Source: a virus
Length of the DNA stretch: 41,099 bases
Virus record (IMG/VR): IMGVR_UViG_3300042340_000269
Coordinates: 1-41,099 of that record
Reading direction: 5' to 3' (one strand)
Shown: positions 1 to 41,099 of the stretch, in pieces
Numbering within the stretch: the first letter of the stretch is position 1
Layout: every line of letters begins with the position of its first letter
The notes under the pieces: model-generated
Seen by the model: the letters and a program-made list of their open reading frames with translations, nothing else
Database searches by the model: none
Told to the model about the DNA's origin: nothing
Translations under genes and position numbers: made by a program

Positions 1-69
1 CGACCCCCCCCCCGCCCCCTGCAAGCCCCGACCGAGCCGCGCGCCCGGTCCTCGATCTGTGTCCCGTGC
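1..69. other. C-rich non-coding left end
   Basis: No supported gene. The segment starts with a long C run and contains a single GTGTCCC word at 59-65 on the plus strand, like those flanking the integrase attachment region. It lies downstream of the leftmost minus-strand gene. A short GACCG/CGGTC inverted repeat (31-51) is too weak, and lacks a T tract, to call a terminator. Confidence 0.4.
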
Positions 70-690
70 TCATGGCGTCACCCCCTCAACGGACACGCAA
101 GGGGACACGCATTTTGCGTCATCAGAGCGTGAACCTGTTGATTGAGTATCAACTGCGCTCTCGATGCAGGCCTCGACCTCGATCACCTGCCCGACCTCGA
201 CGCCCCCTTTATAGGCCGCGCCTTCTCCCGGCTGAACCCGTGGGAGCGCGTCGATCAGCGCGCCGAGGTCGGCCGGCACCTGGATGCGCTCGACGCGCGC
301 CGTGACTCCGCCGGTCAAGAGCTGGCCCTTGTCGGCCGCCTGCGCCGATGCGAGGAGGAGCACTTGCGCTGGGATCTCGTCGATGCGCTCGATCGCCTCG
401 GCCCGGAGTAGGTCGGCCGTCGCCAGGTATTGCCGCCCCAGCTTTTGTTTCATGGGGTCAAGTTCTCCGTTGGCCCAGGCCGCGGCGCGCACCGCGCGCA
501 CCGCTTGCGGCGAGATGCCGAGCGCCGACGCGCACCGCTTCGCCCCGACGCCGGCCGCCGTGAGTTCTACGATCTGCTCGCGTAACCTCACAATTTTGGC
601 CCGTTGCGCGCCCGTGCAGCCCGAGAACGCCGGCGAGTCAGCCTCAGCCGTGAGTGCCTGGATCTCGGCCACCTCGCCAGGCAAATCCAT
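70..690 (-). CDS. helix-turn-helix phage protein, possible small terminase subunit
   Basis: Protein of about 206 aa. A predicted HTH lies near residues 50-70 (GVGAKRCASALGISPQAVRA in the translation), followed by a helical stretch with several Ala/Leu/Glu-rich helices and the wording ..LLTGGVTARVE.., which resembles the tail of HTH proteins sitting in small-terminase or early-regulator positions of phages. I infer DNA binding; the small-terminase role is only a possibility because the large terminase is far away at 33949-35694, although the two would be in the same transcription direction if the genome is circular. The start is uncertain: ATG at 690 is used here, and an in-frame GTG at 711 gives seven more residues; neither has a Shine-Dalgarno sequence. 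The 3' part carries a GTGTCCC tandem (91-108). Confidence 0.75.
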   Translation of the reverse strand: MDLPGEVAEIQALTAEADSPAFSGCTGAQRAKIVRLREQIVELTAAGVGAKRCASALGISPQAVRAVRAAAWANGELDPMKQKLGRQYLATADLLRAEAIERIDEIPAQVLLLASAQAADKGQLLTGGVTARVERIQVPADLGALIDALPRVQPGEGAAYKGGVEVGQVIEVEACIESAVDTQSTGSRSDDAKCVSPCVSVEGVTP

Positions 691-720
691 TTGTGAAGGC
701 AGTAGGTCCACGGTAAAAAA

Positions 721-891
721 TTAACGACGGAGCGCAGCCCGAGCCGCCCGGAGCGACGGCCACCACCCCGCATAGACTCGCGCAGATCCGGCCACCGGCC
801 GCGCGTGCGTCCATCCGCCGGCCGGATGTGGTCGCACGACCACCCGGCCGGCGCCGACGTTGCCCGCGACCTTTGGCGCGCTCGCCGTCAT
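721..891 (-). CDS. small basic protein of early operon
   Basis: Protein of 56 aa, rich in Arg, Ala and Val, with no recognisable domain. The start was chosen because its ATG overlaps the TGA of the preceding HTH gene in an ATGA junction at 888-891, the arrangement used throughout this operon and typical of translational coupling. A longer upstream reading frame exists, but it would overlap the neighbour by over 160 nt. Function unknown. Confidence 0.55.
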   Translation of the reverse strand: MTASAPKVAGNVGAGRVVVRPHPAGGWTHARPVAGSARVYAGWWPSLRAARAALRR

Positions 892-1106
892 GCCTCGAAT
901 CCTTTCGGCTCCCAGGTTGCCGACGCGAGCGCCCGAGCGACCGACGACGCCGGCACGCGGATGTTGCGAGCGTTGAGCCGCACCACCGGCCAGATCCCGC
1001 CCGGTCCAGGCCGGATCATGGAAAAAAGCGTTCGGCGCGAGATGGCTAACCGCTCGCACACTTCGGCCGGCGTGAAATGCTGTTCAACTCCGCCGCCCCG
1101 CTTCAT
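888..1106 (-). CDS. excisionase/MerR-type small DNA-binding protein
   Basis: Protein of 72 aa. Residues about 10-60 read FTPAEVCERLAISRRTLFSM.., then an Arg/Pro-rich wing and ..IRVPASSVARAL, the pattern of HTH_17 / excisionase (Xis) / AlpA-type winged helix proteins: helix, turn, recognition helix, wing, terminal helix. Such proteins act as recombination directionality factors or small regulators. The start at 1106 is supported by a good ribosome binding site (GGAGGG about 7 nt upstream) and by an ATGA overlap with the 49-aa gene. An integrase is encoded at 4022-5233, so excisionase is a reasonable but unproven role. Confidence 0.75.
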   Translation of the reverse strand: MKRGGGVEQHFTPAEVCERLAISRRTLFSMIRPGPGGIWPVVRLNARNIRVPASSVARALASATWEPKGFEA

Positions 1107-1252
1107 CGCCGGCCCTCCGTGCTCGACCGGGCCCGCCGCGCATCCGCCGCGCGCCAGGCCGCACCGATCCACTCGGACAGCACGCCCGCCAGCGCATAGG
1201 CCGCACCCATCACCGCCGGCACCGCGACCAGCTCGAAAGCCCACACGCTCAC
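1103..1252 (-). CDS. small single-span membrane protein
   Basis: Protein of 49 aa. It starts with GTG at 1252 in a GTGA overlap with the preceding stop and ends in an ATGA overlap with the following start (1103-1106). A hydrophobic segment (residues about 6-30, AFELVAVPAVMGAAYALAGV) is followed by an amphipathic and basic tail with many Arg residues, suggesting one transmembrane helix with the C-terminus inside. The exact double coupling to both neighbours is the main support. Function unknown; small early phage membrane proteins include superinfection-exclusion and holin-like proteins, but nothing here decides. Confidence 0.6.
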   Translation of the reverse strand: MSVWAFELVAVPAVMGAAYALAGVLSEWIGAAWRAADARRARSSTEGRR

Positions 1253-1443
1253 GCGACCGCCTCCGTTTGCACCGGCGCCTGGTCAACGGCCGGCTCTGCG
1301 CTCGGCTGTTGCTTGCGCAGCTCCTCGACCTGGGCGACCCACCAAGCGACTTGCGCCCGCTCCTCGGCCGACTTTGCGCGCCGGCTTACTACGCGTAAAA
1401 GCGCATCTACGCTCTGCGCCGTATCGAAATCAATTGAGACCAT
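1249..1443 (-). CDS. first gene of leftward early operon, small helical protein
   Basis: Protein of 64 aa starting at ATG 1443. Residues about 8-45 are predicted helical (SVDALLRVVSRRAKSAEERA and following), then a Pro/Gln/Ala-rich tail. It is the first gene after the divergent control region, and its start sits immediately next to the palindromic operator candidate at 1449-1463, so repressor binding there would block it. A TTG at 1458 would extend it by five residues but lies inside the operator. No Shine-Dalgarno sequence. It could be a Cro-like or antirepressor gene by position; no family is recognised. Confidence 0.6.
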   Translation of the reverse strand: MVSIDFDTAQSVDALLRVVSRRAKSAEERAQVAWWVAQVEELRKQQPSAEPAVDQAPVQTEAVA

Positions 1444-1448
1444 GCGCC

Positions 1449-1513
1449 AAAAGCACAATGTGCGATTGCCGGAGACAATAAGAAAATTGACGGACTATGA
1501 TAATTGTGCTTTT
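1449..1513. promoter_or_regulatory. divergent operator/promoter region (lysogeny switch candidate)
   Basis: An 11-bp word AAAAGCACAAT (1449-1459) recurs as its exact reverse complement ATTGTGCTTTT (1503-1513), 43 bp apart. The first copy continues into a nearly perfect 11-bp palindrome GCACAATGTGC (1453-1463). The pair lies between the leftward early operon (start 1443) and the rightward HTH repressor gene. A leftward promoter is possible with -35 TTATCA (1498-1503) and -10 TATTGT (1475-1480) spaced 17 bp; it overlaps one operator and is followed by the other. The repeat is seen directly; operator function and promoter are inferred. Confidence 0.6.
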
Positions 1514-1520
1514 GCCGTCT

Positions 1521-1922
1521 ATGCCCTCGAACCTTGCACGAACCGTCGATGCTCTTTGCATCGCTAAATCAACCACGGCCTACGCCATCGCCGCCGCCGC
1601 CGGTATCTCCCACGCTACGCTTTCGCGCGCGTGCGCCGGCCGACGCCTCGAAGAACGCACCTTGCGCGCCCTCTGCACGAGCCAGGGCGACCCGAAAGAT
1701 GGTCTGGATCTCCTGGTCGCGCATCTCCGCGACGAGGTGATGCGCGCCGGCCGTTTGGCTCACGAGGTAAGCGTGAACTCCGATTCCCGCACCCTTGAAC
1801 CGGATTTGCGTCTCCTCGCCATTCAGGCCGAAAAAGACGAAACCCTTCGCGGCTTGATCGCCGATCTTGCGGCCCTTTGCCGCGCAAGGCCCGTTGTAAT
1901 AGGTGACCAGCGCCGCGAATAG
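1521..1922 (+). CDS. CI/Cro-like HTH transcriptional repressor
   Basis: Protein of about 133 aa. The N-terminal third holds an XRE/lambda-repressor-type HTH: residues about 12-45, with TTAYAIAAAAGISHATLSRA as helices 2 and 3. The rest is helical and shows no S24 autopeptidase motif, so induction would not be by RecA-stimulated self-cleavage. It is the only rightward gene between the divergent control region and a strong terminator (1943-1971), as expected for a phage repressor. An upstream in-frame ATG at 1497 adds eight residues (MIIVLLPS), but it would put the operator candidate 1503-1513 inside the gene; 1521 is therefore preferred. Neither start has a Shine-Dalgarno sequence, so translation may be leaderless. 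Confidence 0.72.
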   Translation: MPSNLARTVDALCIAKSTTAYAIAAAAGISHATLSRACAGRRLEERTLRALCTSQGDPKDGLDLLVAHLRDEVMRAGRLAHEVSVNSDSRTLEPDLRLLAIQAEKDETLRGLIADLAALCRARPVVIGDQRRE

Positions 1923-1942
1923 CGCACCCGCTTTCCCCTCTG

Positions 1943-1971
1943 AGCCCCGGCCCAAATCGCCGGGGCTTTTT
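1943..1971 (+). terminator. rho-independent terminator after repressor
   Basis: Perfect 9-bp stem AGCCCCGGC / GCCGGGGCT (1943-1951 and 1959-1967) with a 7-nt loop, followed by a T tract (1968-1971). It ends the rightward repressor transcript 20 nt after its stop codon. Almost the same element recurs at 4014-4041. Confidence 0.85.
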
Positions 1972-2039
1972 CGTGTTCAGAATCTTTCTTCATTTTCGTG
2001 CTTGCTTGTCGTAATACAACAAACAAGAGGAGAGGCGCA

Positions 2040-2624
2040 ATGATTCAAATCAATACAACAACGGACGCGGCCGACTCCGCGAAAAACCACATGAAAAACG
2101 ACGCTAACAACTCGCCGAAGCTCTACGTCGGCACCTATGCGAAATATAACGCCGGCAGCCTCAAAGGCGCTTGGCTCGATCTCTCCGACTATGCCGACCG
2201 CGACGAGTTCTTGGCCGCGTGCGCGCGCCTTCACTCGGATGAGTCCGATCCTGAGTTGATGTTTCAAGACAAAGAAAACCTGCCCGAATGTTACTATTCC
2301 GAAAGCTCCGCGCCGGCGGACGAGCTTTGGGAAGTTCTGCACGAGTTGCCCGAGCACGAGCGCCTTGCTTTCGAGGCTTACGCCGAGACCAAGGGACGCG
2401 ACGATACTTGCACCGTTGACGACTTCCGCGATTGCTACGCCGGCACCGCCGCGAGCGGGGCCGACTTTGCCCAAGATCTGGCCGAGGAAGCGGGCGAGAT
2501 TCCCAAAAACCTCCCCAGCTGGATCATGATTGATTGGGAGGCGTCTTGGACGTGCAACCTCCGGCACGACTACTACACCGGCACGGATAGCCAGGGCACG
2601 CTGCATTTCTTCCGCGCCTGCTGA
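2040..2624 (+). CDS. ardA: ArdA-type antirestriction protein
   Basis: Protein of 194 aa, strongly acidic. ArdA proteins mimic B-form DNA and block type I restriction-modification enzymes when phage or plasmid DNA enters a cell. Family signatures are plain: residues about 26-40 LYVGTYAKYNAGSLKGAWLD, then a Tyr/Asp-rich strand, ..FLAACARLHSDESDPELMFQD.. near residues 58-80, and a later ..FDDFRDCYAG-like and ..AQDLAEEAGEIP.. region followed by the terminal acidic domain. Length is close to that of plasmid ArdA (about 165-185 aa), with about 25 extra N-terminal residues. The start at 2040 has a clear ribosome binding site (GAGGAGAGG, about 2028-2037). It opens a plus-strand operon of small unknown genes between the repressor and the integrase, a usual place for accessory or antidefence cargo. 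Confidence 0.92.
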   Translation: MIQINTTTDAADSAKNHMKNDANNSPKLYVGTYAKYNAGSLKGAWLDLSDYADRDEFLAACARLHSDESDPELMFQDKENLPECYYSESSAPADELWEVLHELPEHERLAFEAYAETKGRDDTCTVDDFRDCYAGTAASGADFAQDLAEEAGEIPKNLPSWIMIDWEASWTCNLRHDYYTGTDSQGTLHFFRAC

Positions 2625-2640
2625 GCGATTCCACCCCATA

Positions 2641-2701
2641 CGCGCCCGGCGATTGCGGGCGCGTAGTGGGTGCAATCCCGCACCACCAAAAAAACAAAAT
2701 G
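2641..2701 (+). promoter_or_regulatory. tandem hairpin leader with A-rich start region
   Basis: Directly after ardA there is a perfect 8-bp stem (CGCGCCCG 2641-2648, loop of 7, CGGGCGCG 2656-2663) and then a GGTGC/GCACC hairpin. There is no T tract, so a terminator is unlikely. The following gene starts in the 15-mer CAAAAAAACAAAATG (2687-2701), which recurs exactly at 3255-3269 before another gene of the same operon. Suggested roles are mRNA processing or stability, or an A-rich non-Shine-Dalgarno translation enhancer; these are inferences. Confidence 0.4.
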
Positions 2702-2902
2702 CACAAGACCACCACACAGCACTCGTCCGCGCTTGATCTCGCGGACCGCCTCACCAACGACCCAGCCGCCAGCAACTGGCTGCGCTACAATCTCCCGATC
2801 TCCCTCGGCCGCGATGCCGTGGACGCGGTGAACGATTGCGAGCTTTTGCTCTCGATCCTGACCGCCCGCCTCGAAGAACTCAGCACGGAGGCCGCCCGAT
2901 GA
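2699..2902 (+). CDS. hypothetical protein, ArdA operon gene 2
   Basis: Protein of 67 aa. After a short polar N-terminus it is predicted mostly helical: ..ALDLADRLTNDPAASNWLRY.. then ..DAVDAVNDCELLLSILTARLEEL... No family recognised. The start at 2699 follows an A-rich stretch and no Shine-Dalgarno sequence. It is coupled to the next gene by an ATGA overlap (2899-2902). It lies between ardA and other small genes, suggesting accessory or antidefence cargo, without direct evidence. Confidence 0.7.
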   Translation: MHKTTTQHSSALDLADRLTNDPAASNWLRYNLPISLGRDAVDAVNDCELLLSILTARLEELSTEAAR

Positions 2903-3189
2903 GCGCCCACACCCTCGACCTCTTCGCCAACGCACCCGAGGAATTCGGGCTTGTCGGCCAATCCGTCACCGACCACGCGCCGCACCTTGCGGCCCGCCTC
3001 GCCGCGCAATCGGCCGCCCTCGATCTTGACGCCCGGCAAATCCCTTTGCCTGGCACCGAGGCCGACGACGACGAAGCAGACGACGACGACAGCGAAGAAC
3101 CCATTGAGTTCGACGACTACGAACGCGACGAGGATCTGGACACCTCTGGCAACTATCCCGACAGCGACCTTTGGGACGATCTTACCTAA
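2899..3189 (+). CDS. acidic hypothetical protein, ArdA operon gene 3
   Basis: Protein of 96 aa with a helical, Ala/Leu-rich first half and a highly acidic second half (from about residue 54: long Asp/Glu runs, then Tyr/Asp-rich to the end, ..SDLWDDLT). The net charge is strongly negative. With ArdA upstream, DNA mimicry is an attractive hypothesis, but acidic tails are common and no family is recognised. The start is set by the ATGA overlap with the previous stop. Confidence 0.7.
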   Translation: MSAHTLDLFANAPEEFGLVGQSVTDHAPHLAARLAAQSAALDLDARQIPLPGTEADDDEADDDDSEEPIEFDDYERDEDLDTSGNYPDSDLWDDLT

Positions 3190-3266
3190 CCCGCCCCGGT
3201 TGACTGACGAGGCCAGCAGGCCGAAACGCGCCCCGCGCGTCTCAACCTCAGAAACAAAAAAACAAA

Positions 3267-3488
3267 ATGCCCACGACCAACATTCACGACCGCGCCCGAG
3301 AAATCGCCGCGCAATCTCGCGGCCGCCTCACGGTTGCCGCCGCCTACATCGAGTTAAACCGCCGCGCCCAGGCCGCCCGCCACCGGCGGAAGACTTACGG
3401 CACGCTTACCCTCACGGCGCGCGACCGCCTGGCCTTTCGCAACGTCGAGCCCGGCCCGAGCTACCGCCTGCCCTACGCCGACAACTGA
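3267..3488 (+). CDS. small basic hypothetical protein, ArdA operon gene 4
   Basis: Protein of 73 aa, Arg- and Ala-rich. Two helices (HDRAREIAAQSRGRLTVAAA and ..YIELNRRAQAARHRRKTYG..) are followed by a Tyr/Pro-containing tail. The start lies in the 15-mer CAAAAAAACAAAATG (3255-3269), identical to that of the gene at 2699. No recognised domain; the basic character would allow nucleic-acid binding. Confidence 0.65.
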   Translation: MPTTNIHDRAREIAAQSRGRLTVAAAYIELNRRAQAARHRRKTYGTLTLTARDRLAFRNVEPGPSYRLPYADN

Positions 3489-3499
3489 AAGCGATCGCC

Positions 3500-3730
3500 A
3501 TGAAAATCACCGCCCACACTTCCGCCCTTCACCCCCTTGTCACCCTATCCGCCGGCGGCCGCACCCGCGCGTTTGCCCTCTTCATCGTTCCCGGCCGGAT
3601 TCCGCCACAACACGCCGCGCAATTTGCCCACGGTTTTGCGACCTTGGCCGCCGCCCGCAAATACTGCGCCGCCTGGGGCTTTGCCTGGTTTACCGTGCCG
3701 GCGCCGGCCGCCGAACCAACGCCGATTTAA
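3500..3730 (+). CDS. hypothetical protein, ArdA operon gene 5
   Basis: Protein of 76 aa. The first half looks beta-rich (HPLVTLSAGGRTRAFALFIV) and the second contains an Ala-rich helix, an aromatic stretch (AWGFAWFTV) and a Pro/Ala tail. No signal peptide or transmembrane segment is convincing. The start ATG at 3500 lies 11 nt after the preceding stop codon, within reach of coupled translation; there is no clear Shine-Dalgarno sequence. Function unknown. Confidence 0.55.
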   Translation: MKITAHTSALHPLVTLSAGGRTRAFALFIVPGRIPPQHAAQFAHGFATLAAARKYCAAWGFAWFTVPAPAAEPTPI

Positions 3731-3773
3731 CCCCGCCCTTGACGCCCGCGCCCATGATTACAACAACCAAGCC

Positions 3774-3995
3774 ATGCCCAAGAAGCCCAAGCCCACCCAC
3801 GGCGGCCCGCGCGCCAACTCCGGCCGCCCCATCGAGACCGATCCGCGCCACGCTTTCCCGATCCGCCTTCGCGCCGATCCGGCCGCGCGCATCCGCGCCG
3901 AGGCCGAGCGCCAGGCCGACACCCTCGGCAAACGAATCACCCCGGCCGATGTGGTCGAAGGCTACGCCATGACGTTGCCTCGCCCGCCCCGTTAA
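3774..3995 (+). CDS. small basic protein, ArdA operon gene 6
   Basis: Protein of 73 aa. The N-terminus MPKKPKPTHGGPRANSGRP is a Gly/Pro/Arg-rich motif seen at the start of many small plasmid and phage proteins, ahead of a segment that could fold as ribbon-helix-helix (FPIRLRADPAARIRAEAERQ and ..RITPADVVEGYA). DNA binding is a reasonable inference. It is the last gene of the plus-strand operon and is followed after 18 nt by a strong terminator. Confidence 0.65.
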   Translation: MPKKPKPTHGGPRANSGRPIETDPRHAFPIRLRADPAARIRAEAERQADTLGKRITPADVVEGYAMTLPRPPR

Positions 3996-4013
3996 GCGTT
4001 CCCCGCCTTGCCC

Positions 4014-4041
4014 GCCCCGGCCTAAACCGCCGGGGCTTTTT
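4014..4041 (+). terminator. rho-independent terminator of ArdA operon
   Basis: Perfect 8-bp stem GCCCCGGC / GCCGGGGC (4014-4021, 4029-4036) with a 7-nt loop, followed by five T (4037-4041). It terminates the rightward operon. The integrase stop codon (TAG, minus strand, 4022-4024) lies in its loop, so convergent genes share it; on the minus strand there is no T tract. It is nearly identical to the element at 1943-1971. Confidence 0.85.
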
Positions 4042-5233
4042 CATTCCCACCCGGCGCCGGCATCTCCACCGGAGCCCGGCCGCCCCGGTCCGAGTAGTAA
4101 CGCTCGACCACCCCCGGCGAGTTCCCGGCCGCCCGCGCCGCGCGATACGTGCCGCCACTCCACGCCGCCCGGTTCACAAAATACTTCCGCAGCTCATAAA
4201 ACCCCTTGGTAAACGTCGCCGCATCGAGCCCCTGCGCCCGCAGCCACCCGTTCAGCCGCCTAAACACCCGCACCCCGCGCTCGGTCGCGTGCGGTGCCGG
4301 CACAAGCCACCCCTCATCGGCCTTTACTCCGTCCACCTCGACACCGCGCAACGCCCGCAGCTCGGCGAGCACTCCCGGCGGGATCTCCACATTTCGCCCC
4401 CGGCTTGTTTTGGTTTTCCAATGCGCCCGCGTCGCGAGCGCGAGCCACCAAGTGCCCTCCGCGTCCTCCTCCACCCAAGACCACTCGGCCGCTGCCACCT
4501 CATTATTCCGCAGCCCCAGGAACGCCCCCAATAGAAACGCCGCATACGCCCCAGGATCGACCGCCCGCAGCGCCGGATAGTTCCGGCCGATGGCCTCGAT
4601 CACCGCGCGCGGCGGCTCCGCATACTGCACTTGAGCCCCCTTGAGCTTTGGAGCCTTCATAAACCCGGCCAGATCCGGCAACGTCAGCGCCTCATAAGCG
4701 CCCATGATATGCCCGGCAAAGATGCTCCGCGCCTGCCGCAAGATCGAGTTAGCCGAGACCAGCGCCCGCGCCCGCGTGATTTCATTCTCGCCGGCTGCCC
4801 GCATCACCGCCTGTTGAAACTGCCACACCGTGTGTGCCCCTAGCTGGGACACGCAACCGGCCTCATCCTTGCCCGCGTGCCGCAGGAGCAGCCCCATCGC
4901 CGCCACCGCCCGCTTCTTGGTCCTAATGGTTGCCGCCGCCTCATAGGCGGAAAAAACCTCTGGGAGCGAAGCCCACCCCTGCCGCGCCCGTATGCCCCGC
5001 AGTTCCGACCACTTCTCGCCCTTCACCATCTCGATCACCACCTTTGCCCGCTTCTTGGCTTCGGCGAGGTCGGCGGTATCGAGCGAGCGCCTGAACCTCT
5101 TGCCATTGCGCTTGACCAAGACATAGAGCCCGCCTTTGTTCGTCGGCTCCGTGCCTTCGACGATGCAGCGTTGAATGTTAGGAGTGCCGGTTGCGACATA
5201 GCGACGGGCGAGGGTGTTCTTTGGAGTATTCAT
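4022..5233 (-). CDS. int: tyrosine-family site-specific integrase
   Basis: Protein of 403 aa. N-terminal part: an SH3-like arm-binding segment (about residues 20-60, GGLYVLVKRNGKRFRRSL) and a core-binding helical domain. C-terminal catalytic domain: first Arg in ..LGAFLGLRNNEVAAAEW.. (about residue 240), a Lys-containing beta-hairpin (HWKTKTSRGRNVEIP), the degenerate second box ..KGFYELRKYFVN.. in place of the usual HxLR, and the nucleophile region ..SPGVVERYYS with the catalytic Tyr. It integrates the phage by recombination between attP and a host site; the attP candidate is directly upstream (5255-5450). The start at 5233 (MNTPKN) is preferred because the longer frame runs into the GTGTCCC repeats; it has no Shine-Dalgarno sequence. 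Confidence 0.93.
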   Translation of the reverse strand: MNTPKNTLARRYVATGTPNIQRCIVEGTEPTNKGGLYVLVKRNGKRFRRSLDTADLAEAKKRAKVVIEMVKGEKWSELRGIRARQGWASLPEVFSAYEAAATIRTKKRAVAAMGLLLRHAGKDEAGCVSQLGAHTVWQFQQAVMRAAGENEITRARALVSANSILRQARSIFAGHIMGAYEALTLPDLAGFMKAPKLKGAQVQYAEPPRAVIEAIGRNYPALRAVDPGAYAAFLLGAFLGLRNNEVAAAEWSWVEEDAEGTWWLALATRAHWKTKTSRGRNVEIPPGVLAELRALRGVEVDGVKADEGWLVPAPHATERGVRVFRRLNGWLRAQGLDAATFTKGFYELRKYFVNRAAWSGGTYRAARAAGNSPGVVERYYSDRGGRAPVEMPAPGGNEKAPAV

Positions 5234-5254
5234 GGAGGAAAGTGAGTTTCTTGT

Positions 5255-5450
5255 GTGTCCCGAGTTGTCCCGATGCGTGTCCCGGCAAGTTTCCGAAACC
5301 TGCCGAAAGATGCCGAACCGGGGACACACAAAGCAAGCACTTCGCTCTGAGAATCACAGATTGGCTTCCTAGCTCAATGGTAGAGCAGTTGACTCTTAAA
5401 CAACAGGTTTCCCCTGAGAGCAAGCCCCAAAGTGTCCCGTTGCGTGTCCC
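5255..5450. other. attP-like region with GTGTCCC arm-type sites
   Basis: Between the integrase and the end of the lytic operon. GTGTCCC occurs at 5255-5261, 5277-5283, 5432-5438 and 5444-5450 (plus strand), as TTGTCCC at 5265-5271, and inverted as GGGACAC at 5321-5327. Two pairs are spaced exactly 12 bp and form 18-mers of the form (T/G)TGTCCCG(A/T)TGCGTGTCC. They bracket the tRNA-like core at 5363-5429. Short repeated arm sites on both sides of a tRNA-like core, beside int, match the layout of lambda-type attP. Repeats are seen directly; the att function is inferred. Confidence 0.65.
5363..5429 (+). tRNA. truncated tRNA-Lys(CUU)-like sequence, probable attP core
   Basis: The 5' half reads as a tRNA: acceptor GGCTTCC (5363-5369), T8 A9, D stem GCTC/GAGC (5372-5375, 5383-5386), anticodon stem GTTGA/ACAAC (5388-5392, 5400-5404, one mismatch) and loop CTCTTAA with anticodon CTT (Lys). 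The 3' half is degenerate: no GGTTCGA T arm, only about 67 nt in total, but GCAAGCC (5420-5426) can pair with the acceptor strand at six of seven positions and is followed by CCA. It is unlikely to be a functional tRNA. Best explanation: a tRNA-Lys-derived integration core carried on the phage. Confidence 0.5.
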
Positions 5451-5467
5451 GGCGACCCTCCCCAAAA

Positions 5468-5704
5468 CTAGCGGTTTTTATCAGCTTCTTTAGTCACTTC
5501 CCGGCGAATCGCTTTCCCACCTTCGGCGAGCCCGTAGATCACGATTTCACCCGTGCGCAGATCGCCCCGCGTCGTGTAAACGCCCTCGGTCTTAAATTGA
5601 TAGCGCGGCCCGAGCCCGATCCACCCGCCGGCCACACTCACCGCCAGCCCGAGCAGCACACCCAGCCCGAGCATCACCCACGGCCGGCGTAAGACGGTTT
5701 CCAT
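5468..5704 (-). CDS. small membrane protein at end of lytic operon
   Basis: Protein of 78 aa. One clear transmembrane segment (residues about 9-28, WVMLGLGVLLGLAVSVAGGW) after a short basic N-terminus, then a soluble, partly beta-rich tail (..YQFKTEGVYTTRGDLRTG..) with a charged C-terminus. Positive-inside charges suggest a cytoplasmic N-terminus. The start at 5704 has an upstream AGGGG. It is the last gene of the long minus-strand operon, after the giant virion protein. A role in lysis or superinfection exclusion is possible; no family recognised. Confidence 0.7.
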   Translation of the reverse strand: METVLRRPWVMLGLGVLLGLAVSVAGGWIGLGPRYQFKTEGVYTTRGDLRTGEIVIYGLAEGGKAIRREVTKEADKNR

Positions 5705-5735
5705 CCGCCAACCCCTAACACCCGCCCGCCTTGCG

Positions 5736-8700
5736 TCAAGGCGCGGCTGGGGCCGGCACGCCAAGCCGTTCCTCAAGCCTGGGCAACTTTGCCTCGCGCC
5801 GTGCGTTCTCGGCCTTCCAGATCGCGGCCTTTTGCGCCGAGGTCTTGGCTTGCGAGAGCGCGCGCAGATACGGGCTATCCGCCTGCATCGCGAGCCGCGG
5901 CGCCGCGTTGTCGATGTAGTTCACGAGATACTCGCTCACGCCATAGAGCGCGACTTGTTCCTTGCTCCACGGCTCGCCGGTCATGGTCCGCTTTATCATT
6001 TCTTCGCCGACCAACTGCATTTGCGCTTCCTGTTTTGCGGTCGGCGCCGCCGCTTGGTTGTAGAGTTCCGAGAGCCCCCGGTTGCTCACGCGCACCCAGC
6101 GGCCGAGGAGATTCGACACGACGGGTTGTTTCAAAAACTCTTCCAGATCCGTCAACTGTTCGCCCGGCCGTTCGTTGCGGTAGCGATAGACCACGCCGCC
6201 GGTCATGCGGGAGATCGTGCGTTTGGCCAGCTCCTCGTCGGCCTCGCCGGCATCCACGCGCGTTTGATCGAGCGCCGGCCGCCCGGTGAAATTGTCGTAG
6301 GGGTTCCGGTTCTTCACGTAATACTCGTAAAGTTCGCTCGCCGCGCCCACCCAGGGATTCTCGCCGGGCAGGTCTTGCCCTTGGTATTGGACGAATGAGC
6401 CCAACCCCTCGCCGGCCGGGGCCGAGCCCACGGAGCTTTGCAGCGATTTGCGGAGCGCCGCGTGCGCCCACCGCAGCGAGTCGGGAAACGGCAGCACGAG
6501 ATAAGCTACCTTGCCAGCCTCGCGGTCGTTCCACCCCAGCGGGATCACGAGCCCGCGCAGTTTATCGGCCTCGGGGATGCTCCGCATCATGTCGCGGTGC
6601 TCGCCGGCCTCTTCATCGGTGCCGACTAGCCCGCGCTCCATCGCCCACATGACGAGCCCGGCCGCGCCCACCGTCGCCGCAAACTTTGACCAAAACCCGC
6701 GCGGATCTTCGGTCGCCGCGCGCTTCATCGAGCGCAAAGCCTCTTTCCAAGCGTTGTAAAACAGTAGGTTCAGCCCTAGTTCCACTACGGCCGCCCACCG
6801 GCCTTTGCCCAGGAAGTTCGGCGAGCCGCCCCGCTCGCGCACGAGCTCGCGCTTCACACCCTCGGGCATATCGGGAAACTGTCGATCGAGCGCCCGCATT
6901 GATGCGATCTTCACCGTGCCCTCGAAGATTTGCCCCTGTTGCGACCACCCGCGCCAGAACGCGCGCAGCACCCGTTCGATCTTGGTCACTTCGGCGTTCC
7001 ATTGCACCGGGCTTTTGCCCAGGCGGAGGAGGATGCGCGTCATTTCGTCGGCGTGCCCCAGGTGTTCGCCGCGCGAGTCGGCGCGCGAGATCACCATTTG
7101 CCGGTCGAGCACCAGTTGCGCGACCGCATCGGGCCGGCCGTAGAAGCGCCGATAAGAGGCGAGGTAGGCGCGCGGCAGTTCGGCCAAGATCCGCGAGCCG
7201 CCGGGCAGTTGCACGGCCGCCCCCCAAATGTCCTTGGCAAACGCTACCGGCCAGAAGCCCGGATTCAGCTCGGTCAACATCGCCTTGGGCGTCGAGAGCA
7301 CAGATTGCGCGACCGCGATCATGCGCGCTTCGAGCGGGCCGCCGCTCACAAACATTTCACCGATCACGCGCGGCACATACACCGCCTCCACCTTGCCGCC
7401 GTTGAGCATGAACAGCGTCGAGACGCGGGAGTTTTGCACCTTCACCGGCTCCAGTTGCTTGCCGTTCCACCGCGTCGGCGCATCGGCGACCGAGAGCGGT
7501 TCGCGCGCGCGCAGGAAGTTTACCACGCTTTTGATCGCGAGTTGCTTGTGCGCCATCGAGATGAGCCCGAGCGCGCGGTGCATCAGTTGCACGTAGGGCG
7601 AGCGGATCTCGCCCAGGTTGCCCGTCGCCGAGTAGATTTGGCCGGCCGCCTCGTTGCCGTAGCGCACCTTTACGAGTTCTTCGATGGCGTCGAGGTTGCC
7701 GCCGGTAAAGACGCGCGCCGAGTTAAACGGCGCGTAAAATATCTCGTCGTCGATGGCCTTGGCCAGTTCCGGCGAGAGCACGCCGGAGCGGTGGAGGAGC
7801 GCGACCACTTGTTTTTCATACACCGCGCGCAGCGCAGTCTGTGCGCTCACGAGTGCGCGCCAGCGGTCGGGCCCGAGCGTGCGCTCCATCTCCGCGAGGC
7901 GCTCGCCCGAGTTCTTTGGATTCCAGCCGAGCGGAGCGGCTAGGTTGCGATAGCGCCCCTCGGTGATCCGGCGGTGAAAGAGATACTCCGCCATGTCGTC
8001 GTGCGTGAGCGAGGCCGCCGCGAGCGGCATTTCCACTTGGTTGCGCACCGCGTAGGCGAAGCCTTCCCACGCGGTCGCCCGGTATTGGAAATCGCCCAGC
8101 GCGTCGCGCGCCCGTTGGCCGGGCAGATCCTTCGGGTTGCGGCCGATTCGGCGCTCGATGGGGCCAAACTGCCGGTCAAAAAGCAGGCGCGCCATGTCGA
8201 GGTCGTCTTTGCGCGTCGTGCGCGTGGCAAACTCGTCGAGCAGGCCGCCCGCCGTTTCGTCGCGCTTGAACATATCGCGCAGGTTCATCACGCGGTCGCG
8301 GTGGATTTGCCCGCTCTTGATCGCGTTTTGCACCGCGTCGTATTCCTCGCGCAGCCCCGGCTTGACGGCCATCCATTGCAAAAACGCCTGGTAGAACTTC
8401 GGCGCACGTTGGGCCAGCGCGCGCGGGTTGTTGAAGAAAATGCTCATCGTGTCGGCCCATAGCTCGACCGAGGGCTTGAAATACTCCGGCACCTTGTCCG
8501 TGCCGCGCCACCAGGCGATTGCACCCTCCAGTTCGGCGCGGATCTCCTTTTCGCTCACGAGCCCGCGCGCTTCGAGTTCCGCCTTGAGCAGTTCGCGATA
8601 CCGCTCGCGGATGGCCTCCGGCGTCGGCGCGCCGCCGGTCGTGCGCGTCACGGTCTCCTCGACCACGCGCACCTCGCCGGTCGCCTCGCGCCGGCCAAAC

Positions 8701-11700
8701 TTTGCCGCGCGTTCGTCCACGATTCCCTTCATGGCGTTGCGCAGCACGGCAACTTTCGTTGCCCGGTCCAGCTTCGCAAACCAGTCGTAAAACTCGGGGA
8801 AATCTTCGCGCGCGAGATTCTTCACCACATCGGCGATCATGGCCGGCGTGATGGGCACCTCGCGGTAAACCTTCTCCTCCCGCCGGATCGTCTCGACGAT
8901 GGTTTGCACATCGGCCGTCAACTCTTTCTCGGCTTGCCGGCGCAGCTTGGCCAAGGCCGCCGCATCGGGCGGGGTGGAGTTGAGGCCCGGCCGGTTGGCG
9001 ATAAACGCCTTCATGTAGTGATTGAGCGAGGCGAGGCGGCCCAGGATGTTGCCCCGCTTGGTCGTCGCGTTGCCGTAGAAATCGAGGAAGTGGCCGATCT
9101 CATGCCAGAACGTCGCGAGCGCACGGGCCGGCCCCTTGGCGATAGATTCCACCTCGGCCGCGCGCACCAGCTCCTCAAACTTGGCGCGGATGGCCTCTTT
9201 CTTGTTCAGCCCCGGATTGGCCTGCTTCATCAACTCCGCCCACGCCACCGCCTGCCGCAAGAGTTCCTGTTTCTCGGCGACGGAGACCAGGTTGAACAGA
9301 TCGGCGCGGAGCTCGATCCGGCCGCTCGCCGGGTCGCCCTCTTTGTAGTAGAAGACGCCGGCCGCGTTGCCGCCCAGGGCGCGGAGCTTCTCGCGGATGG
9401 CCGGGTATTGCCCGCCGGCCATCACCTTGAAAAACTGCACCGCCTCGGGCAGTTCGATGGGCAGTTGCGTGAAATCGGGATCGTCGGCCGGGGCCGGGGC
9501 CGCGCCTTGGTTCTTCGGCGGTCCACCGGGCGCACCCATCGGCGGGGCGGCGTTGAAATCGGGCGCACCAAAGCCCTCGTATTCGCCTTCATCGGCCGGT
9601 GGCGTCGGCGCAGCCGGCTTCACCTTGGCGACTTTGAGCGCCTTGCCATCGGGGCCGCGCAGCGAGCCCTTGTCGGGGTAGAGCGAGGCATCGGGGCGCA
9701 TGATTTGCGTGCCGTATTTGGGCCCGTCGCGCAGCGTCACGTTGCCGTTCTCAGAATTGATTTGCGACACCGTGAACGTCTCGCGGTCGAGCTTGAGCGT
9801 CGCCCCTTTCGGCAGTTCTTGCGCGAGGATCTCGCGGCCGGGCCTCGATCCGCGCGCCTGGCCCATCGCGGCTTGGTAAAATCGGCCCTCCTGGTCTTCG
9901 ATGCGGCCGGCGGCCTTGTAGTTGCGCCGGTCCTCAAAGGCTTGATCGAGCGCGGCGGCGAGGGTTTGCGGGTCGGCTGTGCGCAGATCCGGCCGCTGGG
10001 CCACATCGGCGAGGTTTTGCACCCAAGTGTCCCAATTACCGCCGGGGCCGGTCGCGATGAGCTTGCGGGCCGGGCCTTGAAAAGCGTCCTTGAATCCGTT
10101 AAATTCACCGCCGCGCTGCACCTTGGGCGGGCGCGGGATGCCGCCGGCATCCATCACGGCGTCGATCAGATCCACGGTGGTGCCGTCAGGATGGCCGCCA
10201 AAGGGGCGCTCCTTGCGCACGGGGCCGGCCGGCGCTTTGGCCGCGCGGGCGGCGGCTTTGGCGAGGCGGGCATTGTCGGCGAGCGTCTTTATCCAGTTTG
10301 TGCGGAAACGCTCGGGGTTGGATTGCCTGAGCGGGGCGAGTGCGAACCATTGGTCGGCCGTCACCATGTCGGCCGGCGGCGGTTGGTCGGCGGGGATCTG
10401 GACGGCGTAGCCGCGCACGTTGTAAACATTGTGGACTTCCGGGGCGGCGGGCGTAGGGGTGATGGCACCGGGAGCCCGGGGTGCAGTCGGTCTCAACCCT
10501 TGTTCTCCCGCGACCTCTATCGGGCGTGCCGCCGGGGCCGGAACTGCAACCGGGCCCGGCGGTAGGGCAGGGGCACCCAAAAGTTTATGGTCTGCAAGGA
10601 TTGATCGCAACTGACCGAGGCGTTTCTTGCTGGCCTCGGACTCGCTGGCGAAGGCTTTGAACGCTTGCTCAATGGTTAGGTTTGGCGTGGCGCGGGCGGC
10701 CTCAACGAACTCCTGCACAACGTCCTCAAGCTCGTAAGATGCGCGACCTTCGCGGCCACCGGCGCCGCCCGCCAAATCAGAGGCGTCAACCAACTCCTCG
10801 GCAAGCGAGTCCCATTCCTTCGCGGTGTATTCGGAGATTTTGGTGGACGCGGATTTGGTGGTGGCGGATGTAGCGGCAGGCGCTTGCGGAGCCGGCGCGG
10901 CAGCCGGCGCTTGCGCGCGCGCGGCTTCGTTGGCGCGGTCGAGCGCGGTCGGGGCGGTGCCTCGCACCTCTGCGCCGAACATCTCGGCCGGCGCTTGCGT
11001 TGGCGCAACGGGCGCGACGGGCGCGCGCTGTTGCTCGCTCGCCAGATTGAAAGGCATATCACCAAACAGATCGCCACCGGGCGCGGCGGGAGCCGGTCCA
11101 GCCGGCGGAGTCATGAGGGCTTGCGCGGCGGCTTCGAGTTCCGCATCGGTCATTTCCGCCACGGGCTTGTTCGGCGCGGCCGGAGCGGCGGGTAAAGCGT
11201 TGTCTGCCTTCCTCTGCAAATCCTCAAGGTTGCGCTCGGTTTCGAGTTTTTGGGATTTGAGCACTTGCCACCGTTGGCGGGCGGGCTGGCCCTTGAGGTC
11301 GGCCCATTTCCCGGCTTCGCGAAAGCGGGAACTCGCGCGCGAGGCCGCCTGCTGCGCGTCGAGGATCTGTTGATCCAAAGGAATCTCAGGGGCTTGGTTT
11401 GCGGGTGCCGGGGCCGGCGCGCGTGCGGCTTCGATCGAGCCGACGATTTCCGAAAAACGCGAAGGCGTTGAATCAAAGGGAAACGAGCCCTTGTCGATCA
11501 TTACCTGATTGGTCGTGCCAAATTCTGAGTGTGCTACGGCACGCTCTTGGGGAGACAGGTTATCCCAACGCTCTTTTGCTCCCTGCAACCGCCGGCGCAT
11601 ATACAATGCGGCCTCCGGCGTTTCAATCCGGCCGGAAATCTGATCGTAAAACGAAGGCTCAGGGCGTTGCCCCGCCGGCACAGGCGGCACCACGGCCACG

Positions 11701-12719
11701 GGCGCGACCGGGGCGGGCGCGACCGGCACCGGGGCGCGCGGCACGATGGCCGGGGCGCTCGGCGCGGCCGGCGCCGGTGCATCGGCGAGGGGTTGGATCT
11801 GCCCGCGCGGCACCATCGCGCCCTCCTCGGCCGGGGCGTTGGGGCTCACGGGGCGGGCGTTTTGCTGGCGACCTTTCTGCAAAATGTCGGCGGCGGCTTC
11901 GCTTTCGCGATACCAGGCGCGCATCTCGTCGAAATCTTTCCCCTTAAATCCATACCGGCGCGCTTGCGCCACGAGGCCATCGCGGTCGGCCGAGGCGAGC
12001 TTGGTCACTTCGGCCGCGCGGATTCCTCCGCCGATCCCGCCGAGCAGCGCCGTGACTCCGCCCGCTTTGAGCGCCTCTTTCCAATCGAGGTCTTGCCCGC
12101 TCGCGCCCTGGTAGGCGACCGTCAAGCCCGTGCCGGCGGCCCCGGCCGCGAGCATCGGCGCGGCTACCTCGGCAGCGGCGGCGAGGCGGGGCGCATTGGC
12201 GGCAAAGGCTGGCGAAGTCACCCGGCCCACACCGGGCAAGGCGACGCCGAGGGCTTGCGTCGCACCGTAGGCGAGCGGCTCGGCGACGCCGTTATACGTG
12301 CCGCGCAGCCGATTGGCCGCATCGCGCCCGGCCGCAGCGGCTACGCCGGTCATGGCCGCAGCCGCCGGCAGGCCGTAGCCGGTCAGGGCCGTAGCCGCGC
12401 CGGCCGCCGGGCCTGGCAACGTGTCGAAGGCGGTCGCGACCGTCTCGCGCGAGGGGGTGAAGCGGGCAAGGCTCTCGCGCACGATCGGCTCCTGGGCGAT
12501 GGCGCGGCCCACGTTGCGCACGCCTTGCACCGCACCGGCACCGGCTGCGCGGGCGGTCTCGGCGAGGGTGAGATCCGGCCGCGAGGCTTGCGCGGCGGCG
12601 GTCGAGGTCGCGGCGCGGGCTGCCCCGTCGAGTTCCTCATCGGTCCACTCACTCAGGGGGATTTGCTCGCGCTCAAGTGCGCGCAGTTGAGCGTCGGACA
12701 GTTCGGAGAGCGCGGGCAT
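5736..12719 (-). CDS. 2,327-aa polyvalent internal virion protein with HEIGH metallopeptidase motif
   Basis: Very large protein. Residues about 40-240 are Ala/Gly-rich with hydrophobic helices; about 290-620 are Pro/Ala-rich linkers; residues 1206-1210 are HEIGH in WHEIGHFLDF, the HExxH zinc-metallopeptidase signature, preceded by a conserved-looking alpha/beta region; a long helical middle follows; around residues 1950-2060 a hydrophobic segment (NLLFYNAWKEALRSMKRA and following helix) resembles the LPD38 large-polyvalent-protein domain. Proteins of this type are packaged in podovirus-like heads and ejected with the DNA. Metalloprotease activity in head maturation or in the host is inferred. 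The start follows the preceding stop by 6 nt. Confidence 0.82.
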   Translation of the reverse strand: MPALSELSDAQLRALEREQIPLSEWTDEELDGAARAATSTAAAQASRPDLTLAETARAAGAGAVQGVRNVGRAIAQEPIVRESLARFTPSRETVATAFDTLPGPAAGAATALTGYGLPAAAAMTGVAAAAGRDAANRLRGTYNGVAEPLAYGATQALGVALPGVGRVTSPAFAANAPRLAAAAEVAAPMLAAGAAGTGLTVAYQGASGQDLDWKEALKAGGVTALLGGIGGGIRAAEVTKLASADRDGLVAQARRYGFKGKDFDEMRAWYRESEAAADILQKGRQQNARPVSPNAPAEEGAMVPRGQIQPLADAPAPAAPSAPAIVPRAPVPVAPAPVAPVAVVPPVPAGQRPEPSFYDQISGRIETPEAALYMRRRLQGAKERWDNLSPQERAVAHSEFGTTNQVMIDKGSFPFDSTPSRFSEIVGSIEAARAPAPAPANQAPEIPLDQQILDAQQAASRASSRFREAGKWADLKGQPARQRWQVLKSQKLETERNLEDLQRKADNALPAAPAAPNKPVAEMTDAELEAAAQALMTPPAGPAPAAPGGDLFGDMPFNLASEQQRAPVAPVAPTQAPAEMFGAEVRGTAPTALDRANEAARAQAPAAAPAPQAPAATSATTKSASTKISEYTAKEWDSLAEELVDASDLAGGAGGREGRASYELEDVVQEFVEAARATPNLTIEQAFKAFASESEASKKRLGQLRSILADHKLLGAPALPPGPVAVPAPAARPIEVAGEQGLRPTAPRAPGAITPTPAAPEVHNVYNVRGYAVQIPADQPPPADMVTADQWFALAPLRQSNPERFRTNWIKTLADNARLAKAAARAAKAPAGPVRKERPFGGHPDGTTVDLIDAVMDAGGIPRPPKVQRGGEFNGFKDAFQGPARKLIATGPGGNWDTWVQNLADVAQRPDLRTADPQTLAAALDQAFEDRRNYKAAGRIEDQEGRFYQAAMGQARGSRPGREILAQELPKGATLKLDRETFTVSQINSENGNVTLRDGPKYGTQIMRPDASLYPDKGSLRGPDGKALKVAKVKPAAPTPPADEGEYEGFGAPDFNAAPPMGAPGGPPKNQGAAPAPADDPDFTQLPIELPEAVQFFKVMAGGQYPAIREKLRALGGNAAGVFYYKEGDPASGRIELRADLFNLVSVAEKQELLRQAVAWAELMKQANPGLNKKEAIRAKFEELVRAAEVESIAKGPARALATFWHEIGHFLDFYGNATTKRGNILGRLASLNHYMKAFIANRPGLNSTPPDAAALAKLRRQAEKELTADVQTIVETIRREEKVYREVPITPAMIADVVKNLAREDFPEFYDWFAKLDRATKVAVLRNAMKGIVDERAAKFGRREATGEVRVVEETVTRTTGGAPTPEAIRERYRELLKAELEARGLVSEKEIRAELEGAIAWWRGTDKVPEYFKPSVELWADTMSIFFNNPRALAQRAPKFYQAFLQWMAVKPGLREEYDAVQNAIKSGQIHRDRVMNLRDMFKRDETAGGLLDEFATRTTRKDDLDMARLLFDRQFGPIERRIGRNPKDLPGQRARDALGDFQYRATAWEGFAYAVRNQVEMPLAAASLTHDDMAEYLFHRRITEGRYRNLAAPLGWNPKNSGERLAEMERTLGPDRWRALVSAQTALRAVYEKQVVALLHRSGVLSPELAKAIDDEIFYAPFNSARVFTGGNLDAIEELVKVRYGNEAAGQIYSATGNLGEIRSPYVQLMHRALGLISMAHKQLAIKSVVNFLRAREPLSVADAPTRWNGKQLEPVKVQNSRVSTLFMLNGGKVEAVYVPRVIGEMFVSGGPLEARMIAVAQSVLSTPKAMLTELNPGFWPVAFAKDIWGAAVQLPGGSRILAELPRAYLASYRRFYGRPDAVAQLVLDRQMVISRADSRGEHLGHADEMTRILLRLGKSPVQWNAEVTKIERVLRAFWRGWSQQGQIFEGTVKIASMRALDRQFPDMPEGVKRELVRERGGSPNFLGKGRWAAVVELGLNLLFYNAWKEALRSMKRAATEDPRGFWSKFAATVGAAGLVMWAMERGLVGTDEEAGEHRDMMRSIPEADKLRGLVIPLGWNDREAGKVAYLVLPFPDSLRWAHAALRKSLQSSVGSAPAGEGLGSFVQYQGQDLPGENPWVGAASELYEYYVKNRNPYDNFTGRPALDQTRVDAGEADEELAKRTISRMTGGVVYRYRNERPGEQLTDLEEFLKQPVVSNLLGRWVRVSNRGLSELYNQAAAPTAKQEAQMQLVGEEMIKRTMTGEPWSKEQVALYGVSEYLVNYIDNAAPRLAMQADSPYLRALSQAKTSAQKAAIWKAENARREAKLPRLEERLGVPAPAAP

Positions 12720-12725
12720 AGTGGG

Positions 12726-13958
12726 CTATTTGGCGGCGGCGGCTTGCTTGCGGCGGGCTTGCTCGGCGCGGATGGCTTCGAGCGAGTTCGGCGGGTTGCC
12801 GGCGGCGGCGGGGGTCGGGCGGGGTGTGGTCGCGCGCGAAGCGGCGGGCCGACCTTGGCCGGCGGAAAACGCCATCATGGTTTCGAGCGTCGTTGGGCGC
12901 GGCTGGGTTTCCATCGCGATCAGCTTGTCATACTCGGCGACGCCGGCCGTATCGCCGGCGGCGAGGAGGGCTGCGCGCTCGGCGCGGAGCTTGGCGAAAT
13001 TCGTTGGTGAGCCTGGCCGGGGCTCCGGCCGGTCTGCGAATTGCACGTTGCCGTTGGTCACGACGGCCGGCCGGCCGTAGAAACTTGTCTGCGTCGGCAC
13101 CTTGGCGGCGGCGGCGGCGGCGTCCTGCGCGCGTTGGCGGGCGAGGTTGGCGAGGTCGAAGAGTTGCGCGCTCGGCGCACCGTTGCGCGCTAGGGTGGCA
13201 ATCTCCGGGTCGTCGCTGTTGGCAAAATAGGATTGGGCGGCCATGTCCCCCTGGGCCCGGCGCGACGCTTCCTCGGCGGAAATGTCGGCCCCTTGCATTT
13301 GTGTGGCCATCGAGACGGCCGCTTGCTCCCCGCCGAGGCGCATCGACTGCGCTTTGCTCGCCAGATCGAGGGCGTCTTTGGCTGCATCCATGCCGGCGCG
13401 CGCGCGGGCGACGGCCGGATCAAACTTGCCGCCGGTCGCGGCGTTGAACTCGTCGGGCCGGTTATAGGCCATCGCGCCGAGGGAAAACAATTCGCTCCGC
13501 GAGGCTTGGGGAAACGACGAGCGCAAGATCGCATCGCGCGCGCTCGGGTTGCCCACGGGCAGGGGCGAGCGGGAGGGTTGCCCATCGGGGCCGAGGCCCA
13601 TGGTTTGCGCTTGGGGTTGCGCGTAGCGGCTCCCCACGTAGCTGCGCACGTCGATCCCGCCCGCGCGCGCGGCGGCATCACCGGGCGAGACGCCGGCCGG
13701 CATATCCTCGGGCGCGATGAAGCGCGGCACATCGGTGCGGGCTTGGGCGAGCCGGCCAAAGTTGGTCGCGACCGGGTTGGCAATCATGCCGGCGGGGCGG
13801 AAGCCGGCCGGCTCGCCGGCGTAGGGGTCGGGCCCGGTCACTTGGGCAAAGGCTGCGCCCGGCTCGCGGCCGGCGCGGGTTGCACGCTCGGCCGGATCGA
13901 GCGCGATGCCGAGACGTTCACGGGCTTGGGCGAGGCGGTCGGTAAAGGTGGTGGGCAT
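12726..13958 (-). CDS. probable internal virion/ejection-associated protein
   Basis: Protein of 410 aa, rich in Ala, Arg, Gln and Pro, largely helical, with disordered N- and C-terminal regions. The middle (about 150-290) holds long Ala/Met/Gln-rich helices (..RARAGMDAAKDALDLASKAQ..). No family recognised. The gene lies directly upstream of the giant LPD38-type protein (6-nt gap), where podovirus-like genomes encode other internal or ejection proteins; the virion role is inferred from position and composition only. Confidence 0.7.
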   Translation of the reverse strand: MPTTFTDRLAQARERLGIALDPAERATRAGREPGAAFAQVTGPDPYAGEPAGFRPAGMIANPVATNFGRLAQARTDVPRFIAPEDMPAGVSPGDAAARAGGIDVRSYVGSRYAQPQAQTMGLGPDGQPSRSPLPVGNPSARDAILRSSFPQASRSELFSLGAMAYNRPDEFNAATGGKFDPAVARARAGMDAAKDALDLASKAQSMRLGGEQAAVSMATQMQGADISAEEASRRAQGDMAAQSYFANSDDPEIATLARNGAPSAQLFDLANLARQRAQDAAAAAAKVPTQTSFYGRPAVVTNGNVQFADRPEPRPGSPTNFAKLRAERAALLAAGDTAGVAEYDKLIAMETQPRPTTLETMMAFSAGQGRPAASRATTPRPTPAAAGNPPNSLEAIRAEQARRKQAAAAK

Positions 13959-13995
13959 AGGAGTGTGGTGTTGAAAAAGAGTTTCGCCCGTAGTT

Positions 13996-15063
13996 TCACG
14001 GGAGCACCGCGGCGGCGGTGGTCAAGAGGGCGGTGGTTTCGAGCCAAGGTTTTTGCCGCACGCGCAGATGCCCGCGACATTCGCCCTCTGCTTCATGGTA
14101 GGCAATATGGTGCGTGTATGCGGAATCGCTGCCGCCTTTCTTCTTTTCCCAAATCACATGATCGCAGGGACAGTGAGTAATGACGTTGAGGCGCAGGCCG
14201 GCCGGGTGCCAGCGATGCCAGCACACAAAAAGATCCTCGGTCCCTTGCCCATCGTAGCCGTCAAAATCGGCGAGCGCGAGAGCTTCTGTGTTTAACAGGG
14301 TGCAGCCAAAGCCACACCAATCGCTCGGCACGACGCTGCCTTTGCCGATGGCAGGGTAAGCGTGATCGAGCCAGCCGCGCCGACGCCAACCGTGTTTTTG
14401 GATGACTTGCCAGATATTGCCGTCCGGTGGACAGGCTTTGATCTTCTTGGTTGTCTCTTCCCATCGTTTGCGGTGTTCGTCGGTGACGGGTTGCTTGGCT
14501 GCTTGCAGGGATTTGACTTCGGCCTCGTTGGCTTCCCACTCGGCTTTTAGCTCGGCCGGCAAGGCGCGCTCGGCGGGCAAGAAGTCTTCGGCGATTGGAT
14601 TCTGAGGAGTGCCAAAACCGCCGAGAAAGGCGACGTTGGGATAAGGACAGGTGGAAATGGAGTAGTAACCATTATCAAACTCCAGCATCGAGAGCATACA
14701 GCGCAGGGCGTTGGCGGGCGGCAACACATCGGAATCCAGCGACCACACCTGAGTTGCCCTGAGTTGCCGGCAAAGGGTAAACGCCTCGGCTCGCATGGTG
14801 GCGATCAGCATTTGGGCCGGCACCTTGTAGTTTTCGCCGCCTTCGGTGAGCGCGGGGTTGGCGGCGCGGATGATCTTCCAGCCGGCCGGCATGATGGCTT
14901 CGTAAACCTTGGCGATTTCTTTCAGCTCTTTGGAATCGTCTCCGATCAAAGCGATGTGGCCGGGCGCAACCTTGGCGGCGGCGACATTGGCGGCGACGCG
15001 GCGCGCTTGGGCGCGCATCGCGTAGGTGTAGGACTTGGTGGCGCAGATTGTGATGACGAGCAT
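13996..15063 (-). CDS. GT-A-fold glycosyltransferase (family 2-like)
   Basis: Protein of 355 aa. A Rossmann-like start (MLVITICATKSY..) and helix region lead to WSLDSDVLPP with the DxD metal/nucleotide-sugar motif at residues 110-112. Later landmarks are a Trp/His segment, GFGCTLL (251-257), the acidic GTEDLF (274-279) as candidate catalytic ED motif, and a C-terminal His (about 297-302) of the kind that closes GT-A active sites. A central charged helical insertion (about 165-210) is unusual. It would transfer a sugar from an activated donor, but the acceptor is unknown. Its gene follows the extremely Ser/Thr-rich 823-aa protein by 2 nt, so that virion protein is a good candidate; DNA or host surface glycan modification are alternatives. 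Confidence 0.75.
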   Translation of the reverse strand: MLVITICATKSYTYAMRAQARRVAANVAAAKVAPGHIALIGDDSKELKEIAKVYEAIMPAGWKIIRAANPALTEGGENYKVPAQMLIATMRAEAFTLCRQLRATQVWSLDSDVLPPANALRCMLSMLEFDNGYYSISTCPYPNVAFLGGFGTPQNPIAEDFLPAERALPAELKAEWEANEAEVKSLQAAKQPVTDEHRKRWEETTKKIKACPPDGNIWQVIQKHGWRRRGWLDHAYPAIGKGSVVPSDWCGFGCTLLNTEALALADFDGYDGQGTEDLFVCWHRWHPAGLRLNVITHCPCDHVIWEKKKGGSDSAYTHHIAYHEAEGECRGHLRVRQKPWLETTALLTTAAAVLP

Positions 15064-15065
15064 GG

Positions 15066-17537
15066 CTAGAGATTGGGGAATTTAGAGAGGGTGATGACCG
15101 GCCGAACCGTGGCCCCTTCCATGTAGGGAGAGGTGGAAAATGCGCCGCCAAAGTAGGCGCCGGTTTCTTGCAAAGATACGGAGTAGACCGACTCCGCCGC
15201 ATGGGGCAGGGCTTGGGCCTCGGCTGAGGCGGTGCGCGTGGAGAGCGAGGTGATCCACGAGGATTCGGTAAAGGTGTAGGGTAAGCCGGAGCTATCTATT
15301 GATTGAACCGTCCAGTTGCGGATGCCGGGGGGAAAATAGGCTACCAGGCCGTAAGTGCTCCGGGCGGCTTGGCCTCCGATGCGAGACCCGCGAGAGGCTT
15401 CGGCGCTCGACTGCGGCACATACCAAGTGGCGGCGTCTTCGCCGTTGAAGCTAATGGTGCCGCTGCTGCTGGCGGTGGTGATCGTTGATCCGAGACTTTG
15501 GGTTGTGGCTTGGTGCGTGTAACTAAGCCCGGTGAAGGCGCTATCGACAAAAGCGGTATAAAGGCTGTTTCCGTTGGCGTAGGTGGTGAAACCCGCAAAC
15601 AGGAGTGGCATGGCCGGGCCGGCGCTATCGAGCTGGGTAGCGCGGAATGGGTAGTAAAACGAGCCGCCGCCCGCGAGGCTGATGCCCGAGTAGAGGCCCG
15701 ACGAATCGTAGATGCTAAACCCTGGGCGGGGGTGGAAGGCGTGAACCGTCCACGGGGTCGAAAACTCATAGTGAACTTGAGGGTAGAGGATGGGCCGAGT
15801 GATTGAGATGCCTTGGGAGTCGTTAAAAATCTCGGTAATGGAGGTGGCGTAGGTGGCGACGACGGTAGAGAAGTCGCTTACGCTTGCGGTGGAGGTTGCG
15901 CTTGTGGTCTCGGTGACGCTGCTCCCGGTGGTCGCGGAGCCTACGCTCGTGCCGCTCGTGGTCGTGGTGACGGTATTTTCCGAGCTGCTCGTGGCCGTCG
16001 TCGTATAGGCTGCATACGTTTCCTCGGAAACCGTGTGCGGCGCGGGCGCCGCGTGGGTGATGGTCGAGTAAATGGTCTCGGTGGTGGCGCCGATGGTTTG
16101 GATGTAGCTGCCGGTGTTGGTTTGGGCCGGAATTGCGCACGGATCGGTATAGCTTGTTCCGCCGTTGAACACGGTCGAGGTGACGGTGCCATTGTAGAAA
16201 CTCGATTCGGTGTAGGAGCCGGATGCCGTCGTGGTGTCCACTCCCGTAGTAGTGGCGGTGGTGGTGTAGGAATTGGTGCCGGTATCGGTAAAGGTCGATG
16301 AAATCGAGAACGTCACCGAATCGGTCGCGGTCGAGTTGCTGGCGGTGTTGGCGCTGGCCGTGCGGCTGGTGGCGTTATGGGGCGGGAAGCGAAAGAGCGG
16401 GATGGCAATGCTATCGGCGTAGCTGACGTGGAATGATCCGGCGACGGTCGAGGTAGGGTTGGCGTTGTAGGTGATGGGCGCGGTGACGGAGATCGTCGTG
16501 CGAAGCGTGCGGTCGGCCATGCTGGAGCCGGGGTATTCTCCAATCACGGTTTGCGTGACTTCTGAATAAAGAAACAGAAACGGCCCGGTGGTAGTGGCCG
16601 TGGTAAGGAGGTTGAGGCTGCGCGTGCTGGTGGCGGTGACGGGGTAAACGGAGCCGGCGGGTTTGTAGGTATCGACGGTGCTAGTGAAGCGCGACGTGAT
16701 AAACGTGAAATTGGTCGCCAGGGTGGAAACCGAGTAAATCATCGTGCGCGTGGGTGCGGCCGAGGAGACGGGAAGAACACTGCTTTCCGCGTAGAAGAGG
16801 CCGCTGCGACGGGTAAAGGTTGATCCGAGTTGCGACACGTAACCGGCCGATTGCGCGGTGGCGGTGATTTCCCACGCCTCCTCACTGGCCTCGGCATCGG
16901 AGACCATAATCCACGAATCCGGCGCGGTGATGGTCGTGCTGGGCGCGTAGAGATAGCTGGTAATAGTCGCTGTCACGATGCCGCCTGCTCCGGTGCTGGT
17001 CGTGTGCGTAATCGTGATTGTTGCCTCCGTGGTGGTAGGCCCCGCGTCGGTGGTTGCCTCGGTGGTGGTCACGGTCGCGGTGGTAGTGGTCTCGGCTCCG
17101 TATGTAACGATAACGGCGACGGTGCCGGTCGGCCTGGGCCCGCGCGTGTAAGGCGCGGTCACGCCAACGGACGACGTGGCGTAAACGCTACCGGCGGAAG
17201 TGGTGCGCCCGGTGGTGAAGCCAAACGATCCGCTAGAGCTTTCAAAGATTTGCAGGGCTGTTGAGGTGGCGGTGATATACTGGTATGATATATTCCCATC
17301 GGAATCATACGCCGCATCGGTGACGCCAACGCTCGTGCTACCGTAATCCCGTTCGCTGTAGCTGCTGCCCCAACGATCAAACGCATAGGTGAAGCCCAAA
17401 GTGCCGGTTTGATGCAGAAAATACCCGCCAGCGGTGCCTAGCGTCTGCTCGGCGCGGCGGGTGCTACCGCTTGAGGCCGTAGTTGAGCCGGCGGCGGCGG
17501 GAGGACCGAAGGCGTTGGTGCTTTCGTAAATCCACAT
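15066..17537 (-). CDS. Ser/Thr-rich tail fibre or adhesin-like virion protein
   Basis: Protein of 823 aa dominated by Ser, Thr, Ala, Gly and Tyr, with very few Lys. Two stretches (residues about 145-215 and about 400-560) are mostly Thr/Ser with short beta repeats such as TTTEATTDAGPTTTEATITI. The C-terminal 250 residues are more ordinary, aromatic and Gly-rich, like a receptor-binding or carbohydrate-binding tip. No signal peptide. It lies among fibre genes and just before a glycosyltransferase. I infer an elongated beta-structured fibre, possibly O-glycosylated. No family recognised. Confidence 0.72.
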   Translation of the reverse strand: MWIYESTNAFGPPAAAGSTTASSGSTRRAEQTLGTAGGYFLHQTGTLGFTYAFDRWGSSYSERDYGSTSVGVTDAAYDSDGNISYQYITATSTALQIFESSSGSFGFTTGRTTSAGSVYATSSVGVTAPYTRGPRPTGTVAVIVTYGAETTTTATVTTTEATTDAGPTTTEATITITHTTSTGAGGIVTATITSYLYAPSTTITAPDSWIMVSDAEASEEAWEITATAQSAGYVSQLGSTFTRRSGLFYAESSVLPVSSAAPTRTMIYSVSTLATNFTFITSRFTSTVDTYKPAGSVYPVTATSTRSLNLLTTATTTGPFLFLYSEVTQTVIGEYPGSSMADRTLRTTISVTAPITYNANPTSTVAGSFHVSYADSIAIPLFRFPPHNATSRTASANTASNSTATDSVTFSISSTFTDTGTNSYTTTATTTGVDTTTASGSYTESSFYNGTVTSTVFNGGTSYTDPCAIPAQTNTGSYIQTIGATTETIYSTITHAAPAPHTVSEETYAAYTTTATSSSENTVTTTTSGTSVGSATTGSSVTETTSATSTASVSDFSTVVATYATSITEIFNDSQGISITRPILYPQVHYEFSTPWTVHAFHPRPGFSIYDSSGLYSGISLAGGGSFYYPFRATQLDSAGPAMPLLFAGFTTYANGNSLYTAFVDSAFTGLSYTHQATTQSLGSTITTASSSGTISFNGEDAATWYVPQSSAEASRGSRIGGQAARSTYGLVAYFPPGIRNWTVQSIDSSGLPYTFTESSWITSLSTRTASAEAQALPHAAESVYSVSLQETGAYFGGAFSTSPYMEGATVRPVITLSKFPNL

Positions 17538-17550
17538 GGAAAATCATGGC

Positions 17551-18081
17551 TTACACGAGGCCCATCGACCACGTGTAATAAATATCGTAGGGCACTTGCC
17601 CGGCTGCGGGGCTGGACTTTTGCGTGCGAAAAGCCTCGACCGGTAGGGCTTGGATGTTGCCGTCGCCCCACGCCTTGACGGGGACGGCGTTTATTGTGAC
17701 GCCGATGAGGATCTTAAAGCTCGTGGGCGGCGCGCCGGCAAGCGGGGCGATAGAGGACGGCGGCGAGCTATCGGCCGAGAAAGTCGCATTGGTGATGGCG
17801 CCGGATGCGGCCGTGCAAGTGAGGACCAGGTAGCGCACACCCGTAGATGGAACCGCGATCCCGGTGGAAATGCCGGCAACCGCATTGGATGGCAAAAGGC
17901 TGTTTATCGTGCCCGGCCAAAAAGTGGCGGTCAGAGCATTGACCGTTATATCAAACGGAAACGCCCGAGTTGAGCTTGAGTCATTATCTCGCAGCGGAGA
18001 GGAAAAGATCGGCCGTTGAGACGGCGCGCGGTCCCGAATCCCTCCGAGTTCATGGCGACCCCAAATTACTTCGGCTTTCAC
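17551..18081 (-). CDS. small virion/fibre-associated protein
   Basis: Protein of 176 aa. From about residue 40 it is beta-rich (FPFDITVNALTATFWPGTIN, ..VRYLVLTCTAASGAI..), resembling small tail or fibre-attachment proteins. The start is GTG at 18081, chosen because it forms a GTGA overlap with the stop of the upstream repeat protein, as elsewhere in this operon; an ATG at 18153 would overlap that gene by 76 nt. Function unknown; a fibre partner or chaperone is possible by position. Confidence 0.6.
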   Translation of the reverse strand: MKAEVIWGRHELGGIRDRAPSQRPIFSSPLRDNDSSSTRAFPFDITVNALTATFWPGTINSLLPSNAVAGISTGIAVPSTGVRYLVLTCTAASGAITNATFSADSSPPSSIAPLAGAPPTSFKILIGVTINAVPVKAWGDGNIQALPVEAFRTQKSSPAAGQVPYDIYYTWSMGLV

Positions 18082-20165
18082 GTTACATCGGCCGTTACGG
18101 TCGAGTTTCTCCAAATTACCGTGCCATTTGTGGCGGTGAGATACTTTTCGCATCCTACGCGGACGGTCTGAACCCCCGTAGGCAAGGTGGTTGGACTCGA
18201 TGCAGAGACCGTTACGTTAAAACTCAGGACTGAAATCCCCCGATAAACGGTGTTGGTTCCCACCAACGTGCTGCTACCCAAATAGCCCGGCGTGTCGTCA
18301 ACTTTTGAAAATTCCGCGCCATCAAGTGAACGCTTGTAGATTTCGTAAACAGAACAATAGGAGGAGATTTTATAGACAACCGCGGCGTTTTGAGACGTGG
18401 AGTAAGAGACCGTTTCGGTGCCGATTAAATCGAGTGAGCATGGCGGCGTAATCGTCGGCGGATTAGCCGCAACGATCAGGCCTGGCTTGCGAAATTCGAC
18501 TTGGATTGGTCGAGTGTAATCCGGCGGCAATTTGATATAAGTCGCACGGTTTACAAAATACCCTGAGTTCGGCTCTTGGTCTAGTTGCACCAGGTATGCC
18601 GTGCCAGATCCGGGATAGGCCGGCGTAGTGGCGGAGGCGGCAAAGTCTGTAACCGTGTAAACGATACTGCTGTCTTCGCGCACGCGAATACCTACCCCGG
18701 CCGCTCCTAGACCCTTAACCCACGTCGTCACCCATACTCGGTGCCCGTCTTGTTCGCTCACGTCTTGCCCCACGAGGACCGAGCCCGAGAGCGTCGTCGG
18801 CTGGATCGTGCCGGCGGGCGCGACGAGGTAGCGGATCGTCGTCCGCGTGATGCCCGTCGTCCCTTCGTCGGACGATTGCGAGTAGTCGATGGAGCGCGAG
18901 ATTTCGCCGATGCCCTTGGCCCACGTCGTCACCCACACCCGGTGCCCGGCCTGCTCGCTCACGTCCTGCCCCACGAGGACCGAGCCCGAGAGCGTCGTCG
19001 GCTGGATCGTGCCGGCCGGCGCGACGAGGTAGCGGATCGTCGTCCGCGTGATGCCCGTCGTGCCTTGGTCGGACGATTGCGAGTAGTCCACCGAGCGCGA
19101 GATTTCGCCGATGCCCTTCGCCCATTGCGTCACCCATACCCGGTGCCCGTCTTGTTCGCTCACGTCCTGCCCCACGAGCACCGAGCCTGAGAGCGAGGTC
19201 GGCTGGATCGTGCCGGCGGGAGCGACGAGGTAGCGGATCGTCGTCCGCGTGATGCCCGTCGTGCCTTGGTCGCCGCTTTGCGAATAGTCCACGCTGCGCG
19301 AGATTTCGCCGATGCCCTTGGCCCACGTCGTCACCCACACCCGGTGCCCGTCCTGCTCGCTCACGTCCTGCCCCACGAGGACCGAGCCCGAGAGCGTCGT
19401 CGGCTGGATCGTGCCGGCGGGCGCGACGAGGTAGCGGATCGTCGTCCGCGTGATGCCCGTCGTGCCTTGGTCGCCGCTTTGCGAATAGTCCACGCTGCGC
19501 GAGATCTCGCCCACGCCTTGCGCAAAGGTATAGGTATAGACCGGGAGCCCGGCCGAGGGGTCGGCTTGCGTGCTTACGAGGGTAAACCCGCCAGGCGTGC
19601 TCGGCACGGTCTTGACGGAGACGATCGTGCGCAGCTCCAAAAGCCCGTTGTTCTTAAACTCGGTCGAGGTGCGGATCGTGCCGGCGTAGATGTAGGTGCG
19701 CTTGATCCGGCGGAGCGTGCCGTCGCTGGTCGCTTCCTCCTTTTGCAAAAAGGCGTTGGCGTCGCCCGGCGCGGTCGTCGTCCCTACGGTGCCTGGCGTA
19801 TAGGTGCCGGCGCTGAACTGCAAAAACTCCGCCTCGTAGCCCGTGCGCCCATCGGTGAGCTTGAGCGTGGTATTGCCCCCCACCTGCACCTCGGCCGTCG
19901 CGGGGATCTCCTCAAACGTCGCCTGCCAAAACGATTGCTCGTTGATCTTTACCAGCCGTTGATCGACCAGGCGCAGCCCGGCAAAGCCTGCTGTCGTCCC
20001 GGTCGCGGGGCCGGCGTCGGCCGTGCCCCAAGCCTGCACGAGTCCATCCGTGATGTTGGTCCCGTTGGGCAGGGCGAAGAAGCGCACGAGGCGCTTGCGG
20101 CCATCGGGCAATTCGACGAACTCCGGCTCACGGGTTTCGTTGGGGCGGGTGCGGTTGAGCGACAT
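18078..20165 (-). CDS. tail fibre protein with four 67-aa tandem repeats
   Basis: Protein of 695 aa. Residues 1-216 form an N-terminal region likely to attach to the virion. Residues 217-484 are four near-identical 67-aa repeats, each running from G(I/V)GEISRS(V/I)DYSQS to ..GHRVWVT(T/Q)W(A/V)K. The remainder is beta-rich and encoded by visibly less G+C-rich DNA, as expected for a swapped receptor-binding tip. The start ATG at 20165 follows the previous stop closely; a longer frame would overlap the neighbour by 112 nt. Fibre identity is inferred from repeats, composition and neighbours. Confidence 0.75.
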   Translation of the reverse strand: MSLNRTRPNETREPEFVELPDGRKRLVRFFALPNGTNITDGLVQAWGTADAGPATGTTAGFAGLRLVDQRLVKINEQSFWQATFEEIPATAEVQVGGNTTLKLTDGRTGYEAEFLQFSAGTYTPGTVGTTTAPGDANAFLQKEEATSDGTLRRIKRTYIYAGTIRTSTEFKNNGLLELRTIVSVKTVPSTPGGFTLVSTQADPSAGLPVYTYTFAQGVGEISRSVDYSQSGDQGTTGITRTTIRYLVAPAGTIQPTTLSGSVLVGQDVSEQDGHRVWVTTWAKGIGEISRSVDYSQSGDQGTTGITRTTIRYLVAPAGTIQPTSLSGSVLVGQDVSEQDGHRVWVTQWAKGIGEISRSVDYSQSSDQGTTGITRTTIRYLVAPAGTIQPTTLSGSVLVGQDVSEQAGHRVWVTTWAKGIGEISRSIDYSQSSDEGTTGITRTTIRYLVAPAGTIQPTTLSGSVLVGQDVSEQDGHRVWVTTWVKGLGAAGVGIRVREDSSIVYTVTDFAASATTPAYPGSGTAYLVQLDQEPNSGYFVNRATYIKLPPDYTRPIQVEFRKPGLIVAANPPTITPPCSLDLIGTETVSYSTSQNAAVVYKISSYCSVYEIYKRSLDGAEFSKVDDTPGYLGSSTLVGTNTVYRGISVLSFNVTVSASSPTTLPTGVQTVRVGCEKYLTATNGTVIWRNSTVTADVT
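18714..19517 (-). repeat. four tandem 201-bp coding repeats
   Basis: Exactly 804 bp = 4 x 201 bp, in frame within the 695-aa fibre gene. Copies differ at only a few positions (for example GDQ/SDQ/SDE, TTL/TSL and QDG/QAG at the protein level), so they are recent duplications or are kept alike by recombination. Copy number is likely to vary between relatives and could be collapsed in short-read assemblies. Confidence 0.95.
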
Positions 20166-20176
20166 GAGTTTTCGTT

Positions 20177-20431
20177 TTAGCCAAACCACTTCGCCACGTA
20201 GTATTTCATCAACCACATGAGCCCGGAAAACACGGCGGCAATCGCAGCCGCGACCATTGCGACTTTGGCCGAGACAATATCGCGCCACGTTTCCAGCTTG
20301 GTCACGCGGCCATTGGTCTTGGTCACTTGTTCCAAGATCGCATCGACCTTCTTATCTCCCGCCTCTTGGTTGGCGATGATGCGCGCGAGCGTCGCGTTGA
20401 GGCTGTGCGGGTCGTATTGATCTTGATTCAT
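20177..20431 (-). CDS. XhlA-like holin or holin-associated membrane protein
   Basis: Protein of 84 aa. Residues about 10-52 form a coiled coil (..DAILEQVTKTNGRVTKLETW..) and residues about 57-80 a transmembrane helix (MVAAAIAAVFSGLMWLMKYY). A soluble coiled coil followed by one C-terminal membrane span is the layout of XhlA/hemolysin-type phage lysis proteins. It is coupled by an ATGA overlap (20428-20431) to the upstream lipoprotein gene, inside what looks like a lysis cassette. It probably helps permeabilise the inner membrane; antiholin is an alternative. Confidence 0.65.
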   Translation of the reverse strand: MNQDQYDPHSLNATLARIIANQEAGDKKVDAILEQVTKTNGRVTKLETWRDIVSAKVAMVAAAIAAVFSGLMWLMKYYVAKWFG

Positions 20432-21174
20432 GGCAAAACGGTCGCCCGCTTGATCCGGGCTTGCTCGGCGCGGTTGAGCGCGGCGGCGTAAAAAGGCGCT
20501 ACGGCTTTGGCGAGTTCAGGGGATTGTTTCTCAAGCGCGCGGCGGGCAACGCCGAGCGCGGTCGGCAGTCCTCCCACGGTCACTTGCAGGTAGCACCACC
20601 CGGCGGCGGCAATCAGCGCCACTCCGCCCACGATCCACGCGAGCGCGCGCTGGTTGCGGAGCTGGTTGGCTAGGGCGTTTTCCCGGTCGAAGGCTTCGCG
20701 GAGATTGGCTTGGGCGGCGGTGAGGCCGGCATCGGCGGCGGCGAGGCGCTCGGAAAGTTTCTCGTCGGCGGTGCGTAGCTTGGCGCGGGCCTTTTCGGCT
20801 TCGGCGCGGAGTGCGGCGTTGTCGGAGAGCAGGCCGGCGACTTGCTTGCGCACGGCGGAGAGTTCGGCCGCCGTCATGGGGCCGGCCGCTTGATCGAGCA
20901 GGCCGAGGGCGGAGGCGTTGCTTTCGGTGGCGACGGCGACGGGGCGCGACTCAGGCGCGGCGGCGAGGGCTTCCGCGGTTTCGTGCGTGGCCCGTTGCGC
21001 GGCCTTGATTGCGGCTTCGCGGGCCTTGTCCTGTTTTTCGGCGGCGGTGTCCACCTTGGCGGCCTCGCGGGCAGAGAACCATGTGCCGGGCGACCATAGC
21101 CGCACGCTTCCCCCCGTCGCGCAACCGGAGAGCGAGAGGCAGACCAGAGCGGCGATGAGGGCACGGGAGGTCAC
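20428..21174 (-). CDS. lipoprotein with coiled coil and C-terminal membrane span (spanin-like)
   Basis: Protein of 248 aa starting with GTG at 21174, in a GTGA overlap with the upstream stop. The N-terminus is a signal-peptidase-II lipoprotein signal ending in the lipobox LSGC (Cys18). A long Ala/Glu/Lys coiled coil (about 38-175) leads to a transmembrane helix (about 178-198, ALAWIVGGVALIAAAGWCYL) and a 50-residue basic tail. A lipidated N-terminus plus a C-terminal span joins outer and inner membranes in u-spanins such as T1 gp11, and the coiled coil recalls i-spanins. Spanin function is inferred from topology and neighbours; the long tail after the membrane helix is unusual for a spanin. 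Confidence 0.65.
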   Translation of the reverse strand: MTSRALIAALVCLSLSGCATGGSVRLWSPGTWFSAREAAKVDTAAEKQDKAREAAIKAAQRATHETAEALAAAPESRPVAVATESNASALGLLDQAAGPMTAAELSAVRKQVAGLLSDNAALRAEAEKARAKLRTADEKLSERLAAADAGLTAAQANLREAFDRENALANQLRNQRALAWIVGGVALIAAAGWCYLQVTVGGLPTALGVARRALEKQSPELAKAVAPFYAAALNRAEQARIKRATVLP

Positions 21175-21653
21175 GGAGCAGGAAGCGGAAAACGGTAAAC
21201 GCGGGCGACGACGCCCTTGAAATTCGCCTCGGTCACGCGGTGGCGGCTTTCGGAGTGCGCGTTGGCGGTGCCGCTCATGATCCAGCCATCCGAGTCCTTG
21301 CGCGCGGCCTGGTGCATCACGAGCGAGCCCTTGGCCCACTCGGCGGCGTAGAGGCAAAGATCCCCGCGACGGATGCCGGCAAACGCCACATCGGTGCGCA
21401 GCGTGGCGTAGGCGACTACGGTTTTCATCGGGTCGGCCCCCTTGGGCGCGGCAGGAATGAGCGGCTGCATCGAGCCGGTGCCGAGGATGGCGATCGGGAA
21501 AAGCCCGGCCCGGAGGCGGGCCTCCTCTTGGTTGGCGCAGTCGATGGCGGCCGGGAGCATAGAGAGGTTGTCTTTGTGCGCCCGGTGCGCGAGCACGACG
21601 CAGCCCACGACGGCGAGCGTGGCCAGCAGAGCGTAGAGCGCGCTTTTGTTCAT
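21171..21653 (-). CDS. membrane-anchored S24/S26 signal-peptidase-like protein
   Basis: Protein of 160 aa. Residues about 5-22 are an N-terminal membrane anchor. ILGTGSMQPLIP (about 56-67) carries the GxSMxP motif with the nucleophile Ser61 of S24/S26 peptidases; ..IRRGDLCLYA.. (about 94-103) matches the next conserved strand; LVMHQAARKDSDGWIMSG (about 111-128) is the place of the general base, here His114 rather than Lys, as in ER/archaeal-type signal peptidases. The usual KGDxN box reads SGTAN, lacking its Asp. The fold is likely, activity uncertain. It sits in the lysis/tail region, coupled on both sides by 4-nt overlaps. Confidence 0.65.
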   Translation of the reverse strand: MNKSALYALLATLAVVGCVVLAHRAHKDNLSMLPAAIDCANQEEARLRAGLFPIAILGTGSMQPLIPAAPKGADPMKTVVAYATLRTDVAFAGIRRGDLCLYAAEWAKGSLVMHQAARKDSDGWIMSGTANAHSESRHRVTEANFKGVVARVYRFPLPAP

Positions 21654-21781
21654 CGGGAGAAACTCAGCGCGATTCCCACCATTGCGGCCGATAGCAGCGC
21701 CGTGAGCAGGAGCACGAGCAGCCCATCGCGGATGTGCAGCCAGCGGGCCTGCGAATCAGAGATGGGCGGGCGCGGCTTCAC
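21650..21781 (-). CDS. 43-aa single-span membrane protein, holin candidate
   Basis: Short gene found by overlaps: GTG start at 21781 forms GTGA with the upstream stop, and its TGA overlaps the ATG of the signal-peptidase-like gene (21650-21653). After a polar N-terminus (VKPRPPISDSQARWLHIRDG) a strong transmembrane segment follows (GLLVLLLTALLSAAMVGIAL), then a short SFSR tail. Size and topology fit small class III holins or holin partners. The exact fit between neighbours supports it; function is inferred from position. Confidence 0.6.
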   Translation of the reverse strand: MKPRPPISDSQARWLHIRDGLLVLLLTALLSAAMVGIALSFSR

Positions 21782-21984
21782 GGGAGCAGGGCGGCGAGCT
21801 TGGCGGGCGTGAGCGTGGCGGCGTTGCTTGCCACCATGAGTCCGTAAACCTGACCGTCAGGGAAGCGCACCCGGTAGCAGTCGGGCTGTTGGTTTTCCAG
21901 CACGGTGTAAACCTCCCCGTCAACCGTCAGCTCGTAGGGTTCAAACGGGGCCGGGACTTCGGGAGGTGTGATTTTGGTGGGCAT
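21778..21984 (-). CDS. small hypothetical protein after LamG fibre
   Basis: Protein of 68 aa: Pro-rich start, then a small beta-rich domain (YELTVDGEVYTVLENQQPDC ..VRFPDGQVYGLMV) and an Ala/Leu tail. No family recognised. It begins 3 nt after the LamG fibre gene and is coupled to the 43-aa membrane protein. It could be a fibre-associated or lysis-cassette accessory protein. Confidence 0.6.
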   Translation of the reverse strand: MPTKITPPEVPAPFEPYELTVDGEVYTVLENQQPDCYRVRFPDGQVYGLMVASNAATLTPAKLAALLP

Positions 21985-21987
21985 GAT

Positions 21988-23550
21988 TTAGGCGGGGGCG
22001 AGGGTTAGCGTGTAGCGGATCGTGGCGATGGCGCTGCTGTTGCTCCAAAGGTTTGCCGTGCTCAGGAAATTGCCCGCACCGGAAACGATGGCGCAGGCGT
22101 TGTTGCCGACCGCGAGCGCGACCGATGCGACGTGCTGCGCTCCTGCCGATACGTTGCCGAGGGTGATCGTTGAAATCGCCGTGCTGTTGGCCGAAATGCT
22201 TACGATTCGCCACTGGCGGGAAGTGTCGATGAGCGACCCGCCGCCGAGTTGCACGTTGGTCCCGGCGGTGTGCGTCACCGTCGCCTCAACGACGACTTGG
22301 CCTGAGACGTTGGGAAGGCTCCAACGCACGCCCGAGGTCGGCAGCGTGAGATGCGCCCGGTTGCCGCTGGCGTCGAGCCATTGCAGACCCGCGCCGGGTT
22401 GCGCGGCGTCAGGGGCGGCGAGGAGTCCGCAGCGGACGATTGCAACGGCAGACACGACAAAGTTACACGCCGCCGCCCCACTTGACCCAAAGATAATCCG
22501 CGCAGTCGCACTTGCGGCTGTTGCAATAAGCTCAACCGTGCGCGTTCCTGTGGTTACGGTGTGCGCGGCGGAAATTGACGAAACGCCGCTGTTCATGATT
22601 GAGGCGAGCACCGTGCCGCTGTTGACCGTGGCAGTGTAGGTCACGCGAATAATTTGACCCGGCTGCACTGAAAAGTTTGGCTGAAAAGAAGCGGCTGCAT
22701 AGGCGCCGCCTCCACTGACTGCTGAAAAGCCAGTTGCGCTGGCTCCCGAAAATGAACCTCCCGCCGTAGCCGCAAACGTGTTTCCTCCAGCAACACCATC
22801 GACGGCTGAACTGGTGTTGATTGTCGTATTGCTCGCGCTGTTGTAATCCGCCGCAGCCGGTGCGCCGGTCTGGTAGAGCGCCAGGACTTCGGCGGCGGAG
22901 AGGGCGCGGTTGAAAGGATAAATCGGGCCTAGACCTCCGGTGATAATCGACGTCGATACCCCTCCGATTCGCACGAAGGTTCCGCCTACCGTTTCGCTCC
23001 ATGCGGGCGGGGTGCCCGCTGTTGATTCAGTGTAGGCGAACGCAACCCCGTTGATGTAGATAGTCAAAACGCCGCTGCTAAAGACTACGGCCACCGAAAC
23101 CCACTCACCATCTGCACCTGCGGCCAGGGTGGTGTTGGCTTGGCGAATGTCGGCAGTTGTCGCCCCCACCAATTCGACCCGAAAGACCCTAGTGGTCCCG
23201 ACTTGAAGGAGCGATAGCTGACGGGCCGTGGGGACGATTCCCGCCACCGAGATGTGCTGAATAAATCCGCCGGCGGTCCTTACCTGATAACGAAACGCCA
23301 GCGTTTTATCAGTCGCACCAAGTTCGGTCGGCAGCGTTTGCAACGCTGTCGCGGTTCCATCAAACACCAACGCCTGCGCCGGGGCGCGGGGATTGACCAC
23401 GCTTGCGGCCAAGCCTGGCACCGCCGCCGCCAGCCCGGCCGGCGTCACATATTTCACCGCATCGGTGCCCGCCGCCGCTTCGCCGGTCGAGGCCGCCGTG
23501 GCGGTCGTGCCGGGGATGATCGCCGGCATCCAAGGTGTGTCGAGGATCAT
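21988..23550 (-). CDS. tail fibre/spike with LamG (concanavalin A-like) domain
   Basis: Protein of 520 aa. Residues about 20-42 (STGEAAAGTDAVKYVTPAGL) are a phrase common in phage tail-fibre stems. Residues about 62-228 are a LamG/concanavalin-A-like domain: GEWVSVAVVFSSGVLTIYIN with the GLGPIYPFNRALSAAEVLAL closing strand and helix. The rest is Ser/Thr/Ala-rich beta structure, probably a second lectin-like module. It likely binds a host glycan or surface polymer. The coding DNA between about 22450 and 23300 is poorer in G+C than its neighbours, suggesting an exchanged receptor-binding module. Confidence 0.82.
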   Translation of the reverse strand: MILDTPWMPAIIPGTTATAASTGEAAAGTDAVKYVTPAGLAAAVPGLAASVVNPRAPAQALVFDGTATALQTLPTELGATDKTLAFRYQVRTAGGFIQHISVAGIVPTARQLSLLQVGTTRVFRVELVGATTADIRQANTTLAAGADGEWVSVAVVFSSGVLTIYINGVAFAYTESTAGTPPAWSETVGGTFVRIGGVSTSIITGGLGPIYPFNRALSAAEVLALYQTGAPAAADYNSASNTTINTSSAVDGVAGGNTFAATAGGSFSGASATGFSAVSGGGAYAAASFQPNFSVQPGQIIRVTYTATVNSGTVLASIMNSGVSSISAAHTVTTGTRTVELIATAASATARIIFGSSGAAACNFVVSAVAIVRCGLLAAPDAAQPGAGLQWLDASGNRAHLTLPTSGVRWSLPNVSGQVVVEATVTHTAGTNVQLGGGSLIDTSRQWRIVSISANSTAISTITLGNVSAGAQHVASVALAVGNNACAIVSGAGNFLSTANLWSNSSAIATIRYTLTLAPA

Positions 23551-23556
23551 GGTCGG

Positions 23557-23892
23557 TTAGGCCGCGAGGCTGTTGAAAGGTTGAGCCATCACTGCGCCAT
23601 CGGAGCCCGAGGCGCGCAGGAATTTCATGCGCAGCGCGAGCGGGCGTTGCACAATCGTCTTTTCGTTGACGCCGATCACCATGCCGTTGGTCGCGCTCGG
23701 GGTGGTGCCGTCGTAGGTCACGTAAACCGGGGCGGTCTGCACTTGGAGCATGACGTAGCGCCCCGTCGCGCCGAGGTTGCCCGTCGTAAACGACACGGCG
23801 GCGGTCGAGACCGTGAGGCGCGCGCCCGTTTCGGTCGTGGTGTTGGGCGGAACCATTTCCGACGAGACGTTTTGCAGTTTGATAACTTCCAT
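23557..23892 (-). CDS. small beta-rich virion protein
   Basis: Protein of 111 aa with mainly beta-strand propensity: LTVSTAAVSFTTGNLGATGR, ..YVMLQVQTAPVYVTYDGTTP.., ending ..RMKFLRASGSDGAVMAQPFN. Such single-domain proteins occur between connector and tail-fibre genes in podovirus-like phages as tail or head-tail accessory proteins. No family named with certainty. No Shine-Dalgarno sequence at the start. Confidence 0.7.
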   Translation of the reverse strand: MEVIKLQNVSSEMVPPNTTTETGARLTVSTAAVSFTTGNLGATGRYVMLQVQTAPVYVTYDGTTPSATNGMVIGVNEKTIVQRPLALRMKFLRASGSDGAVMAQPFNSLAA

Positions 23893-23937
23893 AAAGAAAC
23901 GGGTGGGTTGGTTGCGTTTGTAGCGGTTGGTTGAAAA

Positions 23938-24984
23938 TTAGCCCTGTGCCCAGCGGCCGGCCTGGCGTTGCATCGCGGCCGCTTTATACATCTCGGCCAT
24001 GAGAAATTGCCCGCCCGCCGTGTCTTCCATCGGCACCGCGTCGTCTTTGCCGACCGGGCGGAGATAGTCCGAATAGACCGCGTGCGCGATGGCGTCGCGC
24101 AGCCCCTCGGGGATCTCTTGGCGCTCCCACTTGGCCGCGTGCGTCTCGGGGTTTTGCCCGGCCGTCGTCGTCGCGAGGCATTTCCAAAAGTCACCCTCAT
24201 AGCCGGCCGTCGCGCTCGTGTAATAGATCACCACGCCCGCCGTGTAAGCCGTGCCGGCGGCATAGTCGGCCCCGCTCAAGATCGGCGGCACGGTCTGGAA
24301 CCACACAAAGCAGCTTGTGCGCGTGTTCTCAAAAAGGTGGACCCCGCCCGAGCCGAGCCCGCTCTTGAGCCGGCGCGGGTTGCTGTCGCGGTTGGGGTTG
24401 TCCAGAAAGCAACCGCGCACGAGGCCGATGGCCGTTTGCCCGGTCTGGTCGAGCGAGATCGTCGGGAGCCATTCCGTGAGCAGGCCAAACTTGGTCGCAT
24501 CGAGCGTGCCGCTGGAGGTGTGCGCCGTGTGGCAACGGTAGAACCGCGCATCGTCGAGCGAGCGCACCGTGTCGCCCTCGGCATAGGCCGTGGCATCCGC
24601 CCAATCGGCCGCCGCGTAGTTCTCCGCGATGGGAGCCCAATAGGCGGTGTTAGTCGTCCACGATCCACCGGCGAGCGTCGCCGGGGCGTTGCCGGTCGTA
24701 GCGCGTAGCGCCTGATAATAGCCGCGCGAGCCCGCGTGAAAGACTTCGCTCGCGGTGGTCGCGGTGGGCGCGGCGTAGGCCGTGCCGGCGGAGTAGAACG
24801 GGCGGAACCAACGCTCCTCGCTCCGCATCGTCTCGGCCCACCAGTATTTCTGGAAAGCATCGCGCGTGCGGCGCTGAATAAAGGCGTTGATCTTGGTCTT
24901 GTCGGCCGCCGTCGCATCGGCCGCGACGAGATTTAGCAGGCCGTAAACCTGCGCGAGCACGGAAGCGTAGGCGATCGACCTCAT
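23938..24984 (-). CDS. head-tail adaptor-like protein with three inserted Tyr/Trp modules
   Basis: Protein of 348 aa. The ends (about 1-60, ..LVAADATAADKTKINAFIQR, and about 300-348, ..LRDAIAHAVYSDYLRPVGKD) are helical like phage adaptor or neck proteins. Between them three modules (about 65-120, 120-168, 235-290) share a plan: an A-x-Y start, a GD/V strand, a Y(Y/R)xxL/C strand, a Thr/Gly/Asn loop and a Trp, resembling small CBM5/12-like carbohydrate-binding folds. The start forms ATGA with the preceding stop. The neck role is inferred from its place after the capsid genes. Confidence 0.65.
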   Translation of the reverse strand: MRSIAYASVLAQVYGLLNLVAADATAADKTKINAFIQRRTRDAFQKYWWAETMRSEERWFRPFYSAGTAYAAPTATTASEVFHAGSRGYYQALRATTGNAPATLAGGSWTTNTAYWAPIAENYAAADWADATAYAEGDTVRSLDDARFYRCHTAHTSSGTLDATKFGLLTEWLPTISLDQTGQTAIGLVRGCFLDNPNRDSNPRRLKSGLGSGGVHLFENTRTSCFVWFQTVPPILSGADYAAGTAYTAGVVIYYTSATAGYEGDFWKCLATTTAGQNPETHAAKWERQEIPEGLRDAIAHAVYSDYLRPVGKDDAVPMEDTAGGQFLMAEMYKAAAMQRQAGRWAQG

Positions 24985-25391
24985 GCGGCGACGGATTGGG
25001 CAGAGCTACGGAAATCACGCACGCGGTAGGCGGGCGTCTCGGTCACGCGCACCGTGGCCGGCGTGAGCACCTTCACCTTGGCCTCGGGGTGGCGCTTAAA
25101 GAACCACGCGCGGTTGCCCTTGTCGTGCCACCAGGCCGCGCCGTAGCGGTCCACGTAGTGTTGATACACCGCTTCATCGACTTGGCCCACGAGCGCCGCA
25201 TCCTTGTGCATCCGCGCCTCGCCGTGCTCACGCGCGAGGTAGCGTTGCCGGGCCGCAACCACGCGGGCCTCGCGGTCCACCCGCTCCATGCGGATCGCGG
25301 CCAGCTCGCGCGCCACTTCGGCGGTCATGTCGCCGTAGCCGGGGACGGTGACGCTCATATCGAGCGGATCAATGTATGCGACGCCTTCCAT
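24981..25391 (-). CDS. hypothetical structural/head-completion protein
   Basis: Protein of 136 aa. A beta-strand N-terminus (MEGVAYIDPLDMSVTVPGYG) is followed by a long charged helix (..AEVARELAAIRMERVDREAR..), then a Trp/His-rich stretch (YGAAWWHDKGNRAWFFKRHP) and a beta C-terminus. No family recognised. The internal ATG at 25391 is preferred: a longer frame to 25451 would run into the hairpin at 25426-25459. It lies between capsid and adaptor genes and is coupled to the adaptor by an ATGA overlap. Confidence 0.65.
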   Translation of the reverse strand: MEGVAYIDPLDMSVTVPGYGDMTAEVARELAAIRMERVDREARVVAARQRYLAREHGEARMHKDAALVGQVDEAVYQHYVDRYGAAWWHDKGNRAWFFKRHPEAKVKVLTPATVRVTETPAYRVRDFRSSAQSVAA

Positions 25392-25425
25392 CGAAAAAGA
25401 GAAATGGGGGTTCTTAAAATTAATG

Positions 25426-25459
25426 CCGGCCGGATGGGTCCCCCAACGCATCCGACCGG
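25426..25459 (-). terminator. hairpin, possible terminator or processing site
   Basis: Stem of 11 bp (25426-25436 with 25449-25459, one G-U pair on the minus-strand RNA) and a 12-nt loop in the 128-nt gap after the decoration-protein gene. On the minus strand it is followed by the modest T-rich ATTAATTTT. It could be a weak terminator or an RNA-processing site that separates capsid and tail transcripts. Confidence 0.5.
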
Positions 25460-25519
25460 GCTTACTTGGCTTCGCCGCGCGGTAAATCTGAGAAACGCGC
25501 GGGAATGGTTCAGCCGGAA

Positions 25520-25981
25520 TTAACCGACGCTCAGATCGACGATGTTCAGGTAGATGTGAACCTCGCCCTGCGTGAGCAGCGTCAAGTTGCCGCCCGTGGC
25601 GGTAAACGTGGCTTCGTAGTTGCCGGCATCGAGCGGGAAGTAGCCCGTCCGCAGCGTGGCAAACACGGCGCCGTTGCCATCGCCGTAGAGAATCTCCGTG
25701 GCGTCGGCGTGGACTTCGTAGTTGTCGAGCAGGCTGTCCGGGTCGTCGGTGGTCGCACCGTTGTGGCCCACGTCCATCGCGAGCGCCGAGGTCGCACCGC
25801 CGTCAAACGGGGTGACGAGCTTGAACGCCGCGCCGGTGACGCCGCGCCCGGCCACATAAGGCGCGAGCACGACGGCCAGCGACGTGCCGGCCGTGGTGTT
25901 GAGATCCGTAAACGGCACCTCGAACCGGTGCGTGAAACCCATCTGCGCCTGTTGGGCGTTGGAGAGAATATATGCTTTCAT
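25520..25981 (-). CDS. capsid decoration/minor head protein
   Basis: Protein of 153 aa, mainly beta-rich and without Cys: MGFTHRFEVPFTDLNTTAGT, ..FATLRTGYFPLDAGNYEATF, ..LTLLTQGEVHIYLNIVDLSV. The gene is immediately downstream of the major capsid gene, where head-decoration or stabilising proteins are often encoded; size and fold propensity fit. No family named. It is flanked by two hairpins (26007-26055 and 25426-25459), so it is probably made on its own or processed transcript. Confidence 0.7.
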   Translation of the reverse strand: MKAYILSNAQQAQMGFTHRFEVPFTDLNTTAGTSLAVVLAPYVAGRGVTGAAFKLVTPFDGGATSALAMDVGHNGATTDDPDSLLDNYEVHADATEILYGDGNGAVFATLRTGYFPLDAGNYEATFTATGGNLTLLTQGEVHIYLNIVDLSVG

Positions 25982-26006
25982 AGTGAGTGATGATGAATGT
26001 GTGGTT

Positions 26007-26055
26007 GAAAGGAAACCGGAAGGACCGGCCTACCCATGTGGGCCGGCCCCTCCGG
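26007..26055 (-). terminator. terminator after major capsid gene
   Basis: On the minus strand a 15-bp stem (26041-26055 with 26016-26030, two G-U pairs) with a 10-nt loop is followed by TTTCCTTTC. It lies 5 nt after the capsid stop codon. Partial terminators behind capsid genes are a common way to raise capsid expression over downstream genes. Confidence 0.72.
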
Positions 26056-26060
26056 GTTAA

Positions 26061-27077
26061 TTAGCTGCCGGGTCTCCAGGCGAAAAACGCCTTCGGGTTC
26101 ATCACGCAGAGCGCGCCGGTGCCGGTCACGAGGAACTTCTCGTTGCGGCCCGTCTTGGCGAGTTTCTCGGCGTAGGGCGCGGCGGCCCAGCGCGTCTCGA
26201 TGAGGTCGTCAATCTGCCCGAGCGCGATGCGCTTGGAGGCGGCCGTGGTGTGGTCGCCCGAGGCATTGATGAACCGGGAAAGGCGCACGATGGGAGAACC
26301 GAAATCGGTCTCCAACATATCGACCTTGCCGAGCACGATCTTGTCCATCGAGGAGGCGTTGAACTGGCGCACTTGCGTGTAGTTGGACACGTTGCGCGAG
26401 TAGAATGTGAAGCGCCCGAGGGTCTGCTTCCACGTCGCGCCGGCCCAAATGGTCATTGCGGCCTCGGGGTCGCCATGCACGCCGTAGCTGGATTTCAGCG
26501 GCTCCAGGATCGTCGCGTCCGTGTAGTCGGCCGTAGCGGTCGTGGCGTCGATGCTCGCGCTTGGCACGAGATAGTTGGAATCGACCGGGTAGTGCGTTTG
26601 CGCGGTGGCCGAGATCCATTTGCCCAGCCCGCGCGTCTTGTTGCCGACCACGCCGGTATCGACTTGGCTCTCTTGGTCGCCCAAGTAGGTCAGCTCCACG
26701 TCGCCCTTCAGCTCTATGAGCTTTTTCGCGATTTTGCGGGCGACGACGTTGCGCGGGGTGATGCCCGCCTGGTTGGTGAAGGTCACGCTGTGCCCGCCGA
26801 TGCGCACGGCGCGCTCCCACGTATGCACGCGGGCGTAGAGCATAGAGTCGCCCGAGCTTGGGTCTTGGTAGGTGGTAGGATCGGCCTCATCGACTGCGCC
26901 GTTGGTGTTCGGATTGTCGAACTTCTCAACGGGGTATTCGAGCTGGGCGTTGATGGGCGCAGCGCCCTTGCGGACGCTGGAGGTGAACGGATATTTGCGG
27001 CTTTCGGCGTTCACGAACTCGTTGGAGAGATCTTGAACTTTACCGACTGCATCGCGATCGACTAATTCGGTGGACAT
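26061..27077 (-). CDS. major capsid protein, SU10-like (DUF5309-type)
   Basis: Protein of 338 aa. Wording typical of the SU10/DUF5309 HK97-fold family is visible: ..YARVHTWERAVRIGGHSVTF.. (about 80-100), a helix ..VVARKIAKKLIELKGDVELTYLGD.., and the late strand region MDKIVLGKVDMLETDFGSPI (about 240-260) followed by ..RLSRFI. It ends ..CVMNPKAFFAWRPGS. It forms the icosahedral shell. Gene order scaffold, capsid, decoration, adaptor supports the call. No N-terminal delta domain is present, which agrees with a separate scaffold gene upstream. Confidence 0.85.
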   Translation of the reverse strand: MSTELVDRDAVGKVQDLSNEFVNAESRKYPFTSSVRKGAAPINAQLEYPVEKFDNPNTNGAVDEADPTTYQDPSSGDSMLYARVHTWERAVRIGGHSVTFTNQAGITPRNVVARKIAKKLIELKGDVELTYLGDQESQVDTGVVGNKTRGLGKWISATAQTHYPVDSNYLVPSASIDATTATADYTDATILEPLKSSYGVHGDPEAAMTIWAGATWKQTLGRFTFYSRNVSNYTQVRQFNASSMDKIVLGKVDMLETDFGSPIVRLSRFINASGDHTTAASKRIALGQIDDLIETRWAAAPYAEKLAKTGRNEKFLVTGTGALCVMNPKAFFAWRPGS

Positions 27078-27147
27078 GATGGTTTAGGTATGAACTGGCG
27101 TTTTGGTTGTGAGTGAATGAGTGCGGAAACGCTGTGTCTCGCAGCGG

Positions 27148-28380
27148 CTACCAACGGAACTTGGCGGCAATACTGTCCTCGACGGAGGCGACGGAGCCGG
27201 CCCCGCTTTGCAGCGCCCGGTTCGCCTGCCGGGCGACAGCCTCGCGGCCGGTCACCTTGGGCGGGAGCGAGCCAGGGCGCGCGGGCGAGGGAGCCATGCG
27301 ACGCACGGGCGCTTGCGCGCGCGCGGCGGCGACGGCTGCCGTGCCGGCGATACCGGGTTGCCCCGGTGCGGCCGGCGCGCGGAGCGCGCGACCCTTGAGC
27401 AGCGAGGCGAGACCCTGCGAATCCAGCTTGAGGCCGGCGGCGCGGAGTTTGGCCCCGAGCACGGCATCGGCGGCAAAGGTGCGATAATCGGGGCTCTGCC
27501 GCAGATACGGCCGGGCCTCAATCGTCGATTGCACCTCGGCACCAAGGCCGTCCTTGGCGTTGCGCAGCCAAGGGTAAGCGGCGACGGCTTCGGCCTCGCG
27601 GCTCACCTTCTGCTGGATGTACGCGCGCCGCTTCTCGGCCGTGCGCAGGATGCGATACGTGGAAACCTTCATTTGCCGGATCTGCTCCGGTTCAAAATGC
27701 ACCGTGCCCCCCTTGCCATCGGCGAGGTCACCCCCATCGGGGTTCGCCTCGTTGGCCATGATCCACTCCATAAACGACTCTTCCCGATCTACGGCCGCAG
27801 CCAATTCGGCCTCGGTGTCGATCAGGTTAAACGGGTTGAGCGGGTCGGGTGGGGCGGCCTGCTTGGCGGCGGCCAGTTGCTCGCGCAACGTGGCGGCCTC
27901 CTGCTCGGCCTTGGTGCCGCGCTCGGTCAGCTCGTCGATCCGTTTTTGGAAACGGCTCGGCTCGGGCTTTTCGGGCGCTTCGGTTTCAGCCTCGGCTTCG
28001 GCTTCGCCCTCGGCGGATGGCTCCGCTTCGGTTTCAGCTTCGGCGGTCGGCTCGGCATCGTCGGCGTCAACCTCGGGCGCTTCGGCCTCGGGTGCGTCCT
28101 CGGCTTCCGCCTCGTCTGCCTCCGGGGTTTCTGCGATCGGGGTGATGTCGTCGCCGGCATCGTCTTCGTCGAGTTCGCCCTTGCCAGTCGGTTCTACGCG
28201 ACTGGTGGGCATGAGCGCGGCTATTTCAGCGGCGCTCGGGAGCGCGTAATCGGGCTCCGGGTTGGGCGATCCGTTGGCCGGCGCGGGTCGCGATACCGCA
28301 GGCGTTGCCGCTGGATTCGATGGGGCGGCACTCTTGGTTGTAGGCGCGGATTTGGCTGCTTTAGACACAGTGGCACCCAC
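27148..28380 (-). CDS. scaffolding protein
   Basis: Protein of 410 aa. Low-complexity Ala/Pro/Ser N-terminus, a very acidic stretch (about 75-150, repeated Glu/Ala/Asp/Pro), a coiled coil (about 150-200, FQKRIDELTERGTKAEQEAA), then a helical C-terminal half ending in a basic tail. An acidic, coiled-coil protein encoded just before the major capsid gene is the standard layout of phage scaffolds. The GTG at 28380 is used; an alternative GTG start lies four codons in. No protease motif is seen, so it is not a protease-scaffold fusion. Confidence 0.8.
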   Translation of the reverse strand: MGATVSKAAKSAPTTKSAAPSNPAATPAVSRPAPANGSPNPEPDYALPSAAEIAALMPTSRVEPTGKGELDEDDAGDDITPIAETPEADEAEAEDAPEAEAPEVDADDAEPTAEAETEAEPSAEGEAEAEAETEAPEKPEPSRFQKRIDELTERGTKAEQEAATLREQLAAAKQAAPPDPLNPFNLIDTEAELAAAVDREESFMEWIMANEANPDGGDLADGKGGTVHFEPEQIRQMKVSTYRILRTAEKRRAYIQQKVSREAEAVAAYPWLRNAKDGLGAEVQSTIEARPYLRQSPDYRTFAADAVLGAKLRAAGLKLDSQGLASLLKGRALRAPAAPGQPGIAGTAAVAAARAQAPVRRMAPSPARPGSLPPKVTGREAVARQANRALQSGAGSVASVEDSIAAKFRW

Positions 28381-28442
28381 CGCACCGGCCCACTGCAGAC
28401 GGTCAACCCGCGCGTGCGCGCTGGGGCCGTATCGTGCCTAAT

Positions 28443-28730
28443 TCACCGTGACTTCGCGCCTTTGTCGTCCTGAAACCGCAGCGCCGAGAGTTGCTGCTGC
28501 AAGCCAAGAATCTCCTGGAGCCGCCCCGCCGCGTGCGCCTCGCCCTCGGCCGCGTCCACCGTGGCGCGCGCGAGCCGCTCTTGCAAAAGCTGCATGAGCG
28601 CCTGCCACACCGCATCATGCCGGCCGATCTTGGCGAGCACGGCGGAGGCATCGGCCGGCGTGAGGTGCGCCGCACCGGCCGGATAGTAAACGACGCGGGA
28701 GGGGGAGAGGGGAGCAGAGGAACGAGGCAT
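28443..28730 (-). CDS. small helical protein before scaffold
   Basis: Protein of 95 aa. After a short Ser/Pro-rich start (MPRSSAPLSPSRVVYYPAGA) it is helical: ..PADASAVLAKIGRHDAVWQA.. and a coiled coil ..RLQEILGLQQQLSALRFQ... The start at 28730 is chosen over a longer frame because it follows the upstream stop by 4 nt. No family recognised; possibly a scaffold or capsid-assembly partner. Confidence 0.65.
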   Translation of the reverse strand: MPRSSAPLSPSRVVYYPAGAAHLTPADASAVLAKIGRHDAVWQALMQLLQERLARATVDAAEGEAHAAGRLQEILGLQQQLSALRFQDDKGAKSR

Positions 28731-28734
28731 AAAA

Positions 28735-29253
28735 TCAAAGTAAGAGCATAGCCGCGGCGATACACACTTCCTCATCATCCGGCCAGCGGAGGTGAGGCGG
28801 GAGCGGAGCGGGCTCGGGCTCGATCATGCCCGCCGCCAGCGCCGCCGAGTCGATCAACTCCTGCCGCCAATTCTGCAAAAGCTCGTCCACGCCCGCCGCG
28901 ATGCTTGGGCGAGGCACGGCCTGCCGGCCCAAAAGCATCCCGCCGTCTAGCGCCCATGCGGCGGCAAGCGGCAATGCGATGGCGGCCGACGCTTCCGGGG
29001 CGGGCGCCTGGTTGGGAATAGGAAACACCTCTGGCACTACCTCGGGCGCCAGCGGCTTGGCCTTGCGGCGCTTGGTCGGTGCGGGCGGGCGGGCCGGCGC
29101 TACCCGCGCGCGCTTGGGGCGCTTGGGCGTCTTGCGCTCCGTAGGCAGCACTCGCCGGCCTTGGTAGGGCAAGTTTGGCCAAGCCATCCCGCCACCACTC
29201 CGCCCAGCCTCGGCCGGCGCCGAGCCTTGAAAACTGAGCAGCGTCAGCAGCAT
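28735..29253 (-). CDS. hypothetical Pro/Ala-rich protein
   Basis: Protein of 172 aa: a hydrophobic start, a basic Pro/Arg/Lys-rich region (about 30-70), an Ala-rich hydrophobic stretch (IALPLAAAWALDGGMLL), then an acidic helical C-terminus ending ..EEVCIAAAMLLL. No family recognised. It lies between a small coiled-coil gene and the pre-scaffold gene; a virion-assembly role is likely only by position. Confidence 0.6.
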   Translation of the reverse strand: MLLTLLSFQGSAPAEAGRSGGGMAWPNLPYQGRRVLPTERKTPKRPKRARVAPARPPAPTKRRKAKPLAPEVVPEVFPIPNQAPAPEASAAIALPLAAAWALDGGMLLGRQAVPRPSIAAGVDELLQNWRQELIDSAALAAGMIEPEPAPLPPHLRWPDDEEVCIAAAMLLL

Positions 29254-29256
29254 CGT

Positions 29257-29424
29257 TTATTCCGACAGCGTTTGCAGTTGATTCAGCGTTGTCTGAGTTT
29301 CTGCGATTTCGGAATCAATCCGCTCCATCGCGTCGGTGTCTCCGGTGAGGTCGGCACTAACGCGATCTTGCTCCAAGCGAGCAATGCGGCGCTGTGCGAG
29401 CTGAATAAGTTTTGAAACGGTCAT
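29257..29424 (-). CDS. 55-aa coiled-coil protein
   Basis: Short gene starting at ATG 29424, 4 nt after the stop of the 590-aa fibre-like gene, and ending 3 nt before the next start. It is predicted almost entirely helical with heptad-like spacing (LIQLAQRRIARLEQDRVSAD, then ..MERIDSEIAETQTTLNQLQT). It fills an otherwise unexplained 175-nt gap in a tightly packed operon. Function unknown. Confidence 0.6.
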   Translation of the reverse strand: MTVSKLIQLAQRRIARLEQDRVSADLTGDTDAMERIDSEIAETQTTLNQLQTLSE

Positions 29425-29428
29425 TTGA

Positions 29429-31201
29429 TTAAGCGTGAGAAGTAAAGCCGGTTACGTCGCCGAGGGTGATTGCAGTGTTGTTGGTCAATCCTTGCCCGCC
29501 CGTGACCATAATCGTTATACCCGTCGCAAAGCCCGCACCGCCCTCAAGCGACCAGTTAATTGTGCGGCCCGCGCCGATGCCGATTTCCGTCGTTGCCGCC
29601 GTCGTGCCGGGGGTGACCGAGGCGGAAGCCAAATTGAAAATTTTGAGCCACCGCGTTGAGGCAGAGGTGTTAGTCACAAGGATGCCGAGCAATCTGCCTG
29701 CGCCGGATTTGAGCTGCTGCGCGACTGGCGTGGCCGGGCTGTTGACGTTGGTGAGCGCGGCCGCGCCCGTCGCGGTGCTACGGTATTGGATGCCCACGTC
29801 TCCGATTAGAGCACTACCAGTCACAAGCGCGGGCTGCGAGGTCGGAAGGACAGCGAGCGCGGCCTGTGCGCCATTCGGTCGAACACCAGCAATGTATGTG
29901 GGGACGTTGGCGTTGTCTTCGACGCTTAGAAATCCGAGAGTCCAAGTGGTCGTGCTTGCCGGGGCTGTTGATCCGTTCCAGAGCCACAAATAAACGTAAA
30001 TCTCTTCGTTATCGTCTGGAATGTTTTCAATTCGGTTTCCGCGTGCGGTTACCGTTGAAACGGTTGAACTGGCAACCGTAGTGTCAGACCAGTTGACGTT
30101 TCGGCCGTCTGCATAGGTCTGCACGACGTGACCGGGAGACGCCGTTGTATTGATCGTTATTGTGGTAACACCGCTATTCCAGCCCTTGCGCTGCGAATCC
30201 ACGTTTGCAGCCGTCGCGGTCGTTCCGGTGTACTGAGTCCACAAATAGTTGTAACCAAAAAGATCGACCGTGCATGAACCGGAAGCTGGCCAACCAGCGA
30301 CGGTGAAGTTGATCGTGTCAACGCTCGGAATCGAAGCGATGGCATAGCGTCCAGGCACGCCATTGGCACCGTTGATCGCGCCCACCATCATGGACTGGCC
30401 AACGTTCTGAGCCGTGAATCCGTGAGCGGTCAGCGTGACGGTGATGCTCGTTGCGCTGTTGATCGTGCATGACAACCCTTCGCCAACCTTATCGGCCAGT
30501 AAAACCGCAAAGTTTTGGTTTGCGATGCGTTGCGACAAGATCGTCTTTTGGCGAGCGGTCAGCGCACCATTGAATGACCGGACGCTGCGAGCAAGAAACT
30601 CTGAATTAGCAGTCGTGCCACTGGTCAGGACAAGATTGGACGAACTCTGGGAAACACCGACGCCAGTGCCTTGGCGGCGTTGGGTCAGTTCAGTAGCCAT
30701 TAACGAAGAGCCGACATCAGCAAATCCCACCGACCAGATTTCACACGGGGCTTGGCGAACCACAGCAGCACTCGCATTTGGAAGCGGATGGGTGGAGGTA
30801 AGCGGGGCTTGATTGGCAGACGTAGCAGCGCCGGAAGGCAGCGGGAGAGCGGCGGCAGAAACAGGTTGAGTGGCTTGGAAGAAACTTCCGCTTACCGGAA
30901 CCGCGCTCGCCCGAAGTTGCGTGTCCGTGAGCGGCTGACTTAATCCGGTGTTCGCCGTAACCGTTCCCGAAACGGGAACCGCCGTCGCCCGAAGTTGCGC
31001 GTCCGTGAGCCCGGTCTGCGCCGGGAAATTCTCGACCGTCACCGAGCCCGATACCGGAACCGGATTTGCTGCGCTTACGTCGCCGTCGTTCACGCCGTCC
31101 GCGCCGAGCGCGAGTTTCACGCGCTGAAAGAGATGCCCGCCGATGTTGTCGGCTGCGACGCTTGCGCCTTCGCCCGGTGTATATCCAATGTTGTCGGCCA
31201 T
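29429..31201 (-). CDS. head- or tail-fibre-like structural protein
   Basis: Protein of 590 aa. The N-terminal 150 residues contain repeated phrases such as PVPVSGSVTVENFP and LTD(A/T)QLRA(T/S)AVPVSG, typical of phage fibre shafts or head fibres. The rest is Ser/Thr/Gly/Asn-rich beta structure with an Asn-rich C-terminus. It lies between portal and scaffold, so it may be a head fibre rather than a tail fibre. Its DNA (about 29500-30800) is clearly poorer in G+C than neighbouring genes, suggesting recent exchange. Confidence 0.72.
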   Translation of the reverse strand: MADNIGYTPGEGASVAADNIGGHLFQRVKLALGADGVNDGDVSAANPVPVSGSVTVENFPAQTGLTDAQLRATAVPVSGTVTANTGLSQPLTDTQLRASAVPVSGSFFQATQPVSAAALPLPSGAATSANQAPLTSTHPLPNASAAVVRQAPCEIWSVGFADVGSSLMATELTQRRQGTGVGVSQSSSNLVLTSGTTANSEFLARSVRSFNGALTARQKTILSQRIANQNFAVLLADKVGEGLSCTINSATSITVTLTAHGFTAQNVGQSMMVGAINGANGVPGRYAIASIPSVDTINFTVAGWPASGSCTVDLFGYNYLWTQYTGTTATAANVDSQRKGWNSGVTTITINTTASPGHVVQTYADGRNVNWSDTTVASSTVSTVTARGNRIENIPDDNEEIYVYLWLWNGSTAPASTTTWTLGFLSVEDNANVPTYIAGVRPNGAQAALAVLPTSQPALVTGSALIGDVGIQYRSTATGAAALTNVNSPATPVAQQLKSGAGRLLGILVTNTSASTRWLKIFNLASASVTPGTTAATTEIGIGAGRTINWSLEGGAGFATGITIMVTGGQGLTNNTAITLGDVTGFTSHA

Positions 31202-31223
31202 CGTAGTGGTAGGTTTTTAGATT

Positions 31224-33680
31224 TTACTCAGCGGCCGGTTCGGCGGGAATGTCCTCAGTCACGCTCTCAACAATGCGGCCCTCTTCATCACGCACATGGC
31301 GCACGCGCCGTTGCGGTTGAGGTTGCGGCCCTTGGTTCACCCGGATCTCCAAGACCGGAGCCGGGGCGGGAGCCGCCGGCGCGGCGGCCGGAGCCGGAGC
31401 AGGCGCGGCCACCGGAGCGGGAGCCGGGGCCGGCGCTGCCGCCGCCGGAGCCCGCGCCGGCGCACGAGCCATAGCTTGCTCGGCCATAGGCATACCGCCA
31501 CCGCCGCCGAGCATCGGCGCGGCACCCATCGCGCCTTGCCCTTGCAACGGCGCGGTGCCGAGGCGGCCGACCACTTTGTTTTGCTCCTGCGTGAGCTGTT
31601 GCATCAAAAACTTTTGGCGATTCTCCAAAAGCGCGCGGAACTCCGGGTCCATCGCCCATTGTTGGCCGAGGCGCGGGCTCTTGCCCACCGCCCCTTGCAT
31701 CGCCTGCAAGCGCGTCTCCGGTGCGTCGATCCCGTCCTCCGACATTCTTGGCTCCATGCCGAGCGCCATCTTGGCGACGTTGCTCTCCTCCTCGTCGATG
31801 AGGCGTTGCGTCACCTTGGCCATCGGCTGAATCAGCCGGCCCGCCATACCGGGGAAGAGTGCCGCCGCACCCCACGCCGGCGCCTGCGTGCGGTCAATCA
31901 CGCCCTGAGGGTCGAGCGACAAGAGCTTGTTGTAGGTGTCGAGCTTCTTGATTACGAAATCCATGTTGAGGTCGCGCGCGTCGATCTCCAGCGCCACGTT
32001 CCACCGGCCGGCAATGTCGTCGGGGCCGATGCCCAGCGGCGCGTCGTCGCCGCCCGTGATGAGCGCCAGCTCGGCCGGCGAGTAATACTGTTGGCAGAGC
32101 GCGAGCACATGGTCGAAGACTCCGCACCAAAGCGCGTTGAAATTATCCGCCTCGGCCTGGGCGATCATGAAGACGCGGTTGGGATCGGAGTCGGGCGTCA
32201 AAATACCCGAGTAGTGATTCGCTTCGTTGCGCGTCGTGCCCTCCATCTCCATTGAAGCGTTCGTAAGCGCCGGGTAGTTTATCAGCTCAAAATCGTCGAG
32301 CTTCTGCACCGGCACATCCGACGCCGGGCCAAGGATCAACTCCGCCGCGCCCGCCATGAGCTTTCGTTTCATCGGCGGCGAGGCGATCAACTGCGTGTTG
32401 TTGCTCCGCGCGTCGCGCTGCACCTTGATCTCGTTTTGGTGGGTCGGGAGCGCGCGGGAGAGCCCGCGTGAATCGGTGACTTGGCGGCCGAGCCGCTCGC
32501 GCGTCCGCATCACAAACGGGTATTTACCGTGGTCGAAATCGCAGAGCCCCGCCCATAGCCAGCTCGATTTCACCACCGAGTTCCACACACACAAATAGAT
32601 GCCCGCGATGCCGAGTTCATCGGTGCGGCGCTCGTAGCTCCAAATGATTTCAAACAGGTGTTGCGTCTCGTCCACCTCAAGGCCGGGGCCGGAGAGCGAC
32701 ACGGCGCTGAGAGAGGCGCGAGTCTGCCCGTAGCTCTGCACGAGCGATTGGCCTTTGCCCTTCTTGATAATGTCATCGACCACATCGGCATCCCAACCCT
32801 GCGTGACGACGCGCTCAAAAAGTTCCTCCTCGTTGAGCCACTCCACGCGGTGAATCCGCCGCGCGCGTTGGAGATCGGCGGTGCCGACCGGGAAAAACAC
32901 ATCGCGCCCGTAGCGCAGCGTCGTGACGGTAGGGCGATTTTCGCGAATCTTGGGGAGCGGCACATCGGCCGCGCCCTCGCGGCGCAGCCCCTTCAAAATG
33001 ATTTTGAGTATCCGCTTGGTCGTGCTCGGAAACACCGAGGCAAGCCAAGCCAGCACCTCACGCTCGCGCGCGGGGTTTTGGAAAAGGTCGATGAAATCGG
33101 CGAGCATCTCCGGCTCCAATTCCGCACCGGCCGCTTCTTCGGGCGTGCTCGCGCCCGTGACATACATCGCCGCCACTTCGTCAAACGTGATGGCCTTGCG
33201 CACCAGCTTGGTATCTTGGAGCCAATCGACCGCGACCACCGCAATGCCCGGATCGTCGCCGTAGAGGTATTGCGCGGAGAGTTCGATTTCCGTCCGCAAT
33301 TCCTCGCGCATCGGCACGCGGCGCAGCCAGCGGAGCAGCGTCGAGACGCTTGCGGCCTGGGCGGTGTCGCCCGGCTCGATGGGCGACGCCTGCACCTCGG
33401 CCCGCCAAAATGCCTGCTGCGCCATCGCCACCTTGTCGTTGATAATGCCGTCGAGGAGCGGAATCCGCGAATCCGCCGAACCCTCAAACGGCAACGCCGG
33501 CTCGCCAGAGTCGCTATGCTTGCGGCCATCGGCCGACTGGCCTTCCCAAATGTTGTGCCGCAATTCGGTCGCGCGGGACTGCCGTTGCCACACCGTCAAG
33601 CAATCGTCCACCGTGGCTTCGAGATCACGCCGGGCCGCCGCCAATTCATCGGCCGGAGTGTCGTCCAGAAAAGAGTTCAT
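31224..33680 (-). CDS. portal protein
   Basis: Protein of 818 aa. The early region ..LPFEGSADSRIPLLDGIIND.. and KVAMAQQAFWRAEVQASPIE (about 60-105) is the characteristic N-terminal stretch of large portal proteins in podovirus and SU10-like phages; a beta/alpha core follows and a long helical region reaches about residue 700. The C-terminal 120 residues are Met/Gln then Ala/Pro-rich linker ending in an acidic tail. It forms the dodecameric DNA entry ring. The ATG at 33680 is preferred over a TTG nine nt upstream. Confidence 0.85.
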   Translation of the reverse strand: MNSFLDDTPADELAAARRDLEATVDDCLTVWQRQSRATELRHNIWEGQSADGRKHSDSGEPALPFEGSADSRIPLLDGIINDKVAMAQQAFWRAEVQASPIEPGDTAQAASVSTLLRWLRRVPMREELRTEIELSAQYLYGDDPGIAVVAVDWLQDTKLVRKAITFDEVAAMYVTGASTPEEAAGAELEPEMLADFIDLFQNPAREREVLAWLASVFPSTTKRILKIILKGLRREGAADVPLPKIRENRPTVTTLRYGRDVFFPVGTADLQRARRIHRVEWLNEEELFERVVTQGWDADVVDDIIKKGKGQSLVQSYGQTRASLSAVSLSGPGLEVDETQHLFEIIWSYERRTDELGIAGIYLCVWNSVVKSSWLWAGLCDFDHGKYPFVMRTRERLGRQVTDSRGLSRALPTHQNEIKVQRDARSNNTQLIASPPMKRKLMAGAAELILGPASDVPVQKLDDFELINYPALTNASMEMEGTTRNEANHYSGILTPDSDPNRVFMIAQAEADNFNALWCGVFDHVLALCQQYYSPAELALITGGDDAPLGIGPDDIAGRWNVALEIDARDLNMDFVIKKLDTYNKLLSLDPQGVIDRTQAPAWGAAALFPGMAGRLIQPMAKVTQRLIDEEESNVAKMALGMEPRMSEDGIDAPETRLQAMQGAVGKSPRLGQQWAMDPEFRALLENRQKFLMQQLTQEQNKVVGRLGTAPLQGQGAMGAAPMLGGGGGMPMAEQAMARAPARAPAAAAPAPAPAPVAAPAPAPAAAPAAPAPAPVLEIRVNQGPQPQPQRRVRHVRDEEGRIVESVTEDIPAEPAAE

Positions 33681-33719
33681 GCGGTTCAACCCAAACGCTG
33701 CGCGCGCGTGGTCAATAGG

Positions 33720-33935
33720 TCAGTGGCCATAAAGTGCGACGAGCACGGCCTGCACCTGGGCGCGCGGGTAGTGGGCGCGGGTATAGCCGGGGAGAATCAC
33801 GCGCTGCACGCGCCCGGCCGCCTCAAGGGCCGCGAGCTGCCGCCACCCGCCCACGACGGCCTCCACCTCCTTGCGCCGGAGATAGACCTTGGCCGGGAGC
33901 GCGGGCATTTTAACGCTGATTTCGAGAGTAGGCAT
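33720..33935 (-). CDS. small HTH/wing-like protein between terminase and portal
   Basis: Protein of 71 aa: VYLRRKEVEAVVGGWRQLAA then ..VQRVILPGYTRAHYPRAQVQ.., a pattern like excisionase/HTH_17 winged helices (helix, turn, helix, wing, closing helix). The internal ATG at 33935 is chosen because the longer frame overlaps the terminase gene. It may bind DNA, for instance as a packaging partner; the role is not known. Confidence 0.6.
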   Translation of the reverse strand: MPTLEISVKMPALPAKVYLRRKEVEAVVGGWRQLAALEAAGRVQRVILPGYTRAHYPRAQVQAVLVALYGH

Positions 33936-33948
33936 AAGAAAAAGGTAT

Positions 33949-35694
33949 TTAATAATACGTCCCCCGCCGGCCGCGCAGGAGCGCCGCGTCCACATGGCCA
34001 AAGTCGTCTTTCATGCAGTAGCGCAGGCAATCAATCGGGTCTTTGAGCGCGTTGCGCTCGCTCGTGATCGGCGGGGCGACATACTGCGAAAGCGCGAGGT
34101 CGATTTGTTCCAGGTCGTCCACCACGTAGAGCTTCGGGCAATTCTCAATCGTGATCGGCTTGGCCTCGTCGTAGTAGAGCGCCATGTTGATGAGCTGCAC
34201 CCCTTCGCCCACGCCGCAATGCGCGGCCTCTTCCCAATACTGCGCCGGCATCGCCCGGCCGTCGCCGTCCGCATCGGTCTTGGCCATGAGGTCAATAATG
34301 CTCGTCCCCTCGTTGATGTTCGGCACCGCCTGCCCGCCCAGGCGCGGGTCCATGAGCCGGCGCTGAATCCGCTCTGCCGCCGAGTCGTCCCACCGCTTCT
34401 CGCCCGCGCGCCACACCCAGCCCTCGGCCGCCATGAGCATTGCTTTGTAGTGATTCGCCCCGCCGCCGGAGTCGGTGCGCTGCGCGGGACCGGGGCGCCA
34501 GTCCCACTTGCGCGCGCCGTCGTTCTCCGTCGCCTCGGCCGGCGACAACGCCCATTCGTCGTAAGCGTGCCGGTCGGGCCATTCCCGATACACGATGCGA
34601 TGCCCCGCCGGTGTGACAAAGATCCAGAGCACAAACCAATTCTTCTCAAAGCCCGGATCGGCGTAAACGTAGCGCGTGCCGCCCTTGGCCGCGACCGCGT
34701 TGAACTGCGCCCGCGTCATGCGGTGCGCCTTGCCGTAGCGGGGAAACGCATTGCCCGCCATCTTGTCCACCCAGCCGTAGCAACGCATTTTGATCTTGTT
34801 CGACGCTTCGCCCACGAGCGCGCTCGCGATCTCGGCGTGCGCGCCGTAGGGATTCGCCCCCCAGTGAAACCACATCACCCGCGCGTTTTCCCGCCGGCAT
34901 TTTAAGACATACGGCATATGCCCCGGCGCACACGTCCGAACGTGCTGCACATCCGGCGCGAGCAATTTGGGATTGGCCGCGAGGGTCTCGATGATTTCCC
35001 CGCCCTCGATCAGCGAGCCCACCGTGGCGGTGTAACCGGTCTTCGGCGTGAATGAAATCAACACCTTGAGCTTGCGCCCCCGGCCGCGCCGGAAACGCAC
35101 CGTCTCCAAAAACGGCAACGGCACGAGTTCATCGAACAGCACGCCGTCGAGTTCGTCGCCCTCAAGGATAGAAATGTCCTGCTTGTAATTGAAAAAGTAA
35201 CCCCGGCTTCCGTTGGGAAAAATAAACTTCTGGTTACTAAAACCCGTCGCCTCGCTATACTGCACATACACGCGATCTCCCTGCCGGCCGAGGTGTTTCC
35301 ACTCCTGCGGGATAAACCGAAACGCAATCTCCTGCTGCTGGCGGATGCTTGTCTCGGCCGTTTGGTGGAAATAAGCCCACGCCTGGTTGTCATGGTTCAC
35401 GAGTTGTTCCATCACGTATTTCTGCGTGAAGATTGTTTTCCCCGAGCGATTCTGCCCGAGCACTGCCAATTCATCGACCTCCGCCAAAAGCGCGCGCGCC
35501 TTCTTAAACGGGGCCGGTTCGTAGATGTGTGGCACGCGCAGCGGGTCGGCCTTTTCCACGCGGATGAGATGCTCGCGCTTTTCCCAAATCTCCAAGAGCC
35601 GGCGCTTGGCTTCATCCGGGCCGGCCGATGCGACGAGCGCCGTCGCCTGGTCGCGACTCGGCACCGGGAAAACAGGGTGGGGGGTCCAGATCAT
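33949..35694 (-). CDS. terL: terminase large subunit
   Basis: Protein of 581 aa. ATPase: Walker A LGQNRSGKT (Gly80-Thr87), Walker B GVLFDEL (184-190), with the coupling region after it (..ISFTPKTGYTATVG..). Nuclease: ..YVYADPGFEKNWFVLW.. provides the first Asp, and the C-terminal ..LKDPIDCLRYCMKDDF is the D-x-x-D-x-L-R-Y signature of the RNase-H-like nuclease domain. It cuts concatemers and drives DNA into the head through the portal. The start at ATG 35694 follows the preceding stop by 4 nt. Confidence 0.93.
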   Translation of the reverse strand: MIWTPHPVFPVPSRDQATALVASAGPDEAKRRLLEIWEKREHLIRVEKADPLRVPHIYEPAPFKKARALLAEVDELAVLGQNRSGKTIFTQKYVMEQLVNHDNQAWAYFHQTAETSIRQQQEIAFRFIPQEWKHLGRQGDRVYVQYSEATGFSNQKFIFPNGSRGYFFNYKQDISILEGDELDGVLFDELVPLPFLETVRFRRGRGRKLKVLISFTPKTGYTATVGSLIEGGEIIETLAANPKLLAPDVQHVRTCAPGHMPYVLKCRRENARVMWFHWGANPYGAHAEIASALVGEASNKIKMRCYGWVDKMAGNAFPRYGKAHRMTRAQFNAVAAKGGTRYVYADPGFEKNWFVLWIFVTPAGHRIVYREWPDRHAYDEWALSPAEATENDGARKWDWRPGPAQRTDSGGGANHYKAMLMAAEGWVWRAGEKRWDDSAAERIQRRLMDPRLGGQAVPNINEGTSIIDLMAKTDADGDGRAMPAQYWEEAAHCGVGEGVQLINMALYYDEAKPITIENCPKLYVVDDLEQIDLALSQYVAPPITSERNALKDPIDCLRYCMKDDFGHVDAALLRGRRGTYY

Positions 35695-35698
35695 CGCG

Positions 35699-36010
35699 TC
35701 AAAACTCCTTCTCCCAAAACCGTTCCAAAATGCTTTCGAGCTTGGCCTCGTCGCACTCCATGCCCTCTCCCGTGCGGTTTGTGAGAAAGATGCGACCGCG
35801 CCCGAGCCAGCGCAGCCCAAACCCGCCGATCTTTACCGGCTCCGGCTCGCCCTCGCGGCGAAAACGGTTGGGCGTATCGACGTGATGGATATTGCCAAAC
35901 GCGCTCGGGAAATCCGCGTGAATCGTGCCCAGCCCGACGACGCTCACCGTGCCATCGCGCAGCGCCCCGCACCGCACCTTGTCGCCCACCTTTAATCCGT
36001 GCGCGCTCAT
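35699..36010 (-). CDS. small SH3/KOW-like protein before terminase
   Basis: Protein of 103 aa. The N-terminal segment LKVGDKVRCGALRDGTVSVV is like KOW/SH3 barrels, and ..RWLGRGRIFLTNRTGEGMEC follows; the C-terminus is a charged helix. Start at 36010 in an ATGA overlap with the upstream stop. The location directly before the large terminase raises the possibility of a packaging accessory, but no family is recognised. Confidence 0.65.
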   Translation of the reverse strand: MSAHGLKVGDKVRCGALRDGTVSVVGLGTIHADFPSAFGNIHHVDTPNRFRREGEPEPVKIGGFGLRWLGRGRIFLTNRTGEGMECDEAKLESILERFWEKEF

Positions 36011-36228
36011 GGGCGGGCCTCCCCGTTCCACTGGCTCAGGCGCAGCCGTTCATTCTCCTCACGCAGCGCCGTCAATTTGGTTTCCATCATTTTCTTTTCC
36101 TCGACCAGCCGCCGGCCCGCCGCCGCCAACCCTTCGGCCGATTGGTCGCCATGCACACCCACCGCCGCCGCCAGCGCCGCGAGTTTCTTGGTCTGCTCGA
36201 TAAAGAGCGCAGAGAGTTCGGCACTCAT
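36007..36228 (-). CDS. small coiled-coil protein after DnaB
   Basis: Protein of 73 aa, helical throughout, with a coiled coil in the second half (EEKKMMETKLTALREENERL). Both ends are coupled by ATGA overlaps (36007-36010 and 36225-36228). No family recognised; a small helicase or terminase partner is possible from position alone. Confidence 0.7.
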   Translation of the reverse strand: MSAELSALFIEQTKKLAALAAAVGVHGDQSAEGLAAAGRRLVEEKKMMETKLTALREENERLRLSQWNGEARP

Positions 36229-37781
36229 GACCGGCCTCCTTTCGACTCACCGCGAAACCCGCCCTTGCTCACCGGCGCACCGCGACCGCGGCCACCGCGC
36301 GGATCTTCCGGCGGGGGTGCCTTGGCGCGCTCGGTGTTGAGTTCCGAATCGTTAATGTCGTAAAAACACGTCAGGTTACGCTTGAACCAAAATTCCCGGT
36401 GCCCCGTGCGCCCGTTGTTGTGCTTGGCCTGCACCAGCTCGACCATCACTTGCGCTTGATTCGGGTCTTGATCCTGCCCGCGCATATCCTTGTCGGGGGT
36501 GTGAATGAAAATCATGCGCCGCGCGGCCTGCTCGATCTCGCCCGAGTCGCGCACATCGTGCGGCTCCGGCCGGCGATTGCCCCCGCTGCTCCGCGCCGAG
36601 CGGTTGAGCTGCGCGAGCACCAGCCCGGTGCGGTTGTGACGCTTGAAACACCGCGCGAGCAATTTGGAAATATAGCCAAGCTCGGCCTCCCGCTTGTTGA
36701 ACTTCTGCTCGGCGTTCATAAGGTGCAGATGATCCACGACGATCAGATCCGGCGCGCCCAAGCGCCGGGCGTGGTTGTCCATGCGCGCCACGAGCAACTC
36801 GGCCGGGATATGTTCGTCGTAAATCCAGAGGCTTTTGCCCACATAGCCGTGCAACTCGCGGAGCGTCGTTTCATACTTCGCGCGCTTGTCGGCCGGGAGA
36901 CGGTCCAGACTCCGCGCGTCGATCCCGCACACGACGCACGCCGCATTTTCCAGCCAGAGCGCGAGCCCCGTTTCGAAAAGAAACAACACCGCCGTCTTTC
37001 CCTGGCGCAGATTGTTGACGACGATTTGCCGCGCGAGGGACGACTTTCCGCCGGCCTGGAACGCGCCGAGAATCACCAACCAATCCTCGTTGTTGGCATC
37101 CAGCGCGCCAAAGCGTTCGTCAAACTCGCGCAACCCGGTAAACAGCCAGCGCGATTTGTCCACCTTCCCGTCGAGCTTGGCCAACGTGCGATCCAGCGCC
37201 GCGCCGGCCGCGTCGCCCATCGTGACTGCATCGGAGCGCAGGCTTTCCAGCGCCCGCGCGATCCACGCGCTCTTGGTCTCCAACTGCGAGGCGAGTTCCT
37301 CGCCGCCCCCGGTGTTGCCATAGCACGCCTCGACCGCCGCCGAAAACTCGCGGATCACCCCGCGCATCGCCCACTGGTCGCGCACGACGCGGGCAAAATA
37401 CTTGGCCTGCGCAATGGTCGGCGCTTTGTCGATCAGCCGCGAAAGCCCGGCAAACCCGCCCACGGTATCGAGCTGCCTTTGCGCCTTTAGCTCCTCGGCG
37501 ATGCACGCCAAATCGCACGGCTGGCCGCGCCGATAGAGCTGCTCGGCCACCTTAAAAATCAGCCCGTTGCCCGCGACGTAGAACGACTCCGCGCAGAGCT
37601 TGAACTTGTGGCACTCGCGCATCACCTCCGCGCCATCGAGCATGATGCAGCCCACAAGATGCTCCTCCGCCTCGACGGAGTGGGGCGCGGTGCGCCCGGT
37701 GAACTGCGCAGGGCGAGCGATGCTATCGCCGGAGCGATCCAGGGAGAATTCGTGCGAGTCTGATTTGAGGGATGGGTTCAT
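36225..37781 (-). CDS. dnaB: replicative DNA helicase, DnaB family
   Basis: Protein of 518 aa. N-terminal DnaB domain (about 35-140: ..APHSVEAEEHLVGCIMLDGA..). RecA-like ATPase: Walker A region ILGAFQAGGKSSLA (about 237-250), Walker B PDLIVVDHLHLM (about 344-355), motif H4 TGLVLAQLNR (about 385-394) and DVRDSGEIEQAAR (about 409-421), typical of DnaB. The C-terminus is Gly/Arg-rich and disordered. It unwinds DNA at the phage fork; a replication initiator/loader-like gene lies two genes upstream. ATG 37781 is chosen for its ATGA overlap with the methyltransferase stop; an ATG six codons earlier also exists. Confidence 0.92.
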   Translation of the reverse strand: MNPSLKSDSHEFSLDRSGDSIARPAQFTGRTAPHSVEAEEHLVGCIMLDGAEVMRECHKFKLCAESFYVAGNGLIFKVAEQLYRRGQPCDLACIAEELKAQRQLDTVGGFAGLSRLIDKAPTIAQAKYFARVVRDQWAMRGVIREFSAAVEACYGNTGGGEELASQLETKSAWIARALESLRSDAVTMGDAAGAALDRTLAKLDGKVDKSRWLFTGLREFDERFGALDANNEDWLVILGAFQAGGKSSLARQIVVNNLRQGKTAVLFLFETGLALWLENAACVVCGIDARSLDRLPADKRAKYETTLRELHGYVGKSLWIYDEHIPAELLVARMDNHARRLGAPDLIVVDHLHLMNAEQKFNKREAELGYISKLLARCFKRHNRTGLVLAQLNRSARSSGGNRRPEPHDVRDSGEIEQAARRMIFIHTPDKDMRGQDQDPNQAQVMVELVQAKHNNGRTGHREFWFKRNLTCFYDINDSELNTERAKAPPPEDPRGGRGRGAPVSKGGFRGESKGGRS

Positions 37782-38779
37782 GAGGTTAAAAGTTTCCATG
37801 CGAGCGCCGCCACTGCCGGCACTTGTCCATTGCCGAGGCAGCGCAATCGGTCCACCCGAGCGGCCACCCCATGAGCCACTCGACCCACGTTGGGTTCAGA
37901 CTCCCACCATGTGACGCCATCACGTTGTGATCCAGTCGGTCGTTGACTCGGCTCCGGCCGCTCTTGCGCGTGAGGGAGGCTGGGCTTGATCCTTTGCTCA
38001 TGCAGGCGGTCGGGGTCGGGAAAATCTTTACCTGAGCGCTTAGTTTTGGTTCGCCCCTGCTGTTCACTTTCCCCCGCACTCGATCCACCGCATCGTCCGC
38101 CACTGGCGTTTGCCACATTTTCACCGCCGTTGCCAGCCCATCCCCCGAAGTCGGAGAAAGCCCCTTGCGGTTGTAGTTCCCGCAAACCGTGATCGTAGGC
38201 CAAAGATGAGGGACTCTTACCACTACGCCAAGCCCCGGCGAATCCCGATTCAATCCCGCTTTCAATCCTTCCCGGTCCTGCGCTCTTGGCGTGGGCCACA
38301 ATCCAGATTCGGTCTCGTTTGTGAGGTGCGCCGGCATCGACTGCGCCGAGCACTCCCCAGCGCGCATCATACCCCATCGCGGCCAAGTCTCCGAGAACTC
38401 GTCCAAGCCCGCGAGAAGTGAGGACTGGGGAGTTTTCCACGAAGCAGTATCGCGGTCCCACCTCGCGAATGATTCGGGCCATGTGCGCCCACATTCCGCT
38501 GCGCTCTCCGTTGATTCCTGCGCCCTTTCCGGCTGCGCTGATGTCTTGACAAGGGAATCCGCCCGAAACCACGTCAACAACGCCTCGCCAAGGTCGTCCG
38601 TCAAAGGTTTGCACGTCGTCCCAGATCGAAAAGGCTTCGAGGGAGCCGTCGTTTTGCCGTGCGAGCAATACGTCGCGGGCGTATCCGTCCCACTCGACAG
38701 CGCACACGGTTTTCCACCCGAGGAGTTTGCCGCCGAGTATGCCGCCACCAGCGCCTGCGAAAAGTGCCAGCTCATTCAT
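37778..38779 (-). CDS. dcm: DNA (cytosine-5) methyltransferase
   Basis: Protein of 333 aa. Motif I LALFAGAGGGILGGKLLGW (about 4-22) binds AdoMet; motif IV GGFPCQDIS with catalytic Cys77; motif VI ENS (115-117); motif VIII KRDRIWIVA; C-terminal VDRLRCLGNGQVP (motif X-like, about 305-320). The target-recognition part between motifs VIII and IX is short. It methylates cytosines in phage or host DNA, most likely to escape restriction, complementing ArdA. No cognate endonuclease gene is seen, so it is an orphan. A second frame through the same DNA also reads as a conserved phage phrase (see 37786-38775). Confidence 0.92.
   Translation of the reverse strand: MNELALFAGAGGGILGGKLLGWKTVCAVEWDGYARDVLLARQNDGSLEAFSIWDDVQTFDGRPWRGVVDVVSGGFPCQDISAAGKGAGINGERSGMWAHMARIIREVGPRYCFVENSPVLTSRGLGRVLGDLAAMGYDARWGVLGAVDAGAPHKRDRIWIVAHAKSAGPGRIESGIESGFAGAWRSGKSPSSLAYDHGLRELQPQGAFSDFGGWAGNGGENVANASGGRCGGSSAGESEQQGRTKTKRSGKDFPDPDRLHEQRIKPSLPHAQERPEPSQRPTGSQRDGVTWWESEPNVGRVAHGVAARVDRLRCLGNGQVPAVAALAWKLLTS
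37786..38775 (-). other. alternate-frame ORF through dcm (329 codons)
   Basis: Open frame offset by one base from dcm on the same strand, starting at ATG 38775 inside ATGAATG at the dcm start. Its translation contains phrases that recur in database phage proteins: LDEFSETWPRWGMMRAGECS, repeated WPT/FPTP motifs and LNPTWVEWLMGWPLGWTD. These are read from the DNA that encodes dcm motifs ENS onward and VDRLRCLGNG. It may be genuinely dual coding or just a conserved shadow of conserved dcm DNA. It has no own ribosome binding site. Kept apart from the CDS list because expression is unproven. Confidence 0.35.
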
Positions 38780-38809
38780 TTGGTCGGGTTGCGATTCATG
38801 GTTTGCCCC

Positions 38810-39697
38810 TCACAGCCGCCCCGCCGCCTGCTTCGCATTTTTTTCGTCCACGAACCGGAGCCACTGGGTCGCCCGATCGACCTCCCCGGCAAAGTTGTTG
38901 AGCAGGGTGAGCACGTCGCGCCGGCGGAAATCGGCGGAGTCGTCCGTCGTGCGCCAAAACTCGCGGAGCGCCGAGGCCGAAGCCTCGTAATACGCGGCGA
39001 GCGGCACGATCTGCGCCTCAAAATCCTCGTCGGGGATCTCGTGCAGCCCCACGGCCTTGAACGCGGCAAACTCCTTGGCCGTCCACGACGTGCCGGCACC
39101 CCGGCGTTTGAGCGCGTTGATCGCGAGCATCCGGTGCGCGAGGAGGTCGGATTGCTGGGAGGGGATGAACGAGTGCGTGTGCTTGGTGCGCTTGGGTGGA
39201 TCGTCCTTGAGCCCTTCGTCGTCACCGCCGTCAGGCGTTTGGGTATCCTTTCCTTTCCCTTCCTTTCCCTTCCCTTCCCTTCCTGTCGTCTCAGGTGTTT
39301 CCCCGGTGTTTCCCTGTTTATCCTCGGGCGTTTCATCGGTCGTATAAACGGGAGCCAAAACCCTTTCGGGGAACTGTGCGGGAAACTTGCTTGGTGTCTC
39401 AGCCTCCTTGCCGGTGATGCGCTGATGCTTTCGGAAGTTGTTAATCTGAATAAGGTTCAACTCGCCACTCGTGTAGCGGGTGATGAAGCGTTTTTGCGTG
39501 AGCACATCGAGCGCCGCGACCACATCGCATTTGTCGTAAGGCAAGACCTCGGCCTTGATGCGGGCGGGTCGATCTTCCAAACGGCCCGCACAATCGGCGA
39601 CACACCACAGGCCGACGAAAAGGATGCGAAGCAGCGGCGGAAGCTCCGCCAACTCGTCATGTTTGAAGAACTCGGGCTTGATTGTGCGGATTCTCAT
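38810..39697 (-). CDS. phage replication initiator-like protein (O-type)
   Basis: Protein of 295 aa. The N-terminal domain (about 1-95) starts RIRTIKPEFFKHDELAELPP, then ..LLRILFVGLWCVADCAGR.. and ..LNLIQINNFRKHQRI.., a winged-helix family widespread in phage replication modules. A low-complexity charged linker (about 120-170) is encoded by a homopurine tract on the coding strand (39246-39284). The C-terminal region (about 180-295) is helical. By position before dcm and dnaB it probably binds the origin and/or loads the helicase. Confidence 0.8.
   Translation of the reverse strand: MRIRTIKPEFFKHDELAELPPLLRILFVGLWCVADCAGRLEDRPARIKAEVLPYDKCDVVAALDVLTQKRFITRYTSGELNLIQINNFRKHQRITGKEAETPSKFPAQFPERVLAPVYTTDETPEDKQGNTGETPETTGREGKGKEGKGKDTQTPDGGDDEGLKDDPPKRTKHTHSFIPSQQSDLLAHRMLAINALKRRGAGTSWTAKEFAAFKAVGLHEIPDEDFEAQIVPLAAYYEASASALREFWRTTDDSADFRRRDVLTLLNNFAGEVDRATQWLRFVDEKNAKQAAGRL
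39246..39284. repeat. 39-nt homopyrimidine tract, origin candidate
   Basis: A run of only C and T on the plus strand, built from CCTTT and CCCTT units, in the linker of the replication-initiator-like gene. It encodes the EGKGKEGKGK repeats. Mirror-repeat homopurine/homopyrimidine DNA can form triplex or unwind easily, and lambdoid phages place their origin within gene O. Origin function here is inference. Confidence 0.5.
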
Positions 39698-39733
39698 GGT
39701 CGATTTTTTGGTTCTGAAACAGGGCAGGGGAGG

Positions 39734-40069
39734 TCAGAGGAAGGCTTGTTGCTCACCACGGGGCCGGCGCTTGTCCAATTCAGCGGCGAGCCATTCGGGG
39801 GAGAGCAGTTGATCGTTGGGAGCCAGGGCGAGGATGCGGTGGATCTCCTCAAAGAGCCCCGGAAAGTAGGGCGTCTCGTGCAGCCATTTGCCGTAGCCGC
39901 CCTTTATTTTGTAGGTGGGCACGCAATGGCGGGGCTTGTCGTAGCGGTCGGGCCACACGAAATCATTCGGCAGCGGGTATTCGGTCAGCCAACCCTCGGT
40001 GTGGATCTCCGTCCAAGGGTGAACGGTAAAAGGAACGAGCGGTTCCAGTTGTAGCGAGTTCGGTTTCAT
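39734..40069 (-). CDS. hypothetical early protein
   Basis: Protein of 111 aa with many Pro, Trp and Tyr: HPWTEIHTEGWLTEYPLPND, ..KGGYGKWLHETPYFPGLFEE, then a helical, charged C-terminus. No family recognised. Its ATG forms an ATGA overlap with the upstream stop (40066-40069). It lies just before the replication gene in the early part of the lytic operon. Confidence 0.65.
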   Translation of the reverse strand: MKPNSLQLEPLVPFTVHPWTEIHTEGWLTEYPLPNDFVWPDRYDKPRHCVPTYKIKGGYGKWLHETPYFPGLFEEIHRILALAPNDQLLSPEWLAAELDKRRPRGEQQAFL

Positions 40070-40383
40070 AAGAAGTCGGTGGGCAAGAGACGTTCACGGC
40101 CGGCATCGTCGCGGGCCTCCAAGAGCCGGGCGTGCGCGCGGTCGAAGATCGTCGGCGCGTTCGTGCGCAGCCAGTAGCCAAACTGCGCCGAGTGCTTCAC
40201 CGTCACGGCTGATTGCACGCGGCGGAAGCGCGCCAAGAGCGCCTCGGAACGCTCGTTGAGAAACCGGGCGGTGTCCGTGCGCGACCACTTCTTATTGCGC
40301 GCCCACGTCTCGACCATCTTGGTGTGAAACTGCGTCGCCCCTGCAGTCGGCGCTAAAACGATTTTGGCTTGGTCGGCAGTCAT
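40066..40383 (-). CDS. hypothetical helical early protein
   Basis: Protein of 105 aa, predicted helical and basic: VETWARNKKWSRTDTARFLN.. and ..FRRVQSAVTVKHSAQFGYWL... The central part could be an HTH-like fold. The start ATG at 40383 is chosen as the first ATG after the upstream stop at 40395; the longer frame would cover the neighbouring gene. No family recognised. Confidence 0.65.
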   Translation of the reverse strand: MTADQAKIVLAPTAGATQFHTKMVETWARNKKWSRTDTARFLNERSEALLARFRRVQSAVTVKHSAQFGYWLRTNAPTIFDRAHARLLEARDDAGRERLLPTDFL

Positions 40384-40394
40384 GGGGATAGATC

Positions 40395-40949
40395 TCACCA
40401 ACGGCCCGGCCGGCGCGGTAGCCGCCCGATGTATTGCCACATCCCAAAGCCGATCGCTACGGCCTCGATCACCATACCGGGGAGAAAGTTCGCATTGTCC
40501 CGCACGCGGATGGGCCGCTCGACGCCGAGCCCGAGCTTGTTCTTGAGCCGGATCACGTCCCACGGCGGCACGTCCACGGCCTTCTCCGGCGCCTCCGCGC
40601 AAACCAAAATTTTCCGCTGGGGAGCATCGCTGCGAAAGACAGGTTTCTTCGTCACCATAAACAACCGTTTTGCCGGTGGCCCCGGCGGCATCGCCACCAC
40701 CCCGCCCGTCGTCGCGGCGGGGCTTTCGGCTTTCGCGAGGGTCTTGGGCAACGGGTGGAGCAGGGCGGCCAATTTGCCCACGCCTGCGGCGGTGAGCACG
40801 ACGGCGTTCTCGTGCATCGTCCAATCCGCCCCCTCGGCGAGATGTTCATGGCGGAGCTTGCGGATCGCAGTCCGCGAGATGCCGAGCGACTCGGCGGTGC
40901 GCGCCTCCCAAAACAGGTTCGGCGGGATAGGGGACGAGTTGGATTTCAT
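40395..40949 (-). CDS. HTH-containing early regulator-like protein
   Basis: Protein of 184 aa. The N-terminus has an HTH-like segment (..ARTAESLGISRTAIRKLRHE..), then Ala/Pro-rich linkers and a C-terminal part with ..DVPPWDVIRLKNKLGLGVER.. and a hydrophobic end. It is the first gene of the long lytic operon in this window, after a 150-nt non-coding stretch, and so might act as an early regulator or antirepressor. No family named. Confidence 0.68.
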   Translation of the reverse strand: MKSNSSPIPPNLFWEARTAESLGISRTAIRKLRHEHLAEGADWTMHENAVVLTAAGVGKLAALLHPLPKTLAKAESPAATTGGVVAMPPGPPAKRLFMVTKKPVFRSDAPQRKILVCAEAPEKAVDVPPWDVIRLKNKLGLGVERPIRVRDNANFLPGMVIEAVAIGFGMWQYIGRLPRRPGRW

Positions 40950-41099
40950 GCGATAGAAAGTTGCCCCGTAGCCGCCCCGCGCGCCCCGGCCAAGCCCTCG
41001 GCCCGCCCCGCGCAGAATTTTTTCCCACCCTCAAAAACAATTATCTTAAAATCGCCGTTCGGCAGACCCGTCGATAGAGCAGCCCCCCCCGCCAACGCG
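40950..41099 (-). promoter_or_regulatory. non-coding right end with AT-rich island (promoter candidate)
   Basis: No gene seen. In a very G+C-rich setting, 41014-41055 is AT-rich and includes AAAACAATTATC, which shares ACAATTATC with the operator copy at 1497-1513 read on the minus strand. It lies upstream of the first lytic gene (start 40949), a natural place for its promoter. No convincing -35/-10 pair can be fixed. A C run lies near 41085, and the left window end also begins with a C run. Confidence 0.35.

Follow-up and report, generated by a model that had tools for sequence, protein, structure and literature searches.

Interleaved reading frames of a phage C5-cytosine methyltransferase gene probably encode two subunits of one enzyme

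Split C5-cytosine methyltransferases are already known as such, and one of them, M.EcoHK31I, with which its isoschizomer M.EaeI is grouped, has a small subunit that is encoded in an overlapping frame. The multispecific phage C5-methyltransferases of the SPbeta group, which are single-chain enzymes encoded in a single frame, contain several short recognition modules that can be exchanged. Naturally two-polypeptide C5-methyltransferases, M.AquI and M.EcoHK31I, have been described (PMC3404938). M.EcoHK31I has motifs I-VIII and X on the larger polypeptide and motif IX on the smaller, and its recognition domain is described in the larger subunit; M.AquI is split after motif VIII, and its smaller polypeptide carries motifs IX and X (PMC3404938). 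The C-terminal helix of C5-methyltransferases folds back onto the large domain (PMC5944983). In the literature searched, whose coverage is incomplete, no description of phage methyltransferases in overlapping frames was found.

The window analyzed here, a stretch of 41,099 nucleotides of viral DNA, contains a C5-methyltransferase gene on the minus strand, with one open reading frame in frame 0 (alpha) and another in frame +1 (beta). Its features are as follows, the pairs being disjoint pairs of relatives in which each locus is used once.

38779 to 37778, minus strand: frame-0 ORF (alpha), 333 aa; Pfam PF00145 DNA_methylase, 1.3e-30; phrog_363, 8e-68
38775 to 37786, minus strand: frame +1 ORF (beta), 329 aa; phrog_1008 'DNA methyltransferase', 7e-31
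38773 to 38779, minus strand: paired starts in ATGAATG, the ATG of alpha at 38779-38777 and that of beta at 38775-38773
38300 to 38779, minus strand: catalytic part, codons 1-160; constraint mainly in frame 0, 72/72 pairs
38356 to 38454, minus strand: doubly constrained stretch, alpha ..ENSPVLTSRGLGRVLGDLAAMGYDARW.., beta ..SWKTPQSSLLAGLDEFSETWPRWGMM..; near-frozen four-fold sites
37903 to 38304, minus strand, read in +1: target-recognition region; 61/61 pairs; cassettes in varied order elsewhere
37849 to 37899, minus strand, frame +1: motif-IX-like LNPTWVEWLMGWPLGWT (EPNVGRVAHGVAARVDRL in frame 0); 69/70 pairs; aligns with actinophage beta genes
37781 to 37837, minus strand, frame 0: motif X LGNGQVP and C-terminal helix; position-3 profile in 67/72 pairs; helix pLDDT 93

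Beta starts 4 nt inside the alpha ORF (ATGAATGAG), and the stops of the two frames are 8 nt apart. The initial annotation had reported a 329-codon +1 ORF within a C5-methyltransferase gene, and this is confirmed, on the minus strand and with a start 4 nt downstream; the peptides that it quoted are exact, the same DNA reading EPNVGRVAHGVAARVDRL in frame 0 and NPTWVEWLMGWPLGWT in +1. Besides phrog_1008, beta matches the profiles phrog_27243, phrog_26627 and phrog_35493, and no Pfam family was matched in a Pfam search of its translation. When the codons of the window gene alone were shuffled synonymously with the frame-0 protein fixed, the 329-codon run survived in 0.36% of the shuffles. Among the other genes of the window, none has a +1 run that extends over its whole length, and open runs of about 200 codons arise by chance elsewhere in the window.

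Two neighboring genes touch the locus. A DnaB-like helicase gene begins (ATG at 37799, or at 37781 as an ATGA overlap) before either methyltransferase frame has ended (37778-37799), and given this start a few of these bases may be read in three frames. The upstream replication-initiation gene (38810-39697) has a 215-codon +1 run too, which overlaps an ORF at 38776-39336 on the minus strand whose TGA abuts the beta ATG; no family match was found, and the run is likely due to chance.

In alpha, the match to PF00145 (1.3e-30) covers residues 4-166, and the SAM-binding and catalytic motifs I, IV (PCQ), VI (ENx) and VIII, as well as motif X (LGNGQVP) on the catalytic domain, are present in frame 0. 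The earlier statement that the main frame has every C5-methyltransferase motif holds for motifs I-VIII and X but not for motif IX, whose look-alike LNPxWVEWLMGxPxGW is in the +1 frame. The AF2 model of alpha has a pLDDT of mostly about 90 at residues 1-165, of 36-49 at 168-302 and of 93 at 320-333, a C-terminal motif X helix being predicted at 319-332 (pLDDT 93), and in Foldseek the model matched HhaI (2e-13) and also HaeIII. Alpha is thereby predicted to be a large domain with motifs I-VIII and X, in which a disordered linker of about 135 residues takes the place of the small domain. Most, not all, members of the family have the recognition domain and motif IX on the catalytic chain; alpha lacks both and is therefore classed as a split C5-methyltransferase, like M.AquI and M.EcoHK31I.

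Because the alternate codon begins one base later, position 3 of frame +1 corresponds to position 1 of frame 0. Between close relatives, codons 1-159 differ mostly at frame-0 position 3, the stretch between codon 160 and motif X differs mostly at position 1, and from motif X onward position 3 prevails again. The expected position was dominant in 72/72 disjoint pairs for the N-terminal part, 61/61 for the recognition region, 69/70 for motif IX and 67/72 for motif X, and the bacterial-genome set alone, in which pairs are not disjoint, gave 867/868, 133/138, 726/774 and 512/577 in the same order of segments. As protein, codons 1-160 and motif X are constrained mainly in frame 0 and the recognition region and motif IX mainly in +1, so that each frame in part shadows its partner. 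Of the two possibilities raised by the initial annotation, real dual coding or a frame shadow of dcm, the comparative data strongly support dual coding, but in an asymmetric form in which each frame is partly a shadow. Four-fold sites of alpha are near-frozen at codons 108, 114, 118, 120, 126, 133 and 136 (0.00-0.13, compared with 0.5-0.69 at many others), and those of codons 10 and 68, which overlap conserved beta residues, are almost frozen as well. Since these frozen sites lie over conserved beta residues, part of the N-terminal half of beta, mainly about residues 105-140, is constrained as protein.

The relatives compared comprised 176 non-redundant loci, 109 of them viral and 67 further ones from bacterial genomes. 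The viral contigs yielded 54 methyltransferase loci and at least 599 loci for the alternate protein, and both frames span the gene in nearly all of the 134 loci kept. The expected number of stops was obtained by synonymous shuffling of the codons of one frame and counting the stops in the other, with related loci treated as separate. In the first 160 codons, 13 alternate-frame stops were found versus 420 expected (11 versus 272 in the 109 viral loci, 2 versus 148 in the 67 bacterial-genome loci), and in the recognition region 23 frame-0 stops versus 441 expected (13 versus 332 and 10 versus 109, respectively). Ten of the 13 viral frame-0 stops belong to a single locus, L040, and 8 of the 10 in the bacterial-genome set to L173. 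Although kin were counted as separate loci, the deficit is large and was replicated in a distinct locus set. Breakage of the alternate frame in close relatives had been named beforehand as the mark of a mere shadow; when this was examined no breakage was seen, and the shadow reading was not upheld. The stop counts, together with the start codon and the actinophage control described below, indicate that both frames are under selection beyond chance, as in an overlapping gene pair. Three loci (L129, L134 and L032) have a lone frame-0 stop in the recognition region, with +1 open and motif X still in frame 0, and these stops are unexplained by a two-chain model except as decay, error or frameshift. 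A prophage copy in E. coli PCP07014 (L149:3001-3762), annotated as a pseudogene, has both frames stopped at codon ~122.

The second start codon is also under selection. When codon 2 of alpha is Asn, it is AAT in 83 cases and AAC in one, whereas elsewhere in the N-terminal part of the same genes AAT occurs 85 times and AAC 194 times, and only AAT among the Asn codons creates the beta ATG; when it is His, it is CAT in six cases and CAC in none. The beta ATG is retained while the alpha start varies among ATG, GTG and TTG. A beta-frame stop lies directly before the beta ATG in 131/140 loci, as follows from the sequence NTGAATG. In 56 of those 131, an upstream ORF of at least 60 codons ends there, compared with 19/262 in other frames within 60 nt, and because of this excess a coupling of termination and reinitiation at the beta ATG is possible.

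Ahead of motif IX, each locus has one to five cassettes of the WPTPxA type, which are conserved in the +1 frame only, and the same cassettes occupy different order positions between phages. The beta of the window phage has four of them, LWPTPRAQD.., LWPTITVCGNYNRKG.., WQTPVADD.. and FPTPTACMSKGSS... The segment that follows resembles the canonical motif IX pattern of C5-methyltransferases, LTPRECARLxGFP. Comparison of the beta profile with actinophage second genes by hhalign (98%, 2e-13) aligned LNPTWVEWLMGWPLGW to L..FaEWMMGWPeGW. The proteins of these second genes match phrog_1008 and also the C-terminal part of the full-length methyltransferase phrog_116 (779 positions), in which gp79 of phage Rebeuca matches 424-489 and the window alpha matches the catalytic part, 212-382. 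This homology through phrog_1008 and phrog_116 and the resemblance to motif IX suggest, at the level of sequence, that beta corresponds to the small domain. The AF2 model of beta alone had no confident fold (mean pLDDT 58) and no PDB match by Foldseek, and PDB profile searches with beta and with the actinophage second genes gave no methyltransferase match. In a phmmer search, beta also hit a Q-beta minor capsid protein fusion (1e-4); the hit is confined to one short stretch, plain capsid entries scoring only about 0.1, and was dismissed as chance.

Actinophage relatives (Samy, Chickaboom, Rebeuca and contigs L267-L278) served as a control. In pairs such as Streptomyces phage Samy gp49/gp50 and Mycobacterium phage Rebeuca gp80/gp79, frame 0 holds the catalytic half, +1 holds the recognition region together with motif IX, and the second gene is phrog_1008, as in the window. 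Unlike in the window, the two genes lie side by side with partial overlap, +1 being open from about codon 20-85, often with GTG at codon 86/87; the second gene carries motif X, and alpha terminates shortly beyond motif VIII, in most of contigs L267-L278 near codon 166. The substitution profile has one switch, at codon 160, and the non-coding halves are unconstrained: 30 alternate-frame stops were found versus 20.7 expected in codons 0-94 and 46 frame-0 stops versus 47.8 expected past the end of alpha, whereas codons 95-157, inside beta, had 0 versus 7.7. Since openness is constrained only within the translated parts, the method is calibrated by this class, which also ties beta to the enzyme. 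A further link is provided by L034, L037, L038 and L040, where motif X has moved into the +1 frame behind an insertion of about 120 residues, giving a beta ORF of 479-617 codons. In L040, frame 0 is decayed after motif VIII, with stops at the expected number (10 versus 10.1); because motif X is in +1 there, the alpha frame is not needed in the recognition region and stops accumulate.

The same organisation was found in a distantly similar second E. coli prophage methyltransferase (e.g. WP_001213770), with QLNPAHSRWLMGLPPEW in +1. Copies of this second family in E. coli prophages (L148:3043-4029, L232-L237) have WPTP cassettes and LNPAHSRWLMGLPxEW in +1 and the same position switch, and their beta frame is not open before codon ~10-40, which would place the start of beta internally. 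In actinobacterial prophage contigs L262-L264, motif IX is in frame 0 of an ORF of about 310 codons and cassette-like LPTP phrases remain in +1 (L262); these are perhaps natural re-fusions by compensating indels.

Compared with the described systems, the window gene is like M.EcoHK31I in that alpha has motifs I-VIII and X and beta has motif IX, but its recognition region is in the beta frame (61/61 disjoint pairs) and not in the larger subunit. It also differs in the start-to-stop overlap with starts 4 nt apart, the occurrence in phages and the shuffled cassettes. With M.AquI it shares the division of a C5-methyltransferase into two polypeptides with motif IX in the smaller, but motif X of the window gene is in the catalytic chain; motifs IX and X together in the smaller subunit were found only in L034, L037, L038, L040 and the actinophages, and the M.AquI layout is matched by L040 and the actinophage class. 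Several exchangeable modules, putative specificity determinants here, are shared with the SPbeta group, from which the gene differs in its two-frame split. Start-to-stop interleaving, a recognition domain in the second frame, shuffled cassettes and wide phage occurrence were not found described in the literature, of which the coverage is incomplete.

The best reading of alpha and beta is as subunits of a single enzyme and not as unrelated proteins. The window frames divide along the domain boundary of C5-methyltransferases. Two chains from nearby ATGs are the simplest account, and computation gave a switch of constraint, selection for openness in both frames and for the beta start, and a predicted alpha fold that lacks the small domain. 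With a probability of roughly 0.8, then, the gene encodes a heterodimeric C5-cytosine methyltransferase of the M.EcoHK31I/M.AquI kind with its two subunits interleaved from start to stop. Frame 0 would give alpha, the SAM-binding and catalytic large domain with motifs I-VIII and X, and +1 would give beta, the small domain, which comprises motif IX and between one and five exchangeable recognition cassettes. Translation would begin at either of the two start codons 4 nt apart, and the two chains would assemble into one enzyme; the half of each chain opposite the domain of its partner would be mostly filler, which needs only the absence of stops. From the same data we infer that beta is translated and that an assembled, active dimer would methylate the DNA of the phage or prophage at one target or several, its biological role probably being protection against host restriction.

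The main rival to this reading is programmed frameshifting, in which ribosomes would shift to +1 past motif VIII (codon ~160) and back again ahead of motif X, so that a single chain results with the recognition domain and motif IX inserted into alpha. The coding frame does change sharply at exactly these two points, the resulting order of motifs I-VIII, TRD, IX and X is the canonical one, and those few loci whose recognition region has a frame-0 stop would remain functional. However, two efficient shifts would be required, and the unused halves would not need to be open, yet they are (11 versus 272 and 13 versus 332 stops). Moreover, selection acts on the beta ATG at alpha +4, and the halves are separate genes in the actinophage class, so that frameshifting appears unlikely.

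It is less probable still that beta is a separate protein with no part in the methyltransferase reaction, such as an anti-restriction factor. Such a protein would fit with the lack of Pfam or PDB matches of beta and with the annotation of the +1 ORF alone, as 'hypothetical protein', in some phages, but it would leave frame 0 without a recognition domain and motif IX, and it is at odds with the move of motif X to the beta frame in L034, L037, L038 and L040 and with the homology of beta, via the actinophage second genes, to the C-terminal part of the phrog_116 methyltransferases. Hardly any credence is left for the notion that translation is confined to the methyltransferase frame, the conserved +1 phrases arising merely from dcm conservation and GC-rich codons. 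Most alternate residues in the N-terminal half do follow from the conserved alpha protein, and this GC-rich genome has chance open runs of about 200 codons elsewhere in the window; yet the alternate frame is the conserved one in the recognition region (61/61 disjoint pairs) and motif IX (69/70), stops are strongly avoided, and the actinophage negative control behaves as expected. A pure frame shadow is contradicted by the position profiles, the bacterial-genome replicate, the actinophage control and the disjoint pairs, and a chance open frame due to GC content is ruled out by codon permutation and the actinophage negative control.

Under the heterodimer reading, it is likely that one stretch of DNA carries both obligate subunits of the enzyme, with starts 4 nt apart and a recognition subunit built from cassettes, in hundreds of phages and prophages, where they are annotated singly and not as a pair. 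Acinetobacter phage ABMM1 and Salmonella phage S9-5 have the frame-0 ORF of this gene annotated, whereas for Pseudomonas phage phPA-G and for Vibrio phage 1.291.O it is the +1 ORF, and the 'hypothetical' protein conserved among phages probably constitutes the missing half of a methyltransferase rather than a reading-frame ghost. If this is true, the 'DNA cytosine methyltransferase' entries of this phage family, which have no recognition domain, would need correction, as would the phrog_1008, 26627, 27243 and 35493 proteins, which would be the missing half, and cloning or prediction of specificity from a single frame would fail. The locus would also be an unusually long and well-supported same-strand gene overlap in phages, and one with an intelligible reason, each frame carrying one domain of the same enzyme.
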